DNA of 46,023 nucleotides from Cnuella takakiae. Lineage in GTDB: Bacteria; Bacteroidota; Bacteroidia; Chitinophagales; Chitinophagaceae. Below the pieces are notes generated by a model. The model saw only the letters and a program-made list of their open reading frames with translations, was not told the origin of the DNA and did no database searches. A program made the position numbers and the translations under genes. Shown here one piece after another: positions 1 to 46,023 of the stretch (the first letter of the stretch is position 1; each line of letters begins with the position of its first letter). The stretch spans positions 724,359 to 770,381 of the forward strand of contig NZ_MTFE01000010.1 of NCBI RefSeq assembly GCF_001953305.1. The letters are read 5' to 3'.

Positions 1-61
1 GTTTTCCAAAACCATGCAACTGCAAACCGATGCCCATTACTGCCCGCTTCATATAAAATCA

Positions 62-96
62 TACAAATCATTTCCAATCCTACAAATCTGCGGTTC
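62..96 (+). repeat. Dispersed repeat, ACAAATCTGCGGTT family, copy 1
   Basis: Contains ACAAATCTGCGGTTC preceded by a TACAAATC half-copy. The same sequence recurs at 4041-4075 and inverted at 3831-3868. It lies just upstream of the TonB-receptor start and is not coding if the start at 149 is right. Confidence 0.7.
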
Positions 97-148
97 TTGT
101 GCAACTTTCCGCATCCTTCCTTGTTGTTTGCTTCACCAACCTCTGTGT

Positions 149-2581
149 ATGCGTTTGATCCTTAACCTGATTTTGCTTTTTCCCTTTTGTGTTTTTGCCC
201 AAAACAATGGCGTGCTGCGTGGTACGGTGATCAACAGGAATACGTTGCGACCCGTTGCTGCGGCATCCGTGGAGGTGGGCGGCACCGGTGCGGTTACGGA
301 TAGTGCCGGCGCCTTTCTGGTGTCGCTGCCGGTGGGTAGCTATGGGCTGAAAGTAACAGCGGTTGGCTATAAGGATCAGCAGCTCTTCAACCTGGTACTT
401 ACTTCGGGCAACGAAACCAGCATCAATATTGAACTGGAACCAACTGCCACCGAGCTGGCGGGCGTAACGGTGCGCAGCAACCGCCGCACGGCACGTGCCG
501 CTACCCTCGAAAGCCCGCTGAGTGTGCAACGCCTCACCACCGAGGAGATCCGCAGCAACCCCGGCGGCAACTTCGACATCAGCCGGGTGATCCAAACCTT
601 GCCGGGTGTGGGCGGTACTTCGGGATCGGTAGGAGCTTTTCGCAATGATATCATCATCCGCGGCGGAGCGCCCAACGAAAACGTATTTTACCTCGACGGC
701 ATCGAAATTCCCACCATCAACCATTTTGCTACCCAGGGCAGTGGCGGCGGACCTACCGGCATCCTCAACGTATCCTTTATCGAAGATGTGAAACTGAGCT
801 CCTCGGCTTTTGATGCCCGCTACGACAATGCGCTTTCTTCCGTGTTCCAGTTTCGGCAAAAGAACGGCAATCCCCGCCAGGTGCAGGGCAACTTGCGGCT
901 GAGCGCCACCGAGTTTGCTGCCACCTTCGAAGGACCCATTCAAAAAGACCGCACAACCTTCCTGGCATCGGTTCGGCGCAGCTATTTGCAGTTTTTGTTC
1001 AAGGCCATCGACCTGCCCATCCGGCCCAACTACTGGGATTTCCAGTTTAAGATAACGCACCGCATCAATCCCAAACTGACGCTTACGGCTTTGGGTGTGG
1101 GTGCCATCGACGAATTTTCGTTTGCCCAACCCCGCGAAGCCACACCTGAAAAGCTGTACATCATCAACAGCAACCCGCTGATTGAACAAAACAGCTATAC
1201 CCTGGGTGTATCGCTGCGCAAACAAATTGCAAACGGGTACTGGAACCTGGCCCTCAGCCGTAATAGCCTGGATAATTCGCTCGACCAGTTTGAAGACAAC
1301 GAGCAGCCCACGGAAGCGGAACGCAACCTGCGGGTGCGGTCTACTGAAGCAGAGAACAAGTTGCGTTTTGATGTCAATAAAAGTATAGGCGCATGGAGGT
1401 ATGCCTGGGGTGGGGTGGCCCAGGTAGCCGATTTTTCCAACACCACGTTTAACCGGATCCGAAAGGCGTTGTTTGACGAAAGCGGCAACCTGCTGCAACC
1501 TTCCGTAACCGTGAATTTTACCTCGCCTATCAAGCCTTTTCTTCGGTATGGCTTTTTTGCACAGGCGGGCCGCCGCTTTTGGGACAACCGCTTAGGGCTC
1601 AACTTTGGTATCCGCGCCGATGGCAACACGTTTACTGAGGGCGGCGCCAATTTGGGCCGCACCCTGTCGCTGCGTATTTCCGCCAGCTATGTGCTTGCCG
1701 ACAAATGGACCTGGAACGGTTCCATCGGCCGCTACTACCGCCTGCCCTCTTATCCCATACTGGGTTTTGCCAACAACGAAGGCGTGCTGGTAAATAAAGA
1801 CGCCCGCTATACCCGCAGTGATCATTATGTGACCGGTATCGAGTTCCTGCCTTCGGATGCTACCCGTTTTACGCTGGAAGGATTTTACAAGCGCTACGCA
1901 AATGTGGCGGTATCGGAAAGGGATGGCATTTCGCTGGCCAACCTGGGTGGCGACTTCGGCGTGCTGGGCAACGAACCCGTTACTACCGATGGCAAAGGCA
2001 ATAGCTATGGCATCGAGTTCTTTGCGCAGCAAAAACTGACCAGGCAGTTCTTTGGCGTGTTCAGCTATACCTGGTTTCACAGCCGCTTTAGCGGCCGCGA
2101 TGGCAGGCTGGTGGCCAGCGCCTGGGACAACCGGCACCTGCTGAGCGCCACGCTGGGTTATAAGCTGCCCCGCAACTGGGAATTAGGTTTGCGTTTCCGC
2201 TACCAGGGCGGCGCACCCTTTACGCCCTTTGATGCAGCGGCTTCCCGGCTCAATTACCTGTCGCGTGGTACCGGTGTGCTCGACTATGCCCGCATCAATA
2301 CCCTGCGGTTGCGAAACTTCAACGCTGCCGATATCCGTGTTGACAAGAAGTTCAACTACCGCAAATGGACCCTTGACCTCTTTATTGATATCAGCAATTT
2401 TTATGGTGCTACGCAACCAGCTTATCCCCAGTATACCTTCAGGCGCAACGAGGACAATACCGCTTTTTTATCCACAAACGGCCAGCCGGTAAAAGCCGAT
2501 GGCAGCAATGCCATACCGTTGATATTGGATAATGAAGACGGAACCCTGACGCCAACCTTTGGGTTTATTGTAGAGTTTTAA
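149..2581 (+). CDS. TonB-dependent outer-membrane receptor with carboxypeptidase-like N-terminal domain
   Basis: This 810-residue protein should import a ligand, not identifiable from sequence, across the outer membrane using TonB energy. The start ATG at 149 begins a clear signal peptide (MRLILNLILLFPFCVFAQ); the frame stays open upstream to an ATG at 14, but that extension has no signal-peptide character and contains a dispersed repeat. Residues ~22-105 form a CarboxypepD_reg-like domain (GVLRGTVIN... VTAVGYK). A plug follows (EEIRSNPGGNFDISRVIQ, IIIRGGAPNENVFYLDG), then a long beta-barrel ending in the aromatic IVEF typical of outer-membrane proteins. It is not a SusC: it lacks the VVVGYG segment and has no SusD partner. 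It stands alone upstream of a response regulator. Family assignment is secure; substrate is unknown. Confidence 0.9.
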   Translation: MRLILNLILLFPFCVFAQNNGVLRGTVINRNTLRPVAAASVEVGGTGAVTDSAGAFLVSLPVGSYGLKVTAVGYKDQQLFNLVLTSGNETSINIELEPTATELAGVTVRSNRRTARAATLESPLSVQRLTTEEIRSNPGGNFDISRVIQTLPGVGGTSGSVGAFRNDIIIRGGAPNENVFYLDGIEIPTINHFATQGSGGGPTGILNVSFIEDVKLSSSAFDARYDNALSSVFQFRQKNGNPRQVQGNLRLSATEFAATFEGPIQKDRTTFLASVRRSYLQFLFKAIDLPIRPNYWDFQFKITHRINPKLTLTALGVGAIDEFSFAQPREATPEKLYIINSNPLIEQNSYTLGVSLRKQIANGYWNLALSRNSLDNSLDQFEDNEQPTEAERNLRVRSTEAENKLRFDVNKSIGAWRYAWGGVAQVADFSNTTFNRIRKALFDESGNLLQPSVTVNFTSPIKPFLRYGFFAQAGRRFWDNRLGLNFGIRADGNTFTEGGANLGRTLSLRISASYVLADKWTWNGSIGRYYRLPSYPILGFANNEGVLVNKDARYTRSDHYVTGIEFLPSDATRFTLEGFYKRYANVAVSERDGISLANLGGDFGVLGNEPVTTDGKGNSYGIEFFAQQKLTRQFFGVFSYTWFHSRFSGRDGRLVASAWDNRHLLSATLGYKLPRNWELGLRFRYQGGAPFTPFDAAASRLNYLSRGTGVLDYARINTLRLRNFNAADIRVDKKFNYRKWTLDLFIDISNFYGATQPAYPQYTFRRNEDNTAFLSTNGQPVKADGSNAIPLILDNEDGTLTPTFGFIVEF

Positions 2582-2710
2582 AGAAAAAGTTGGGGTATAA
2601 ATTGCGCTTTCACTGAAGAGCTTTTAAAAACTGCCGTGTTAGCCTATTGAAATATAAGTGGTTAGTTTTTGGCACATCCTTTTTCTAAGCTATTTACAAC
2701 CTGCTCTGCT

Positions 2711-3121
2711 ATGACCAAGAGTACTATTGTTTACGCCGATGATGATTTGGATGACCTGTTTATTGTTGAGCAGGCCTTTGCTCCTTTTGCCGACCAGATC
2801 AACCTGGTACATGTACCGGATGGTCATGTTGCATTGAAAACCCTCAAAAAGCTTTGTGCCGATGGCGATGAGCCCTGCCTGGTGCTTTTGGATATGAACA
2901 TGCCTGTAATGGATGGCCGCCAAACCCTGATGGAAATGCGCCGCTTGGAACAGTTGTGCAACATACCCGTGGCCATTTTTACCACCTCATCCAGTATTTC
3001 AGATCAAAGATTTGCGCAGGAGTGGAATGCCCGCTACTTCACTAAACCCCTGGCATATGAAGAGTTGCAGCAACTGGCCCGCACCTTTGTACGTATTTGT
3101 GCCGACGAGGTAGAGAAGTGA
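2711..3121 (+). CDS. Single-domain response regulator (CheY-like receiver)
   Basis: This 136-residue protein is one receiver domain with no output domain. It should accept a phosphoryl group from a histidine kinase and act by protein-protein contact. The acidic pocket (YADDDLDD) is near the N-terminus, the phospho-acceptor Asp is in LLDMNMPVMDG, the switch Thr/Ser in FTTSSS and the conserved Lys in YFTKP. I chose ATG 2711 because it starts just before the first beta strand (MTKSTIVYADDD); an in-frame upstream start at 2669 would add 14 residues with no domain support. No histidine kinase is adjacent, so its partner lies elsewhere. The length and DDDxDD start resemble Rcp1-type receivers paired with bacteriophytochrome-like or hybrid kinases in this phylum; that partnership is inference. 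Confidence 0.88.
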   Translation: MTKSTIVYADDDLDDLFIVEQAFAPFADQINLVHVPDGHVALKTLKKLCADGDEPCLVLLDMNMPVMDGRQTLMEMRRLEQLCNIPVAIFTTSSSISDQRFAQEWNARYFTKPLAYEELQQLARTFVRICADEVEK

Positions 3122-3223
3122 GCATCAGGGATAAGTGATCAGGAATCAGTGATTGGGTATCAGGTTTGCAGGCTTTCTTCCCAAACCGAACACCTTTTAA
3201 CCAATACCCTTTTAATTTCGCCC

Positions 3224-3832
3224 ATGCTCATCCACATACATCCCCAGAACCCGCAGCCCCGTTTGATTCGCCAGGTAGCCGATGTGCTGCGCAAGGGTGG
3301 GGTGATCATTTATCCTACTGATACTATTTATGGCCTGGGTTGCGATATTCAGCATCAGAAAGCCGTGGAGCAAATCTGCCGCATCAAGGGTGTTGATCCG
3401 CAGAAGGCGCAGCTTTCCTTTGTGTGCCACGACCTGAGCCAACTGAGTGAATACGCCAAACAGCTGGCAACACCCGTGTACCGCACTTTGAAACAGTACC
3501 TGCCCGGGCCTTATACCTTTATTTTGGGTGCCAGCAAAAATGTACCTCGCCTGCTCAAAACCAAAAAAGACACCGTAGGTATCCGCGTACCCGATAATGC
3601 CATTGCCCGCTGTATTGTTGAGGAGTTGGGTAATCCCATTCTAAGTGCATCACTGCCGGGCGAATTTGTAGAAGAGTACACCGATCCGGAAACCATCCAC
3701 GACCGCTTTCATAAGCTGGTGGATATGGTGATTGATGGTGGCAATGGGGGCACCGTTCCATCCACCATTATTGATTTTACCGACGATGAGCCGGTACTGG
3801 TAAGGCAGGGGCTGGGTGAGTGGGACCAGTAA
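3224..3832 (+). CDS. YciO/YrdC/Sua5 family protein (L-threonylcarbamoyladenylate synthase-like)
   Basis: The protein has 202 residues and a YrdC fold. In this superfamily, TsaC/Sua5 makes threonylcarbamoyl-AMP for the t6A modification of tRNAs reading ANN codons. Visible hallmarks are the N-terminal KGGVIIYPTDTIYGLGCD segment, LPGPYTFIL and VGIRVPDN. The start MLIHIHPQNPQPRLI, the length and the end (STIIDFTDDEPVLVRQG) match the E. coli YciO branch better than TsaC, so its exact activity is less certain than the fold. ATG 3224 is chosen because homologues start here and a promoter-like TAATTTCG ends only three bases upstream (3213-3220). The gene is monocistronic and followed by a very strong hairpin. 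Confidence 0.88.
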   Translation: MLIHIHPQNPQPRLIRQVADVLRKGGVIIYPTDTIYGLGCDIQHQKAVEQICRIKGVDPQKAQLSFVCHDLSQLSEYAKQLATPVYRTLKQYLPGPYTFILGASKNVPRLLKTKKDTVGIRVPDNAIARCIVEELGNPILSASLPGEFVEEYTDPETIHDRFHKLVDMVIDGGNGGTVPSTIIDFTDDEPVLVRQGLGEWDQ

Positions 3833-3868
3833 CCGCAGATTTGTGTGAGTACAAATGATTTGTATGAA
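3831..3868 (-). repeat. Dispersed repeat, ACAAATCTGCGGTT family, inverted copy 2
   Basis: Reverse complement reads TACAAATCATTTGTACTCAC followed by ACAAATCTGCGGTT. It begins at the last base of the yciO-like stop codon and faces copy 3 (4041-4075) across the hairpin at 3987-4028. Confidence 0.7.
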
Positions 3869-3986
3869 CGTACCTACAACACTTCCTTTTTGATCATAGA
3901 AAGCGAAGTTTTTGTTTGCTGAAAAATATTGTATCTGAATTGGTAAATGTTGAGGATGTGCGCTTAGTGAGGTACAATTGATAGAT

Positions 3987-4028
3987 AAATAGCGAATGCC
4001 CTGCAGCACTGCAGGGCATTCGCTATTT
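3987..4028. terminator. Long perfect hairpin between convergent genes
   Basis: Arms 3987-4006 and 4009-4028 are a perfect 20-bp inverted repeat (AAATAGCGAATGCCCTGCAG and its complement) around two bases. The outer A/T-rich ends provide a T run in both directions, so it can end transcription from the yciO-like gene and from rnhB. It is flanked by facing copies of the ACAAATCTGCGGTT repeat, so it may also be the centre of a ~245-bp inverted-repeat element. Confidence 0.75.
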
Positions 4029-4040
4029 AGAAAGTAGTCT

Positions 4041-4075
4041 TACAAATCGTTTTCAATCACACAAATCTGCGGTTC
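4041..4075 (+). repeat. Dispersed repeat, ACAAATCTGCGGTT family, copy 3
   Basis: Near-identical to 62-96 in the same orientation and to 3831-3868 inverted. The remaining sequence to 4236 holds a weak AAACGCC/GGCGTTT hairpin (4080-4107) and no supportable gene. Confidence 0.7.
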
Positions 4076-4236
4076 ATAGAAACGCCACCCGGAAACGAGC
4101 GGCGTTTGTTAACCTTCAACCATTCTTTTACGGCAGATCATTTTCGAAATGCAGCTATAGGTTAGACAATCAGGAAGCTTCATTTCGCTGCTTGTTTTTC
4201 AAAATAGTTATCACAGCTGGTTATAAACTCTGCCGT

Positions 4237-4818
4237 TTAGCGATAATCAAGCCGGAAGGAAGTACGGTGGTATGCCGATGGGCCGTGCTGGTTCAGCGCC
4301 TGCTGGTGGTCTTTGGTGGCGTAGCCTTTGTTTTTTGCCCAGTTGTATTGCGGCAGTTCTACATGCAGGGTATGCATGTAATCGTCGCGGTAGGTTTTTG
4401 CCAAAATAGAAGCCGCTGCAATGGATGCGTATTTACCGTCGCCCTGTACAATGCACTGGTGCGGGATAAAAGGATAAGGCGTAAAACGGTTGCCGTCGAT
4501 AAGCAGCAAACCCGGTTTGGTGCTGAGCTTTTCTATCGCCAGGTGCATGGATTGGAAAGAAGCCTTCAGGATATTGATGCGATCAATTTCCTGGTTGCAT
4601 AATGAGGCAACCGCCCAAGCCACCGCTTCTTTTTCGATGATGGGCCGCAGCAGTTCCCGGTCGCGCTCCGACAGCTTTTTGGAATCGTTAAGCAGGGGGT
4701 GGTAAAAGTCTTGCGGCAGGATCACCGCGGCAGCAAACACCGGCCCGGCCAAACATCCGCGGCCAGCCTCGTCGCAGCCGGCTTCCAGTAGCTCGGCTTG
4801 AAAATAGGGTTGGAGCAT
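4237..4818 (-). CDS. rnhB: Ribonuclease HII
   Basis: RNase HII (193 residues) removes ribonucleotides misincorporated into DNA and the RNA strand of RNA/DNA hybrids. The signature [16 protein letters not shown] is at residues 15-30, with catalytic Asp16 and Glu17. A third acidic residue, Asp108, is in LLLIDGN, and the conserved block with [17 protein letters not shown] follows. I start at ATG 4818 ([14 protein letters not shown]) because a full-consensus TACCTTTG box (4823-4830) ends four bases before it, although the frame is open to 4899. Length is normal. It lies downstream of paaD on the same strand, but an inverted repeat and its own promoter box suggest independent transcription. Confidence 0.95.
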
Positions 4819-4850
4819 GGGGCAAAGGTAACAGAAGCCTTGAGCTATTA

Positions 4851-4888
4851 GCTGCTGGCTTTTGGCTAATAACCAATAGCCAGCAGCC
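4851..4888. repeat. Inverted repeat after paaD (GCTGCTGGCT family)
   Basis: GCTGCTGGCT and AGCCAGCAGC form the arms, with TTGGCTAAT/AATAGCC inside. A related sequence is at 7890-7940. It begins directly after the paaD stop codon on the minus strand and could end the paa transcript, though it has no T tract. Confidence 0.55.
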
Positions 4889-4889
4889 T

Positions 4890-5405
4890 TTAATGGCATT
4901 TGAAATAATCAAAAGCTTCCCTGCAATCTGTACAGCGGTAAAGTGCCTTGCAGGCTGTGGAGCCAAACTGCGAAATAAGCTCGGTATGCCAGCTGTTGCA
5001 GTGCGGGCACTGGATGGCTTCTGTAGCAAAAAGTTCCTGGTGGCAAACCTGCTGTTTGGGATTGGGTGGTGCAATGCCGTATGCCCGGAGCTTTTTCTTG
5101 CCCCCTTCCGTCATCCAGTCGGTAGTCCAGGCGGGCGATAATTGTTGTATGATCTGTACCTCACGAATGCCGTATTCCATCAGTTTCAAACGAATATCCA
5201 TGCTGATGGTGTCCATTGCCGGGCAGCCGGAATAGGTGGGGGTGATGGTAATGGTGAGTTTGCCACTTGCATCAAGTTGTACCCCACGCAGCACACCCAA
5301 GTCGATGATGGACAGTACCGGCACTTCGGGGTCTTTTACCTTTTCCAGTATGGACCAAACTTCCTGTTCGGTAATGCGGCTGGTATCTGTTGTTTTACTT
5401 ACCAC
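4890..5405 (-). CDS. paaD: Phenylacetyl-CoA epoxidase subunit PaaD (MIP18-type Fe-S maturation factor)
   Basis: This 171-residue accessory protein of the PaaABCE oxygenase is thought to help assemble or insert its iron or Fe-S centres. Residues ~10-90 form a DUF59/MIP18 domain ([34 protein letters not shown]). The C-terminal half has a zinc-ribbon arrangement with two Cys pairs (CPHC and CTDC) plus CKALY, ending FDYFKCH. The start is GTG at 5405, which overlaps the last seven bases of paaC (TGGTAA shared), indicating translational coupling. Length and domain order are normal. It is the last gene of the paa run. Confidence 0.9.
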
Positions 5406-6265
5406 TGCTGGTTGGGATAGGTTCTTTGGAGGTACTGCATTTCGGCAAGCAGGTGGCCCATGTGTTCGGTATGGATGCCTGCTTTTCCACCCTTCTGAAA
5501 AGGTTTATTGGTGGGCACTGTTAAGCCAGCTTCGCCAAACACCCGGTGGATGTGGTTTTGCCAGCTTACCTGCACCTCCTCCAAGCGGATGGGGATGCCG
5601 GAAGCGGCTGCATCCAATTCTATTTGGCTTGGTTCAAATAATTCTGCGGTATAAGGCCATAGTTCCGTAAGCGCCTTGTTGATGCGGCGGTTGCTCTCCT
5701 CCGTACCATCGCCCAGTCTGATCACCCATTCGGCACTCCAGCGCAGGTGATAGGTAACTTCCTTGATACCCTTTGCTGCAATGGCAGCCAGCTGTTGGTC
5801 GCTGCCCTGTGCCAACTGCTGAAACAGCGGCAATTGGTAAGCACTGAACAGGTACTGCCGTAAAATGGTAAAAGCCCAATCGCCCTTTGGTAGTTCACAA
5901 AGCAGCAGGTTCAGGTACTGCCTTTCGTCGCGTAAAAATGCAAGGTCGTCTTCCTGCAACTCGCGGTTGAAGGCTATCCAGGGCCGGGGCAATAAATTAT
6001 TAAAGGATGCTTTGCCTGCATCTTTGCTTTCGTTGTAAGCCTGTGCAGCATAAGCAAAAAAGTTGCGTGCCTGCCCAATCAGGTCCAGTGCGATATTGGT
6101 GATGGCAATGTCCTGTTCCAGTACCGGTCCATGGGCGGTCCATTCGGCATTGCGCTGACCAAGGACAAGGGCACTATCGGCCAGATGAAGGATAAAACCC
6201 CCTGTCCCCCTAAAGGGGGAACTTAGGCCGGAGTTCCCTGTATCCTTTGTAATTGTTTGCAGCAT
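5399..6265 (-). CDS. paaC: Phenylacetyl-CoA epoxidase structural subunit PaaC, with repeat-derived N-terminus
   Basis: PaaC is the ferritin-like partner that forms the heterodimer with catalytic PaaA and is itself redox-inactive. The body (LADSALVLGQRNAEWTAHGPVLEQDIAITNIALDLIGQARN... [24 protein letters not shown]) is a textbook PaaC. The first ~23 residues are not: residues 13-23 (GLSSPFRGTGG) are encoded by one arm of a palindromic repeat whose other arm lies in the paaB-paaC gap (element 6197-6352). The start codon ATG 6265 lies between the two arms. At 288 residues it is somewhat longer than the usual ~250. The repeat keeps frame, so the gene should still be functional. Confidence 0.93.
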   Translation of the reverse strand: MLQTITKDTGNSGLSSPFRGTGGFILHLADSALVLGQRNAEWTAHGPVLEQDIAITNIALDLIGQARNFFAYAAQAYNESKDAGKASFNNLLPRPWIAFNRELQEDDLAFLRDERQYLNLLLCELPKGDWAFTILRQYLFSAYQLPLFQQLAQGSDQQLAAIAAKGIKEVTYHLRWSAEWVIRLGDGTEESNRRINKALTELWPYTAELFEPSQIELDAAASGIPIRLEEVQVSWQNHIHRVFGEAGLTVPTNKPFQKGGKAGIHTEHMGHLLAEMQYLQRTYPNQQW

Positions 6266-6352
6266 GAAGTGTTATTGCTCTTGAAAATGAATGTTTATAT
6301 CTGAACTGGCAGGTTAGTCGACCTAAGTTCCCCCTTCAGGGGGACAGGGGGT
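6197..6352. repeat. 156-bp inverted-repeat element spanning the paaB/paaC junction
   Basis: Arms 6197-6227 and 6322-6352 are 31 bp each and match at 30 positions when one is inverted (core CCCCCTGTCCCCCT then AAGGGGGAACTTAGG). Each arm is itself a small palindrome. The left arm is translated in PaaC, the element contains the paaC start codon, and the right arm ends two bases before the paaB stop codon. The length is a multiple of three. It looks like a non-autonomous mobile or REP-like element. Confidence 0.8.
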
Positions 6353-6353
6353 A

Positions 6354-6749
6354 TCACATGTGTCCCACTTCGTCCGGCAGATCGTAAAATGTAGGATGGC
6401 GGTACACCTTGTCGTTGGCAGGTTCGTAAAAGCTTTCAGCATCATCGGGGTTGGAAGCATGTATGTATTTGCTTTCCACCACCCAGATGCTCACGCCTTC
6501 CTGCCGGCGTGTATATACGTCGCGGGCATTTTCAATGGCCATCTGTGCATCGGCGGCATGGAGCGAGCCTACGTGTTTGTGGTCGAGTCCTTGTTTGGAG
6601 CGGATGAAAACTTCCCATAAAGGCCAGGCAGCCCCTCCCCGGCCCTCCCCGGTGGGAAGGGAGTTGGGAGTGCCGTTCGATTCAGTTTGGCCGCCACCTT
6701 TGATGGCGTCGTAATCGCCGTAGTATTGTTTGTACGAAGGAAAGGTCAT
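6354..6749 (-). CDS. paaB: Phenylacetyl-CoA epoxidase subunit PaaB, with 41-residue repeat-containing N-terminal extension
   Basis: PaaB is a small subunit that helps hold the PaaAC heterodimers together. Residues 42-131 (WPLWEVFIRSKQGLDHKHVG, YTRRQEGVSIWVVESKYI, YRHPTFYDLPDEVGHM) are a complete PaaB, which normally has ~90-95 residues and begins at about this Trp. Residues 1-41 are extra: residues 28-41 (PNSLPTGEGRGGAA) are encoded by a GC-rich palindromic repeat at 6629-6667, and the preceding Tyr/Gly-rich part has no recognisable origin. No better start is visible next to WPLWEV, so the extension appears to be translated. It sits between paaA and paaC; the gap to paaA carries another dispersed repeat. 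Confidence 0.93.
   Translation of the reverse strand: MTFPSYKQYYGDYDAIKGGGQTESNGTPNSLPTGEGRGGAAWPLWEVFIRSKQGLDHKHVGSLHAADAQMAIENARDVYTRRQEGVSIWVVESKYIHASNPDDAESFYEPANDKVYRHPTFYDLPDEVGHM
6629..6667. repeat. GC-rich CCCCTCCCCGGCCC repeat inside paaB
   Basis: Contains CCCCTCCCCGGCCCTCCCC followed by a GGTGGGAAGGGAG end. It is nearly identical to the two arms at 45814-45848 and 45902-45936. Read on the coding strand of paaB it encodes NSLPTGEGRGGA, the same peptide given by the 45902-45936 copy. Confidence 0.85.
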
Positions 6750-6796
6750 CGTTGATGTTTGATAAAGGTGATAACCGGAAAGATGCGTTTACAAAA

Positions 6797-6839
6797 GTTC
6801 TTTGTGCAACTTCCTGTCTTTGTGTCTTAGTGGTTCAAA
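6797..6839 (-). repeat. Dispersed CCACAAAGACACAAAGG-family repeat between paaA and paaB
   Basis: Contains CTTTGTGTCTTAGTGGTTC, the complement of the family consensus found at 9426-9562 and 45102-45175. It fills almost all of the 94-bp paaA-paaB gap and ends five bases from the paaA stop codon. Confidence 0.75.
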
Positions 6840-6843
6840 AAAG

Positions 6844-7791
6844 CTATGCAGCAACAGCCGCTTTTCGCGCAGCCCTTTTCTCCGCATGCGCCACTGCAGC
6901 TTCCCTTACCCAGGCACCATCTTCCCAGGCTTTTTTACGGGCATCGAGACGTTCTTTATTGCAGGGGCCGTTGCCGCCTACCACCTGCCAGAACTCTTCC
7001 CAGTTGATCTTGCCGAAATCGTAATGGCCTCGTTCCTCGTTCCATTTGAGGTCGGGGTCGGGGAGGGTGAGACCCAGCACTTTTGCCTGCTCGGCGATCA
7101 TGTCTACAAAGCGCTGGCGCAGCTCGTCGTTCGAAAAGCGCTTGATCTTCCATTGCATGCTGGCCTCGCTGTTGGTGCTGTCGCTATCATGGGGACCAAA
7201 CATCATCAGGCTGGGCCACCACCAGCGGTTGAGGGCATCCTGTGCCATGGCCTTTTGCTCGGCACTGCCCTGGCAGAGCACGAGCAGGCTTTCAAAACCC
7301 TGCCGCTGGTGAAAGCTTTCTTCCTTGCACACCCGTATCATGGCGCGGCTGTATGGGCCGTAGCTGGTACGGCATAACGGCACCTGGTTCATGATGGCGG
7401 CGCCATCCACCAGCCAGCCGATGGCACCCATGTCGGCCCAGGTGAGCGTGGGATAGTTGAAGATGGAAGAATATTTAGCCTTGCCGCTATGCAGCTGGGC
7501 AATCATTTCATCGCGACTAATGCCTAAAGTTTCGGCAGCGCTGTACAGGTACAGGCCATGGCCGGCTTCGTCCTGAACTTTGGCCAGCAGAATTTGTTTG
7601 CGTTTGAGCGAGGGGGCGCGGCTGATCCAGGCGCCTTCGGGCAGCATGCCTACTATTTCGCTATGGGCATGCTGCGAAATCTGGCGGATCAGGGTTTGCC
7701 GGTATTTGTCGGGCATCCAGTCCTTGGGCTCAATGCGGGTTTCCGCATCGATCTTTTGCTGGAATGTGTTTTCCAAATAGTGAACAAGCAT
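6844..7791 (-). CDS. paaA: Phenylacetyl-CoA epoxidase catalytic subunit PaaA
   Basis: PaaA is the di-iron monooxygenase subunit that epoxidises the ring of phenylacetyl-CoA. Ferritin-like iron ligands are visible: Glu45 in [11 protein letters not shown], an E-x2-H motif at Glu75-His78 ([13 protein letters not shown]), and a second EExxH in [13 protein letters not shown]. The 315-residue length is normal. The start ATG 7791 ([20 protein letters not shown]) matches the usual PaaA start; the frame is open to 7887 but that part is unlike the family. A TACCTTTA box about 22 bases upstream probably marks its promoter, so paaABCD may be transcribed separately from paaE, which lies 1.8 kb upstream beyond an oppositely oriented hydrolase gene. 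Confidence 0.96.
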
Positions 7792-7889
7792 GTGCAATCG
7801 TTTAAAACTAAAGGTACAAAAACGGTACCCACCCGGTTGATAAGAAAGCGCCAAGATTTGGGTACGGCACTTGCTGCTGCAAAACAAGC

Positions 7890-7940
7890 TTTTGGCCGTT
7901 GGCTGTTAGCTTTTAGCCACTGGCTGCTTGCTGTTATTGC
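7890..7940. repeat. Dispersed repeat between paaA and the GH30 gene
   Basis: Contains GGCTGTTAGCTTTTAGCCAC and nearby TTGGC/GCCA alternations, resembling the inverted repeat at 4851-4888. It marks one edge of the GH30 gene that separates paaE from paaA. Confidence 0.5.
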
Positions 7941-7992
7941 TTCTTTTAAACACTGCATCATTCAACTGTATCTTTCAAGCCACCTTTTTGCC

Positions 7993-9423
7993 ATGAACGC
8001 CAAGAATTACCTGTCTTTTTTTGCTGCCCTGTTGCTGCTGGCCTGCTCCAAACAGATCACCCCGGTGCGCACGCCTACCACCTCGGCCGAGGCATACGTC
8101 AATCAATACCTTACCCGGCCCGACCGCAGTGCGCTGTTTGCCCGGCAGCCTGCACTTTCTTTTTCGCAAAATGGGTTGGGCGTATTGCCCCTCATTGATA
8201 TCCGGCAAGACAGCGTTTACCAAACCATAGATGGTTTTGGGTATACCCTTTCCGGAGGCAGTGCCGGCCACCTGTTGCAGATGACGCCTGCGGCACGTGC
8301 CACGCTCTTGCGCGAGTTGTTTGACACCACGGGCAATAGCATCGGTATTTCTTACCTGCGCCTGAGCATCGGTGCTTCCGACCTCAATGCAAAAGTATTT
8401 TCCTACAACGACCTGCCGGCAGGCGAAACCGACCCGCAGATGCAGCGCTTTGACCTGGGCCCCGACCGGCAGGATATGATCCCTGTACTGAAGGAAATAC
8501 TGGCCATCAATCCGGGTATCAAGCTGATGGCATCGCCCTGGTCGCCACCGGCCTGGATGAAAACCAATGGCGATACGCGTGGCGGCAGCCTCAAACCCGA
8601 GTGGTACGATGCCTATGCCCGCTACCTGGTGCGTTATGTACAGGAAATGCAGAAGGAAGGCATCCGCATCGATGCCATTACGGTACAAAATGAGCCGCTT
8701 CACCCGGGTAACAATCCCAGCCTGCTGATGCCGGCTTCCGAGCAGGCCGCATTCATCAAGCAAAGCCTGGGGCCACAGTTCCGGGCAGCGGGTTTGAATA
8801 CCAGGATCATCATCTACGATCACAATGCCGACCGGCCCGATTATCCTATTTCCATCCTTAACGATCCGGCGGCAAAACAGTATATCGACGGGTCGGCTTT
8901 TCACCTGTATGCGGGCCCTATCAGCGCACTGAGTGAAGTAAAGGCCGCGCACCCCGACAAGCACCTCTATTTCACCGAACAGTGGACCGGTGCGCCGGGT
9001 AAGTTTGCCGAAGACCTGCAGTGGCATGTGGCTACCCTTACCATCGGCGCCACCCGCAACTGGGCCCGCTGTGTGCTGGAGTGGAACCTCACTTCCAACC
9101 CGCAGCTCACGCCTTTTACGGATAGGGGCGGCTGCAGTTCCTGCCTGGGTGGCATCACCATCGATGGCGACCGCGTAATGCGCAATTCAGGATATTACGT
9201 GGTGGCGCATGCCTCGCGCTATGTGCGTCCGGGCTCGGTGCGGGTAGGAAGCAATACCATACAGGATGTACCCAACGTGGCATTCCGCACACCTGCGGGC
9301 AAGCTGGTTTTGATAGCCGTTAATACCGGTGCCGCTGCCAAACAGTTTGCGGTAAGAAGCGGAAGCAAAAGTTTTGTGGCCAGCCTCGATCCTGGTAGCG
9401 TAGGCACTTTTGTGTGGGAGTAA
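7993..9423 (+). CDS. Glycoside hydrolase family 30 lipoprotein (glucosylceramidase/beta-1,6-glucanase type)
   Basis: This is a retaining (alpha/beta)8-barrel hydrolase of 476 residues, probably acting on beta-glucosidic links at the cell surface or in the periplasm. The start MNAKNYLSFFAALLLLACSK gives a lipobox with lipidated Cys18. GH30 hallmarks are GFGYTLSGGSAGHLL near residue 85, LRLSIGASD, ASPWSPPAWMKTNG, the acid/base Glu234 in TVQNEPLH and the nucleophile Glu329 in YFTEQWTG. The C-terminal ~70 residues form the usual beta-sandwich (VLIAVNTGAAAKQF). ATG 7993 is chosen for the signal peptide, with TATCTTTC about 20 bases upstream. It lies in opposite orientation between paaE and paaA and is bordered by dispersed repeats, so it looks inserted there. 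Confidence 0.93.
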   Translation: MNAKNYLSFFAALLLLACSKQITPVRTPTTSAEAYVNQYLTRPDRSALFARQPALSFSQNGLGVLPLIDIRQDSVYQTIDGFGYTLSGGSAGHLLQMTPAARATLLRELFDTTGNSIGISYLRLSIGASDLNAKVFSYNDLPAGETDPQMQRFDLGPDRQDMIPVLKEILAINPGIKLMASPWSPPAWMKTNGDTRGGSLKPEWYDAYARYLVRYVQEMQKEGIRIDAITVQNEPLHPGNNPSLLMPASEQAAFIKQSLGPQFRAAGLNTRIIIYDHNADRPDYPISILNDPAAKQYIDGSAFHLYAGPISALSEVKAAHPDKHLYFTEQWTGAPGKFAEDLQWHVATLTIGATRNWARCVLEWNLTSNPQLTPFTDRGGCSSCLGGITIDGDRVMRNSGYYVVAHASRYVRPGSVRVGSNTIQDVPNVAFRTPAGKLVLIAVNTGAAAKQFAVRSGSKSFVASLDPGSVGTFVWE

Positions 9424-9425
9424 TT

Positions 9426-9562
9426 TTTGAACCACAAAGACAGGAAGGACACAAAGGTTCACGAAGGTTTGTTTTGTCTGTTTTCCATTTGCAGCAGATC
9501 GTTGCAAATCTTAAGGCAATCCCTTTGTGCTTCTTTGTCCCTTTGTGTCTTTGTGGTTCAAA
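9426..9562. repeat. Facing pair of CCACAAAGACACAAAGG-family repeats
   Basis: GAACCACAAAGACAGGAAGG at ~9426-9445 faces its near-complement, CTTTGTGTCTTTGTGGTTC, at ~9541-9560. The pair lies between the convergent GH30 and paaE genes and covers most of the 183-bp gap; no gene is supported here. It could form a long stem. Confidence 0.75.
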
Positions 9563-9606
9563 TACTGGCTCGGCGCAAAGGTCTTTTCTGTCTTTCCCGT
9601 CTCCTC

Positions 9607-10686
9607 CTACTTCCCATCAAAATCCACCACCACCGTTTCCGAAACAGGATGGCTTTGACAGGTAAGGATAAAACCTGCATCAATCTCTTCCTGCTCCAGT
9701 CCCCAGTGAGCATCCATTTGCACCTGGCCTTCCACGAGGAGGGCCTTGCAGGTGCAGCACACTCCGCCCTTGCAGGCAAAGGGCAGGTCGGCGCCCTGTG
9801 CAAGGGCGGCATCCAGTATGCTTTGTCCGCTATGTGCTAAGGAAAACCGGAAACTGCGGCCATCGAGTTTAACCTGTATCTGCGACTGGGCACTGTTGGT
9901 GATTTCGGATGTGGGATTTTGGATTTCGGAAGGCTTGCGCTGGCCGGGTGTGGTGAAAAGCTCGAAGTGGATCTGTTTGGGTGCAACGCCTTTTTCCAGC
10001 AGCGCATCCCGCACGGTAAAAATCATTTCCTCAGGGCCGCACAAAAAAAACTCGTGGCTGCTGGTTACGTCAATCAGTTTTTCTAGTAAAAACAAAGTCT
10101 TTTCCCGGTTGATGCGGCCATTGTTCAAAGGGCTGTCCATCGCCTCGCGGCTGAGGATATGGTAGATACGGAAGCGGTGCAGGTAGCGGTCCTTGATGGC
10201 TTCCAGCTCCTCGCGGAAGATGATGCTGGTAATGCTGCGGTTGCCATAAACTAAGGTGAAGGTGCTTTGGGGCTCCGTGTCAAGGGTGGATTTAATCAGG
10301 GAAAGAACAGGGGTGATACCACTGCCTGCGGCAAAGGCTACATAGTTCTTTGCCTGTGCAGGATTTAGCGGGGTGTTGAACTTACCAACCGGTGGCATCA
10401 CTTCCAGCACATCGCCGGGCTTTAATGCTTCATTTACCCAGGTGGAAAACAGTCCGCCCGCAACCTTTTTTACAGCCACCCTGAGTACGCCTTCCTGCGG
10501 GCTGCTGCAAATAGAATAGTTGCGGCGCAGCTCCTGCCCATTCAGTGTCGTTCTGATGGTGAGGCTTTGGCCGGGTGTAAAAGCAAATACTTCCTTTAAG
10601 TGTTCCGGGATGGAAAAAGCGATGGATACGCAATCGTCGGTTTCGCGGCGTACGGAGGCTACGGTGAGCGGGTGAAAATGGATCAT
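9607..10686 (-). CDS. paaE: Phenylacetyl-CoA epoxidase reductase subunit PaaE, with a repeat-encoded interdomain linker
   Basis: PaaE passes electrons from NAD(P)H through FAD and a 2Fe-2S cluster to PaaA. The 359-residue protein has an FAD domain (residues ~1-105, RRNYSICSSP), an NAD(P) domain (~110-235, FAAGSGITPVLSLIKS, EFFLCGPEEMI) and a C-terminal plant-type ferredoxin domain with CKGGVCCTC and a final Cys in LTCQSHP. The linker between the last two domains (about residues 253-262, SEIQNPTSEI) is encoded by a degenerate dispersed repeat at 9901-9930. This region is naturally variable, so function is probably kept. In many Bacteroidota paaE directly precedes paaA; here a GH30 gene separates them. 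Confidence 0.95.
   Translation of the reverse strand: MIHFHPLTVASVRRETDDCVSIAFSIPEHLKEVFAFTPGQSLTIRTTLNGQELRRNYSICSSPQEGVLRVAVKKVAGGLFSTWVNEALKPGDVLEVMPPVGKFNTPLNPAQAKNYVAFAAGSGITPVLSLIKSTLDTEPQSTFTLVYGNRSITSIIFREELEAIKDRYLHRFRIYHILSREAMDSPLNNGRINREKTLFLLEKLIDVTSSHEFFLCGPEEMIFTVRDALLEKGVAPKQIHFELFTTPGQRKPSEIQNPTSEITNSAQSQIQVKLDGRSFRFSLAHSGQSILDAALAQGADLPFACKGGVCCTCKALLVEGQVQMDAHWGLEQEEIDAGFILTCQSHPVSETVVVDFDGK
9901..9930 (-). repeat. In-frame tandem-type repeat in paaE linker
   Basis: On the paaE coding strand this is a run of TCCGAAATCCAAAATC-type units encoding SEIQNPTSEI. The unit is internally repetitive (GAAATC twice, ATCC three times). Confidence 0.65.
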
Positions 10687-10735
10687 AAGGCAATCGTTGG
10701 TGCTAATTTAGGCCAGTTGCTGTAAGGCTGGAGCA

Positions 10736-10785
10736 AAGCTGCAAGTGGTTAGCTACAAGCCATGAGCTGCAAGCTGCAAGTAAGC
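10736..10785. repeat. GCTGCAAG/TAGCTACAAGC-type repeat, copy 1
   Basis: Contains GGTTAGCTACAAGCCATGAG and GCTGCAAGCTGCAAG. A related inverted copy is at 11236-11268. The 10687-11265 stretch has no supportable gene and holds this repeat, a large nested palindrome, a terminator-like hairpin and the second copy. Confidence 0.6.
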
Positions 10786-10847
10786 CTGGGCAAAGCTTTA
10801 AAATGATGTTTGAAACATACCTTTTGTTAAGGATAAAGTAGCGAATC

Positions 10848-11062
10848 TGATAAAGCCTATAGGGCTTCAAGCTGAATAGCCGCCGGTGCAGCCGGCGGAT
10901 GGGCGTATCGTAGCATTTTCTTGCCCAACCCTGTAAGGGTTGAACCTTGCACCGGCTTATTGTTCAACCCTTACAGGGTTGGTTGTTTTACACATGTAGC
11001 CTGTTTGTTACCGCCGGTTGCACCGGCGGCTATTCCTATTTGAGCCCTACGGGCTCAATCTG
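10848..11062. repeat. ~214-bp nested palindromic element
   Basis: Two pairs of arms are nested. The outer arms run ~10848-10898 and ~11011-11062 and share AATAGCCGCCGGTGCA plus an AGCC(C/T)...GGGCT box. The inner arms are CCAACCCTGTAAGGGTTGAA at ~10925-10944 and its complement at ~10962-10982. The sub-blocks CCGCCGGTGCAGCCGGCGG, CAACCCTTACAGGGTTG and GAGCCCTACGGGCTC are each palindromic. The layout suggests a REP/BIME-like element mobilised in trans; no transposase lies in the window. Confidence 0.8.
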
Positions 11063-11155
11063 CACCGCGCTTTTCACAGCTTGTATGCACCACATAAGTT
11101 GGGTAAATGAAAAGGATTGATAAAAAACCTGTTATCAATATTCTTACAAAGAGAA

Positions 11156-11181
11156 ATACCTGCCCGGAAACAGGCAGGTAT
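11156..11181 (-). terminator. Hairpin downstream of the low-complexity secreted protein gene
   Basis: ATACCTGCC (11156-11164) pairs with GGCAGGTAT (11173-11181). On the minus strand it is followed by TTCTCTTTG. It lies ~85 bp after the minus-strand gene ending at 11266, so a terminator role is plausible. Confidence 0.5.
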
Positions 11182-11235
11182 CAAAGTGGGGTTATATGCT
11201 ATCAACAAAGTAATGTAACTAGCTGCCAGAAAACC

Positions 11236-11268
11236 GGCTTGCAGCTTGTAGCTAAAAGCTTGCAGCTA
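11236..11268. repeat. GCTGCAAG/TAGCTACAAGC-type repeat, copy 2, supplying a stop codon
   Basis: The minus strand reads TAGCTGCAAGCTTTTAGCTA then CAAGCTGCAAG. The first three bases are the stop codon of the gene ending at 11266, so the repeat abuts or truncates its 3' end. Confidence 0.55.
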
Positions 11269-11979
11269 TTCCTTCGTGATATTGAAATTATACTTCCGCT
11301 GCAGTTTGCGGGCAACACCAGCACTGTTGACAACAGGCGTCAGCTTTGGAGCTTCCGCGTCGATGCGTTCCTTAATCTGCTTTTTCAATACATCGTTTTC
11401 GGGCGTCAGCAAAATATCGGTCACTGTTACGCCGCCATCAGTTTCAATGGTATACGACAAGGTACCGTAGTACGTGCCTTTCTTGATCTTCTTATTGGTC
11501 AGCCCTTCGCCTTTAACGGTAGCCAGCACCGAAGCCATATAGTCCTTCATCAGGGCATTGTTGTCCTTAGGCTTTTCAGGGGCCGGAGCTGGTGCAGGTG
11601 CAGCAGCTGTTTCCGTTGTGGTGTTTTCGGTAGCGGTTGTTTCCGTAGTTTGCGCGGTTTCGCCGGCTGTGGTGCCGGTAGCAGCGGTGCCCGTGTTATT
11701 GGCGGCTGCTGCAGGCCTTGTGGTAGTGCCAGCAGTGGCCGAAGTAGTGGTTGTTGCCGGTACACCGGGAGCGGTAGGCGCTACGGCCACTGCCGGGGCG
11801 GGTGCCTTGGCGCTGGTATCGATAAACTTGGAGAGGTCGTCGCCCTTGCGGATCACCACACCGGGCATGCTTTTGAGCTTGCCGCTGTACAGTAGGTCTT
11901 TGAGCGACTGTGCCTGGGCCATGCCCGAAACGGCGAGCAGTAGAAACAATATGCTTTTTTTCATCTGTGCTTGCTTCAT
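11266..11979 (-). CDS. Secreted protein with Ala/Thr/Pro-rich linker and TonB-C-like end
   Basis: I do not recognise this 237-residue protein as a named family. It has a signal peptide (MKQAQMKKSILFLLLAVSGMAQAQ), a short N-terminal region (~25-57), a low-complexity segment rich in Ala, Thr and Pro (~58-138) and a folded C-terminal part (~140-237). The latter (TYYGTLSYTIETDGGVTVTD, EAPKLTPVVN) resembles the C-terminal domain of TonB-like or peptidoglycan-linked proteins in Bacteroidota, but this is only a resemblance. The start is supported by TACCTTTC (11985-11992) five bases before the ATG. Its stop codon belongs to a dispersed repeat, so the original C-terminus may have differed. Confidence 0.75.
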   Translation of the reverse strand: MKQAQMKKSILFLLLAVSGMAQAQSLKDLLYSGKLKSMPGVVIRKGDDLSKFIDTSAKAPAPAVAVAPTAPGVPATTTTSATAGTTTRPAAAANNTGTAATGTTAGETAQTTETTATENTTTETAAAPAPAPAPEKPKDNNALMKDYMASVLATVKGEGLTNKKIKKGTYYGTLSYTIETDGGVTVTDILLTPENDVLKKQIKERIDAEAPKLTPVVNSAGVARKLQRKYNFNITKE

Positions 11980-12142
11980 TGGGTGAAAGGTAAATGCTTA
12001 TCCTGTTAGCTATGTGCTAAATAACGTGCCTGGTCCCGTTGCATTGTGCAAGAGGGCTACTACAAGTTAGGTATTCAGTTCTTAATATTTGCCCCATTGG
12101 CTAAGGGTAAGTGCTGATAGGCCCGCCAGTAACGGTTCCTGG

Positions 12143-12174
12143 TTTGGGCGCACCCCTAAAATGCACTAGGTTTG
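12143..12174 (+). promoter_or_regulatory. Bacteroidota-type promoter for the PfkB kinase gene
   Basis: TTTG at 12143-12146 and TAGGTTTG at 12167-12174, separated by 20 bases, match the known -33 TTTG / -7 TAnnTTTG pattern of this phylum. Transcription would begin near 12180 and give a ~100-base leader. Confidence 0.65.
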
Positions 12175-12182
12175 CACCCCGT

Positions 12183-12275
12183 AAACAGAGTGCGGAGTGA
12201 TTCGTACGCAGTACGGAGTCTATACTTCGCACCCGGCGTACTTTCTTCGTACTTCCACCTTCGTACTTCTAACTT
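12183..12275. repeat. Degenerate CTTCGTACTTC / AGTACGGAGT repeats in the leader of the PfkB gene
   Basis: CTTCGTACTTC occurs twice (near 12245 and 12258) and GAGTGCGGAGT/CGCAGTACGGAGT lie upstream in complementary sense, so the leader can fold. It resembles tandem dispersed repeats seen elsewhere in the window. Confidence 0.5.
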
Positions 12276-12281
12276 ATCCTT

Positions 12282-13205
12282 ATGTCTTTGATTGTAGTGG
12301 GTACCATGGCTTTCGACGCTATCGAAACCCCCTTTGGCAAGAGCGACCGTATCATCGGCGGCTCCGCAACTTATGTGGCTTATGCAGCTGCCAACTTTGT
12401 GCAGCCCGTGCAGCAGATCTCCATTGTAGGGAACGATTTCCCCGAAGCCGAGATGGCCGAACTCCGCAGCCGCGGTGTCCAGCTGGACGGCGTGGAAGTA
12501 GTGGCCGACAAGCCTTCTTTCTTTTGGTCGGGGCGTTACCACATGGACATGAACACCCGCGACACCCTGGTGACCGACCTCAACGTACTGGCTGATTTCA
12601 ACCCCCAGGTGCCGGATGCCTTCCAGGGCGCCGAGTTCCTGATGCTGGGCAACCTCATGCCCAAGCTCCAGAAACAGGTGATTGAACAGCTGAAAGAGCG
12701 TCCCCGCCTGATTGTGATGGACACCATGAACTTTTGGATGGACATTGCCATGGACGACCTGAAAGAGGTGCTGGGTATGGTGGATGTGCTGCTGGTAAAC
12801 GACGGCGAAGCCCGCCAGCTGAGCGGCGAGTTTTCGCTGGTAAAGGCTGCCCGCAAAATTATGGCCATGGGCCCGCAGTACCTGATCATCAAAAAAGGCG
12901 AACACGGCGCGCTGCTTTTCCACAAAGACCAGGTGTTCTTTGCACCCGCCCTGCCCCTGGAAGATGTATTTGACCCCACCGGCGCTGGCGACACTTTTGC
13001 CGGAGGCTTTATCGGTCATATTGCCCGCACCAAGGACATCTCTTTCGACAACATGAAGACCGCCATCATCGTAGGTTCGGCAATGGCTTCTTACTGCGTG
13101 GAGAAATTTGGTCCCGAGCGCCTGAAGGAAATCACCAAGGAAGATATCGAGCGCCGCCTCCAGCAGTTCCAGGAGCTGGTGAACTTTGATATTGAACTGG
13201 TGTAA
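12282..13205 (+). CDS. PfkB/ribokinase-family carbohydrate or nucleoside kinase
   Basis: The 307-residue protein has the ribokinase fold and should phosphorylate a sugar or nucleoside with ATP. The N-terminal IIGGSATYVAYAAANF is the first PfkB signature, and DPTGAGDTFAGG (231-242) is the second, with catalytic base Asp237 and the GAGD anion hole. LIVMDTMNFW and LLVNDGEARQLSG are the usual central strands. Substrate cannot be read from sequence; related Bacteroidota proteins are annotated as sugar or adenosine kinases. ATG 12282 fits the family start (MSLIVVGTMAFDAIETP). The gene stands alone, with a clear promoter upstream and an intrinsic terminator 25 bp after its stop. Confidence 0.88.
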   Translation: MSLIVVGTMAFDAIETPFGKSDRIIGGSATYVAYAAANFVQPVQQISIVGNDFPEAEMAELRSRGVQLDGVEVVADKPSFFWSGRYHMDMNTRDTLVTDLNVLADFNPQVPDAFQGAEFLMLGNLMPKLQKQVIEQLKERPRLIVMDTMNFWMDIAMDDLKEVLGMVDVLLVNDGEARQLSGEFSLVKAARKIMAMGPQYLIIKKGEHGALLFHKDQVFFAPALPLEDVFDPTGAGDTFAGGFIGHIARTKDISFDNMKTAIIVGSAMASYCVEKFGPERLKEITKEDIERRLQQFQELVNFDIELV

Positions 13206-13229
13206 GTACCATTTTACCTGATTGTACCA

Positions 13230-13256
13230 AGAGCAGCCAATGGCTGCTCTTTTTTT
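13230..13256 (+). terminator. Intrinsic terminator after the PfkB gene
   Basis: AGAGCAGCC (13230-13238) pairs with GGCTGCTCT (13242-13250) around three bases, followed by a run of Ts. Confidence 0.9.
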
Positions 13257-13444
13257 ATGGCTGCCCTGATGAAACCCTTTGTCAAAAGCTGTTTGACAGA
13301 TTTTGGCACAACCATTTTGTTTATTCGCAATGCAACCAAAACTAACTTTATCAAAACAAAATCCGCACAACGGCAAAGCCTTGCCGCAATCCTGTTGACA
13401 TTCCAGTTCACCCGATTGTTTATTATTTAACTCTTATTCACCCG

Positions 13445-13756
13445 ATGAAACCTGAGCTTCAACACGCTTCCAGCCCTTCGTATACCCCTGCCGAACCCGC
13501 TCCCTACGCCCGCTTTGTTTTATTCTTTCCTTTTCAGGAACAAAATCTTTGTGCTGAAGTGGCAGCTATTGCCATGGACAACTGGGTGTTGTACGAATGC
13601 TTTTTGCAGCCTTCCAATATGATGTATTATATCAGTTGGGACAATGGCGCCCCGGCACCTGAATGGGTGGAAATGGAACTGGGCAAGGTGCCCGCATTTG
13701 CCAATGAACTCCTGAAGGCCCTGGAACGGTACCAAAATACCGATGCCATTCTATAG
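13445..13756 (+). CDS. Small hypothetical protein
   Basis: The protein has 103 residues and no family I recognise. It has no signal peptide or membrane segment. The sequence is rich in aromatic residues (YARFVLFFPFQ, NWVLYECFLQ, MMYYISWDNG), suggesting a small beta-rich cytoplasmic protein. It is followed by a terminator shared with the convergent WYL regulator gene. A TGTCAAA/TTTGACA inverted repeat (13280-13298) and a TTCACCCGAT direct repeat (13407 and 13437, the latter overlapping the start codon) lie upstream; their meaning is unknown. Confidence 0.65.
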   Translation: MKPELQHASSPSYTPAEPAPYARFVLFFPFQEQNLCAEVAAIAMDNWVLYECFLQPSNMMYYISWDNGAPAPEWVEMELGKVPAFANELLKALERYQNTDAIL

Positions 13757-13788
13757 GTCACCAGCTTTTAATGTGGACGGTTTATAGT

Positions 13789-13819
13789 GCCGGAGCCGCG
13801 CTGCGGCTTCGGCTTTTTT
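13789..13819. terminator. Terminator between the small hypothetical gene and the WYL regulator
   Basis: GCCGGAGCCGC (13789-13799) pairs with GCGGCTTCGGC (13803-13813), followed by six Ts. It ends at the last codons of the convergent WYL gene, so it can serve the plus-strand gene directly. Confidence 0.85.
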
Positions 13820-14879
13820 AATACATTTTGTTGGCCTCCTGTTCATCAATGGGCAGGTCCTGTTCGTGCAGGTCTACCATTCTTTGTGCTTTTTCCACCA
13901 GCATGTCTTTCAACAACTGCGGCCGGTGCACCTTGATCTTGTCCAGGCCATAACCAAGGAAGCCCACCAGCTCGCGGCCGATGCTGCATTGCAGGTGCAA
14001 CATATAATTCCCGTTCTCCAGCTGGCGCCATTGCTGCGAGTGATGCCAGAAATAGCGCATCCACGACTCGCCGTAAGCCTTGGTGTATTCTATTTCGATG
14101 TCATAAACCTGGTCGTCAATGGGGTCGGAAATGCCAAAGAGCAAGCCCATTTTTTCATGAAAGCTATCCGTGAGGTTCTTCCGGTTGAACTTGGTATTGG
14201 TAAGGTGAAAGCGGGTGTTTCTGTCAATGGGAAAGATGATCAGTTTTTCCATGTTGTTGAAGCCCGCCATATAGGTGCGGCCCCGGTGAAATACCAGTTG
14301 CATGGGTTGCAGCGCCAGTGGAAAATCGGACTCGGTAACATGCATATTTGCCGAGTTGATACCCACCGATTCAATAACGATCATCCGGTTGTTGTGCAGC
14401 GCCCAGATGTAATCTTCAATCAACTGGTGTTCGGCCTCGTCGTATAGCTGCGCAAAAAAGTTGGTGCGGTGCAGGTATAGCTCGTTGGCCTGTATGAACT
14501 GCTGGTACTTGCTTTTGGAAAAGGCTTTGTAGATGATCTGTTCAAACTTGTTGATAGAAGCCCGGCGTTGCTGTACAATGGTGGCCGGTGCAAAGTTCTT
14601 CAGCAGGAAGAAGGAATTGATATCATACTGCGAAATGTTTTCCAGCCCGTCTTCGTATTCCAGCTTCCAGGTTTTGCGGTTCTTTTCATCCACAAACTCT
14701 ACTACGTTTTCGCCTTCGGCAATTTGCAGGCTTTGCAAGGTGATGAGATCGCGGTACAACTGGCGGCTGCTTACCTCGATGCCTACGCTGTCGGTCCAGT
14801 GCTTGATGATTTCAATGGTGACCGGCCCCCTGCGCAGGCGGTTGTATATGCGGATAAGGCGCTCCATTCGTGCAGACAT
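13818..14879 (-). CDS. WYL-domain transcriptional regulator
   Basis: The protein has 353 residues with an N-terminal winged helix-turn-helix (~1-65, MERLIRIYNRLRRGPVTIEI, SSRQLYRDLITLQSL) followed by a WYL ligand-sensing domain (~145-225, ALHNNRMIVIESVG, LQPMQLVFHRGRTYMAGFNN) and a C-terminal WCX-like extension (~240-340). Members of this family control DNA repair, defence and metabolic genes in response to a nucleotide or nucleic acid ligand. ATG 14879 is preferred; a TTG at 14921 would add 14 unlike residues. No defence or CRISPR genes are nearby, so the target is unknown. It is transcribed alone towards the convergent small hypothetical gene. Confidence 0.85.
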   Translation of the reverse strand: MSARMERLIRIYNRLRRGPVTIEIIKHWTDSVGIEVSSRQLYRDLITLQSLQIAEGENVVEFVDEKNRKTWKLEYEDGLENISQYDINSFFLLKNFAPATIVQQRRASINKFEQIIYKAFSKSKYQQFIQANELYLHRTNFFAQLYDEAEHQLIEDYIWALHNNRMIVIESVGINSANMHVTESDFPLALQPMQLVFHRGRTYMAGFNNMEKLIIFPIDRNTRFHLTNTKFNRKNLTDSFHEKMGLLFGISDPIDDQVYDIEIEYTKAYGESWMRYFWHHSQQWRQLENGNYMLHLQCSIGRELVGFLGYGLDKIKVHRPQLLKDMLVEKAQRMVDLHEQDLPIDEQEANKMY

Positions 14880-14962
14880 AGTAAGGGTGTGCTTCGAAAG
14901 CTTTGGTGTTTCGTTGGTCAATAAGGTGTCGAATTTCCGGAAAATACAGCTATCTGCACCTG

Positions 14963-16654
14963 CTATTTTCGGACCAGCGCTATGGCTTGCTTGAACTGCT
15001 GCTTTTTTCCCTGCAGATTGAAGAGCTCCACCAGCAGGATATAACTGCCTTGGGGCAAAAGGCTGTTGTTGTCGCCCAGCCCATCCCAGCGCCAGTTGCC
15101 GCTTTGTGCCAGGGTCTGGTTTTGTACCAGGTAGCGCACCCTGCGGCCGCCGATGTCAAAAAGGGTCACATTGGCTACATAGTTGGGCGCATCCAAAGCG
15201 TAATTGATGGTACAGAAATCATCAAAGCCATCGCCGTCAGGCGAAACCAATTTGGGTGCAATGCTGATGGCAGCATTACTGATTCCTGTTTGTTGGTACT
15301 GCGTGTTGCGATAAGTGGGTGTGCCAAAACCTGCACTTGCAGCCGCTGATGTCCAGTTGTATTGCGCCTGTGTGGGTTTTTCCGGATCGATGCGCTCCAA
15401 TGCCACGCCGGCATCATCGCTGAGGAGGGCAAAATGCCAGTTTTTATTGTAAGCTAGTTCATCTATGGTACCACTTTGTGCAGTCAATAAGGCGGTACTT
15501 CCTTTGTCGTCGGGCAGGGAGGGGAGTTCATTTATTTGCAACAGCGCACCAGGCTCTTTTACTAAATACTGCCGCAGTATGGCATTGCGGTCTTCTGTCA
15601 ACACCAGGTAATTGCCGGGAAAAAGATAGCGCGGTGTGGTACTGATTTGCTGCAAATTGCTGAAGCCGCTACCGTTGCGGTTGGCCAGCCATAAGCCGGA
15701 ACAGTCGATGATCTTTTTGCTCCGGTTGTACAACTCCACGTAATCGCTGCCATCATCTTTTGGATTGAACAAAATTTCGTTGACAATGATATCGCCTTTT
15801 TCTGCTGCAAGGGGCAAACCTGCAGGTGCAGTATTGTCACTTGTGATTCTATTGCCTGCACAATCGGTAAGGTTGGAAACAGCCACGGTGTACTGCTGTC
15901 CCCGTTGCAGCGGGCTGTTTAACTGTAGTAAAATCGAATGGAATAATGGCGCTTGTGGTATTGCCTGGCGGATGGCAATTGCAGGTGTAAGCTGGTAGGT
16001 AGCACGAACAACAGCAAGGCTATCCAGGCTTTCACTAAACCGAAGCAACAGCTTTGTGGAATCGGGTGCAGTGATTTCGGTAAGTGCTGGCGGGGTATGA
16101 TCGGGATTGAGCGCTTTTACCGAATTGGCGCTGCCGGGTGTGCCGCCAGTTGCATCTACAGCTGCTTTCCAGTTGGTACTGCCACCACAAGCGTTGGCAG
16201 CATCCATCATTTCAAGACTCCAGCCCCCTTCGGCTTTTACCGGGTTTTGGTACCAGCTTTTATCGTATTCCAGCACATGAATGGTATGTCCTGCAGCATT
16301 GCGCAACAGCAGGGTGGTGCCTTCGTTGGGTAATGCCGGAAAGGAGGTGAGGCCAATGGTATTGGAGGCAAACAGGGCTGCATTGGTGCGGCTGGTAACA
16401 ATTACCAGGCTATCGGGCTGAAGGAGGTAGGAAGGGAAGGCGCTGCTGGTGGTTGAAGCGGTTTGCAGGCGCCAGCCCTGCAGGTTGATGGCGCTGCTGC
16501 TGGTATTGCGCAATTCAATGTATTCCGCATCGGGCAGGCCAACGGCAGGAGTGGGATCGGCAAAGATTTCGTGTATTAAAACGATATGCCGTTGAGCAGG
16601 AACAAGTAAAAATGCGGCAAGTAAAAAAAGCAGGCAGCAAGTTTTGGCAAACAT
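14963..16654 (-). CDS. Secreted protein with two lamin-tail domains and T9SS/FlgD-like C-terminus
   Basis: This 563-residue exported protein starts at ATG 16654 with a signal peptide (MFAKTCCLLFLLAAFLLVPAQ). An in-frame TTG at 16690 lies inside a palindrome and is rejected. It has a first lamin-tail domain (~22-130, IHEIFADPTPAVGLPDAEYIEL in pieces), an Ig-like/SbsA-type domain (~185-275, TPPALTEITAPD, CAGNRI), a second lamin-tail domain (~290-400, IIVNEILFNPKDDGSDYVEL) and a C-terminal module (~475-563) of gliding/FlgD-like type (KLVSPDGDGFDDF, VTLFDIGGRRVRYLV, PQGSYILLVEL). The last module is typical of cargo of the type IX secretion system, so surface display or release is likely. Catalytic residues are absent; it is probably structural or adhesive. 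Confidence 0.85.
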   Translation of the reverse strand: MFAKTCCLLFLLAAFLLVPAQRHIVLIHEIFADPTPAVGLPDAEYIELRNTSSSAINLQGWRLQTASTTSSAFPSYLLQPDSLVIVTSRTNAALFASNTIGLTSFPALPNEGTTLLLRNAAGHTIHVLEYDKSWYQNPVKAEGGWSLEMMDAANACGGSTNWKAAVDATGGTPGSANSVKALNPDHTPPALTEITAPDSTKLLLRFSESLDSLAVVRATYQLTPAIAIRQAIPQAPLFHSILLQLNSPLQRGQQYTVAVSNLTDCAGNRITSDNTAPAGLPLAAEKGDIIVNEILFNPKDDGSDYVELYNRSKKIIDCSGLWLANRNGSGFSNLQQISTTPRYLFPGNYLVLTEDRNAILRQYLVKEPGALLQINELPSLPDDKGSTALLTAQSGTIDELAYNKNWHFALLSDDAGVALERIDPEKPTQAQYNWTSAAASAGFGTPTYRNTQYQQTGISNAAISIAPKLVSPDGDGFDDFCTINYALDAPNYVANVTLFDIGGRRVRYLVQNQTLAQSGNWRWDGLGDNNSLLPQGSYILLVELFNLQGKKQQFKQAIALVRK

Positions 16655-16671
16655 GCAACTTAAGTTAGCAC

Positions 16672-16704
16672 AGAGATTCCATCTCTTCAAGAGATGGAAT
16701 CTCT
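16672..16704. repeat. Perfect 16-1-16 palindrome
   Basis: AGAGATTCCATCTCTT (16672-16687), one base, then its exact complement (16689-16704). It lies in the divergent gap between the lamin-tail gene and asd. It has the same build and TCTTnAAGA centre as the palindrome at 19110-19142. Confidence 0.8.
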
Positions 16705-16764
16705 AACTCTTTTAACCCCTGCAAACCTGCATTCATCTAAATTTTACCCTCTTTTCTTGCATTT

Positions 16765-16796
16765 TTTGGAACAGGAACCATTTTGCAATACATTCG
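16765..16796 (+). promoter_or_regulatory. Probable asd promoter
   Basis: TTTG at 16765-16768 and TACATTCG at 16789-16796, 20 bases apart, approximate the Bacteroidota -33/-7 pattern. Transcription would start near 16803 and give a ~150-base leader. Confidence 0.45.
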
Positions 16797-16852
16797 CTAC
16801 CGCAATGACGATCCAGAAACACATTAAGCGTACTAAGAAACACAACTCCACT

Positions 16853-16925
16853 GGGGAAGGTGCCTAACGCTGCATGTGTACAAACATAGTAACGAGCCTT
16901 CCCCCAACAGGGAAGGCTTTTTTTA
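16853..16925 (+). promoter_or_regulatory. Candidate transcription attenuator in the asd leader
   Basis: AGCCTTCCC (16895-16903) pairs with GGGAAGGCT (16910-16918) and is followed by seven Ts, an intrinsic terminator that ends ~30 bases before the asd ATG although no plus-strand gene precedes it. GGGGAAGG at ~16853-16860 can instead pair with CCTTCCCC at ~16897-16904, which would open the terminator. A short reading frame of 27 codons (16874-16957, MCTNIVTSLPPTGKAF...) crosses the terminator and its TGA overlaps the asd start codon as ATGA. Confidence 0.6.
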
Positions 16926-16953
16926 TCGCCAAACAAAAAAGAACCAAACAAAA

Positions 16954-17964
16954 ATGAAAGTTGCTGTTGTGGGCGCAACCGGCCTGGTGGGCACCAAAAT
17001 GCTTCAGGTACTGGAAGAGCGCAATTTCCCGGTAAGCGAACTGCTGCCCGTAGCCTCAGAACGCTCGGTAGGTAAAGAAGTATTGTACAAAGGCAAGCCT
17101 TACAAGGTGGTGAGCATGGAAGATGCCATTGCTGCCAAGCCCGCACTGGCGCTGTTTTCGGCCGGCGGCTCCACTTCGCTGGAGTGGGCGCCCAAGTTTG
17201 CCGAAGCCGGTATCACCGTAGTAGACAACTCCTCGGCATGGCGTATGGACCCCACCAAACCCCTGGTGGTACCCGAAGTGAATGCCGACGCACTCACTGC
17301 CACCGATAAGATCATTGCCAACCCCAACTGCTCTACCATCCAGATGGTGGTGGCCCTCAACCCCCTGCATAAAAAATACGGCATCAAGCGCATCGTGGTA
17401 AGCACCTACCAGAGCGTTACCGGTACCGGTAAAAAAGCGGTTGACCAGCTGATGGGCGAACGTGCCAAGGCAGTTGCCGGCGCACAGGACGAGTATCCCA
17501 TGGCCTACAAATATCCCATCGACCTGAATGTAATTCCCCAGATCGACGTGTTCCTCGACAACGGCTACACCAAGGAGGAAATGAAGATGGTGAACGAGAC
17601 CAAGAAAATTATGCGCGACGAGTCCATTCGCGTTACTTCTACCACCGTTCGTATCCCTGTAATGGGTGGCCACAGCGAAAGCATCAATATTGAGTTTGAA
17701 AAGGACTTCGACCTCGCTGAAGTAAAAGAACTGCTGCGCACCTCGCCCGGTGTAACCCTGGTGGATGATCCTGCCAACGGAGGTTACCCTATGCCCATGG
17801 ATGCCCACGAAAAAGACGATGTATTCGTAGGCCGCCTGCGCCGCGACGAAAGCAATCCCAATACCCTCAACCTGTGGTGTGTGAGCGACAACCTGCGCAA
17901 GGGCGCCGCTACCAATGCCGTGCAGATAGCGGAGTACCTGGCAGCGCAGGGATTGTTGGGATAG
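16954..17964 (+). CDS. asd: Aspartate-semialdehyde dehydrogenase
   Basis: The enzyme reduces beta-aspartyl phosphate to aspartate semialdehyde with NADPH, the branch point to lysine/diaminopimelate, threonine and methionine. The 336-residue protein starts MKVAVVGATGLVGTKMLQVL (NADP-binding GATGxVG). It has the catalytic Cys126 in NPNCSTIQM, the dimerisation and substrate region (YQSVTGTGKKAVDQL) and the active-site His in GGHSESINIEF. Length is normal. ATG 16954 is chosen by the Rossmann start; the frame is open upstream through the leader terminator, which argues against an earlier start. It appears monocistronic, probably controlled by attenuation in its leader, and is followed by a terminator at 18051-18081. 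Confidence 0.96.
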   Translation: MKVAVVGATGLVGTKMLQVLEERNFPVSELLPVASERSVGKEVLYKGKPYKVVSMEDAIAAKPALALFSAGGSTSLEWAPKFAEAGITVVDNSSAWRMDPTKPLVVPEVNADALTATDKIIANPNCSTIQMVVALNPLHKKYGIKRIVVSTYQSVTGTGKKAVDQLMGERAKAVAGAQDEYPMAYKYPIDLNVIPQIDVFLDNGYTKEEMKMVNETKKIMRDESIRVTSTTVRIPVMGGHSESINIEFEKDFDLAEVKELLRTSPGVTLVDDPANGGYPMPMDAHEKDDVFVGRLRRDESNPNTLNLWCVSDNLRKGAATNAVQIAEYLAAQGLLG

Positions 17965-17973
17965 AGAGCGTTG

Positions 17974-18200
17974 GAAGTCCGGAAAGACAGTAAAGTCCGG
18001 AAAGACGGAAAAGACAGAAAAGACGAGAGAGACAGAAAAGAGTAAATACAAAAATGCCGGAGTGTTTTACTCCGGCATTTTGATTTTGCAATTTATTGCT
18101 GCGTTGCTGTTTAGAAGGAAAAGTTCAAATAAAAACCTCGTCTTTCCGGACTTTACTGACTTTTCCGTCTTTACTCTCTCTCCCGTCTTTCCTGTCTTCC
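17974..18200. repeat. Facing AAAGTCCGGAAAGAC repeats around a terminator
   Basis: Left block 17974-18035 carries AAAGTCCGGAAAGAC-type units several times; the right block 18139-18200 carries the complement (GTCTTTCCGGACTTTAC). They face each other across the terminator at 18051-18081 and ~57 bp of A/T-rich sequence, filling the gap between asd and the convergent SDR gene. The right block ends two bases before the SDR stop codon. Confidence 0.75.
18051..18081. terminator. Bidirectional terminator between asd and the SDR gene
   Basis: AAAATGCCGGAGT (18051-18063) pairs with ACTCCGGCATTTT (18069-18081), with A/T tracts on both sides so it can act for both convergent genes. Confidence 0.85.
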
Positions 18201-18202
18201 AA

Positions 18203-19036
18203 CTACTGGTACATCACACTCAACGCCACCTGCTCATTGGCATCCAAATCGGCCTGTACGGCACGCAGCTTGGCTTTGATGGCATCGAGGGAATGTTTGC
18301 CCAGGGGCAAGCGCAGGGTTTTGCCTTCGCCGTGTACAAAATCAACGATGGCATGGGCACCTTTTACCGGGTCGCCTTCCTGGCGGCCGTCGATGCGGCT
18401 GATATAGTGGTACATCTGCGCTACAGGCGTGGTCTTGTATTCGTCCATGCGGGTTCCTGCCAGCTTCACCGAGCTGCCTGCAAACTGGGTGCGGAAGGGA
18501 CCAGGCTGCACAATGGTAACTTTAATGCCGAAGGGACTTACTTCCTGCGCCAGGGCTTCATTAAATCCTTCGAGGGCAAACTTACTGGCATTGTATATAC
18601 CAAAACCACCGGTTGCTTTAAACCCAGCAGCGGAAGAAATAGCCAGGATATGCCCGGACTTCTGCTCCCGCATCAGGGGCAGCACCGCCTTGGTAAGGGC
18701 TACGGCGCCAAAGAAATTGGTTTCAAACTGGTCGCGGACTTCCTGCATCGAAAACTCTTCCACAGCCCCGATGGTGCCATAACCTGCATTGTTCACCAGC
18801 ACGTCGATGCGGCCAAACTGCTGCAGGGCACGCTGCACGGCGGCTTCGATTTGTGCGGGCTGGGTTACATCCAGCAGTACGCCGAGGCCTTTACCCTGGT
18901 GGGCTATGGTAAAATCGCTAGCCTGTGCCGCCTTGCGGAAGGTGGCAACTACCTGGTCGCCACGATCAATGGCTGCTTTTGCCAACTCGGCACCAAAGCC
19001 ACTGGAGGCCCCGGTGATAAACCAAACTTTATTCAT
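18203..19036 (-). CDS. Short-chain dehydrogenase/reductase
   Basis: The 277-residue classical SDR should be an NAD(P)-dependent oxidoreductase. It shows the cofactor motif TGASSGFG (8-15), NNAG (82-85), the catalytic Ser134/135 in AISSAAG and the catalytic Tyr148-Lys152 in YNASK. The C-terminal PGPFRTQF loop is typical of the YdfG/retinol dehydrogenase-like branch. The start ATG 19036 begins directly at the Rossmann fold (MNKVWFITGASSG); the frame is open to 19081 without support. Substrate is unknown. It is a lone gene between asd (convergent) and DUF2461, the latter separated by two palindromes. Confidence 0.92.
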   Translation of the reverse strand: MNKVWFITGASSGFGAELAKAAIDRGDQVVATFRKAAQASDFTIAHQGKGLGVLLDVTQPAQIEAAVQRALQQFGRIDVLVNNAGYGTIGAVEEFSMQEVRDQFETNFFGAVALTKAVLPLMREQKSGHILAISSAAGFKATGGFGIYNASKFALEGFNEALAQEVSPFGIKVTIVQPGPFRTQFAGSSVKLAGTRMDEYKTTPVAQMYHYISRIDGRQEGDPVKGAHAIVDFVHGEGKTLRLPLGKHSLDAIKAKLRAVQADLDANEQVALSVMYQ

Positions 19037-19109
19037 GTATGCTTGAAGTTTTTGGATGAGTAATGTTCGGTGTTGAAACAAACAAGTGGGAGCATGGTTG
19101 GCTGATCTT

Positions 19110-19175
19110 AAACCTATAAGGTCTTGAAGACCTTATAGGTTTTTTAAATACACTTGACAGGTTTTAAAACCTGTC
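19110..19175. repeat. Two perfect palindromes between DUF2461 and SDR genes
   Basis: Arms 19110-19125 (AAACCTATAAGGTCTT) and 19127-19142 form a 16-1-16 palindrome. GACAGGTTTTAAAACCTGTC at 19156-19175 is a perfect 20-bp palindrome. Both lie just downstream of the minus-strand DUF2461 gene and may act as terminators. Confidence 0.8.
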
Positions 19176-19188
19176 GGGTGTAACTGGC

Positions 19189-19863
19189 TTAACCCAAATC
19201 ATCCACCACGCGGTTCAAAAAGCAAAGCAGCGGGTGCAAAGCCTTGAATGCGGCTACCGTTTTCTTGTGCAGGCCTGCTGTGGTCAGCTCTTCATCTTTC
19301 ACCGGTGTTTCAGCAATAAAGCTTTTGAACTTGAGGTAGCTGATGGCTGGATGGTCTTTTTCATACCCCTTGGGCGTGGTAATCAATTCCGTTTCGGGGC
19401 TGCGGTACAGGTCGCCAAACATCTTTTTGAAATCGTCGGCTGCCAGCAATCCCTGGAACTCCTCCCAGCAGTAATCAATTTCCTGTCGGGTAGCCTTCAA
19501 CTGCGCTGCTTCGGGCATCCACAAACCGCCGCCCACAAAGCATTTGCCTGGCTCCAAGTGAAAATAATAGCCAGCAAAAGGCGACTTTTTGCCACCCCTC
19601 TTAATGCTGGCACCCATTGCTGTTTTGTAAGGCGATTTATCTTTTGAAAAACGCACATCGCGGTTGATGCGGAACAGGCAGTCGCGGGCCTGTGTGCCGG
19701 CAATGCTGGCATCGGTGCGTTGCAGGTCGTCGATAGCCAGTTGTATAAAATTCTGGAAGTCGATGCGGGCTGCTTCGTAATCCTTGCGGTGTGCGTCAAA
19801 CCAGGGTTTATGATTGTTTTGCTCCAGCTGCTGGAGAAAGCGGAGGGTTTGGGGTTCTAACAT
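19189..19863 (-). CDS. DUF2461 family protein
   Basis: This 224-residue cytoplasmic protein matches the DUF2461/TIGR02453 pattern: LRFLQQLEQNNHKPWFDAHR at the start, FRINRDVRFSKDKSPYKT (~62-80), a GYYFHLEPGKCFVGGGLW block and a C-terminal PKGYEKDHPAISYLKFKSF. The biochemical function of the family is not established. The start ATG 19863 is supported by a TAATTTG box (19869-19875) five bases upstream. Length is normal and the gene appears to be transcribed alone. Confidence 0.9.
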   Translation of the reverse strand: MLEPQTLRFLQQLEQNNHKPWFDAHRKDYEAARIDFQNFIQLAIDDLQRTDASIAGTQARDCLFRINRDVRFSKDKSPYKTAMGASIKRGGKKSPFAGYYFHLEPGKCFVGGGLWMPEAAQLKATRQEIDYCWEEFQGLLAADDFKKMFGDLYRSPETELITTPKGYEKDHPAISYLKFKSFIAETPVKDEELTTAGLHKKTVAAFKALHPLLCFLNRVVDDLG

Positions 19864-19887
19864 GGGGGCAAATTAGGAAATGTGCCC

Positions 19888-20067
19888 ATTAGCTAATTAG
19901 CCAATGTGCTAATGATTACAGTGCAGCCAAAGCAATGCTTTCGCGCAACAAAAAAGTCAAGACTAAACTGCAAACCAGCCTAACCTTGACTTTATATTAT
20001 TTAAATGCTAAAATGTTGATGCACCTTTCTTGTTAGCACATTAGCACATTTTTCAATTAGCTAATTA
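19888..20067. repeat. Facing TTAGCACATTAGC / AATTAGCTAATT repeats
   Basis: CATTAGCTAATTAGCCAATG with GTGCTAATG (19888-19914) faces TTAGCACATTAGCACATT and CAATTAGCTAATTA (20033-20067). The pair frames the gap between the HNH-like gene and the DUF2461 gene. No gene is supported inside. Confidence 0.65.
19949..19993 (-). terminator. Probable terminator of the HNH-like gene
   Basis: AAAGTCAAG (19953-19961) and CTTGACTTT (19985-19993) form a stem; on the minus strand the second arm ends in six Ts. Confidence 0.5.
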
Positions 20068-20068
20068 C

Positions 20069-20629
20069 CTACACGCTTCCCCAGTTTTCCCCGCTTTTGA
20101 TGCGGTAAAGGGTCATTTCGCTTACGGAGTACTTGTCGGCGATCTGCTTGATGGTGAGTTTGCGCTTATCGCTGCTAAGCATATCCTTGATGCGGCGCAC
20201 CTGGGCAGCCGTAAGTTTGAGCCCCACAGTTCTATTGGCCTGTCGCTCTTTGTAAGCAATTTTCGCCGGGCTTTTTTGCTGGTGGGCAATCATCTCCTCA
20301 AGGGTGGCCCATTTGAGGTTCTTGATATGATTATCCAGCTTGTTGTGATTTTTATGAATCACGTATTTGTGCTTGGGCGAGGGCTTCGGCAAAAACAGCT
20401 TGGCAATTTCACGGTGGATGTACAGGGTGCCTTTATTGTCGGGGCGGTGCAGGTTGAGGGTACGGTAGCCGGTGGTAATGGAGCCATTCAGCAGTTTGCC
20501 ATCCTCCAGCACCTCTTCACGGAAAGAGGCAATGCGGCCCTGGCTGCTTACGGCATACCGGTTGCGCAGGCTGGTGCTGCCGCTAAACTTCATCGTTTTC
20601 CAAACCTCGCCATTTATTTTCCTGATCAT
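20069..20629 (-). CDS. NUMOD4/HNH-like protein with C-terminal helix-turn-helix
   Basis: The 186-residue protein begins with a NUMOD4-like region (GEVWKTM, YAVSSQGRIASF), followed by an HNH-type segment (GYRTLNLHRPD, YIHREIAKLFLP, VIHKNHNKLDNHIKNLKWAT) and ends with a DNA-binding helix-turn-helix (LTIKQIADKYSVSEMTLYRIKSG). This order is typical of free-standing homing-endonuclease relatives. The His of YIHRE and the HKN...DN..NL pattern are kept, so nuclease activity is possible. A regulatory role is also possible because many Bacteroidota carry such single genes without an intron or prophage. No intron, phage or restriction gene is next to it. Confidence 0.8.
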   Translation of the reverse strand: MIRKINGEVWKTMKFSGSTSLRNRYAVSSQGRIASFREEVLEDGKLLNGSITTGYRTLNLHRPDNKGTLYIHREIAKLFLPKPSPKHKYVIHKNHNKLDNHIKNLKWATLEEMIAHQQKSPAKIAYKERQANRTVGLKLTAAQVRRIKDMLSSDKRKLTIKQIADKYSVSEMTLYRIKSGENWGSV

Positions 20630-20789
20630 AATTTAGTTTTTGACCTGAACAGAAAAACAGTTTTCAGGCCTTAGAAACGGTATAAATTTCATGCCTAAAA
20701 AGGGTAGGAGCAGGGTGACGGCAGGGGTGCGGAAAACAGTTGCGGACATACTGGCCGCAGTACTGCCAATTTAAGCCAGCACAGCGATT

Positions 20790-20833
20790 AAAAAAAAGCA
20801 GCGGCCTTCCTTTTTCGCCGGAAGGCCGCTGCT
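20790..20833 (-). terminator. Intrinsic terminator of ligA
   Basis: AGCAGCGGCCTTCC (20797-20810) pairs with GGAAGGCCGCTGCT (20820-20833). On the minus strand the stem is followed by eight Ts. Confidence 0.92.
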
Positions 20834-20870
20834 GTAGCGTTTTCTATCCATTTTCACTTGTGCCTGCCTG

Positions 20871-22958
20871 TTAAGGCTGTACCATTTTGAGGAACTCGTC
20901 CTCCGAAATGATGCGCACCGAATTGATCTTTTTTGCTTTCTCCAGTTTGCTGCCCGCATCTTCGCCCACCACCAGGTAGGAAAGCTTGCTGCTCACCCCC
21001 GAAACGATGGCACCACCATTGGCTTCTACCATCGCTTCCGCATCGCTGCGTTTCAGTTTGGCAAGGGTGCCGGTAAACAAAAACGTGAGCCCTTCGAGGT
21101 TGCCGCCGGTAGCATGTGTTTTCTGTTCGTTTTGCAACTGCAATCCCAGGCCTTCCAGCTCTTTGATCAGCGCAATATTGTCGTCGTTGCTGAAAAACTG
21201 GAACACGCTGGAGGCTACTTTGGGACCGATATCTTCCAGTGTCATCAGTTGCTCCTGCGAAAAGTGCTGCAACTCCAGCAAGTGGCTCACCGCATGCGCC
21301 AGGGTTTTGGCCGTGGTTTCGCCCACAAAGCGGATACCCAGGGCAAAGAGCAGGCGGTGCAGGGGTTGTGCTTTTGATTTTTCTATGGCAGATTGCAAAT
21401 TGTCGATCGATTTTTTACCAAACCCTTCCAGCTTGCCGATCTCTTCAAAAGGCAGGCGGTACACATCGGCCAGGCTTTTCAACCAGCCCAGTTCGTAAAA
21501 CTTCTTGATATTGGCATCGCCCAGGCCGCGGATGTCCATGGCATCTTTGGAGGCAAAATGCATCAGCCTTTCCAGTACTTGCGCCGAGCAGTTTAGGTTG
21601 GTGCAACGCCAGGCGGCTTCTTCCTCGGCGCGGTACAGCTCGTCGCCACAGGCAGGGCAGTGCGAAGGAAAAATGATCGGTTGTTCACTCCCGTTACGTA
21701 CCTCGTGGAGCGATTTTACAATGTAGGGAATCACATCACCTGCCCTTTCCACCAGTACGGTATCGCCAATACGCAGGTCTTTTTCCCGGATCACGTCTTC
21801 GTTGAACAAGGATACGGAACCCACTGTTACACCACCAATGCTCACGGGTTCTATTTTGGCCACCGGCCCGATATTGCCGGTGCGACCCACCTGGTACTCT
21901 ACACGCAGCAGTTTGCTGGTAGCCTGCCGGGCTTTGAACTTGTAGGCAATGGCCCAACGCGGGTGGTGGGTGGTCATGCCCAGCCGGTCGTGGAGGGCAA
22001 ACTCGTTTACCTTGATCACCATGCCGTCGATCTCGTAGGGCAGGTCGTCGCGGTGGGCTTCAAAATCGTTGCAGTAATCAATCACCGCCTGTATGCCCTT
22101 GAGCACTTTCAGTTCGCGCATGGGGCTGCGGAAACCCTGGTCCCACAGCATTTGTAGGGCCTCCGAATGGGTGCGGGGTTCCTGTGCCCCGGCACCGGTG
22201 GTGGTATAATAGGAAATCTGGTAGGTAAATGCCTCCAGCCTGCGGCGGCGTACTTCCAGCGGGTCTTTAATTCGGAGCGAACCGGCAGCCGCATTGCGCG
22301 GGTTGGCCAGCGGTGGCGTGCCCTGCTCGGCAAGGGCTTCGTTGAACAGGCGGAAGTTCTGCTTGGTGATCAGCACCTCGCCGCGGATTTCCACGGTCTG
22401 CAATCCGTATTTGGAAAAATTGGCCGTGAGCGGAATGGTGCGGATCTGGCGCACATTGGGGGTGATGTCGTCGCCCTGCACGCCATCGCCACGGGTGGCG
22501 CCACGTACCAGCCGGTCGCCTTCGTATACCAGCGAAAGGGAAGCGCCGTCGAACTTGGGCTCCACGCAGTATTCTATTTCCGAAAGGCCGGTGCCTTCAC
22601 GCACTTTCCGGTCAAAGTCGAGCAGGTCCTCGCTGTTATACGAGTTGTCGAGCGAAAGCATGGGCACCAGATGGGCCACCGTCGGGAAATCCTTGGTAAG
22701 GCCCTTGGCTACCCGCTGGGTAGGCGAATTCGGGATGATCAGGTCGGGGTTCTCGGTCTCCAGCTTTTCCAGCGATTTGTATAAAGTATCGTATTCAAAA
22801 TCGGAAACCAGCGGGTCGGCCATTACGTAATAACGGTACTCGTGAAAACGCAACACCTCGCGGAGGGTATTGATATCATCCGTGGTGATGCCGCCCTGCT
22901 GGGCTGCTTTCAATAGGGCCGTGGTATGTTCCTGGATCTGGAGTAGTTGGCTGGTCAT
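20871..22958 (-). CDS. ligA: NAD-dependent DNA ligase
   Basis: LigA seals nicks in DNA during replication and repair using NAD+. The 695-residue protein has an Ia domain (~25-75, YRYYVMADPLVSDFEYD), the nucleotidyltransferase motif KFDG with adenylated Lys135 (EPKFDGASLSL), an OB fold, a four-Cys zinc finger (CPACGDEL...CTNLNC), helix-hairpin-helix repeats (~500-590) and a C-terminal BRCT domain (~615-695, GLTFLFTGTLAKLKR). Length and order are normal. The start ATG 22958 is supported by TAATTTCG (22963-22970) four bases upstream. The gene ends in a strong terminator. Confidence 0.97.
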   Translation of the reverse strand: MTSQLLQIQEHTTALLKAAQQGGITTDDINTLREVLRFHEYRYYVMADPLVSDFEYDTLYKSLEKLETENPDLIIPNSPTQRVAKGLTKDFPTVAHLVPMLSLDNSYNSEDLLDFDRKVREGTGLSEIEYCVEPKFDGASLSLVYEGDRLVRGATRGDGVQGDDITPNVRQIRTIPLTANFSKYGLQTVEIRGEVLITKQNFRLFNEALAEQGTPPLANPRNAAAGSLRIKDPLEVRRRRLEAFTYQISYYTTTGAGAQEPRTHSEALQMLWDQGFRSPMRELKVLKGIQAVIDYCNDFEAHRDDLPYEIDGMVIKVNEFALHDRLGMTTHHPRWAIAYKFKARQATSKLLRVEYQVGRTGNIGPVAKIEPVSIGGVTVGSVSLFNEDVIREKDLRIGDTVLVERAGDVIPYIVKSLHEVRNGSEQPIIFPSHCPACGDELYRAEEEAAWRCTNLNCSAQVLERLMHFASKDAMDIRGLGDANIKKFYELGWLKSLADVYRLPFEEIGKLEGFGKKSIDNLQSAIEKSKAQPLHRLLFALGIRFVGETTAKTLAHAVSHLLELQHFSQEQLMTLEDIGPKVASSVFQFFSNDDNIALIKELEGLGLQLQNEQKTHATGGNLEGLTFLFTGTLAKLKRSDAEAMVEANGGAIVSGVSSKLSYLVVGEDAGSKLEKAKKINSVRIISEDEFLKMVQP

Positions 22959-23051
22959 GCGGCGAAATTAGGGCCGCTGCTTTAAAGCAGATCAGAGAAA
23001 TCTGCACGCCGGTTACGGGTAGCCATACCTTGGTTCAGTCGGATTGTGTCA

Positions 23052-23504
23052 TCACTGGAAAACTGTAAAGATCAAGGCGCCAAAAACAAAAGACAGGGCA
23101 TAAAAGCCCAGCAACACCATGGTAAGTACGCCCACGAATTTAAACAGGGACTTCAGGTTGGCAAAAGCCTGCGTCAGGGTTTCCTGGTCGTTAACCACCA
23201 GCGCGGTTTTGGTTTTATTGGCGAAACGGTAGAGGTTGCGACAGGGAAAGAAGTACAAAGCAGCCAGTAGGGCGTACACCATAGGAAACACCACCGGCAA
23301 TATTGACCCTGTAAACGTTGCATTGGTAAAAGGTGCAAGTTGAGTGGCCATCACCAACCCAATGATGATGGCGGCCAGCACGCCCAGTCCAAGCATTACA
23401 AAACCAACAATGGCCAGGAACCTGCCCCAGCGGGCTGTTTCGAGGAGATAACTACGGCTTTCATCGTTGAGGTAAATCGGCTGCTGCGGTTTAAGGGGTT
23501 CCAT
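23052..23504 (-). CDS. Small integral membrane protein, DUF5362-like
   Basis: The 150-residue protein has a short cytoplasmic N-terminus (LNDESRSYLLETARWGRFLA) and three hydrophobic segments: ~30-52 (IVGFVMLGLGVLAAIIIGLV), ~68-88 (ILPVVFPMVYALLAALYFF) and ~122-148. The LETARWGRFLAIVGF start resembles the DUF5362 family of Bacteroidota, whose function is unknown. ATG 23504 is preferred; a promoter box TATATTTG (23524-23531) lies 19 bases upstream, inside the longer reading frame that would start at 23558. It is divergent from the GH97 gene. Confidence 0.75.
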   Translation of the reverse strand: MEPLKPQQPIYLNDESRSYLLETARWGRFLAIVGFVMLGLGVLAAIIIGLVMATQLAPFTNATFTGSILPVVFPMVYALLAALYFFPCRNLYRFANKTKTALVVNDQETLTQAFANLKSLFKFVGVLTMVLLGFYALSFVFGALIFTVFQ

Positions 23505-23652
23505 GTTGTTTTGGTTTGTTGACCAAATATATTGGAAATGAGGCTGTAATCGGGGCACAAACCATTGGGCAAAAGCCTGGGTAACCTTCCTGGTATATTT
23601 GTTCGGCGGCTTTCCTAGTAGCCAAAATCATCAGGCTTTATTGGCGGTTTAA

Positions 23653-25866
<2,214 letters not shown>

Positions 25867-25870
25867 ACTC

Positions 25871-25927
25871 CTTTGTGTCTTAGCGCCTTTGCGAGCAATT
25901 TTCACGCAAAGGCGCAGCGGCGCAAAG
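25871..25927. repeat. Dispersed CACAAAG/CGCAAAGGCGC-type inverted repeat
   Basis: CTTTGTGTCTTAGCGCCTTT faces CGCAAAGGCGCAGCGGCGCA. It lies between the GH97 stop and the GH13 start and is related to the CCACAAAGACACAAAGG family. Confidence 0.65.
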
Positions 25928-25962
25928 CTTAACCTGGATAAACACCTCATAAAACCTTTATC

Positions 25963-27318
25963 GTGAATAAGAAGATTGCCCTTGCCTTCATTGCTTTCTC
26001 CGCCTTTGCGGGCTGCTCCAAAAAAAGCAGCACCGGCGGCGGAACACCCGAACCTGTTACCCCGCCTCCTGCCATTGAAGCAGCGGTGCCTGACCCCGCG
26101 GTGATGTTCCAGCCTTTTTACTGGGATGTGCCTGCGGGCGGTACCTGGTGGGACCACCTCAACGGCAAACTGGATTCCTGGAAGACTGCAGGCTTTACTG
26201 CACTTTGGATTCCGCCTATTTCAAAGGGGCAGAGTGGCCAGTACTCGATGGGCTATGATCCTTATGATTATTTCGATTTTGGCAAATACAACCAAATGGG
26301 CTCTGTTGAAACCCGCTTTGGGTCGGATGCTGAATTGCGCAGCCTTTTGAGCAATGCCAAAGCCAAGGGTTTCAAGTTGATTGCCGACATTGTGCTCAAC
26401 CACAACTCGGGTGGCGAGTCGGAATTCAACCCAATTGCCAACAGTAATAACTGGACGAAGTTCAGGCCGTTGTCGGGTAAGTTCAACCGCAGTTACGAGC
26501 ATTTCCACCCTAATGCCATTCATGCAAACGACGAGGATAAATTTGGCGGTTTTCCCGATCTCTGTCACCACTCCGACTATGTGAAAAACTGGTTCTGGGG
26601 CAGCCCCGAAAGTGTGGGCCGCTACTACCGGGACAGCCTGGGCTTTGACGGCTGGCGTTTTGATTTTGTAAAAGGCTTCAGCCCCGATGTGGTGAAGCAG
26701 TGGAATTCGGCCCTAGGCGGTTTCTCCATAGCTGAATACTGGGACGGCAACCTAGATTTGGTAAAAGCCTATGTGAATGCATCGGGCAGCGGCGCCTTCG
26801 ATTTTCCGCTGATGTATGCCTTACGGGATGCCCTCAACGGCAGTGATCTTACTAAACTCGACGGCGCAGGGCTGATTGGTGTTAATCCCAGTAAGGCTTA
26901 TACCTTCCTGGCCAACCACGATGTGGACGAGATCTTCCCGCAAAACAAGCTGAAAGCTTACGCCTTTATCCTGACCGCTGAGGGTACGCCTTTCGTGTTT
27001 TACAAAGACTTTGAAACTGTTGTGGACCAGTCTAAGTTGAACGAGTTGATCCAGATCCGTAAAAAGTTTGCTGCAGGCACCACCACCAAGCTGTACAGCA
27101 GTCGCACCGAGTTCATCTTCCGTAGAAACGGTACCCCCGGCCTGGTTACCTATATCAACAACGATGTGGTAGACGTGCAGCGCAAGGTGCAAACCACCTG
27201 GGCCAGCAAGGTGCTGAAAGATTATACCGGTGCCAACCCCGACATAACCACCGATGCCAGCGGTTTTGTAACGGTTGCCTGCAAGGCCAATAGCTATGCG
27301 GTATATGCGCCGAAATAG
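25963..27318 (+). CDS. GH13 alpha-amylase lipoprotein
   Basis: The 451-residue lipoprotein should cut internal alpha-1,4 links of starch at the cell surface or in the periplasm. The start is GTG at 25963, giving a lipobox (FSAFAGCSKK, Cys18) and a Gly/Pro spacer. The barrel shows GH13 regions: IVLNHN (region I), GWRFDFVKGF with nucleophile Asp234, SIAEYWDG with acid/base Glu258 and FLANHDVDE with Asp320. The region after the last Asp reads VDE, less usual than the common NHDT. The C-terminal ~80 residues form a small beta domain. It lies 96 bp after the GH97 gene on the same strand and is likely cotranscribed with it; a dispersed repeat occupies the gap. Confidence 0.93.
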   Translation: MNKKIALAFIAFSAFAGCSKKSSTGGGTPEPVTPPPAIEAAVPDPAVMFQPFYWDVPAGGTWWDHLNGKLDSWKTAGFTALWIPPISKGQSGQYSMGYDPYDYFDFGKYNQMGSVETRFGSDAELRSLLSNAKAKGFKLIADIVLNHNSGGESEFNPIANSNNWTKFRPLSGKFNRSYEHFHPNAIHANDEDKFGGFPDLCHHSDYVKNWFWGSPESVGRYYRDSLGFDGWRFDFVKGFSPDVVKQWNSALGGFSIAEYWDGNLDLVKAYVNASGSGAFDFPLMYALRDALNGSDLTKLDGAGLIGVNPSKAYTFLANHDVDEIFPQNKLKAYAFILTAEGTPFVFYKDFETVVDQSKLNELIQIRKKFAAGTTTKLYSSRTEFIFRRNGTPGLVTYINNDVVDVQRKVQTTWASKVLKDYTGANPDITTDASGFVTVACKANSYAVYAPK

Positions 27319-27389
27319 GTTTTTGGTTTCTTGTTTGGGGTTTGGGGTAAACTTTATAAAGTAAGAAGGAAAGACGAAACCTATTTTGA

Positions 27390-27418
27390 TGTCATGTTTA
27401 AACAAGTTCGGCATGACA
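27390..27418. repeat. TGTCATG...CATGACA inverted repeat
   Basis: TGTCATG (27390-27396) and CATGACA (27412-27418) frame TTTAAACAAGTTCGG. It sits in the gap between the GH13 gene and the Nudix-like regulator. The rest of the 244-bp gap has no gene. Confidence 0.6.
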
Positions 27419-27562
27419 TAGCCCCAACCCCCTTTCCTAAACACCAGCAGTTTTCTTAGCCGGCAACCCACATCCCCATAACAGCCCGGTTGGCAAAATG
27501 TGCTATCTTAAGCGCGGATTCATAAATAGAACCAAAACAGGAACGTTTTTTACGCAACTTCT

Positions 27563-28297
27563 ATGCATCATAAGCTTGCTCAAATGAAAAATGCGGCGCT
27601 CGAAAAAAGCAGCCACCTTGAATATTTCAATATAGCCATCTCGGTAGACTGTGTGATTTTTGGTTACGAGGACAAACAGTTGAAGGTGCTGCTCATCAAG
27701 TCGGACCTGGAGGAGTTTGAAGGCATGTGGTCCCTGCTGGGCGACCTGGTGCGCCCCGACGAAGACCTGGAGGCGGCCTCCTACCGTGTGCTGCAGGAAC
27801 GCACCGGCCTCGACGACGTGTACCTGGAACAGGTATACACTTTTGGCGCCACCGGCCGGCACCCTTCGGGCCGTGTAATTACCACGGCTTACTATGCACT
27901 GGTCAATATTCACACCTATAAACTGGCCAATACCGACAACGAACTGCACTGGCACCCGGTAAGTGAACTTGGCACCATGGCCTTCGATCATAAAAATATT
28001 GTCGACACCTGCCTCAAGCGCCTGCAGGAAGCGGTGTTGGAGCATCCCATTGTATTCAACCTGCTGCCCAAAAAGTTTTCGCTGCGCGAGCTACAGGATG
28101 TGTACGAAGCCATCCTGGGCGTTGAGCTCGACCGGCGTAATTTCCGCAAACGCATCACGCTTAAAGGCTGGCTCGACGACCTCAACGAAATGGAGGAAGA
28201 TGTGCCCCACCGCCCGGGTAAGGTTTATTGCTTAAAGGAAGTTTTTGGGCGTCATGGTAAAAAAGCCCTCAAACCCGCACCAGTACTGCATTCCTGA
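27563..28297 (+). CDS. Nudix-like transcriptional regulator (NrtR/AraR family)
   Basis: The 244-residue protein has an N-terminal Nudix fold (~25-150, SVDCVIFGYEDKQLKVLLIK, MWSLLGDLVRPDEDLEAA) and a C-terminal winged helix (~165-235, FSLRELQDVYEAILG, DRRNFRKRITLKGWL). The Nudix box is degenerate (YRVLQERTG where REUxEExG is expected), so it should sense a ligand rather than hydrolyse one. Family members repress NAD or sugar genes; in Bacteroides, relatives sense arabinose. Its position between the starch enzymes and susC makes it the best candidate to bind the twin GTGT-N7-ACAC sites, but that is inference. The start may instead be Met at 27584. A terminator follows. Confidence 0.88.
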   Translation: MHHKLAQMKNAALEKSSHLEYFNIAISVDCVIFGYEDKQLKVLLIKSDLEEFEGMWSLLGDLVRPDEDLEAASYRVLQERTGLDDVYLEQVYTFGATGRHPSGRVITTAYYALVNIHTYKLANTDNELHWHPVSELGTMAFDHKNIVDTCLKRLQEAVLEHPIVFNLLPKKFSLRELQDVYEAILGVELDRRNFRKRITLKGWLDDLNEMEEDVPHRPGKVYCLKEVFGRHGKKALKPAPVLHS

Positions 28298-28321
28298 TAC
28301 TTTAATATAGTTTGGATAAAA

Positions 28322-28351
28322 AAAATAGGCCGGATTTGTTCGGCCTATTTT
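28322..28351 (+). terminator. Terminator between the regulator and susC
   Basis: AAAATAGGCCG (28322-28332) pairs with CGGCCTATTTT (28341-28351), followed by GTTTTC. It separates the regulator transcript from the susCDE promoter. Confidence 0.85.
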
Positions 28352-28361
28352 GTTTTCACCT

Positions 28362-28406
28362 TAAATTGTGTCCTTAATACACAAAAATAACGTGTTTTAA
28401 AGACAC
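28362..28406 (+). promoter_or_regulatory. Promoter region with twin GTGT-N7-ACAC operators before susC
   Basis: Sites at 28368-28382 (GTGTCCTTAATACAC, identical to the first site before the GH97 gene) and 28392-28406 (GTGTTTTAAAGACAC) are 24 bp apart centre to centre. A TAAATTGT box (28362-28369) overlaps the first. Confidence 0.7.
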
Positions 28407-28450
28407 ATTATTGATTGTTTTTCAAGCATTTAAACAACAAAGCTTGCTTT

Positions 28451-31414
28451 ATGGACGAGAGAAGATTGTTCCGAGCACTTGTTCTGCCTGCAATTGGATT
28501 GCTGCTTTCCTTACAAGTTTTCGCCCAAACCCGTACCATCACGGGTCGTGTAACCGACGCCACCGGTAAAGGTGTTGCCGGTGTTACTGTTTCGGTAAAC
28601 GGCACTTCGGCTGCCACCACCGACGAGAATGGCGCCTATACCATATCGGCCGCCAATGGTGCCTCCCTGGTATTTTCATCTGTAGGTTTTGAGCGCCGTG
28701 AACTCACGGTTGGCGAACAAACCAATGTTTCTGTTACCCTCCAGACCGCAACTGCCAACCTCGGCGAGGTGGTAGTGGTGGGTTATGGTACCCAGCGCCG
28801 CCGTGACCTGACGGGTTCCATCACCACGGTTACTTCCAAAGATTTCCAGAAAGGCGTGATTCCCACTCCCGAGCAACTGATTGCCGGTAAGGTGGCCGGT
28901 GTGCAAATCACCAGCAATGGGGGTGCTCCCGGTGCAGGTTCTACCATCCGCATCCGCGGCGGTGCTTCCCTGAACGCCTCCAACGATCCGCTGATCGTGG
29001 TAGACGGTGTGCCCCTCACCGCAGGTGGCATCAACGGCGCTGCCAACCCACTGGCGCTGATCAACCCCAACGACATTGAAAGCATGAACGTACTGAAGGA
29101 CGCTTCGGCCACTGCCATTTATGGTAGCCGCGCTTCCAACGGTGTGATCATCATTACTACTAAAAAAGGTACTTCGGGTAAGCCCCAGGTATCGTTCAAC
29201 ACCCAGCTGTCGGCTTCCGAAAACACCCGCCGTGTGGAAGTGCTGAACGCCGACCAGTTTCGTGAACTGGTAAATGCCCGTGGCAATGCCGACCAGAAGG
29301 CCCTGCTGGGTACCGCCAACACCAACTGGCAGGACCAGATTTACCGCACCGCATTCTCACAGGACAATAACCTGAGCGTTCGTGGTTCGCTGGGCCGTAT
29401 GCCTTACCGTGCTTCGGTAGGCTTTCTCAACCAGGACGGTGTGCTGAAAACCGGCAACATGAAGCGTACCTCCGGTTCGCTGAGCCTGAGCCCCAGGTTT
29501 TTTGACGAACACCTGCGTGTGGACATCAACCTGAAGGGTGCTGTTACCAACAACCAGTTTGCCGACCAGGCTGCCATTGGCAACGCCGTGACCTTTGACC
29601 CTACCCAGCCTGTTACCAATGGTGGCAAGCGTTATGGTGGTTACTTTGAGTGGCTGCTGCCCGGAAGCGGTTTGCCCAACCTCAATGCACCCCGCAACCC
29701 CGTGGGCCTGCTGAACCAGCGCGATGATAAGAGCACGGTACAGCGTAGCATCGGTAATGCCCAGTTCGACTATAAGTTTCACTTCCTGCCCGAGCTGCGT
29801 GCCAACGTAAACCTGGGTTATGATATTTCGGAAGGCCGCGGTACCGTATTCGTACCCGACAGCGCTGCTGCGCAGTACAACCGCAAGGGTCAGAATACCG
29901 AGTACAAGCGTGGTTATGTAAATACCCTGTTTGAAGCCTACCTGAACTATGTAAAGGACCTGAAGAACATCGATAGCCGAATTGATGTAATGGCGGGTTA
30001 TTCTTACCAGGACTTCCTGACCAAGTATTACAACTACGCCGACTTCAATGCCCGTGGTGAAAAAATCCCCGGCTCGGATCCCATCTTTGCTACCGACGAG
30101 CCCCGCTACACCCTGCTGTCTTACTATGGTCGTTTGAACTATGGTTATAAAGGCCGCTACCTGTTGACTGCAACCGTTCGCCGTGATGGGTCTTCCCGTT
30201 TTGCCGAAGCCAACCGCTGGGGTGTGTTCCCTTCGCTGGCCCTGGCCTGGAACGTAAAGGATGAAGCTTTCCTCCGTAATGTAGCTGCCCTGAGCAACCT
30301 GAAATTCCGGGTGTCTTATGGTGTTACCGGCCAGCAGGAAGGCATCAACTACTACGATTACATTTCATATTACAACCTGAGCGGCAACACTGCCCGTTAC
30401 CAGCTGGGTAATACCTTTTATAATATGTACCGCCCCGGTGGCTACTATGCTAACCGCAAGTGGGAAGAAACCACTACCTGGAACGCCGGACTGGATTACG
30501 GCTTCCTGGGCAATCGCATCAGCGGTACCCTGGATGTGTACTACCGCGAAACCAACGACCTGTTGAACGAGATCAGCCAGTCGGCCGGTACCAACTTCTC
30601 CAACCGCATTGTTGCCAACGTGGGCAGCATGATCAACAAGGGTATTGAGTTTACCCTGAATACCACCCCCGTACGCACCAAGGAGTGGAGCTGGGACCTG
30701 AACTACAACATCACGCTCAACAAAAACGAGATCTCGCAGCTGACCATGGCGCCCAGCCCCAGCTATGTAGGTAACGAGTATGGCGGTGTGGCCGGTGGTA
30801 CCGGTAATACCATCCAGATCAACTCGGTGAACTATCCCCGTGGTGCGTTTTACACCTACCAGCAGGTATACAACGAAGCCGGCAAGCCCATCGAGAATCT
30901 CTTTGTTGACCGCAACAAAGACGGTGTGATCAACAACAGCGACCGCTACCAGTACAAGCAGGCCGATCCCCAGGTGTTTATGGGCTTGAGCTCCAATGTG
31001 GGCTACCGCAAGTGGAACGCAGGCTTTATTGCCCGCGCCAACTTTGGCAACTATGTATATAATAATTTATACAGCAACCTGGGCCGGTTCAGCACCGTGG
31101 GTGGACTGCCCAATATCCTGAACAACGCTTCGGTGAATATTCTGGAATCTGGTTTTACCGGCGGCAATGTAAACCAGCTGCTGAGCGACTATTATATCCA
31201 GAACGCTTCCTTCCTGCGGATGGACAATATCAACCTGGGTTACAATGTGGGTAAGGTGCTGCGTACCGCCAACCTGCGCCTGAGCGCTACGGTGATGAAC
31301 GCATTTGTGATCACCAAGTACAAAGGGCTGGATCCTGAGATCAGCGGTGGTATCGACAACAATTTCTACCCCCGTCCCCGCACTTATGTACTGGGTGTAA
31401 ACCTCGACTTCTAA
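28451..31414 (+). CDS. SusC-like TonB-dependent outer-membrane transporter
   Basis: SusC with its SusD lid takes up oligosaccharides, here probably starch products, across the outer membrane. The 987-residue protein has a signal peptide (ends SLQVFAQ, residue ~25), a CarboxypepD_reg-like domain (~26-103), the linker GEVVVVGYGTQRRRDLTG, a plug (~115-230, IRIRGGASLNASNDPLIVVDG, NVLKDASATAIYGSRASNGV) and a 22-strand barrel ending VLGVNLDF. ATG 28451 is chosen for the signal peptide; a TTG at 28415 is less likely. susD starts 21 bp after its stop, so susC, susD and susE form an operon, preceded by the twin operator sites. Confidence 0.96.
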   Translation: MDERRLFRALVLPAIGLLLSLQVFAQTRTITGRVTDATGKGVAGVTVSVNGTSAATTDENGAYTISAANGASLVFSSVGFERRELTVGEQTNVSVTLQTATANLGEVVVVGYGTQRRRDLTGSITTVTSKDFQKGVIPTPEQLIAGKVAGVQITSNGGAPGAGSTIRIRGGASLNASNDPLIVVDGVPLTAGGINGAANPLALINPNDIESMNVLKDASATAIYGSRASNGVIIITTKKGTSGKPQVSFNTQLSASENTRRVEVLNADQFRELVNARGNADQKALLGTANTNWQDQIYRTAFSQDNNLSVRGSLGRMPYRASVGFLNQDGVLKTGNMKRTSGSLSLSPRFFDEHLRVDINLKGAVTNNQFADQAAIGNAVTFDPTQPVTNGGKRYGGYFEWLLPGSGLPNLNAPRNPVGLLNQRDDKSTVQRSIGNAQFDYKFHFLPELRANVNLGYDISEGRGTVFVPDSAAAQYNRKGQNTEYKRGYVNTLFEAYLNYVKDLKNIDSRIDVMAGYSYQDFLTKYYNYADFNARGEKIPGSDPIFATDEPRYTLLSYYGRLNYGYKGRYLLTATVRRDGSSRFAEANRWGVFPSLALAWNVKDEAFLRNVAALSNLKFRVSYGVTGQQEGINYYDYISYYNLSGNTARYQLGNTFYNMYRPGGYYANRKWEETTTWNAGLDYGFLGNRISGTLDVYYRETNDLLNEISQSAGTNFSNRIVANVGSMINKGIEFTLNTTPVRTKEWSWDLNYNITLNKNEISQLTMAPSPSYVGNEYGGVAGGTGNTIQINSVNYPRGAFYTYQQVYNEAGKPIENLFVDRNKDGVINNSDRYQYKQADPQVFMGLSSNVGYRKWNAGFIARANFGNYVYNNLYSNLGRFSTVGGLPNILNNASVNILESGFTGGNVNQLLSDYYIQNASFLRMDNINLGYNVGKVLRTANLRLSATVMNAFVITKYKGLDPEISGGIDNNFYPRPRTYVLGVNLDF

Positions 31415-31435
31415 CTATTAACTGATTGTGATTAT

Positions 31436-33022
31436 ATGAAACATACGTTTTTCAAAATAGCTATGGTGAGTGCGGTGTTGGCTTCGGCCTTCACCTCCTG
31501 CACCAAGGATCTGGACCGCCTGCCCAAAAACGAGATCACTTCGGAGCAGGTTTATGCCAACACCGCCGGATACAAGCAGGCTTTTGCCAAAGTATATGGC
31601 GCTTTTGCCCTCACCGGCAACCAGGGGCCTGCCGGCAACGGTGATATCCAGGGTATCGATGAAGGTTTCTCCGACTTCCTGCGCCTGTACTGGAAAGCGC
31701 AGGAGCTGCCTACCGAAGAAGCTGTAATTGGCTGGGGTGATGCAGGCCTGCCCGATTTTCACAACATGAACTGGGGTGCCAACAACCCCTTCCTGCAGGG
31801 CTTGTACTACCGTTGTTTTTACCAGATCACGCTGGCAAATGATTTCATCCGCCAGTCGTCGGATGCCAACCTGAGCAGCCGTGGCATTTCGGGTGCCGAT
31901 GCCGACGAGATCCGCAGGTATCGCAACGAAGCCCGCTTCCTGCGTGCCTACCAGTACTCGGTGCTGATGGACCTGTTTGGCAATGTGCCTTTTGTTACCG
32001 AGGCTGACGCCTTGGGTAGCGTACTGCCTAAGCAGGCAACCCGTGCCGAGCTGTTTACCTACGTGGAAACAGAACTGAAAGAGCTGGAAACCCTGCTGGC
32101 GGATCCTAAAACAAACGAATACGGCCGTGCCGATAAGGCTGCCGCATGGGCACTGCTGGCTCGCAACTACCTCAACGCCGAGGTGTTTACCGGTACCCAG
32201 CGCAATACCGACGCCGTTACCTATTCCAAAAAGGTGATTGATGCCGGTTTTACACTGGAGCCCAACTACCGCAACCTTATGCTGGCTGATAACCAGTTGA
32301 ACCGCAATGAGTTTATCCTCACCATCAACTACGATGGCCTGAGCACCCAAAGCTATGGTGGTACCACCTTCCTGGTGCATGCTGCCGTGGTGGATAATAT
32401 GGATGCCAAGAACGATTTCGGTATTCCCAGTGGTGGCTGGTTTGGCCTGCGCACCACCAAGAGCCTGGTGAACCTCTTTCCTGATGCCGATGGCAATGCC
32501 GACAAACGTGCCCAGTTCCAGAAGAACACTTTGGAAATCAATGATATCAGCAAATCATCGGAAGGTTATGGCGTGCGTAAGTTCCGCAACGTTACCCGCA
32601 CCGGCGCCATTGCACCCAGCATCGATGCAGGCGGCACTTTTGTAAGCGTGGATTTCCCCATCTTCCGTTTGGCCGAGCAGCACCTGATTTATGCCGAAGC
32701 TACCCTGCGTGGCGGCACCGGCGGCAACCAGGCCACTGCCCTTCAGTACATCAATGCCCTGCGCACCCGTGCAGGCGCTCCAACCGTAAGCACCATCAAC
32801 ACGGACTTTATTCTGGATGAGCGTGCCCGCGAACTGTACTGGGAAGGCTTCCGCCGTACCGACCTGATCCGTTACAACCGCTTCACCGAAGGTAGCTACC
32901 TATGGCCCTTTAAAGGGGGCGTAAAAGAAGGCCGTGGCGTGGAAAGCTTCCGCAAGCTCTATCCCATTCCCACATCCGATCTTACAGCCAACCCCAACCT
33001 GAAGCAGAACACCGGTTATTAA
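31436..33022 (+). CDS. SusD-like glycan-binding lipoprotein
   Basis: This surface lipoprotein of 528 residues forms the lid on SusC. The lipobox SAFTSCTK places the lipidated Cys at 22. The N-terminal TPR-like helices carry RNEARFLRAYQYSVLMDLFG and PFVTEADALG; the SusD C-terminal region includes YAEATLRGG, INALRTRAGAP, FILDERARELYWEGFRRTDL and the typical end YPIPTSDLTANPNLKQNTGY. The pairing with the upstream SusC (21-bp gap) and downstream SusE (18-bp gap) fixes its role. Substrate specificity (starch) is inferred from the GH97 and GH13 neighbours. Confidence 0.95.
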   Translation: MKHTFFKIAMVSAVLASAFTSCTKDLDRLPKNEITSEQVYANTAGYKQAFAKVYGAFALTGNQGPAGNGDIQGIDEGFSDFLRLYWKAQELPTEEAVIGWGDAGLPDFHNMNWGANNPFLQGLYYRCFYQITLANDFIRQSSDANLSSRGISGADADEIRRYRNEARFLRAYQYSVLMDLFGNVPFVTEADALGSVLPKQATRAELFTYVETELKELETLLADPKTNEYGRADKAAAWALLARNYLNAEVFTGTQRNTDAVTYSKKVIDAGFTLEPNYRNLMLADNQLNRNEFILTINYDGLSTQSYGGTTFLVHAAVVDNMDAKNDFGIPSGGWFGLRTTKSLVNLFPDADGNADKRAQFQKNTLEINDISKSSEGYGVRKFRNVTRTGAIAPSIDAGGTFVSVDFPIFRLAEQHLIYAEATLRGGTGGNQATALQYINALRTRAGAPTVSTINTDFILDERARELYWEGFRRTDLIRYNRFTEGSYLWPFKGGVKEGRGVESFRKLYPIPTSDLTANPNLKQNTGY

Positions 33023-33040
33023 TTCCTGATTGCTTAAAAA

Positions 33041-34108
33041 ATGCAGAACATGAAATCCTTATTTTCCAAAATACTGATCCTCGCCGCCGCCAGCGTGCTG
33101 CTGTGGTCGTGCGAGAAAGATGAAACAAGGGCAGTGCTGAAAAGCGGTGCGGCGCCCACGCTGGCTGCCAACCGCACTACACCACTGGTGCTGGCGCAGG
33201 CCAATGCCTCACAGCCTGCGCTGGAGTTTACCTGGGGTGCCGTTGACTATGGTTATAGCGACGCTATCCAGTACGTGCTCCAGATCGCCCGTTCCGGTAC
33301 CAATTTCGCAGGCGCTTCTACAACCGAAGTGGGTGTAACCAAAAGTGCCCTGAAAAAAGGCTTTACCGTAGCTGAGCTGAATGTCGAGCTGAACAAGATC
33401 GTGGCTTCCGGAGTAGCTTCCGATGTGGATGTGCGTTTGAAGGCCGATGCTTCCGGCATCGTGTCCAACACACTGAAGCTGAACATTACGCCTTACCGCG
33501 TACTGGTGCAGTATGGCTTTCCTGCTGCTATCAACCTGGCAGGTAATTTCCAGGGCTGGGCGCCTGCAACGGGTCCCCAGATTGTATCACTGGCCAACGA
33601 TGGCAACTACGCAGGTTTTGTTGACTTCAGCACCGGTACACCTGCCCCCGAATTCAAGTTTGTAAAGGGCAACGACTGGAGCGCTGGTGATTTTGGTAGT
33701 GCCGGTGCCGGCCTGCTCACCAATGGCGGCAACAACCTGCAGCTGCCTGCTCCTGGTATCTACCTGATCCGAGCCAACACCACGGCCCGCACCTGGACCA
33801 GCGACCGCATCAACGGTTGGGGGATCATCGGTTCGGCAACGGCTGGTGGCTGGAACTCGGACCAGGACCTGACCTGGAACGCAGCTTCCAAAACCTACAC
33901 CATCACCACCAACCTGAACGCCGGCGAACTGAAGTTTCGTGCCAACGACGATTGGGTAGTGAACCTGGGTGATAACAAAAACCCTGGCGTAGACGGCAAG
34001 CCCGAACTGGGTGGCGACAATATCGCCATTGCCGCTGCCGGCAACTATACCATCACCCTCGACATCATGATTGGTGGCAACTGGGTGTACGTAATTAAGA
34101 AGAACTAA
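33041..34108 (+). CDS. SusE/SusF-like starch-binding lipoprotein
   Basis: This 355-residue outer-membrane lipoprotein should hold starch near the SusCD transporter. The lipobox VLLWSCEKD follows a start at 33041 or, equally possible, Met at 33050. Residues ~30-150 form the SusE-type Ig domain (PLVLAQANASQPALEFTWG), and the rest comprises two SusF/SusE binding-type modules (INLAGNFQGW... FKFVKGNDWSAGDFG and IIGSATAGGWNSDQDLTWN... LKFRANDDWVVNLGD). The aromatic residues in these modules are the usual starch platform. It ends the susCDE operon; a terminator follows 26 bp later. Confidence 0.9.
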   Translation: MQNMKSLFSKILILAAASVLLWSCEKDETRAVLKSGAAPTLAANRTTPLVLAQANASQPALEFTWGAVDYGYSDAIQYVLQIARSGTNFAGASTTEVGVTKSALKKGFTVAELNVELNKIVASGVASDVDVRLKADASGIVSNTLKLNITPYRVLVQYGFPAAINLAGNFQGWAPATGPQIVSLANDGNYAGFVDFSTGTPAPEFKFVKGNDWSAGDFGSAGAGLLTNGGNNLQLPAPGIYLIRANTTARTWTSDRINGWGIIGSATAGGWNSDQDLTWNAASKTYTITTNLNAGELKFRANDDWVVNLGDNKNPGVDGKPELGGDNIAIAAAGNYTITLDIMIGGNWVYVIKKN

Positions 34109-34134
34109 TTTTCATTGGCAATCAATCGTAAGTC

Positions 34135-34160
34135 GCCGCCCCTTTTCAGGGGCGGCTTTC
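34135..34160 (+). terminator. Terminator of the susCDE operon
   Basis: GCCGCCCC (34135-34142) pairs with GGGGCGGC (34149-34156), followed by TTTCG. Confidence 0.82.
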
Positions 34161-34163
34161 GTT

Positions 34164-34284
34164 TGATGAGTGATGAGTGATGAATAATGAGTGGTACACA
34201 TGATAGTACTGAAATATTTTTAGGGTAATGAATTGGTGCTGTACCAGTTGGTACCTACTCATCACTCATCATTCATCACTCATT
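34164..34284. repeat. Facing TGATGAGTGATGA repeats before the GH5-like gene
   Basis: TGATGAGTGATGAGTGATGA (34164 on) with an AATAATGAGTG end faces its complement CTCATCACTCATCATTCATC (34258 on). The ~65-bp interior holds GTACCAGTTGGTAC. It fills the gap between susE and the GH5-like gene. Confidence 0.7.
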
Positions 34285-34310
34285 CCTTGCCTCACCTTTA
34301 TCTTGCACCC

Positions 34311-36785
34311 ATGAAAGGACTCCTGTGCTGGGCGGCCCTGCTCTTTGCCGCTGTTGGTTTTGCCCAAAAAAATACGAACCCCGTTTATGTAGACCCTTCC
34401 GGCGTGCTGCGCTGGACCGGAACAAAAAAAGAAGCCGCCTTTTTTGGCGTTAACTACACCGTTCCCTTTGCCTATGGATATCGCTCGCACAAAGCTTTGG
34501 GTGTTGATCCCGAAAAAGCCATTGATGCCGATGTGGCGCATATGTCCCGCCTGGGCTTTGATGCATTCCGGGTACATGTGTGGGATACCGAGATCACGGA
34601 TAGCGCCGGCAACCTGTTGCAAAACGAACACCTCCGCCTTTTTGATTACCTGCTGATGCGGCTGAAAGAGCGGGGCATCAAGATCCTGATCACGCCACTG
34701 GCATTCTGGGGCAACGGCTACCCCGAGCCGGACCAGAACACCGGTTCTTTTTCCAGCAAATACAACAAACGCCAGGTGCTGGTAACGCCACAGGCCATTG
34801 CTGCCCAGGAAACTTACTTGAAACAGTTCTTCCGCCACGTAAACTCCTATACCAAAACCACCTATGGCAACGACCCCGATGTGATTGCCATGGAAATCAA
34901 TAACGAACCCCACCACAGCGGACCCAAGCCCGCGGTGACGGATTATATCAACCGGATGGCTGCCGCCGTACGTAGCACCGGATGGACCAAGCCTGTTTTT
35001 TACAATATCTCCGAATCGCCGGCTTATGCCGATGCCGTTGCCGCTGCTAAAGTGGATGGGCACAGTTTCCAGTGGTATCCAACAGGGCTGGTGGCCAACC
35101 ATACCCTGCAAGGCAACTTCCTGCCCAATGTGGACCGTTACCATATTCCCTTTATCGATACCATTCCTGCCTTCCGCAACCGTGCCTGCATGGTGTACGA
35201 GTTTGATGCCGGCGATGTGATTGGCAGCTATATGTACCCTGCTATGGCCCGGTCATTCCGCACGGCAGGTTTCCAGTGGGCTACCCAGTTTGCCTACGAC
35301 CCGCTGTATACCGCACATGCCAATACGGAGTACCAAACGCATTACCTCAACCTGGCCTATACACCCGGAAAAGCCATTGGGCTGATGATTGCCGGCAAGG
35401 CTTTTCACCTGCTTCCCCGTGGTAAGAGCTATGGTACCTATCCCGCAGATTCTGTTTTTGGTGGTTTCCGGGTTTCCTACAGCCAGGACCTGAGCGAGTG
35501 GAATACCGATACCGCATTTTTTTATACCAACAATACCGCCTCCCAACCCGTTCAGCCTGCTGCCCTGAAGCATATTGCCGGTGTAGGCGCTTCACCGGTG
35601 GTGCGGTACGATGGTACAGGCGCCTATTTCCTGGATAAAGTGGGGGAGGGGCGCTGGCGTATAGAAATCCTGCCCGACGTGTTGCAGGTGGCCGATCCCT
35701 TTGGCAAAGCTGCACCTGCACGCACGGTACGCAGGCTGCTGGCAAATAGCCGTAGCCTGCAACTGCTGCTGCCGGGCGTTGGTACCCAAGGCAGGCTGTT
35801 TGGAGCAGATGGCAGCGAAGTGCCTGCACAGGGCGGTGCTGCCTGGCATGTAAAGCCTGGTGTGTACTACTTGGGCGGTGAAGTTGGTGTTGTGGGTGCG
35901 CAAAAACTGGAATACCCGGTGTTGCCCCTGGGTGCCGATTCGGTATTGTTGCTGCACCAGTCGCTACAAAGGGCAGGTGCAAAAGGCTTTAAGCTACACC
36001 TGGAAGCCGCGGGTACAGACAGCCTTTGGGCCGAACTGAACCACAGCACTGCCGGTTGGCGTACTGTGTCTGCAAGGAAATCAGGCGGTTTTGGATTTGA
36101 AATTGCGTTTCCTGCCGAGTTGCAGGTGGCTGGCGTGTTGCGCTACCGCATCATGGCCCGGGATGGCAGGGGGCAGGTGCATGTTTTTCCCGGCGATGCC
36201 AAAGGTGATCCTTTCCGTTGGGACGCACCTGCATCGGAAAGCTGGCAAACGGCTTTGTTACCTGCTGCCAGCCAGTGGGTGCTTTTTGATGCGGGCGCCG
36301 AAACCCAGCCAAGCATTTTTACCACCAACTGGCAAAAGCATAAAGTGGGTACCGAAGTGCGGGAGCAATATCCTTACCTATGGCAAAGCCTGGCCAGCAC
36401 GGCACCGGAAAAGGGGCCATACCTGGGTTGGCAGATGGAAACAGGCGATGCTTTCGGCAGCGCTTACACCCATATGCTGGTAAATGCAACCGGTACACCC
36501 GGAACAAAACTGAACCTTGCCCTGGTAACCCGGCAGGGACTTGCTCATACTTATACCCTCAGCCTGGGGACTGATGCCCATTATAAAATTCCTCTAGCAG
36601 CATTCAAAGCAGGTTCCAGGTTGCTGTTGCCCCGCCCTTATCCCGGCTTCCAGCCTTTACGCTTTACGGCACAGCCTGGTTTGGAACTCAACACTACTCA
36701 GTTCGACTTCCTACAGGTATGGCTGGAAGGCAGTACTTCTGCCAATCCTGGTGCGCTGCTTTTGCAAACTATAATTTTAGAGTAA
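34311..36785 (+). CDS. GH5-like (cellulase superfamily) exported glycoside hydrolase
   Basis: The 824-residue secreted protein has a signal peptide (MKGLLCWAALLFAAVGFAQ) and a GH5/clan A (alpha/beta)8 barrel over ~25-400: GVNYTVPFAYGY, FDAFRVHVWD, acid/base Glu199 in MEINNEPHHS and nucleophile Glu297 in MVYEFDAGD. The remaining ~420 residues look like beta-sandwich modules and include a carbohydrate-binding-like end (LDFL-type strands, FDFLQVWLEG). Beta-glycan specificity is the family norm, so its place beside a starch system is odd; it may serve a mixed substrate. ATG 34311 is chosen for the signal peptide and a TATCTTG box (34299-34305) five bases upstream, which suggests its own promoter. 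A terminator follows. Confidence 0.82.
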   Translation: MKGLLCWAALLFAAVGFAQKNTNPVYVDPSGVLRWTGTKKEAAFFGVNYTVPFAYGYRSHKALGVDPEKAIDADVAHMSRLGFDAFRVHVWDTEITDSAGNLLQNEHLRLFDYLLMRLKERGIKILITPLAFWGNGYPEPDQNTGSFSSKYNKRQVLVTPQAIAAQETYLKQFFRHVNSYTKTTYGNDPDVIAMEINNEPHHSGPKPAVTDYINRMAAAVRSTGWTKPVFYNISESPAYADAVAAAKVDGHSFQWYPTGLVANHTLQGNFLPNVDRYHIPFIDTIPAFRNRACMVYEFDAGDVIGSYMYPAMARSFRTAGFQWATQFAYDPLYTAHANTEYQTHYLNLAYTPGKAIGLMIAGKAFHLLPRGKSYGTYPADSVFGGFRVSYSQDLSEWNTDTAFFYTNNTASQPVQPAALKHIAGVGASPVVRYDGTGAYFLDKVGEGRWRIEILPDVLQVADPFGKAAPARTVRRLLANSRSLQLLLPGVGTQGRLFGADGSEVPAQGGAAWHVKPGVYYLGGEVGVVGAQKLEYPVLPLGADSVLLLHQSLQRAGAKGFKLHLEAAGTDSLWAELNHSTAGWRTVSARKSGGFGFEIAFPAELQVAGVLRYRIMARDGRGQVHVFPGDAKGDPFRWDAPASESWQTALLPAASQWVLFDAGAETQPSIFTTNWQKHKVGTEVREQYPYLWQSLASTAPEKGPYLGWQMETGDAFGSAYTHMLVNATGTPGTKLNLALVTRQGLAHTYTLSLGTDAHYKIPLAAFKAGSRLLLPRPYPGFQPLRFTAQPGLELNTTQFDFLQVWLEGSTSANPGALLLQTIILE

Positions 36786-36793
36786 TGAGATCT

Positions 36794-36820
36794 AACCCCG
36801 GTAACTAACCGGGGTTTTGA
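36794..36820 (+). terminator. Terminator after the GH5-like gene
   Basis: AACCCCGGT (36794-36802) pairs with ACCGGGGTT (36808-36816), followed by a T-rich stretch. Confidence 0.88.
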
Positions 36821-36979
36821 TTTTTTTAAAACAATCAGCTAAAGGCATGTCAAGCTCCTTATTTCGCTTATTGTTGATAAATTCCTGAAATAGACTCCAA
36901 ACCTTGCAGCAGTAAGGATGTTGTACTTGTCTGAAATGAAGGCTTCAGGTTGAATAAGGATAAAACTTTATTAAATTTT

Positions 36980-37039
36980 TTTGTTTTCTCTGAATCCATG
37001 TATTTTGTACACGATTTAAAAACGGTTGAGCTAAATCGT
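36980..37039 (+). promoter_or_regulatory. Promoter and operator-like inverted repeat before the second susC
   Basis: TTTG at 36980-36983 and TATTTTG at 37001-37007 could be the promoter. ACGATTTA (37011-37018) and TAAATCGT (37032-37039) are an 8-bp inverted repeat 13 bases apart. ATGT-N7-ACAC at 36998-37012 is a one-mismatch version of the operator at 23669 and 28368 but has no partner at 24 bp. Confidence 0.45.
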
Positions 37040-37070
37040 TATTAGATCAACTAACGTAAACCTCTGCAAT

Positions 37071-40000
37071 ATGAACTTCAAACGATTGCTCGCAGCCGTA
37101 GGGCTGTTTGTGCTTACCCTTGTGTATGCACTCCCCGCAAACGCCCAAACCCGCACGGTAACCGGAAGGATTACTGATAGCCGCGGTCAGGGTATTGCCG
37201 GTGTATCAGTAGTGGCTAAAGGTACCGCAGTAGGTACCCAAACGGATGCCAATGGCAATTACAGCCTGTCAGTTCCCGAAAATGCAAAATCTCTTTCCAT
37301 CACTGCCGTAGGTTACGGCGAACAGGACCTGCCAATCTCCGGCAGCGCTGTAAACGTAACCCTGGAAACTGCCGCAGCCAACCTCAACGAGGTAGTGGTA
37401 GTGGGTTATGGCACCCAGCGTCGTAAAGACGTTACCGGTTCCATTGCCACGGTTACTTCCAAGGATTTCAATAAGGGTGTGCAAGTGTCGCCCGACCAGT
37501 TGATCCAGGGTAAGGTAGCCGGTGTGCAGATCCTCAACAACAGCGGCCAGCCCGGTGCTGCCGTTAGTGTTCGTATCCGTGGCGCCTCTTCGGTACGTAC
37601 CGGCAACCAGCCCCTCTTTGTAGTAGATGGTGTGCCCCTTTCAGGTAACTCGGCCCGCCCCGGCTTTGATGCTCCCGGCGGCCTGGGTGGAACCCCCGAA
37701 GGCAACCCCCTCAACTTTATCAACCCCAACGACATCGCCAGCATCGACGTACTGAAGGATGCCTCCGCGGCTGCCATCTATGGTTCGCGTGCTGCCAACG
37801 GTGTGGTGCTCATCACCACCAAGCGTGGCCAGAGCGGTGCGCCCAAAATTGATTTTAGTGTGTCGGCTGGTGTAAGCAATATGCTTCGCCAAATCGATGT
37901 ACTGGATGGCAACGAATACCGTGCTGCCCTGCAGACTTATGGTATTTCCAATGCCAACAACTATGGAGCTAATGTAGACGCCATGGATGAAATCACCCGC
38001 TCTGCTGGTGTACAGAACTACAACGTAGCCGTTGGTGGTGGCAACGAAAGCGGCCGCTACCGCCTGTCGCTGGGTTACCTCGATCAAAAAGGTATCGTAA
38101 TTGGTTCAGGCCTCAAGCGCATGGTGAGCAATTTCAATGGTGGCTTCAAATTCCTGGAAAGCAAGCGCCTGGGTTTGGACTTCAACATTATTGCCTCGCA
38201 GCAGCGCGAAGACCTGGCGCCGGTAACTTCCAGCGCTGGTTTTGAAGGCAGCTTGATTGGCCAGGCCCTCCAGTGGAACCCCACCCGCCCTTTGCGTAAG
38301 GCCGATGGTTCGCTCAACCTGAACTATACGGCTACCGATGGTTTCCCTGCCACAGCCTATAACCCGCTGGCTACTTCCGAGTTTTACAGCGACAAGGCCA
38401 AAGTGACTTCCATCCTGGCTTCGGTAACGCCTTATTTCAAGATCACCAACGACCTGGAATACCGCATGATCCTGGGTCTGAACTATGGTACCGGTATCCG
38501 CCGCTCGCAGGTTTCCAACCAGTCGGAAGTAAATGCCGTTCGCACCAATGGTGGCCAGGCATACTACTCCAACAACGAAACCATGAGCAGCCAGCTCACC
38601 CACACGCTGAATTATACAAAGGAGATCAGCGATAAGCTGAACCTGACTGCCCTGGTAGGTTACGAGTTCCAGCGTTTTGATGCCCAGGGTGTAAACCTCA
38701 ATGGTATTGGTTTTACTTCCAACGCCCGTCCTTACACCAATGTGTTCCAGGGCTCTTCGCGTACCCAGCGCAACTTTGGATCTTTTGCCGATCCTACCGT
38801 TGAACTGCAGTCTTATTTTGCCCGTGCCAACGTAAACATCAACGACCGCTTTATCCTTACCGGTACTTTCCGTGCCGATGGATCGAACAAGTTTGGTGGT
38901 AATAATAAATACGGCTACTTCCCTGCCTTTGCCGGCGCCTGGAATATTGGCAATGAAGATTTTGTAAAAGGTTCCTTCTTCAACAACCTGAAGCTGCGTG
39001 CCGGCTGGGGCCGTACGGGCAACCAGGAGTTCCCTGCAGGTGCTGCCCTCGACGTGTTTGAATACACCGGCGAAGGTAATGGCGCTATCCGCCAGGCCAA
39101 CGTAGGCAACCCCGACCTGAAATGGGAAACCACTACCACTACCAACGTGGCTGTTGACTTTGGTATCCTCCGCAACCGCCTCAGCGGTAGCCTGGAATAC
39201 TTCTTCCGCCGCACCGACGACCTGCTGTTCAACTTTGAAGCCATTCCGCCGGCGCCTGCCGCCCGCTACTGGTCTAACCTGCCCTTTGGTTATGTACAGA
39301 ACTCGGGAATAGAATTTTCCCTGAACGGTTCTGTAGTGAACAAAAGCGATTTCAATGTTGACCTGGGTGTAAACGTAAGCTTCCTGCAGAACCGCCTGAA
39401 GGACTTTGCCAACGCCACCGGTGGCAACCGCCTCCTGATCCAAACCGGTGCCATCAGCGGCCAGGGTTTGACCGGTGCTTTTGCACAGCAGTTCCTCAAC
39501 GACCGTCCCCTGTACTCGTACAGCCTGGCCCACTACCTGGGTCTGGACCGCGACGGCAATGCGCAGTTTGAAGGTGGCGATGCCAACGATCCTGCCAACC
39601 GCCGTTATGCCGGCAGCCCCAACCCTACCACCCTGCTGGGCTTCACTGCCAACGTTGGTTACAAGAAGTTTTCTTTTACCGCCAACATGAACGGTGCACT
39701 GGGTCACTACATTTATAACAACACCACGCAGGCAGCCCTGGCCATTGGTAATATCGGTGGCAACCGTAACGTTGCAAATTCCGTATATAATCCTGCGCAG
39801 CTGGAAAACCGCGCCAACTCGCAGCCTGTGTCTGACCGCTACCTCGAGAAAGGCGACTACTTTAAAATGGCCAATGCCACACTGGGCTACAATGTGGGTA
39901 ATATTGGTAAACTTTTCCGTGGCGTAAATGTTTTCGTAACAGGCCAGAACCTTTTTGTGATCACCAACTACAGTGGTTTCGACCCCGAAGTGAACAGCCC

Positions 40001-40094
40001 CCGTCCCATCAACGACGTGCCTTCCTTTGGTATCGAGTACACGCCGTATCCTTCGGCCCGTACATTCACTATTGGTGCTAACTTTTCTTTGTAA
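37071..40094 (+). CDS. SusC-like TonB-dependent transporter, second pair
   Basis: The 1007-residue outer-membrane transporter has a signal peptide (MNFKRLLAAVGLFVLTLVYA, cut after ANAQ), a CarboxypepD_reg-like domain (~27-105), the segment NEVVVVGYGTQRRKDVTG, a plug (VRIRGASSVRTGNQPLFVVDG, DVLKDASAAAIYGSRAANGV) and a barrel ending TFTIGANFSL. It resembles the SusC at 28451 in architecture and plug sequence, but its barrel differs, so another glycan is likely. The partner susD starts 20 bp after its stop. The long minus-strand open frames across this gene are shadows. Confidence 0.96.
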   Translation: MNFKRLLAAVGLFVLTLVYALPANAQTRTVTGRITDSRGQGIAGVSVVAKGTAVGTQTDANGNYSLSVPENAKSLSITAVGYGEQDLPISGSAVNVTLETAAANLNEVVVVGYGTQRRKDVTGSIATVTSKDFNKGVQVSPDQLIQGKVAGVQILNNSGQPGAAVSVRIRGASSVRTGNQPLFVVDGVPLSGNSARPGFDAPGGLGGTPEGNPLNFINPNDIASIDVLKDASAAAIYGSRAANGVVLITTKRGQSGAPKIDFSVSAGVSNMLRQIDVLDGNEYRAALQTYGISNANNYGANVDAMDEITRSAGVQNYNVAVGGGNESGRYRLSLGYLDQKGIVIGSGLKRMVSNFNGGFKFLESKRLGLDFNIIASQQREDLAPVTSSAGFEGSLIGQALQWNPTRPLRKADGSLNLNYTATDGFPATAYNPLATSEFYSDKAKVTSILASVTPYFKITNDLEYRMILGLNYGTGIRRSQVSNQSEVNAVRTNGGQAYYSNNETMSSQLTHTLNYTKEISDKLNLTALVGYEFQRFDAQGVNLNGIGFTSNARPYTNVFQGSSRTQRNFGSFADPTVELQSYFARANVNINDRFILTGTFRADGSNKFGGNNKYGYFPAFAGAWNIGNEDFVKGSFFNNLKLRAGWGRTGNQEFPAGAALDVFEYTGEGNGAIRQANVGNPDLKWETTTTTNVAVDFGILRNRLSGSLEYFFRRTDDLLFNFEAIPPAPAARYWSNLPFGYVQNSGIEFSLNGSVVNKSDFNVDLGVNVSFLQNRLKDFANATGGNRLLIQTGAISGQGLTGAFAQQFLNDRPLYSYSLAHYLGLDRDGNAQFEGGDANDPANRRYAGSPNPTTLLGFTANVGYKKFSFTANMNGALGHYIYNNTTQAALAIGNIGGNRNVANSVYNPAQLENRANSQPVSDRYLEKGDYFKMANATLGYNVGNIGKLFRGVNVFVTGQNLFVITNYSGFDPEVNSPRPINDVPSFGIEYTPYPSARTFTIGANFSL

Positions 40095-40113
40095 ACAAAA
40101 AACGATTGTTGAT

Positions 40114-41646
40114 ATGAAACCTATTATAAAAACAATGGTAGTTGGTGCCGTGCTCGCCGGTATGGCAAGTTGTACCAAGCTTGACCCAAAGATCAACGCA
40201 ACCATTCCTGAAGAAGACTTCCGCCGCAATGCCGATATTCCCGGTTTGTTGCGCGGTGCCTATAACTCTTTCCGCGGACCTTTCCAGGACCAGACCGGTG
40301 TGTTCTCCCTGCAGGACATGACCTCGGACGACGCCATCGGGCCAACACGTGGCGGCGACTGGGACGATAACGGTGTATGGCGTGTGCTGCACACCCACAA
40401 CTGGACAGCCTCCAACCAGCGTATTGTAGACAACTTCAACAACCTGTTGCAGATTGTTTTCAACGCTACCAACGTGCTCGACTTTAACCCCAGCGCCAGC
40501 GTAGCCGCCGAAGCCCGTATGCTGCGTGCCTATGCCATGTTCTATGTGCTGGACCTGTACGACCAGGTGCCAGTGCGCGAGCCAGGCGAGAACCTGCTGC
40601 TGCCCGCACAGGTGCTGCAGGGTACTGCTGCCCTCGACCGCATCATCGCCGACCTGCAGGCGGCCCTGCCCAACCTGCCCGAAGCGCCGGTGTACCGCGC
40701 CAATAAGGCTGCAGCCCGTGCCCTGCTGATGAAGTGCTACCTCAACCGTGGCGTATATGCCAACCGCCAGCAGCCCACTTTTGCTGCTGCCGATATGGAC
40801 CAAGTAATTGCGTTGGGCAATGAGATTATCAATAGCGGGCGTTTCCAGCTGGATGATAATTTCTTCACGCAGTTTACGCCTGAGAACTCCGAAACTTCGA
40901 AGGAAATCATCTTCGCCAACCAGAATACGGAAACTGATGCTGGTAACGTGCGTTTCCACTATTTCGCATCTACCCACTACAACCAGAACCCCAGTGGCTG
41001 GAACGGCTTTACCACTTTGGCTACTTTCTACGACAAGTTTGAAGCTACCGACCAGCGTCGCGGTATTGCCTTCCCGCGCTTTACCGACAGCACGGGTATG
41101 CGTGTTGGCCTGCTGGTGGGCCAGCAGTTTGGCAAAGGTGGCGTGCCCCTGAAAGATCGTGCCGGCAACCCGCTGGTGTTTACCCGGGAAATTACCCCCA
41201 TTGTTACCGGCAACGTAGAGCTGCCTGGTATCCGGGTGGTGAAATACGTTCCCGACATGAAGCCCGACTACTCGGCGCCTAAAGATGTGGCCAGCAACGA
41301 CTATGTGCTGCTGCGCTACGCCGACGTGATGCTGATGGTAGCCGAAGCCCAGCTGCGTAAAGGAAATGCCGGTGCTGCCCTTGCCATCGTTAACCAGATC
41401 AGGGCCAAGCGGGGTGCTTCGCAGCTGGCTGCGGTAACCACCGACAACCTGCTCGATGAGCGTGGCCGCGAACTGTACTGGGAAAGCTGGCGCAGGAACG
41501 ACCTGGTGCGCTTTGGTAAATTCCTGGACCCCTACGGACCTACCAAGCCCAACAAGTCGGATGTGAAATACCTGGTATTCCCCATCCCTGGTAATGCCTT
41601 GGCGGTTAACCCCAACCTGAAGCAAAACCCTGGATACGCGCAATAA
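40114..41646 (+). CDS. SusD-like glycan-binding lipoprotein, second pair
   Basis: The 510-residue lipoprotein has the lipobox AGMASCTK (Cys20), N-terminal SusD helices (EARMLRAYAMFYVLDLYDQVPV), a central region (YRANKAAARALLMKCYLNRG) and the family end (DERGRELYWESWRRNDLVRF, YLVFPIPGNALAVNPNLKQN). It should lie as a lid over the SusC encoded just upstream. ATG 40114 gives the signal peptide; the longer open frame into the end of susC is rejected. No SusE gene follows; FG-GAP/UnbV lipoproteins come instead. Ligand unknown. Confidence 0.94.
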   Translation: MKPIIKTMVVGAVLAGMASCTKLDPKINATIPEEDFRRNADIPGLLRGAYNSFRGPFQDQTGVFSLQDMTSDDAIGPTRGGDWDDNGVWRVLHTHNWTASNQRIVDNFNNLLQIVFNATNVLDFNPSASVAAEARMLRAYAMFYVLDLYDQVPVREPGENLLLPAQVLQGTAALDRIIADLQAALPNLPEAPVYRANKAAARALLMKCYLNRGVYANRQQPTFAAADMDQVIALGNEIINSGRFQLDDNFFTQFTPENSETSKEIIFANQNTETDAGNVRFHYFASTHYNQNPSGWNGFTTLATFYDKFEATDQRRGIAFPRFTDSTGMRVGLLVGQQFGKGGVPLKDRAGNPLVFTREITPIVTGNVELPGIRVVKYVPDMKPDYSAPKDVASNDYVLLRYADVMLMVAEAQLRKGNAGAALAIVNQIRAKRGASQLAAVTTDNLLDERGRELYWESWRRNDLVRFGKFLDPYGPTKPNKSDVKYLVFPIPGNALAVNPNLKQNPGYAQ

Positions 41647-41666
41647 CTCTCTTGTCTATTTATTTT

Positions 41667-41702
41667 AAGAAAAAAGGTCATTGTGAAATGGCCTTTTTTC
41701 TT
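41667..41702 (+). terminator. Hairpin between the second susD and the FG-GAP gene
   Basis: AAGAAAAAAGGTCAT (41667-41681) pairs with ATGGCCTTTTTTCTT (41688-41702), one G-T pair included. The T run lies within the second arm, so it may end most transcripts of susCD before the next gene, only 27 bp ahead of that gene's start. Confidence 0.7.
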
Positions 41703-41729
41703 ATCCCTTATCATAGCTTTCCGGTGCGT

Positions 41730-44700
41730 ATGAAAAACTATTTGTGGCTTCTGTGTTTGCTGCTGGCTTGTGGGAAAAAACCGGAGCTTCCTGCCAACGG
41801 GTTGTTCCAGTTGCAGGAAAACAGTGGTATCAATTTTACCAACAAGGTGGAACACGATGCCAAATTCAATGTGTTCAGCTACCGCAACTTCTACAACGGC
41901 GGTGGTGTGGCCATCGGCGATATCAATAACGATGGCCTCGCTGATGTGTTCTTTACCGCCAACAGGAGCGATAACAAACTGTACCTGAACAAGGGCAACT
42001 GGAAGTTTGAAGATATCACCACTAAGGCAGGATTCAAGGCCAGCGGTAAATGGGGCACCGGCGTGGTGATGGTGGACATCAACAGCGATGGATGGCTCGA
42101 CATTTACGTGTGCAATGCCGGTTACCAGAAAGGTATTTCCAACGAAAACGAACTGTACATCAACAACCGCAACGGCACGTTTACTGAAGAAGCCGCCAAA
42201 TGGGGCCTCGCCGAAAGCGGCTATACTACCCATGCCGCCTTTTTTGATTACGACCTCGACGGGGACCTGGACTGTTATATTCTCAAGAACTCATTTCTGC
42301 CGGTAAATACCCTCAACTACGCCAACAAACGCGAGTTGCGTGCCGAAAACTGGCCCGTGCCCGATGTGGTGAAAGGTGGTGGCGACAAGCTGCTGCGCAA
42401 CGACGGCGGCCATTTCACCGATGTAAGCGAAGCCGCCAATATCTATGGCAGCCTCATTGGCTTTGGCCTGGGGGTAACCGTTGGTGATGTGAACGGCGAC
42501 CAGTATCCCGATATCTATATTTCCAACGACTTCTTTGAACGCGACTACCTCTACATCAACAAAAAGGACGGCACCTTTTCGGAAGAACTGGAGCAGTGGA
42601 CACAGCACATTTCGCACTCCTCGATGGGTGCGGATATTGCCGATATCAACAACGACGGGCACCCCGATATTTTTACCACCGATATGCTGCCCGGCGACGA
42701 CCTGCGCCTGCGCACCACCACCTCTTTTGAAAACTGGGATGTCAACCAGCTGAAGGTGCGTTCGGGCTTCTACAACCAGTTTCAGCAAAATACCCTGCAG
42801 GTAAACAATGGCGGGGGCAAGTTTCTGGAAACGGCATTTTACAGTGGGGTGGCTGCCACCGACTGGAGCTGGGGCGGCCTCATCTTCGATGCCGACAACG
42901 ACGGCCTTTCCGACCTTTTTGTGTGCAATGGCATTTACCACGACGTTACCGACCAGGATTTCATCGACTTTTTTGCCAACGAAGTGATCCAGAACATGGT
43001 ACTCACGGGTAAGAAAGACGAAGTGGACGGCGTGATCGGCAAGATGCCTTCGAGGCCCATTCCCAACCAGATGTTCCGCAACCGGGGCAACCTGCGCTTC
43101 AGCGATGAAACCACGGCCTGGGGCCTCGCAACCCCTTCCTTCAGCAATGGTGCCGCCTATGGCGACCTCGACAACGACGGCGACCTGGACCTGGTGGTGA
43201 ACAATGTGAACATGCCTTCCTTTGTGTACCGCAACCAGAGCCGCGAGCAGCTCAAGGATCATTATATCGGCATCCGCCTGCAGGGGGCTGCGCCCAACAG
43301 CTTTGCCATCGGCAGCACCATCAGGGTGTACAGCGGCGGCGTGATGCAAACCCGTGAGCTGGTACCCAGCCGGGGCTTCCAGTCATCAATTGATTATAAG
43401 CAGTTGGTAGGCTTAGGCAAAAATGCGGTTGTGGATTCGGTGGTGGTTACCTGGCCCGACCGCTCGGTGAGCGTGGTGCAAAAGCCTGCGGTTGATACGG
43501 TGCTCCTGCTGGCGCAAAAGGATGCAAAGTCGCGTGGGGCTATCATTGCCAAACCTGCCGTACAGCCACTGTTTGATTCGCTGGAGTCGGGTTTCGACAA
43601 GCATGTCGAGGACAGTTATGTAGATTTTTATTACGAACGCAATATTCCAGTCCTGCTCAGCCGCGAAGGGCCCAAGGCCGCCGCTGCCGACGTCAATGGT
43701 GATGGGCTGGAAGATGTGTATATCAGCGGTGCTGCCGGCCAGTCGGGACAACTGTACCTGCAAAATGCGGGTGGTGGTTTTGTAAAAAGACCCAACCCTG
43801 AGTTTGAACGCTTTGCACCACTTGAAGATGTAAGTGCGCTATTTTTTGATGCCGACAAGGACGGCGATGCCGACCTTTTTGTAGGCGCCTGCATGAGCCA
43901 GAAAGCCGACTTCGTGGGTGCCGGCCAAAACAGGTTGTTTAAAAATGACGGCAAGGGCAATTTCACGCTGGCGCAAAATGCGCTCCCCGGCGCCACCATG
44001 AACACCACCGCAGCCGTAGCTATGGATGCCGATGGGGACGGTGATACCGACCTGTTTATTGGCGGCCGCAATATGCCGGAGGATTATGGCATCGATCCTG
44101 CCAGCGCATTGTTTATCAACAATGGGCAGGGCAACTTTACCAACCTGCTGCGCGGCCCTGCTGCACAGATGGGTATGATCACGGGTGCTGCCGGTATCCG
44201 CCTGGCTAAAAACAGCGCCCCGGCACTGGTGGTGGCCGGCGAATGGATGGCGCCCCGCATCCTGCAATGGCAGGGCGGTACCCTCAAGGCTTTGCGCACC
44301 TCACTCGATACCTTGCAGGGATGGTGGCAGGCCCTCGAAACTGCCGACCTCGACGGCGACGGCGACGACGACCTGGTGCTGGGCAATATCGGCGAGAACT
44401 TCTACCTGCGTCCGGGCAAGACCAGTCCTGTAAAGCTGTGGGTCAATGATTTTGATGGCAATGGTGTAACCGATAAGCTCCTGTCGCGCACCGTGGCGGG
44501 CAGGGATATGCCGGTCTTCCTGAAGCGCGAGATCACCGAGCAGATCGTAAGCCTGCGCAAGGAAAACCTTAAACATGAAGCCTTTGCTGCCCGCTCCGTA
44601 CAGGACCTGTTCAGCGGAAAGCAGGTGGAAGCCAGCAAAGTCAAAACTTTTGATTATCCCTCGACGGTAATTGCCTGGAATGAAGGCGGCGGCAAGTTCC

Positions 44701-45047
44701 GCATCGAGAAACTACCCTTGCCGGTACAGTTGTCATCGGTACATGCCATCCTTGCCCGCGACATCAACGGCGATGGTGCTACCGACCTGATGCTGGGCGG
44801 CAACCTCTTTGGCCTGCTGCCCCAGTTTGGCAGGCTCGATGCTTCCTTTGGCCATGTGCTGATCAATACCGGTAATGGCAGGTTCCGCTACCTCCAGCCC
44901 CACGAATCGGGCGTGGAGCTGCGCGGCCAGGTGCGCGATATCTTGGCGGTACAGGGTAAGGGCAGGATGCAGTACCTGTTTTTGCAAAACGACGAAAAGC
45001 CGGTATTGTTTCGTCCCCGGCTGCAAGCCGTAGCAAAGCGTAAGTGA
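41730..45047 (+). CDS. FG-GAP/VCBS repeat lipoprotein with ASPIC/UnbV domain
   Basis: The 1105-residue surface lipoprotein (lipobox LLLACGKK, Cys14) is built of two beta-propeller-like halves. At least thirteen calcium-binding DxDxDG-type loops are visible, among them DINNDGLADVFF, DINSDGWLDIYV, DYDLDGDLDCYI, DADNDGLSDLFV, DLDNDGDLDLVV, DADKDGDADLFV and DLDGDGDDDLVL. Between the halves (~530-610) lies an ASPIC/UnbV segment (IGSTIRVYSGGV, ELVPSRGFQSSID, VTWPDRSV). Its function is not established; in Bacteroidota such genes commonly follow susCD pairs, which suggests glycan binding or a surface scaffold. ATG 41730 is chosen for the lipoprotein signal; the longer open frame begins inside the terminator. 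A paralogue follows 31 bp downstream. Confidence 0.9.
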   Translation: MKNYLWLLCLLLACGKKPELPANGLFQLQENSGINFTNKVEHDAKFNVFSYRNFYNGGGVAIGDINNDGLADVFFTANRSDNKLYLNKGNWKFEDITTKAGFKASGKWGTGVVMVDINSDGWLDIYVCNAGYQKGISNENELYINNRNGTFTEEAAKWGLAESGYTTHAAFFDYDLDGDLDCYILKNSFLPVNTLNYANKRELRAENWPVPDVVKGGGDKLLRNDGGHFTDVSEAANIYGSLIGFGLGVTVGDVNGDQYPDIYISNDFFERDYLYINKKDGTFSEELEQWTQHISHSSMGADIADINNDGHPDIFTTDMLPGDDLRLRTTTSFENWDVNQLKVRSGFYNQFQQNTLQVNNGGGKFLETAFYSGVAATDWSWGGLIFDADNDGLSDLFVCNGIYHDVTDQDFIDFFANEVIQNMVLTGKKDEVDGVIGKMPSRPIPNQMFRNRGNLRFSDETTAWGLATPSFSNGAAYGDLDNDGDLDLVVNNVNMPSFVYRNQSREQLKDHYIGIRLQGAAPNSFAIGSTIRVYSGGVMQTRELVPSRGFQSSIDYKQLVGLGKNAVVDSVVVTWPDRSVSVVQKPAVDTVLLLAQKDAKSRGAIIAKPAVQPLFDSLESGFDKHVEDSYVDFYYERNIPVLLSREGPKAAAADVNGDGLEDVYISGAAGQSGQLYLQNAGGGFVKRPNPEFERFAPLEDVSALFFDADKDGDADLFVGACMSQKADFVGAGQNRLFKNDGKGNFTLAQNALPGATMNTTAAVAMDADGDGDTDLFIGGRNMPEDYGIDPASALFINNGQGNFTNLLRGPAAQMGMITGAAGIRLAKNSAPALVVAGEWMAPRILQWQGGTLKALRTSLDTLQGWWQALETADLDGDGDDDLVLGNIGENFYLRPGKTSPVKLWVNDFDGNGVTDKLLSRTVAGRDMPVFLKREITEQIVSLRKENLKHEAFAARSVQDLFSGKQVEASKVKTFDYPSTVIAWNEGGGKFRIEKLPLPVQLSSVHAILARDINGDGATDLMLGGNLFGLLPQFGRLDASFGHVLINTGNGRFRYLQPHESGVELRGQVRDILAVQGKGRMQYLFLQNDEKPVLFRPRLQAVAKRK

Positions 45048-45078
45048 TGTTGTTGCAGAAAACCTTAATCGATTGATC

Positions 45079-46023
45079 GTGTTCACCTCAATATTTTCTC
45101 GCCACAAAGACACAAAGGCACTAAGCAGCACAAAGGTTTTCTTCGTGCTTCCTTTCTGTCTTTGTGTCTTAGTGGCCCAAATCCTCGCAGGTTGCACCAC
45201 CAAAAAGCAACCGGCCCTGTTCACCGTTCGCGACCACAACCAGACGGGGCTTCACTTTACCAATACCCTCAAGGCCACACCCGAGTTCAACATGTTCAAA
45301 TACATGTATTTCTACAACGGGGCGGGCGTGGGTGCCGGCGATTTCAACGGCGATGGCAAAACCGACCTGTTCTTTTCGGCCAACCAGGGTCAGAACAAAC
45401 TCTACCTGAACAAGGGTGCACTTAAGTTTGAAGACGTGACCCAAGCTGCGGGCATCCCCCAGGACGGCGGCTGGAGTACCGGTGTATCGGTAGTGGATAT
45501 CAATGCCGACGGGCTGCTGGATATCTACGTGTGCCGGGTAGGCAATTTCGAAACCCTCAAAGGCAAGAACCAACTCCTGATCAACAAGGGCCTGCGCAAT
45601 GGCATACCTCATTTTCAAGATGAAGCCGCAGCTTACGGCCTTGATTTTTCCGGCTTCAGCACCCAGGCAGCTTTTTTTGATTACGACCTGGATGGCGACC
45701 TCGACTGCTACCTCCTCAACCACTCGGTGCACCAGAACGGCACTTTTGCGGAGCGCAAAGTGTTTATGGGCACCACCCACCCGCTGACGGGCGACCGGAT
45801 TTATGAGAACAGGAGCCCCTCCCCGGCCCTCCCCGGTGGGGAGGGAGAAGGAAAGACCCTGCGAAACAAATCAAGTCAATCCCTCAATAGCGGAGGCTCC
45901 AACTCCCTCCCCACCGGGGAGGGCCGGGGAGGGGCTGCTTTTGTCGATGTTACCCCCTCCACCGGCATCAACTCCTCTGCCATTGGTTACGGCTTTGGCA
46001 TTGCCATCGGCGATATCAACCTT
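45079..46023 (+). CDS. FG-GAP/VCBS repeat lipoprotein, second copy, cut by window end; signal peptide and an internal segment are repeat-derived
   Basis: The frame is open to the window edge (315 codons). It is a paralogue of the preceding gene: GVGAGDFNGDGKTDLFFSAN, VVDINADGLLDIYVC, FFDYDLDGDLDCYL and IGYGFGIAIGDIN align with it. No ATG is available near the start. GTG 45079 gives a basic n-region (SRHKDTKALSSTK), a hydrophobic core (VFFVLPFCLCVLVAQIL) and a lipobox LAGC; GTG 45145 would leave no basic residues. Most of this signal peptide is encoded by the dispersed repeat at 45102-45175. Residues ~246-286 are encoded by the 123-bp element at 45814-45936, which sits between two conserved stretches (GDRIYEN and FVDVTPSTGIN). 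The frame is intact, so it is called a gene rather than a pseudogene. Confidence 0.82.
   Translation, partial: MFTSIFSRHKDTKALSSTKVFFVLPFCLCVLVAQILAGCTTKKQPALFTVRDHNQTGLHFTNTLKATPEFNMFKYMYFYNGAGVGAGDFNGDGKTDLFFSANQGQNKLYLNKGALKFEDVTQAAGIPQDGGWSTGVSVVDINADGLLDIYVCRVGNFETLKGKNQLLINKGLRNGIPHFQDEAAAYGLDFSGFSTQAAFFDYDLDGDLDCYLLNHSVHQNGTFAERKVFMGTTHPLTGDRIYENRSPSPALPGGEGEGKTLRNKSSQSLNSGGSNSLPTGEGRGGAAFVDVTPSTGINSSAIGYGFGIAIGDINL
45102..45175. repeat. Facing CCACAAAGACACAAAGG-family repeats encoding a signal peptide
   Basis: CCACAAAGACACAAAGGCAC (45102 on) faces CTTTCTGTCTTTGTGTCTTA with a GTGG end (45152-45175). This is the same family as 6797-6839 and 9426-9562. Here the sequence is in frame with the FG-GAP gene. 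Confidence 0.85.
45814..45936. repeat. 123-bp inverted-repeat element inserted in frame in the FG-GAP gene
   Basis: Arms 45814-45848 and 45902-45936 (35 bp each, 34 matching when inverted; core CCCCTCCCCGGCCCTCCCC) frame 53 bp. The element is exactly 41 codons and has no stop codon in the reading frame used. The left arm encodes SPSPALPGGEGEG and the right arm NSLPTGEGRGGA, the latter identical to the repeat peptide in PaaB. Confidence 0.9.

Follow-up and report, generated by a model that had tools for sequence, protein, structure and literature searches.

Introduction

Inteins and intron-borne homing endonucleases place a nuclease in conserved host genes, at the same sites in several species. 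The RPEs of Rickettsia are another kind of insert, and a biased reading frame is one of their properties. They are palindromes of about 150 bp that lie in frame in unrelated genes and encode a conserved peptide; the accessible text of two reports names no enzyme that mobilises them (PMC10969869, PMC6649704). REP, BIME and REPIN sequences with RAYT consist of hairpin units, often in inverted pairs. According to the available part of one study they are sometimes intragenic and then code for 20-30 residues (PMC3733652). Finally, Caulobacter VsrA carries the Pfam domain DUF559 and belongs to the PD-(D/E)XK superfamily, and the available sections of its description mention neither arms nor insertion into a host (PMC12907096).

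Here we analyse a palindromic element in a window of 46,023 nucleotides (the whole stretch of DNA under study) from Cnuella takakiae. Elements of its type are likewise in-frame palindromes in unrelated genes, and they show the biased reading frame of such coding palindromes. They resemble RPEs in these described features, but belong to another phylum and have a nuclease-bearing long form, which the accessible RPE texts do not mention (PMC10969869, PMC6649704). REP sequences are similar in their hairpin units and inverted pairs; in contrast, the arms described here have no GTAG/CGTC tag, and no Y1 transposase lies near them in the C. takakiae genome. The nuclease of the long form has the same Pfam domain as VsrA, DUF559. 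Like an intein or a homing endonuclease, it is inserted in conserved host genes, at the same sites in several species. Unlike an intein, it shows no splicing domain in Pfam scans of its hosts, seems to be retained in the host protein and is framed by palindromic arms.

Results

A translated palindrome in an FG-GAP gene

The 123-bp palindromic element occupies 45814..45936 on the plus strand and is read in the frame of its host gene as (R)SPSPALPGGEGEGKTLRNKSSQSLNSGGSNSLPTGEGRGGA. An inverted-repeat search finds a pair of 48-nt arms at 45814-45936, 90% complementary and separated by a 45-nt spacer. The preliminary description of this DNA, made from the sequence alone, gave 35-bp arms with 34 matches and a length divisible by three. 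Both figures stand after recomputation: 34 positions pair, and 123 = 41 x 3. Whether folded as DNA or as RNA, the element is more stable than 200 of 200 shuffles (z about -10).

The left arm core (45815..45847, minus strand) is antisense to the host gene, in frame A1, and its peptide is SPALPGGEG. The right arm core (45903..45935, plus strand) is sense, in frame S2, and reads NSLPTGEGRGGA. A single arm in paaB (6631..6663, minus strand; sense, frame S2) had been said to be translated identically, and it does give NSLPTGEGRGGA. This arm lies upstream of the PaaB domain (Pfam, residues 42-128) of paaB (6354..6749, minus strand). Matches to the 17-base core pattern number 5 across the window, against 0.09 expected; 2 of the 5 are the palindromes read on the opposite strand.

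The 5' part of the host gene (45073..46023, plus strand) encodes an FG-GAP protein (Pfam FG-GAP_3), and the gene runs beyond the window past a 10-N stretch. Its paralogue upstream (41652..45047, plus strand; Pfam FG-GAP_3 and UnbV_ASPIC) is without the element. That the flanks of the element are conserved in this paralogue is confirmed by alignment, and they are also conserved in orthologues of the genus that lack the insert. Past the 10-N stretch the host gene matches the paralogue in one open frame, up to residue 1113 of 1131. Since this stretch, just outside the window, has a nominal length, continuity of the host gene across it is unproved. A pseudogene is unsupported, as there is no sign of one apart from this caveat. 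N runs are found near or beside palindromic arms (beyond 46023, at locus L025, and at the left arm of locus L274); hairpins perhaps broke the assembly, though the runs may also be masked sequence.

A second palindromic element, of another subfamily (ACCCCCTGTCCCCCT..), lies at 6197..6352, with no strand assigned, between paaB and the gene that follows (paaC by reading). One of its arms is in frame near the start of that following gene, reading LSSPFRGTGGF, and the other adjoins the stop codon of paaB. At locus L275 a free-standing DUF559 gene is bordered by similar arms. More inverted-repeat pairs in the window (10849-11060, 17964-18203 and 3831-4075) are possibly other mobile palindromes. A dispersed repeat reading about CTTTGTGTCTTTGTGG occurs in both orientations, at 9522-9562, 6810-6841 and 45102-45181.

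Frames of the arms in the C. takakiae genome

At up to three mismatches the hairpin occurs 22 times in the 5.7-Mb genome. Eighteen of the 22 arms are within genes, 14 sense and 4 antisense. The preliminary description called for a genome-wide check of the frame, and the outcome favours it: all 14 sense arms are in S2 (NSLPTGEG-like) and all 4 antisense arms in A1 (SPALPGGEG-like), counting N-terminal, C-terminal and degenerate arms, which were placed by reading the proteins. Under a strict internal rule, only 9 of 19 longer arms are internal (6 S2, 3 A1). Two of the 14 sense arms are degenerate (3 mismatches). Other frames were indeed available, as had been claimed: each of 12 arm cores examined is free of stops in all six frames, and so are 17 of 19 longer arms of this genome.

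Six of the 14 sense arms lie near the N-terminus (PaaB, HemF, MurD, MurG, acetolactate synthase and an EVE-like protein). Here the true start could fall downstream of the arm, and a short extension could easily be borne. The remaining eight are internal, for example in DNA polymerase I, between its exonuclease domains. One of the four A1 arms forms the C-terminus of the gene adjoining HemF. By Pfam or by reading, the hosts are DNA polymerase I, PaaB, HemF and its neighbour, MurD, MurG, Mfd, 3-hydroxyacyl-CoA dehydrogenase, acetolactate synthase, a GSCFA protein, an aminotransferase, the EVE-like protein, an ATP-dependent DNA ligase and two FG-GAP proteins with the arm at the same site. Four arms are in no gene frame (1604061, 1608271, 2075067 and 2286991).

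The hairpin pattern, at up to two mismatches, has a match in 8 of 18 genomes of the genus, C. takakiae included. The other carriers have 1-7 copies each, whereas C. takakiae has 20. Hence the arm set has multiplied in its own lineage. The same ACC-loop arms are carried by Niastella (N. yeongjuensis among them), other Chitinophagales/Chitinophagaceae, a Bacteroidetes bacterium and one Prolixibacteraceae (33 stretches, a set from which the records closest to our genome may be absent).

Orthologues without the insert

The FG-GAP site lies between conserved GDR.YRN-type and F.DVT-type blocks. Seven of the eight best orthologues in the genus are 38-39 residues shorter here, and the eighth is 28 shorter. 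The DNA ligase insert is absent from 10 of 10 orthologues in the genus, each 42 residues shorter. Likewise, 9 of 9 orthologues lack the aminotransferase insert, seven being 19 residues shorter and one 13, with the ninth judged by eye. Lengths here and at the MetH site (below) follow a motif rule; those of L253, L256 and L227 come from alignment, that of L359 was read by eye, and L361 was left out. What we find is in-frame insertion in unrelated coding genes. With regard to target-site duplication, the orthologues are too diverged to place the insert ends to the base.

Frame bias across the family

A wider arm pattern matches in 52 of 394 family genomes. Together with those of the searches above, the matches listed (for the richest genomes, those in the first places) yield 222 distinct arms in 178 loci. 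We call an arm internal if at least 50 open codons with a coding-like score lie on both sides. Frames are called from the codon usage of the flanks only, and a second frame qualifies in 2 of 90 internal arms.

These 90 internal arms of the 222 listed divide into 51 S2, 29 A1, 6 S1, 4 A0, 0 S0 and 0 A2, which places 80 of the 90 in just two frames, S2 and A1. The listed internal arms sit in 69 ORFs and 37 protein clusters; S0 or A2 is used in 0 of the 37. If the arms were independent, a chi-square test would give p about 1e-25, but they are not fully so, as paired arms and orthologous sites are counted more than once. The missing frames are mostly stop-free (S0 in 160 of 222 and A2 in 181 of 222 listed arms), and we therefore reject the view that the frame is due to avoidance of stops alone. 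The idea put forward beforehand, that a readable frame without stops was selected for or designed, is supported by the frame bias in the C. takakiae genome and in the family. A likely reason for the frame is that translation of the nuclease-bearing forms itself passes through the arms.

Cluster 0 is not a single protein family; it joins LeuRS and IcmF, we think because both share DUF559. Nine related proteins have up to three S2 arms each (L077, L156, L167-L170, L172, L174 and L176), and a Pfam scan of one member of this cluster gives no match.

Not all listed arms can be placed within genes: 95 of the 222 are in no callable coding frame. These 95 belong to the 132 listed arms that are not internal; 20 lie on the N side of a gene and 21 on the C side (4 on both). 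N- and C-side arms have mixed frames, and the N-side arms in S0 (3) and A2 (1) have no upstream ATG. In 6 of the 21 listed C-side arms, all A2, the host stop codon stands directly before the outer arm end (L030, L047, L049, L147, L177 and L182).

Lengths divisible by three inside genes had been expected as well. The listed arms contain ten facing pairs, in four of which both arms are internal. The core span falls in class 1 modulo 3 in these four, in the window pair and in one pair with a single internal arm. In the remaining four pairs the classes are 0, 1, 0 and 2. Thus five pairs read in one coding frame, and a sixth with one arm called, agree on one class and four other pairs are mixed, in a check that largely restates the frame result.

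A DUF559 nuclease between palindromic arms

A Pfam scan of an IcmF host locates DUF559 (PF04480, Vsr-like) between two arms. In the C. takakiae genome a DUF559 search gives four matches: MetH (by reading), two free-standing genes and one helicase. Both free-standing genes lie between palindromic arms. In MetH, DUF559 is flanked by arms of the design of the window element. Its open frame can be followed into the host only to the right, since an N stretch lies to the left.

DUF559 is found at E<=0.001 in 33 of 40 chosen family genomes. We fetched loci (weak matches and a few strong ones left out) with 79 distinct domains, the helicase L277 being dropped. Forty-two of the 79 are in frames of at least 190 aa, and 12 entered the set because of their arms. 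Of 78 loci (L306 has a short flank and was left out), 59 have inverted repeats around DUF559 that surpass each of 390 shuffles, and in 43 the repeats reach at least 40, compared to 0 of 143 control segments 900 bp from DUF559 that reach 40. No repeat above the shuffles is present in 19 of the 78. Without the 12 loci fetched for their arms, repeats exceed every shuffle in 47 of 66 and reach at least 40 in 35 of 66. Among controls for the loci fetched irrespective of arms, 0 of 125 are above 27 and thus above the shuffles.

Sixty-seven loci were fetched for DUF559, 30 in frames of at least 190 aa and 37 free-standing. The sequence beyond the arms is coding-like on both sides in 16 of the 30, on one side in 13 (including terminal insertions, contig ends and N runs) and on neither in 1. 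Where repeats are present, the frame is open through both arms in 29 of 32 long-frame copies and through either side in 0 of 27 free-standing ones, a partly circular split, since frame length sets the classes and 12 of the 32 entered the set through their arms.

Genomes with arms contain DUF559 at E<=1e-15 in 17 of 21 cases versus 12 of 19 for genomes without, a weak difference; the arm status of G002 comes from the scan of the genus. Since there are other types of arm, co-occurrence over genomes tests the link poorly. Strong DUF559 matches are missing from the arm-rich genomes G289, G233, G312 and G247. A search across the phylum detects DUF559 at E<=1e-15 in 63 of 148 genomes; 30 of 138 listed matches lie in open frames of at least 200 aa. 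Repeats are above 27 in 19 of 29 DUF559 domains of a phylum sample and at least 40 in only 5 of 29, with thresholds taken from the family test and not from shuffles of the phylum loci.

Beside the DUF559 genes of C. takakiae itself we find no A- or B-type arm; the nearest is 24 kb away. The link to the window copy therefore rests on architecture and on relatives: the architecture is the same, and B-type arms do occur beside DUF559 in relatives. In the IcmF genes of L070, L092, L141 and L299, B-type ACC-loop arms like those of C. takakiae are 59-63 nt from DUF559. These IcmF arms are rearranged, and the left arm seems to be part of a separate insertion. In four LeuRS copies (by reading; L079, L120, L207 and L210) the arms around DUF559 read A1 on the left and S2 on the right, which are the frames of the window element. 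L207 has an additional A0 arm.

Hosts and kinship of the nuclease

By Pfam, DUF559 hosts include IcmF (two sites), LeuRS (several sites), MetH (two sites), tryptophan dioxygenase, CinA, a MiaB-like radical SAM protein, peptidase M23, TrpA, an amino acid kinase, chorismate synthase, HsdM and a DUF5522 protein. The host of L073 is not LeuRS, as Pfam gives IcmF domains. In chorismate synthase, tryptophan dioxygenase and the radical SAM protein the host Pfam match is split into two stretches.

Domain match and conserved motif residues both point to a PD-(D/E)XK DUF559 nuclease. Alignment columns E17, Q39, D58, E71, D73 and H77 are conserved in 40-42 of 42 embedded copies, and the motif residues are kept in long-frame and free copies alike. 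By analogy with the superfamily these residues are presumably catalytic. The copies are related to the solved endonuclease-like protein 3hrl.

In a tree of DUF559, frames of at least 190 aa are clustered (10 changes versus 26.5 shuffled), with few branches well supported. The copies of LeuRS and chorismate synthase are close kin in this tree. This kinship implies that the element has travelled from one gene to another, unrelated one.

The MetH site can be read in 15 of 16 loci of the genus. In thirteen of the 15, SL.DF and.MGAF are 12-27 residues apart; an APSPSEGEERG stretch occurs in one of these short linkers, and one linker was read by eye. In L351 and L358 the linkers have 58 and 64 residues of SP/GGGR-type sequence and no nuclease. 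The site in C. takakiae has arm, DUF559 and arm. In G056, from another genus, DUF559 is at the same site in one open frame, with no repeat above shuffles (L289). Judged from these sequences, the series fits a cycle of insertion, nuclease loss and decay, whose order is unproved.

Discussion

We consider it probable that the window element is a non-autonomous short version of a Bacteroidota mobile element that enters coding genes and persists there as translated sequence. In the long form a palindromic arm is followed by a DUF559 nuclease (Vsr-like, PD-(D/E)XK) and an inverted palindromic arm. Embedded in a host, the long form would keep a single open frame through both arms. Insertion into a loop or linker would then give a host with an extra nuclease domain, with nothing spliced out of the host protein. 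Short forms such as the 123-bp copy keep the arms and lack the nuclease, and short copies are presumably derived from long ones.

Sequence comparison establishes several parts of this reading: a frame bias, in-frame inserts where orthologues are insert-free, arms around DUF559, and DUF559 that lies in frame inside hosts with its motif residues retained in embedded copies. Spread may be homing-like: the nuclease, in cis or in trans, would cut target or arm DNA, and repair would copy the element. We infer that a DUF559 nuclease mobilises the window element. The element would be tolerated in frame because a single open frame spans arms, linkers and nuclease. Arms inherited by short copies would give Gly-, Pro- and Ser-rich linkers in the nuclease frame. 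The frame bias may then result from arms that code for linker-like peptides in this frame, together with purifying selection after insertion; selection after insertion must act too.

If the element were simply an in-frame coding palindrome like the RPEs of Rickettsia, it would insert at random and survive in harmless frames, with DUF559 as a passenger. The two absent frames encode peptides with HRR or RW, some arm-rich genomes are without strong DUF559, and RPEs themselves lie in frame in many genes, as the accessible texts report (PMC10969869, PMC6649704). We nevertheless regard a passenger nuclease as unlikely, because the arms recur around DUF559 in the family and the phylum, free-standing copies included, and around DUF559 embedded in some twelve families of host protein.

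That these are REP/REPIN sequences mobilised by a RAYT (Y1) transposase is very unlikely. Inverted pairs of hairpin units do resemble REP dimers, two Y1_Tnp genes are present in the C. takakiae genome, and the available part of one study describes intragenic REPs that code for 20-30 residues, many of them in replication and repair genes (PMC3733652). However, the arms are accompanied by no conserved GTAG or CGTC tag (0-3 of 19 arms in C. takakiae and 1-12 of 222 listed arms, per tag and side), and the two Y1_Tnp genes of this genome have no arm closer than 70 and 101 kb. With the genes distant and the tags absent, we reject a RAYT/REP origin. Removal of the insert before or during protein synthesis, as an intein, an intron or a translational bypass, could make use of the long stable hairpin predicted in the mRNA. 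Yet it would make the frame preference needless, the inserts are open in the host frame, and Pfam scans of embedded hosts show no splicing domain. We hold such removal to be very unlikely.

Returning to the mobile nuclease element, the short form is a new case of in-frame coding palindromes, a kind already known; intragenic REPs are known as well. Our search of the literature on DUF559 and related topics, mostly of papers open without subscription, found no description of a splice-free nuclease between palindromic arms in host genes. On balance we lean towards a wider reading: selfish nuclease elements would home into essential Bacteroidota genes and persist there unspliced, as a translated and catalytically intact domain whose arms code for linkers, and short copies would be debris or dependants that reshape core enzymes.

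A nuclease-bearing long form with the same arm design offers a concrete, testable mover for coding palindromes. If the proposal is true, it shows how a parasite can occupy essential genes without splicing. Many database proteins of the phylum (LeuRS, MetH, IcmF, PolA and others) would then contain an inserted parasite peptide.
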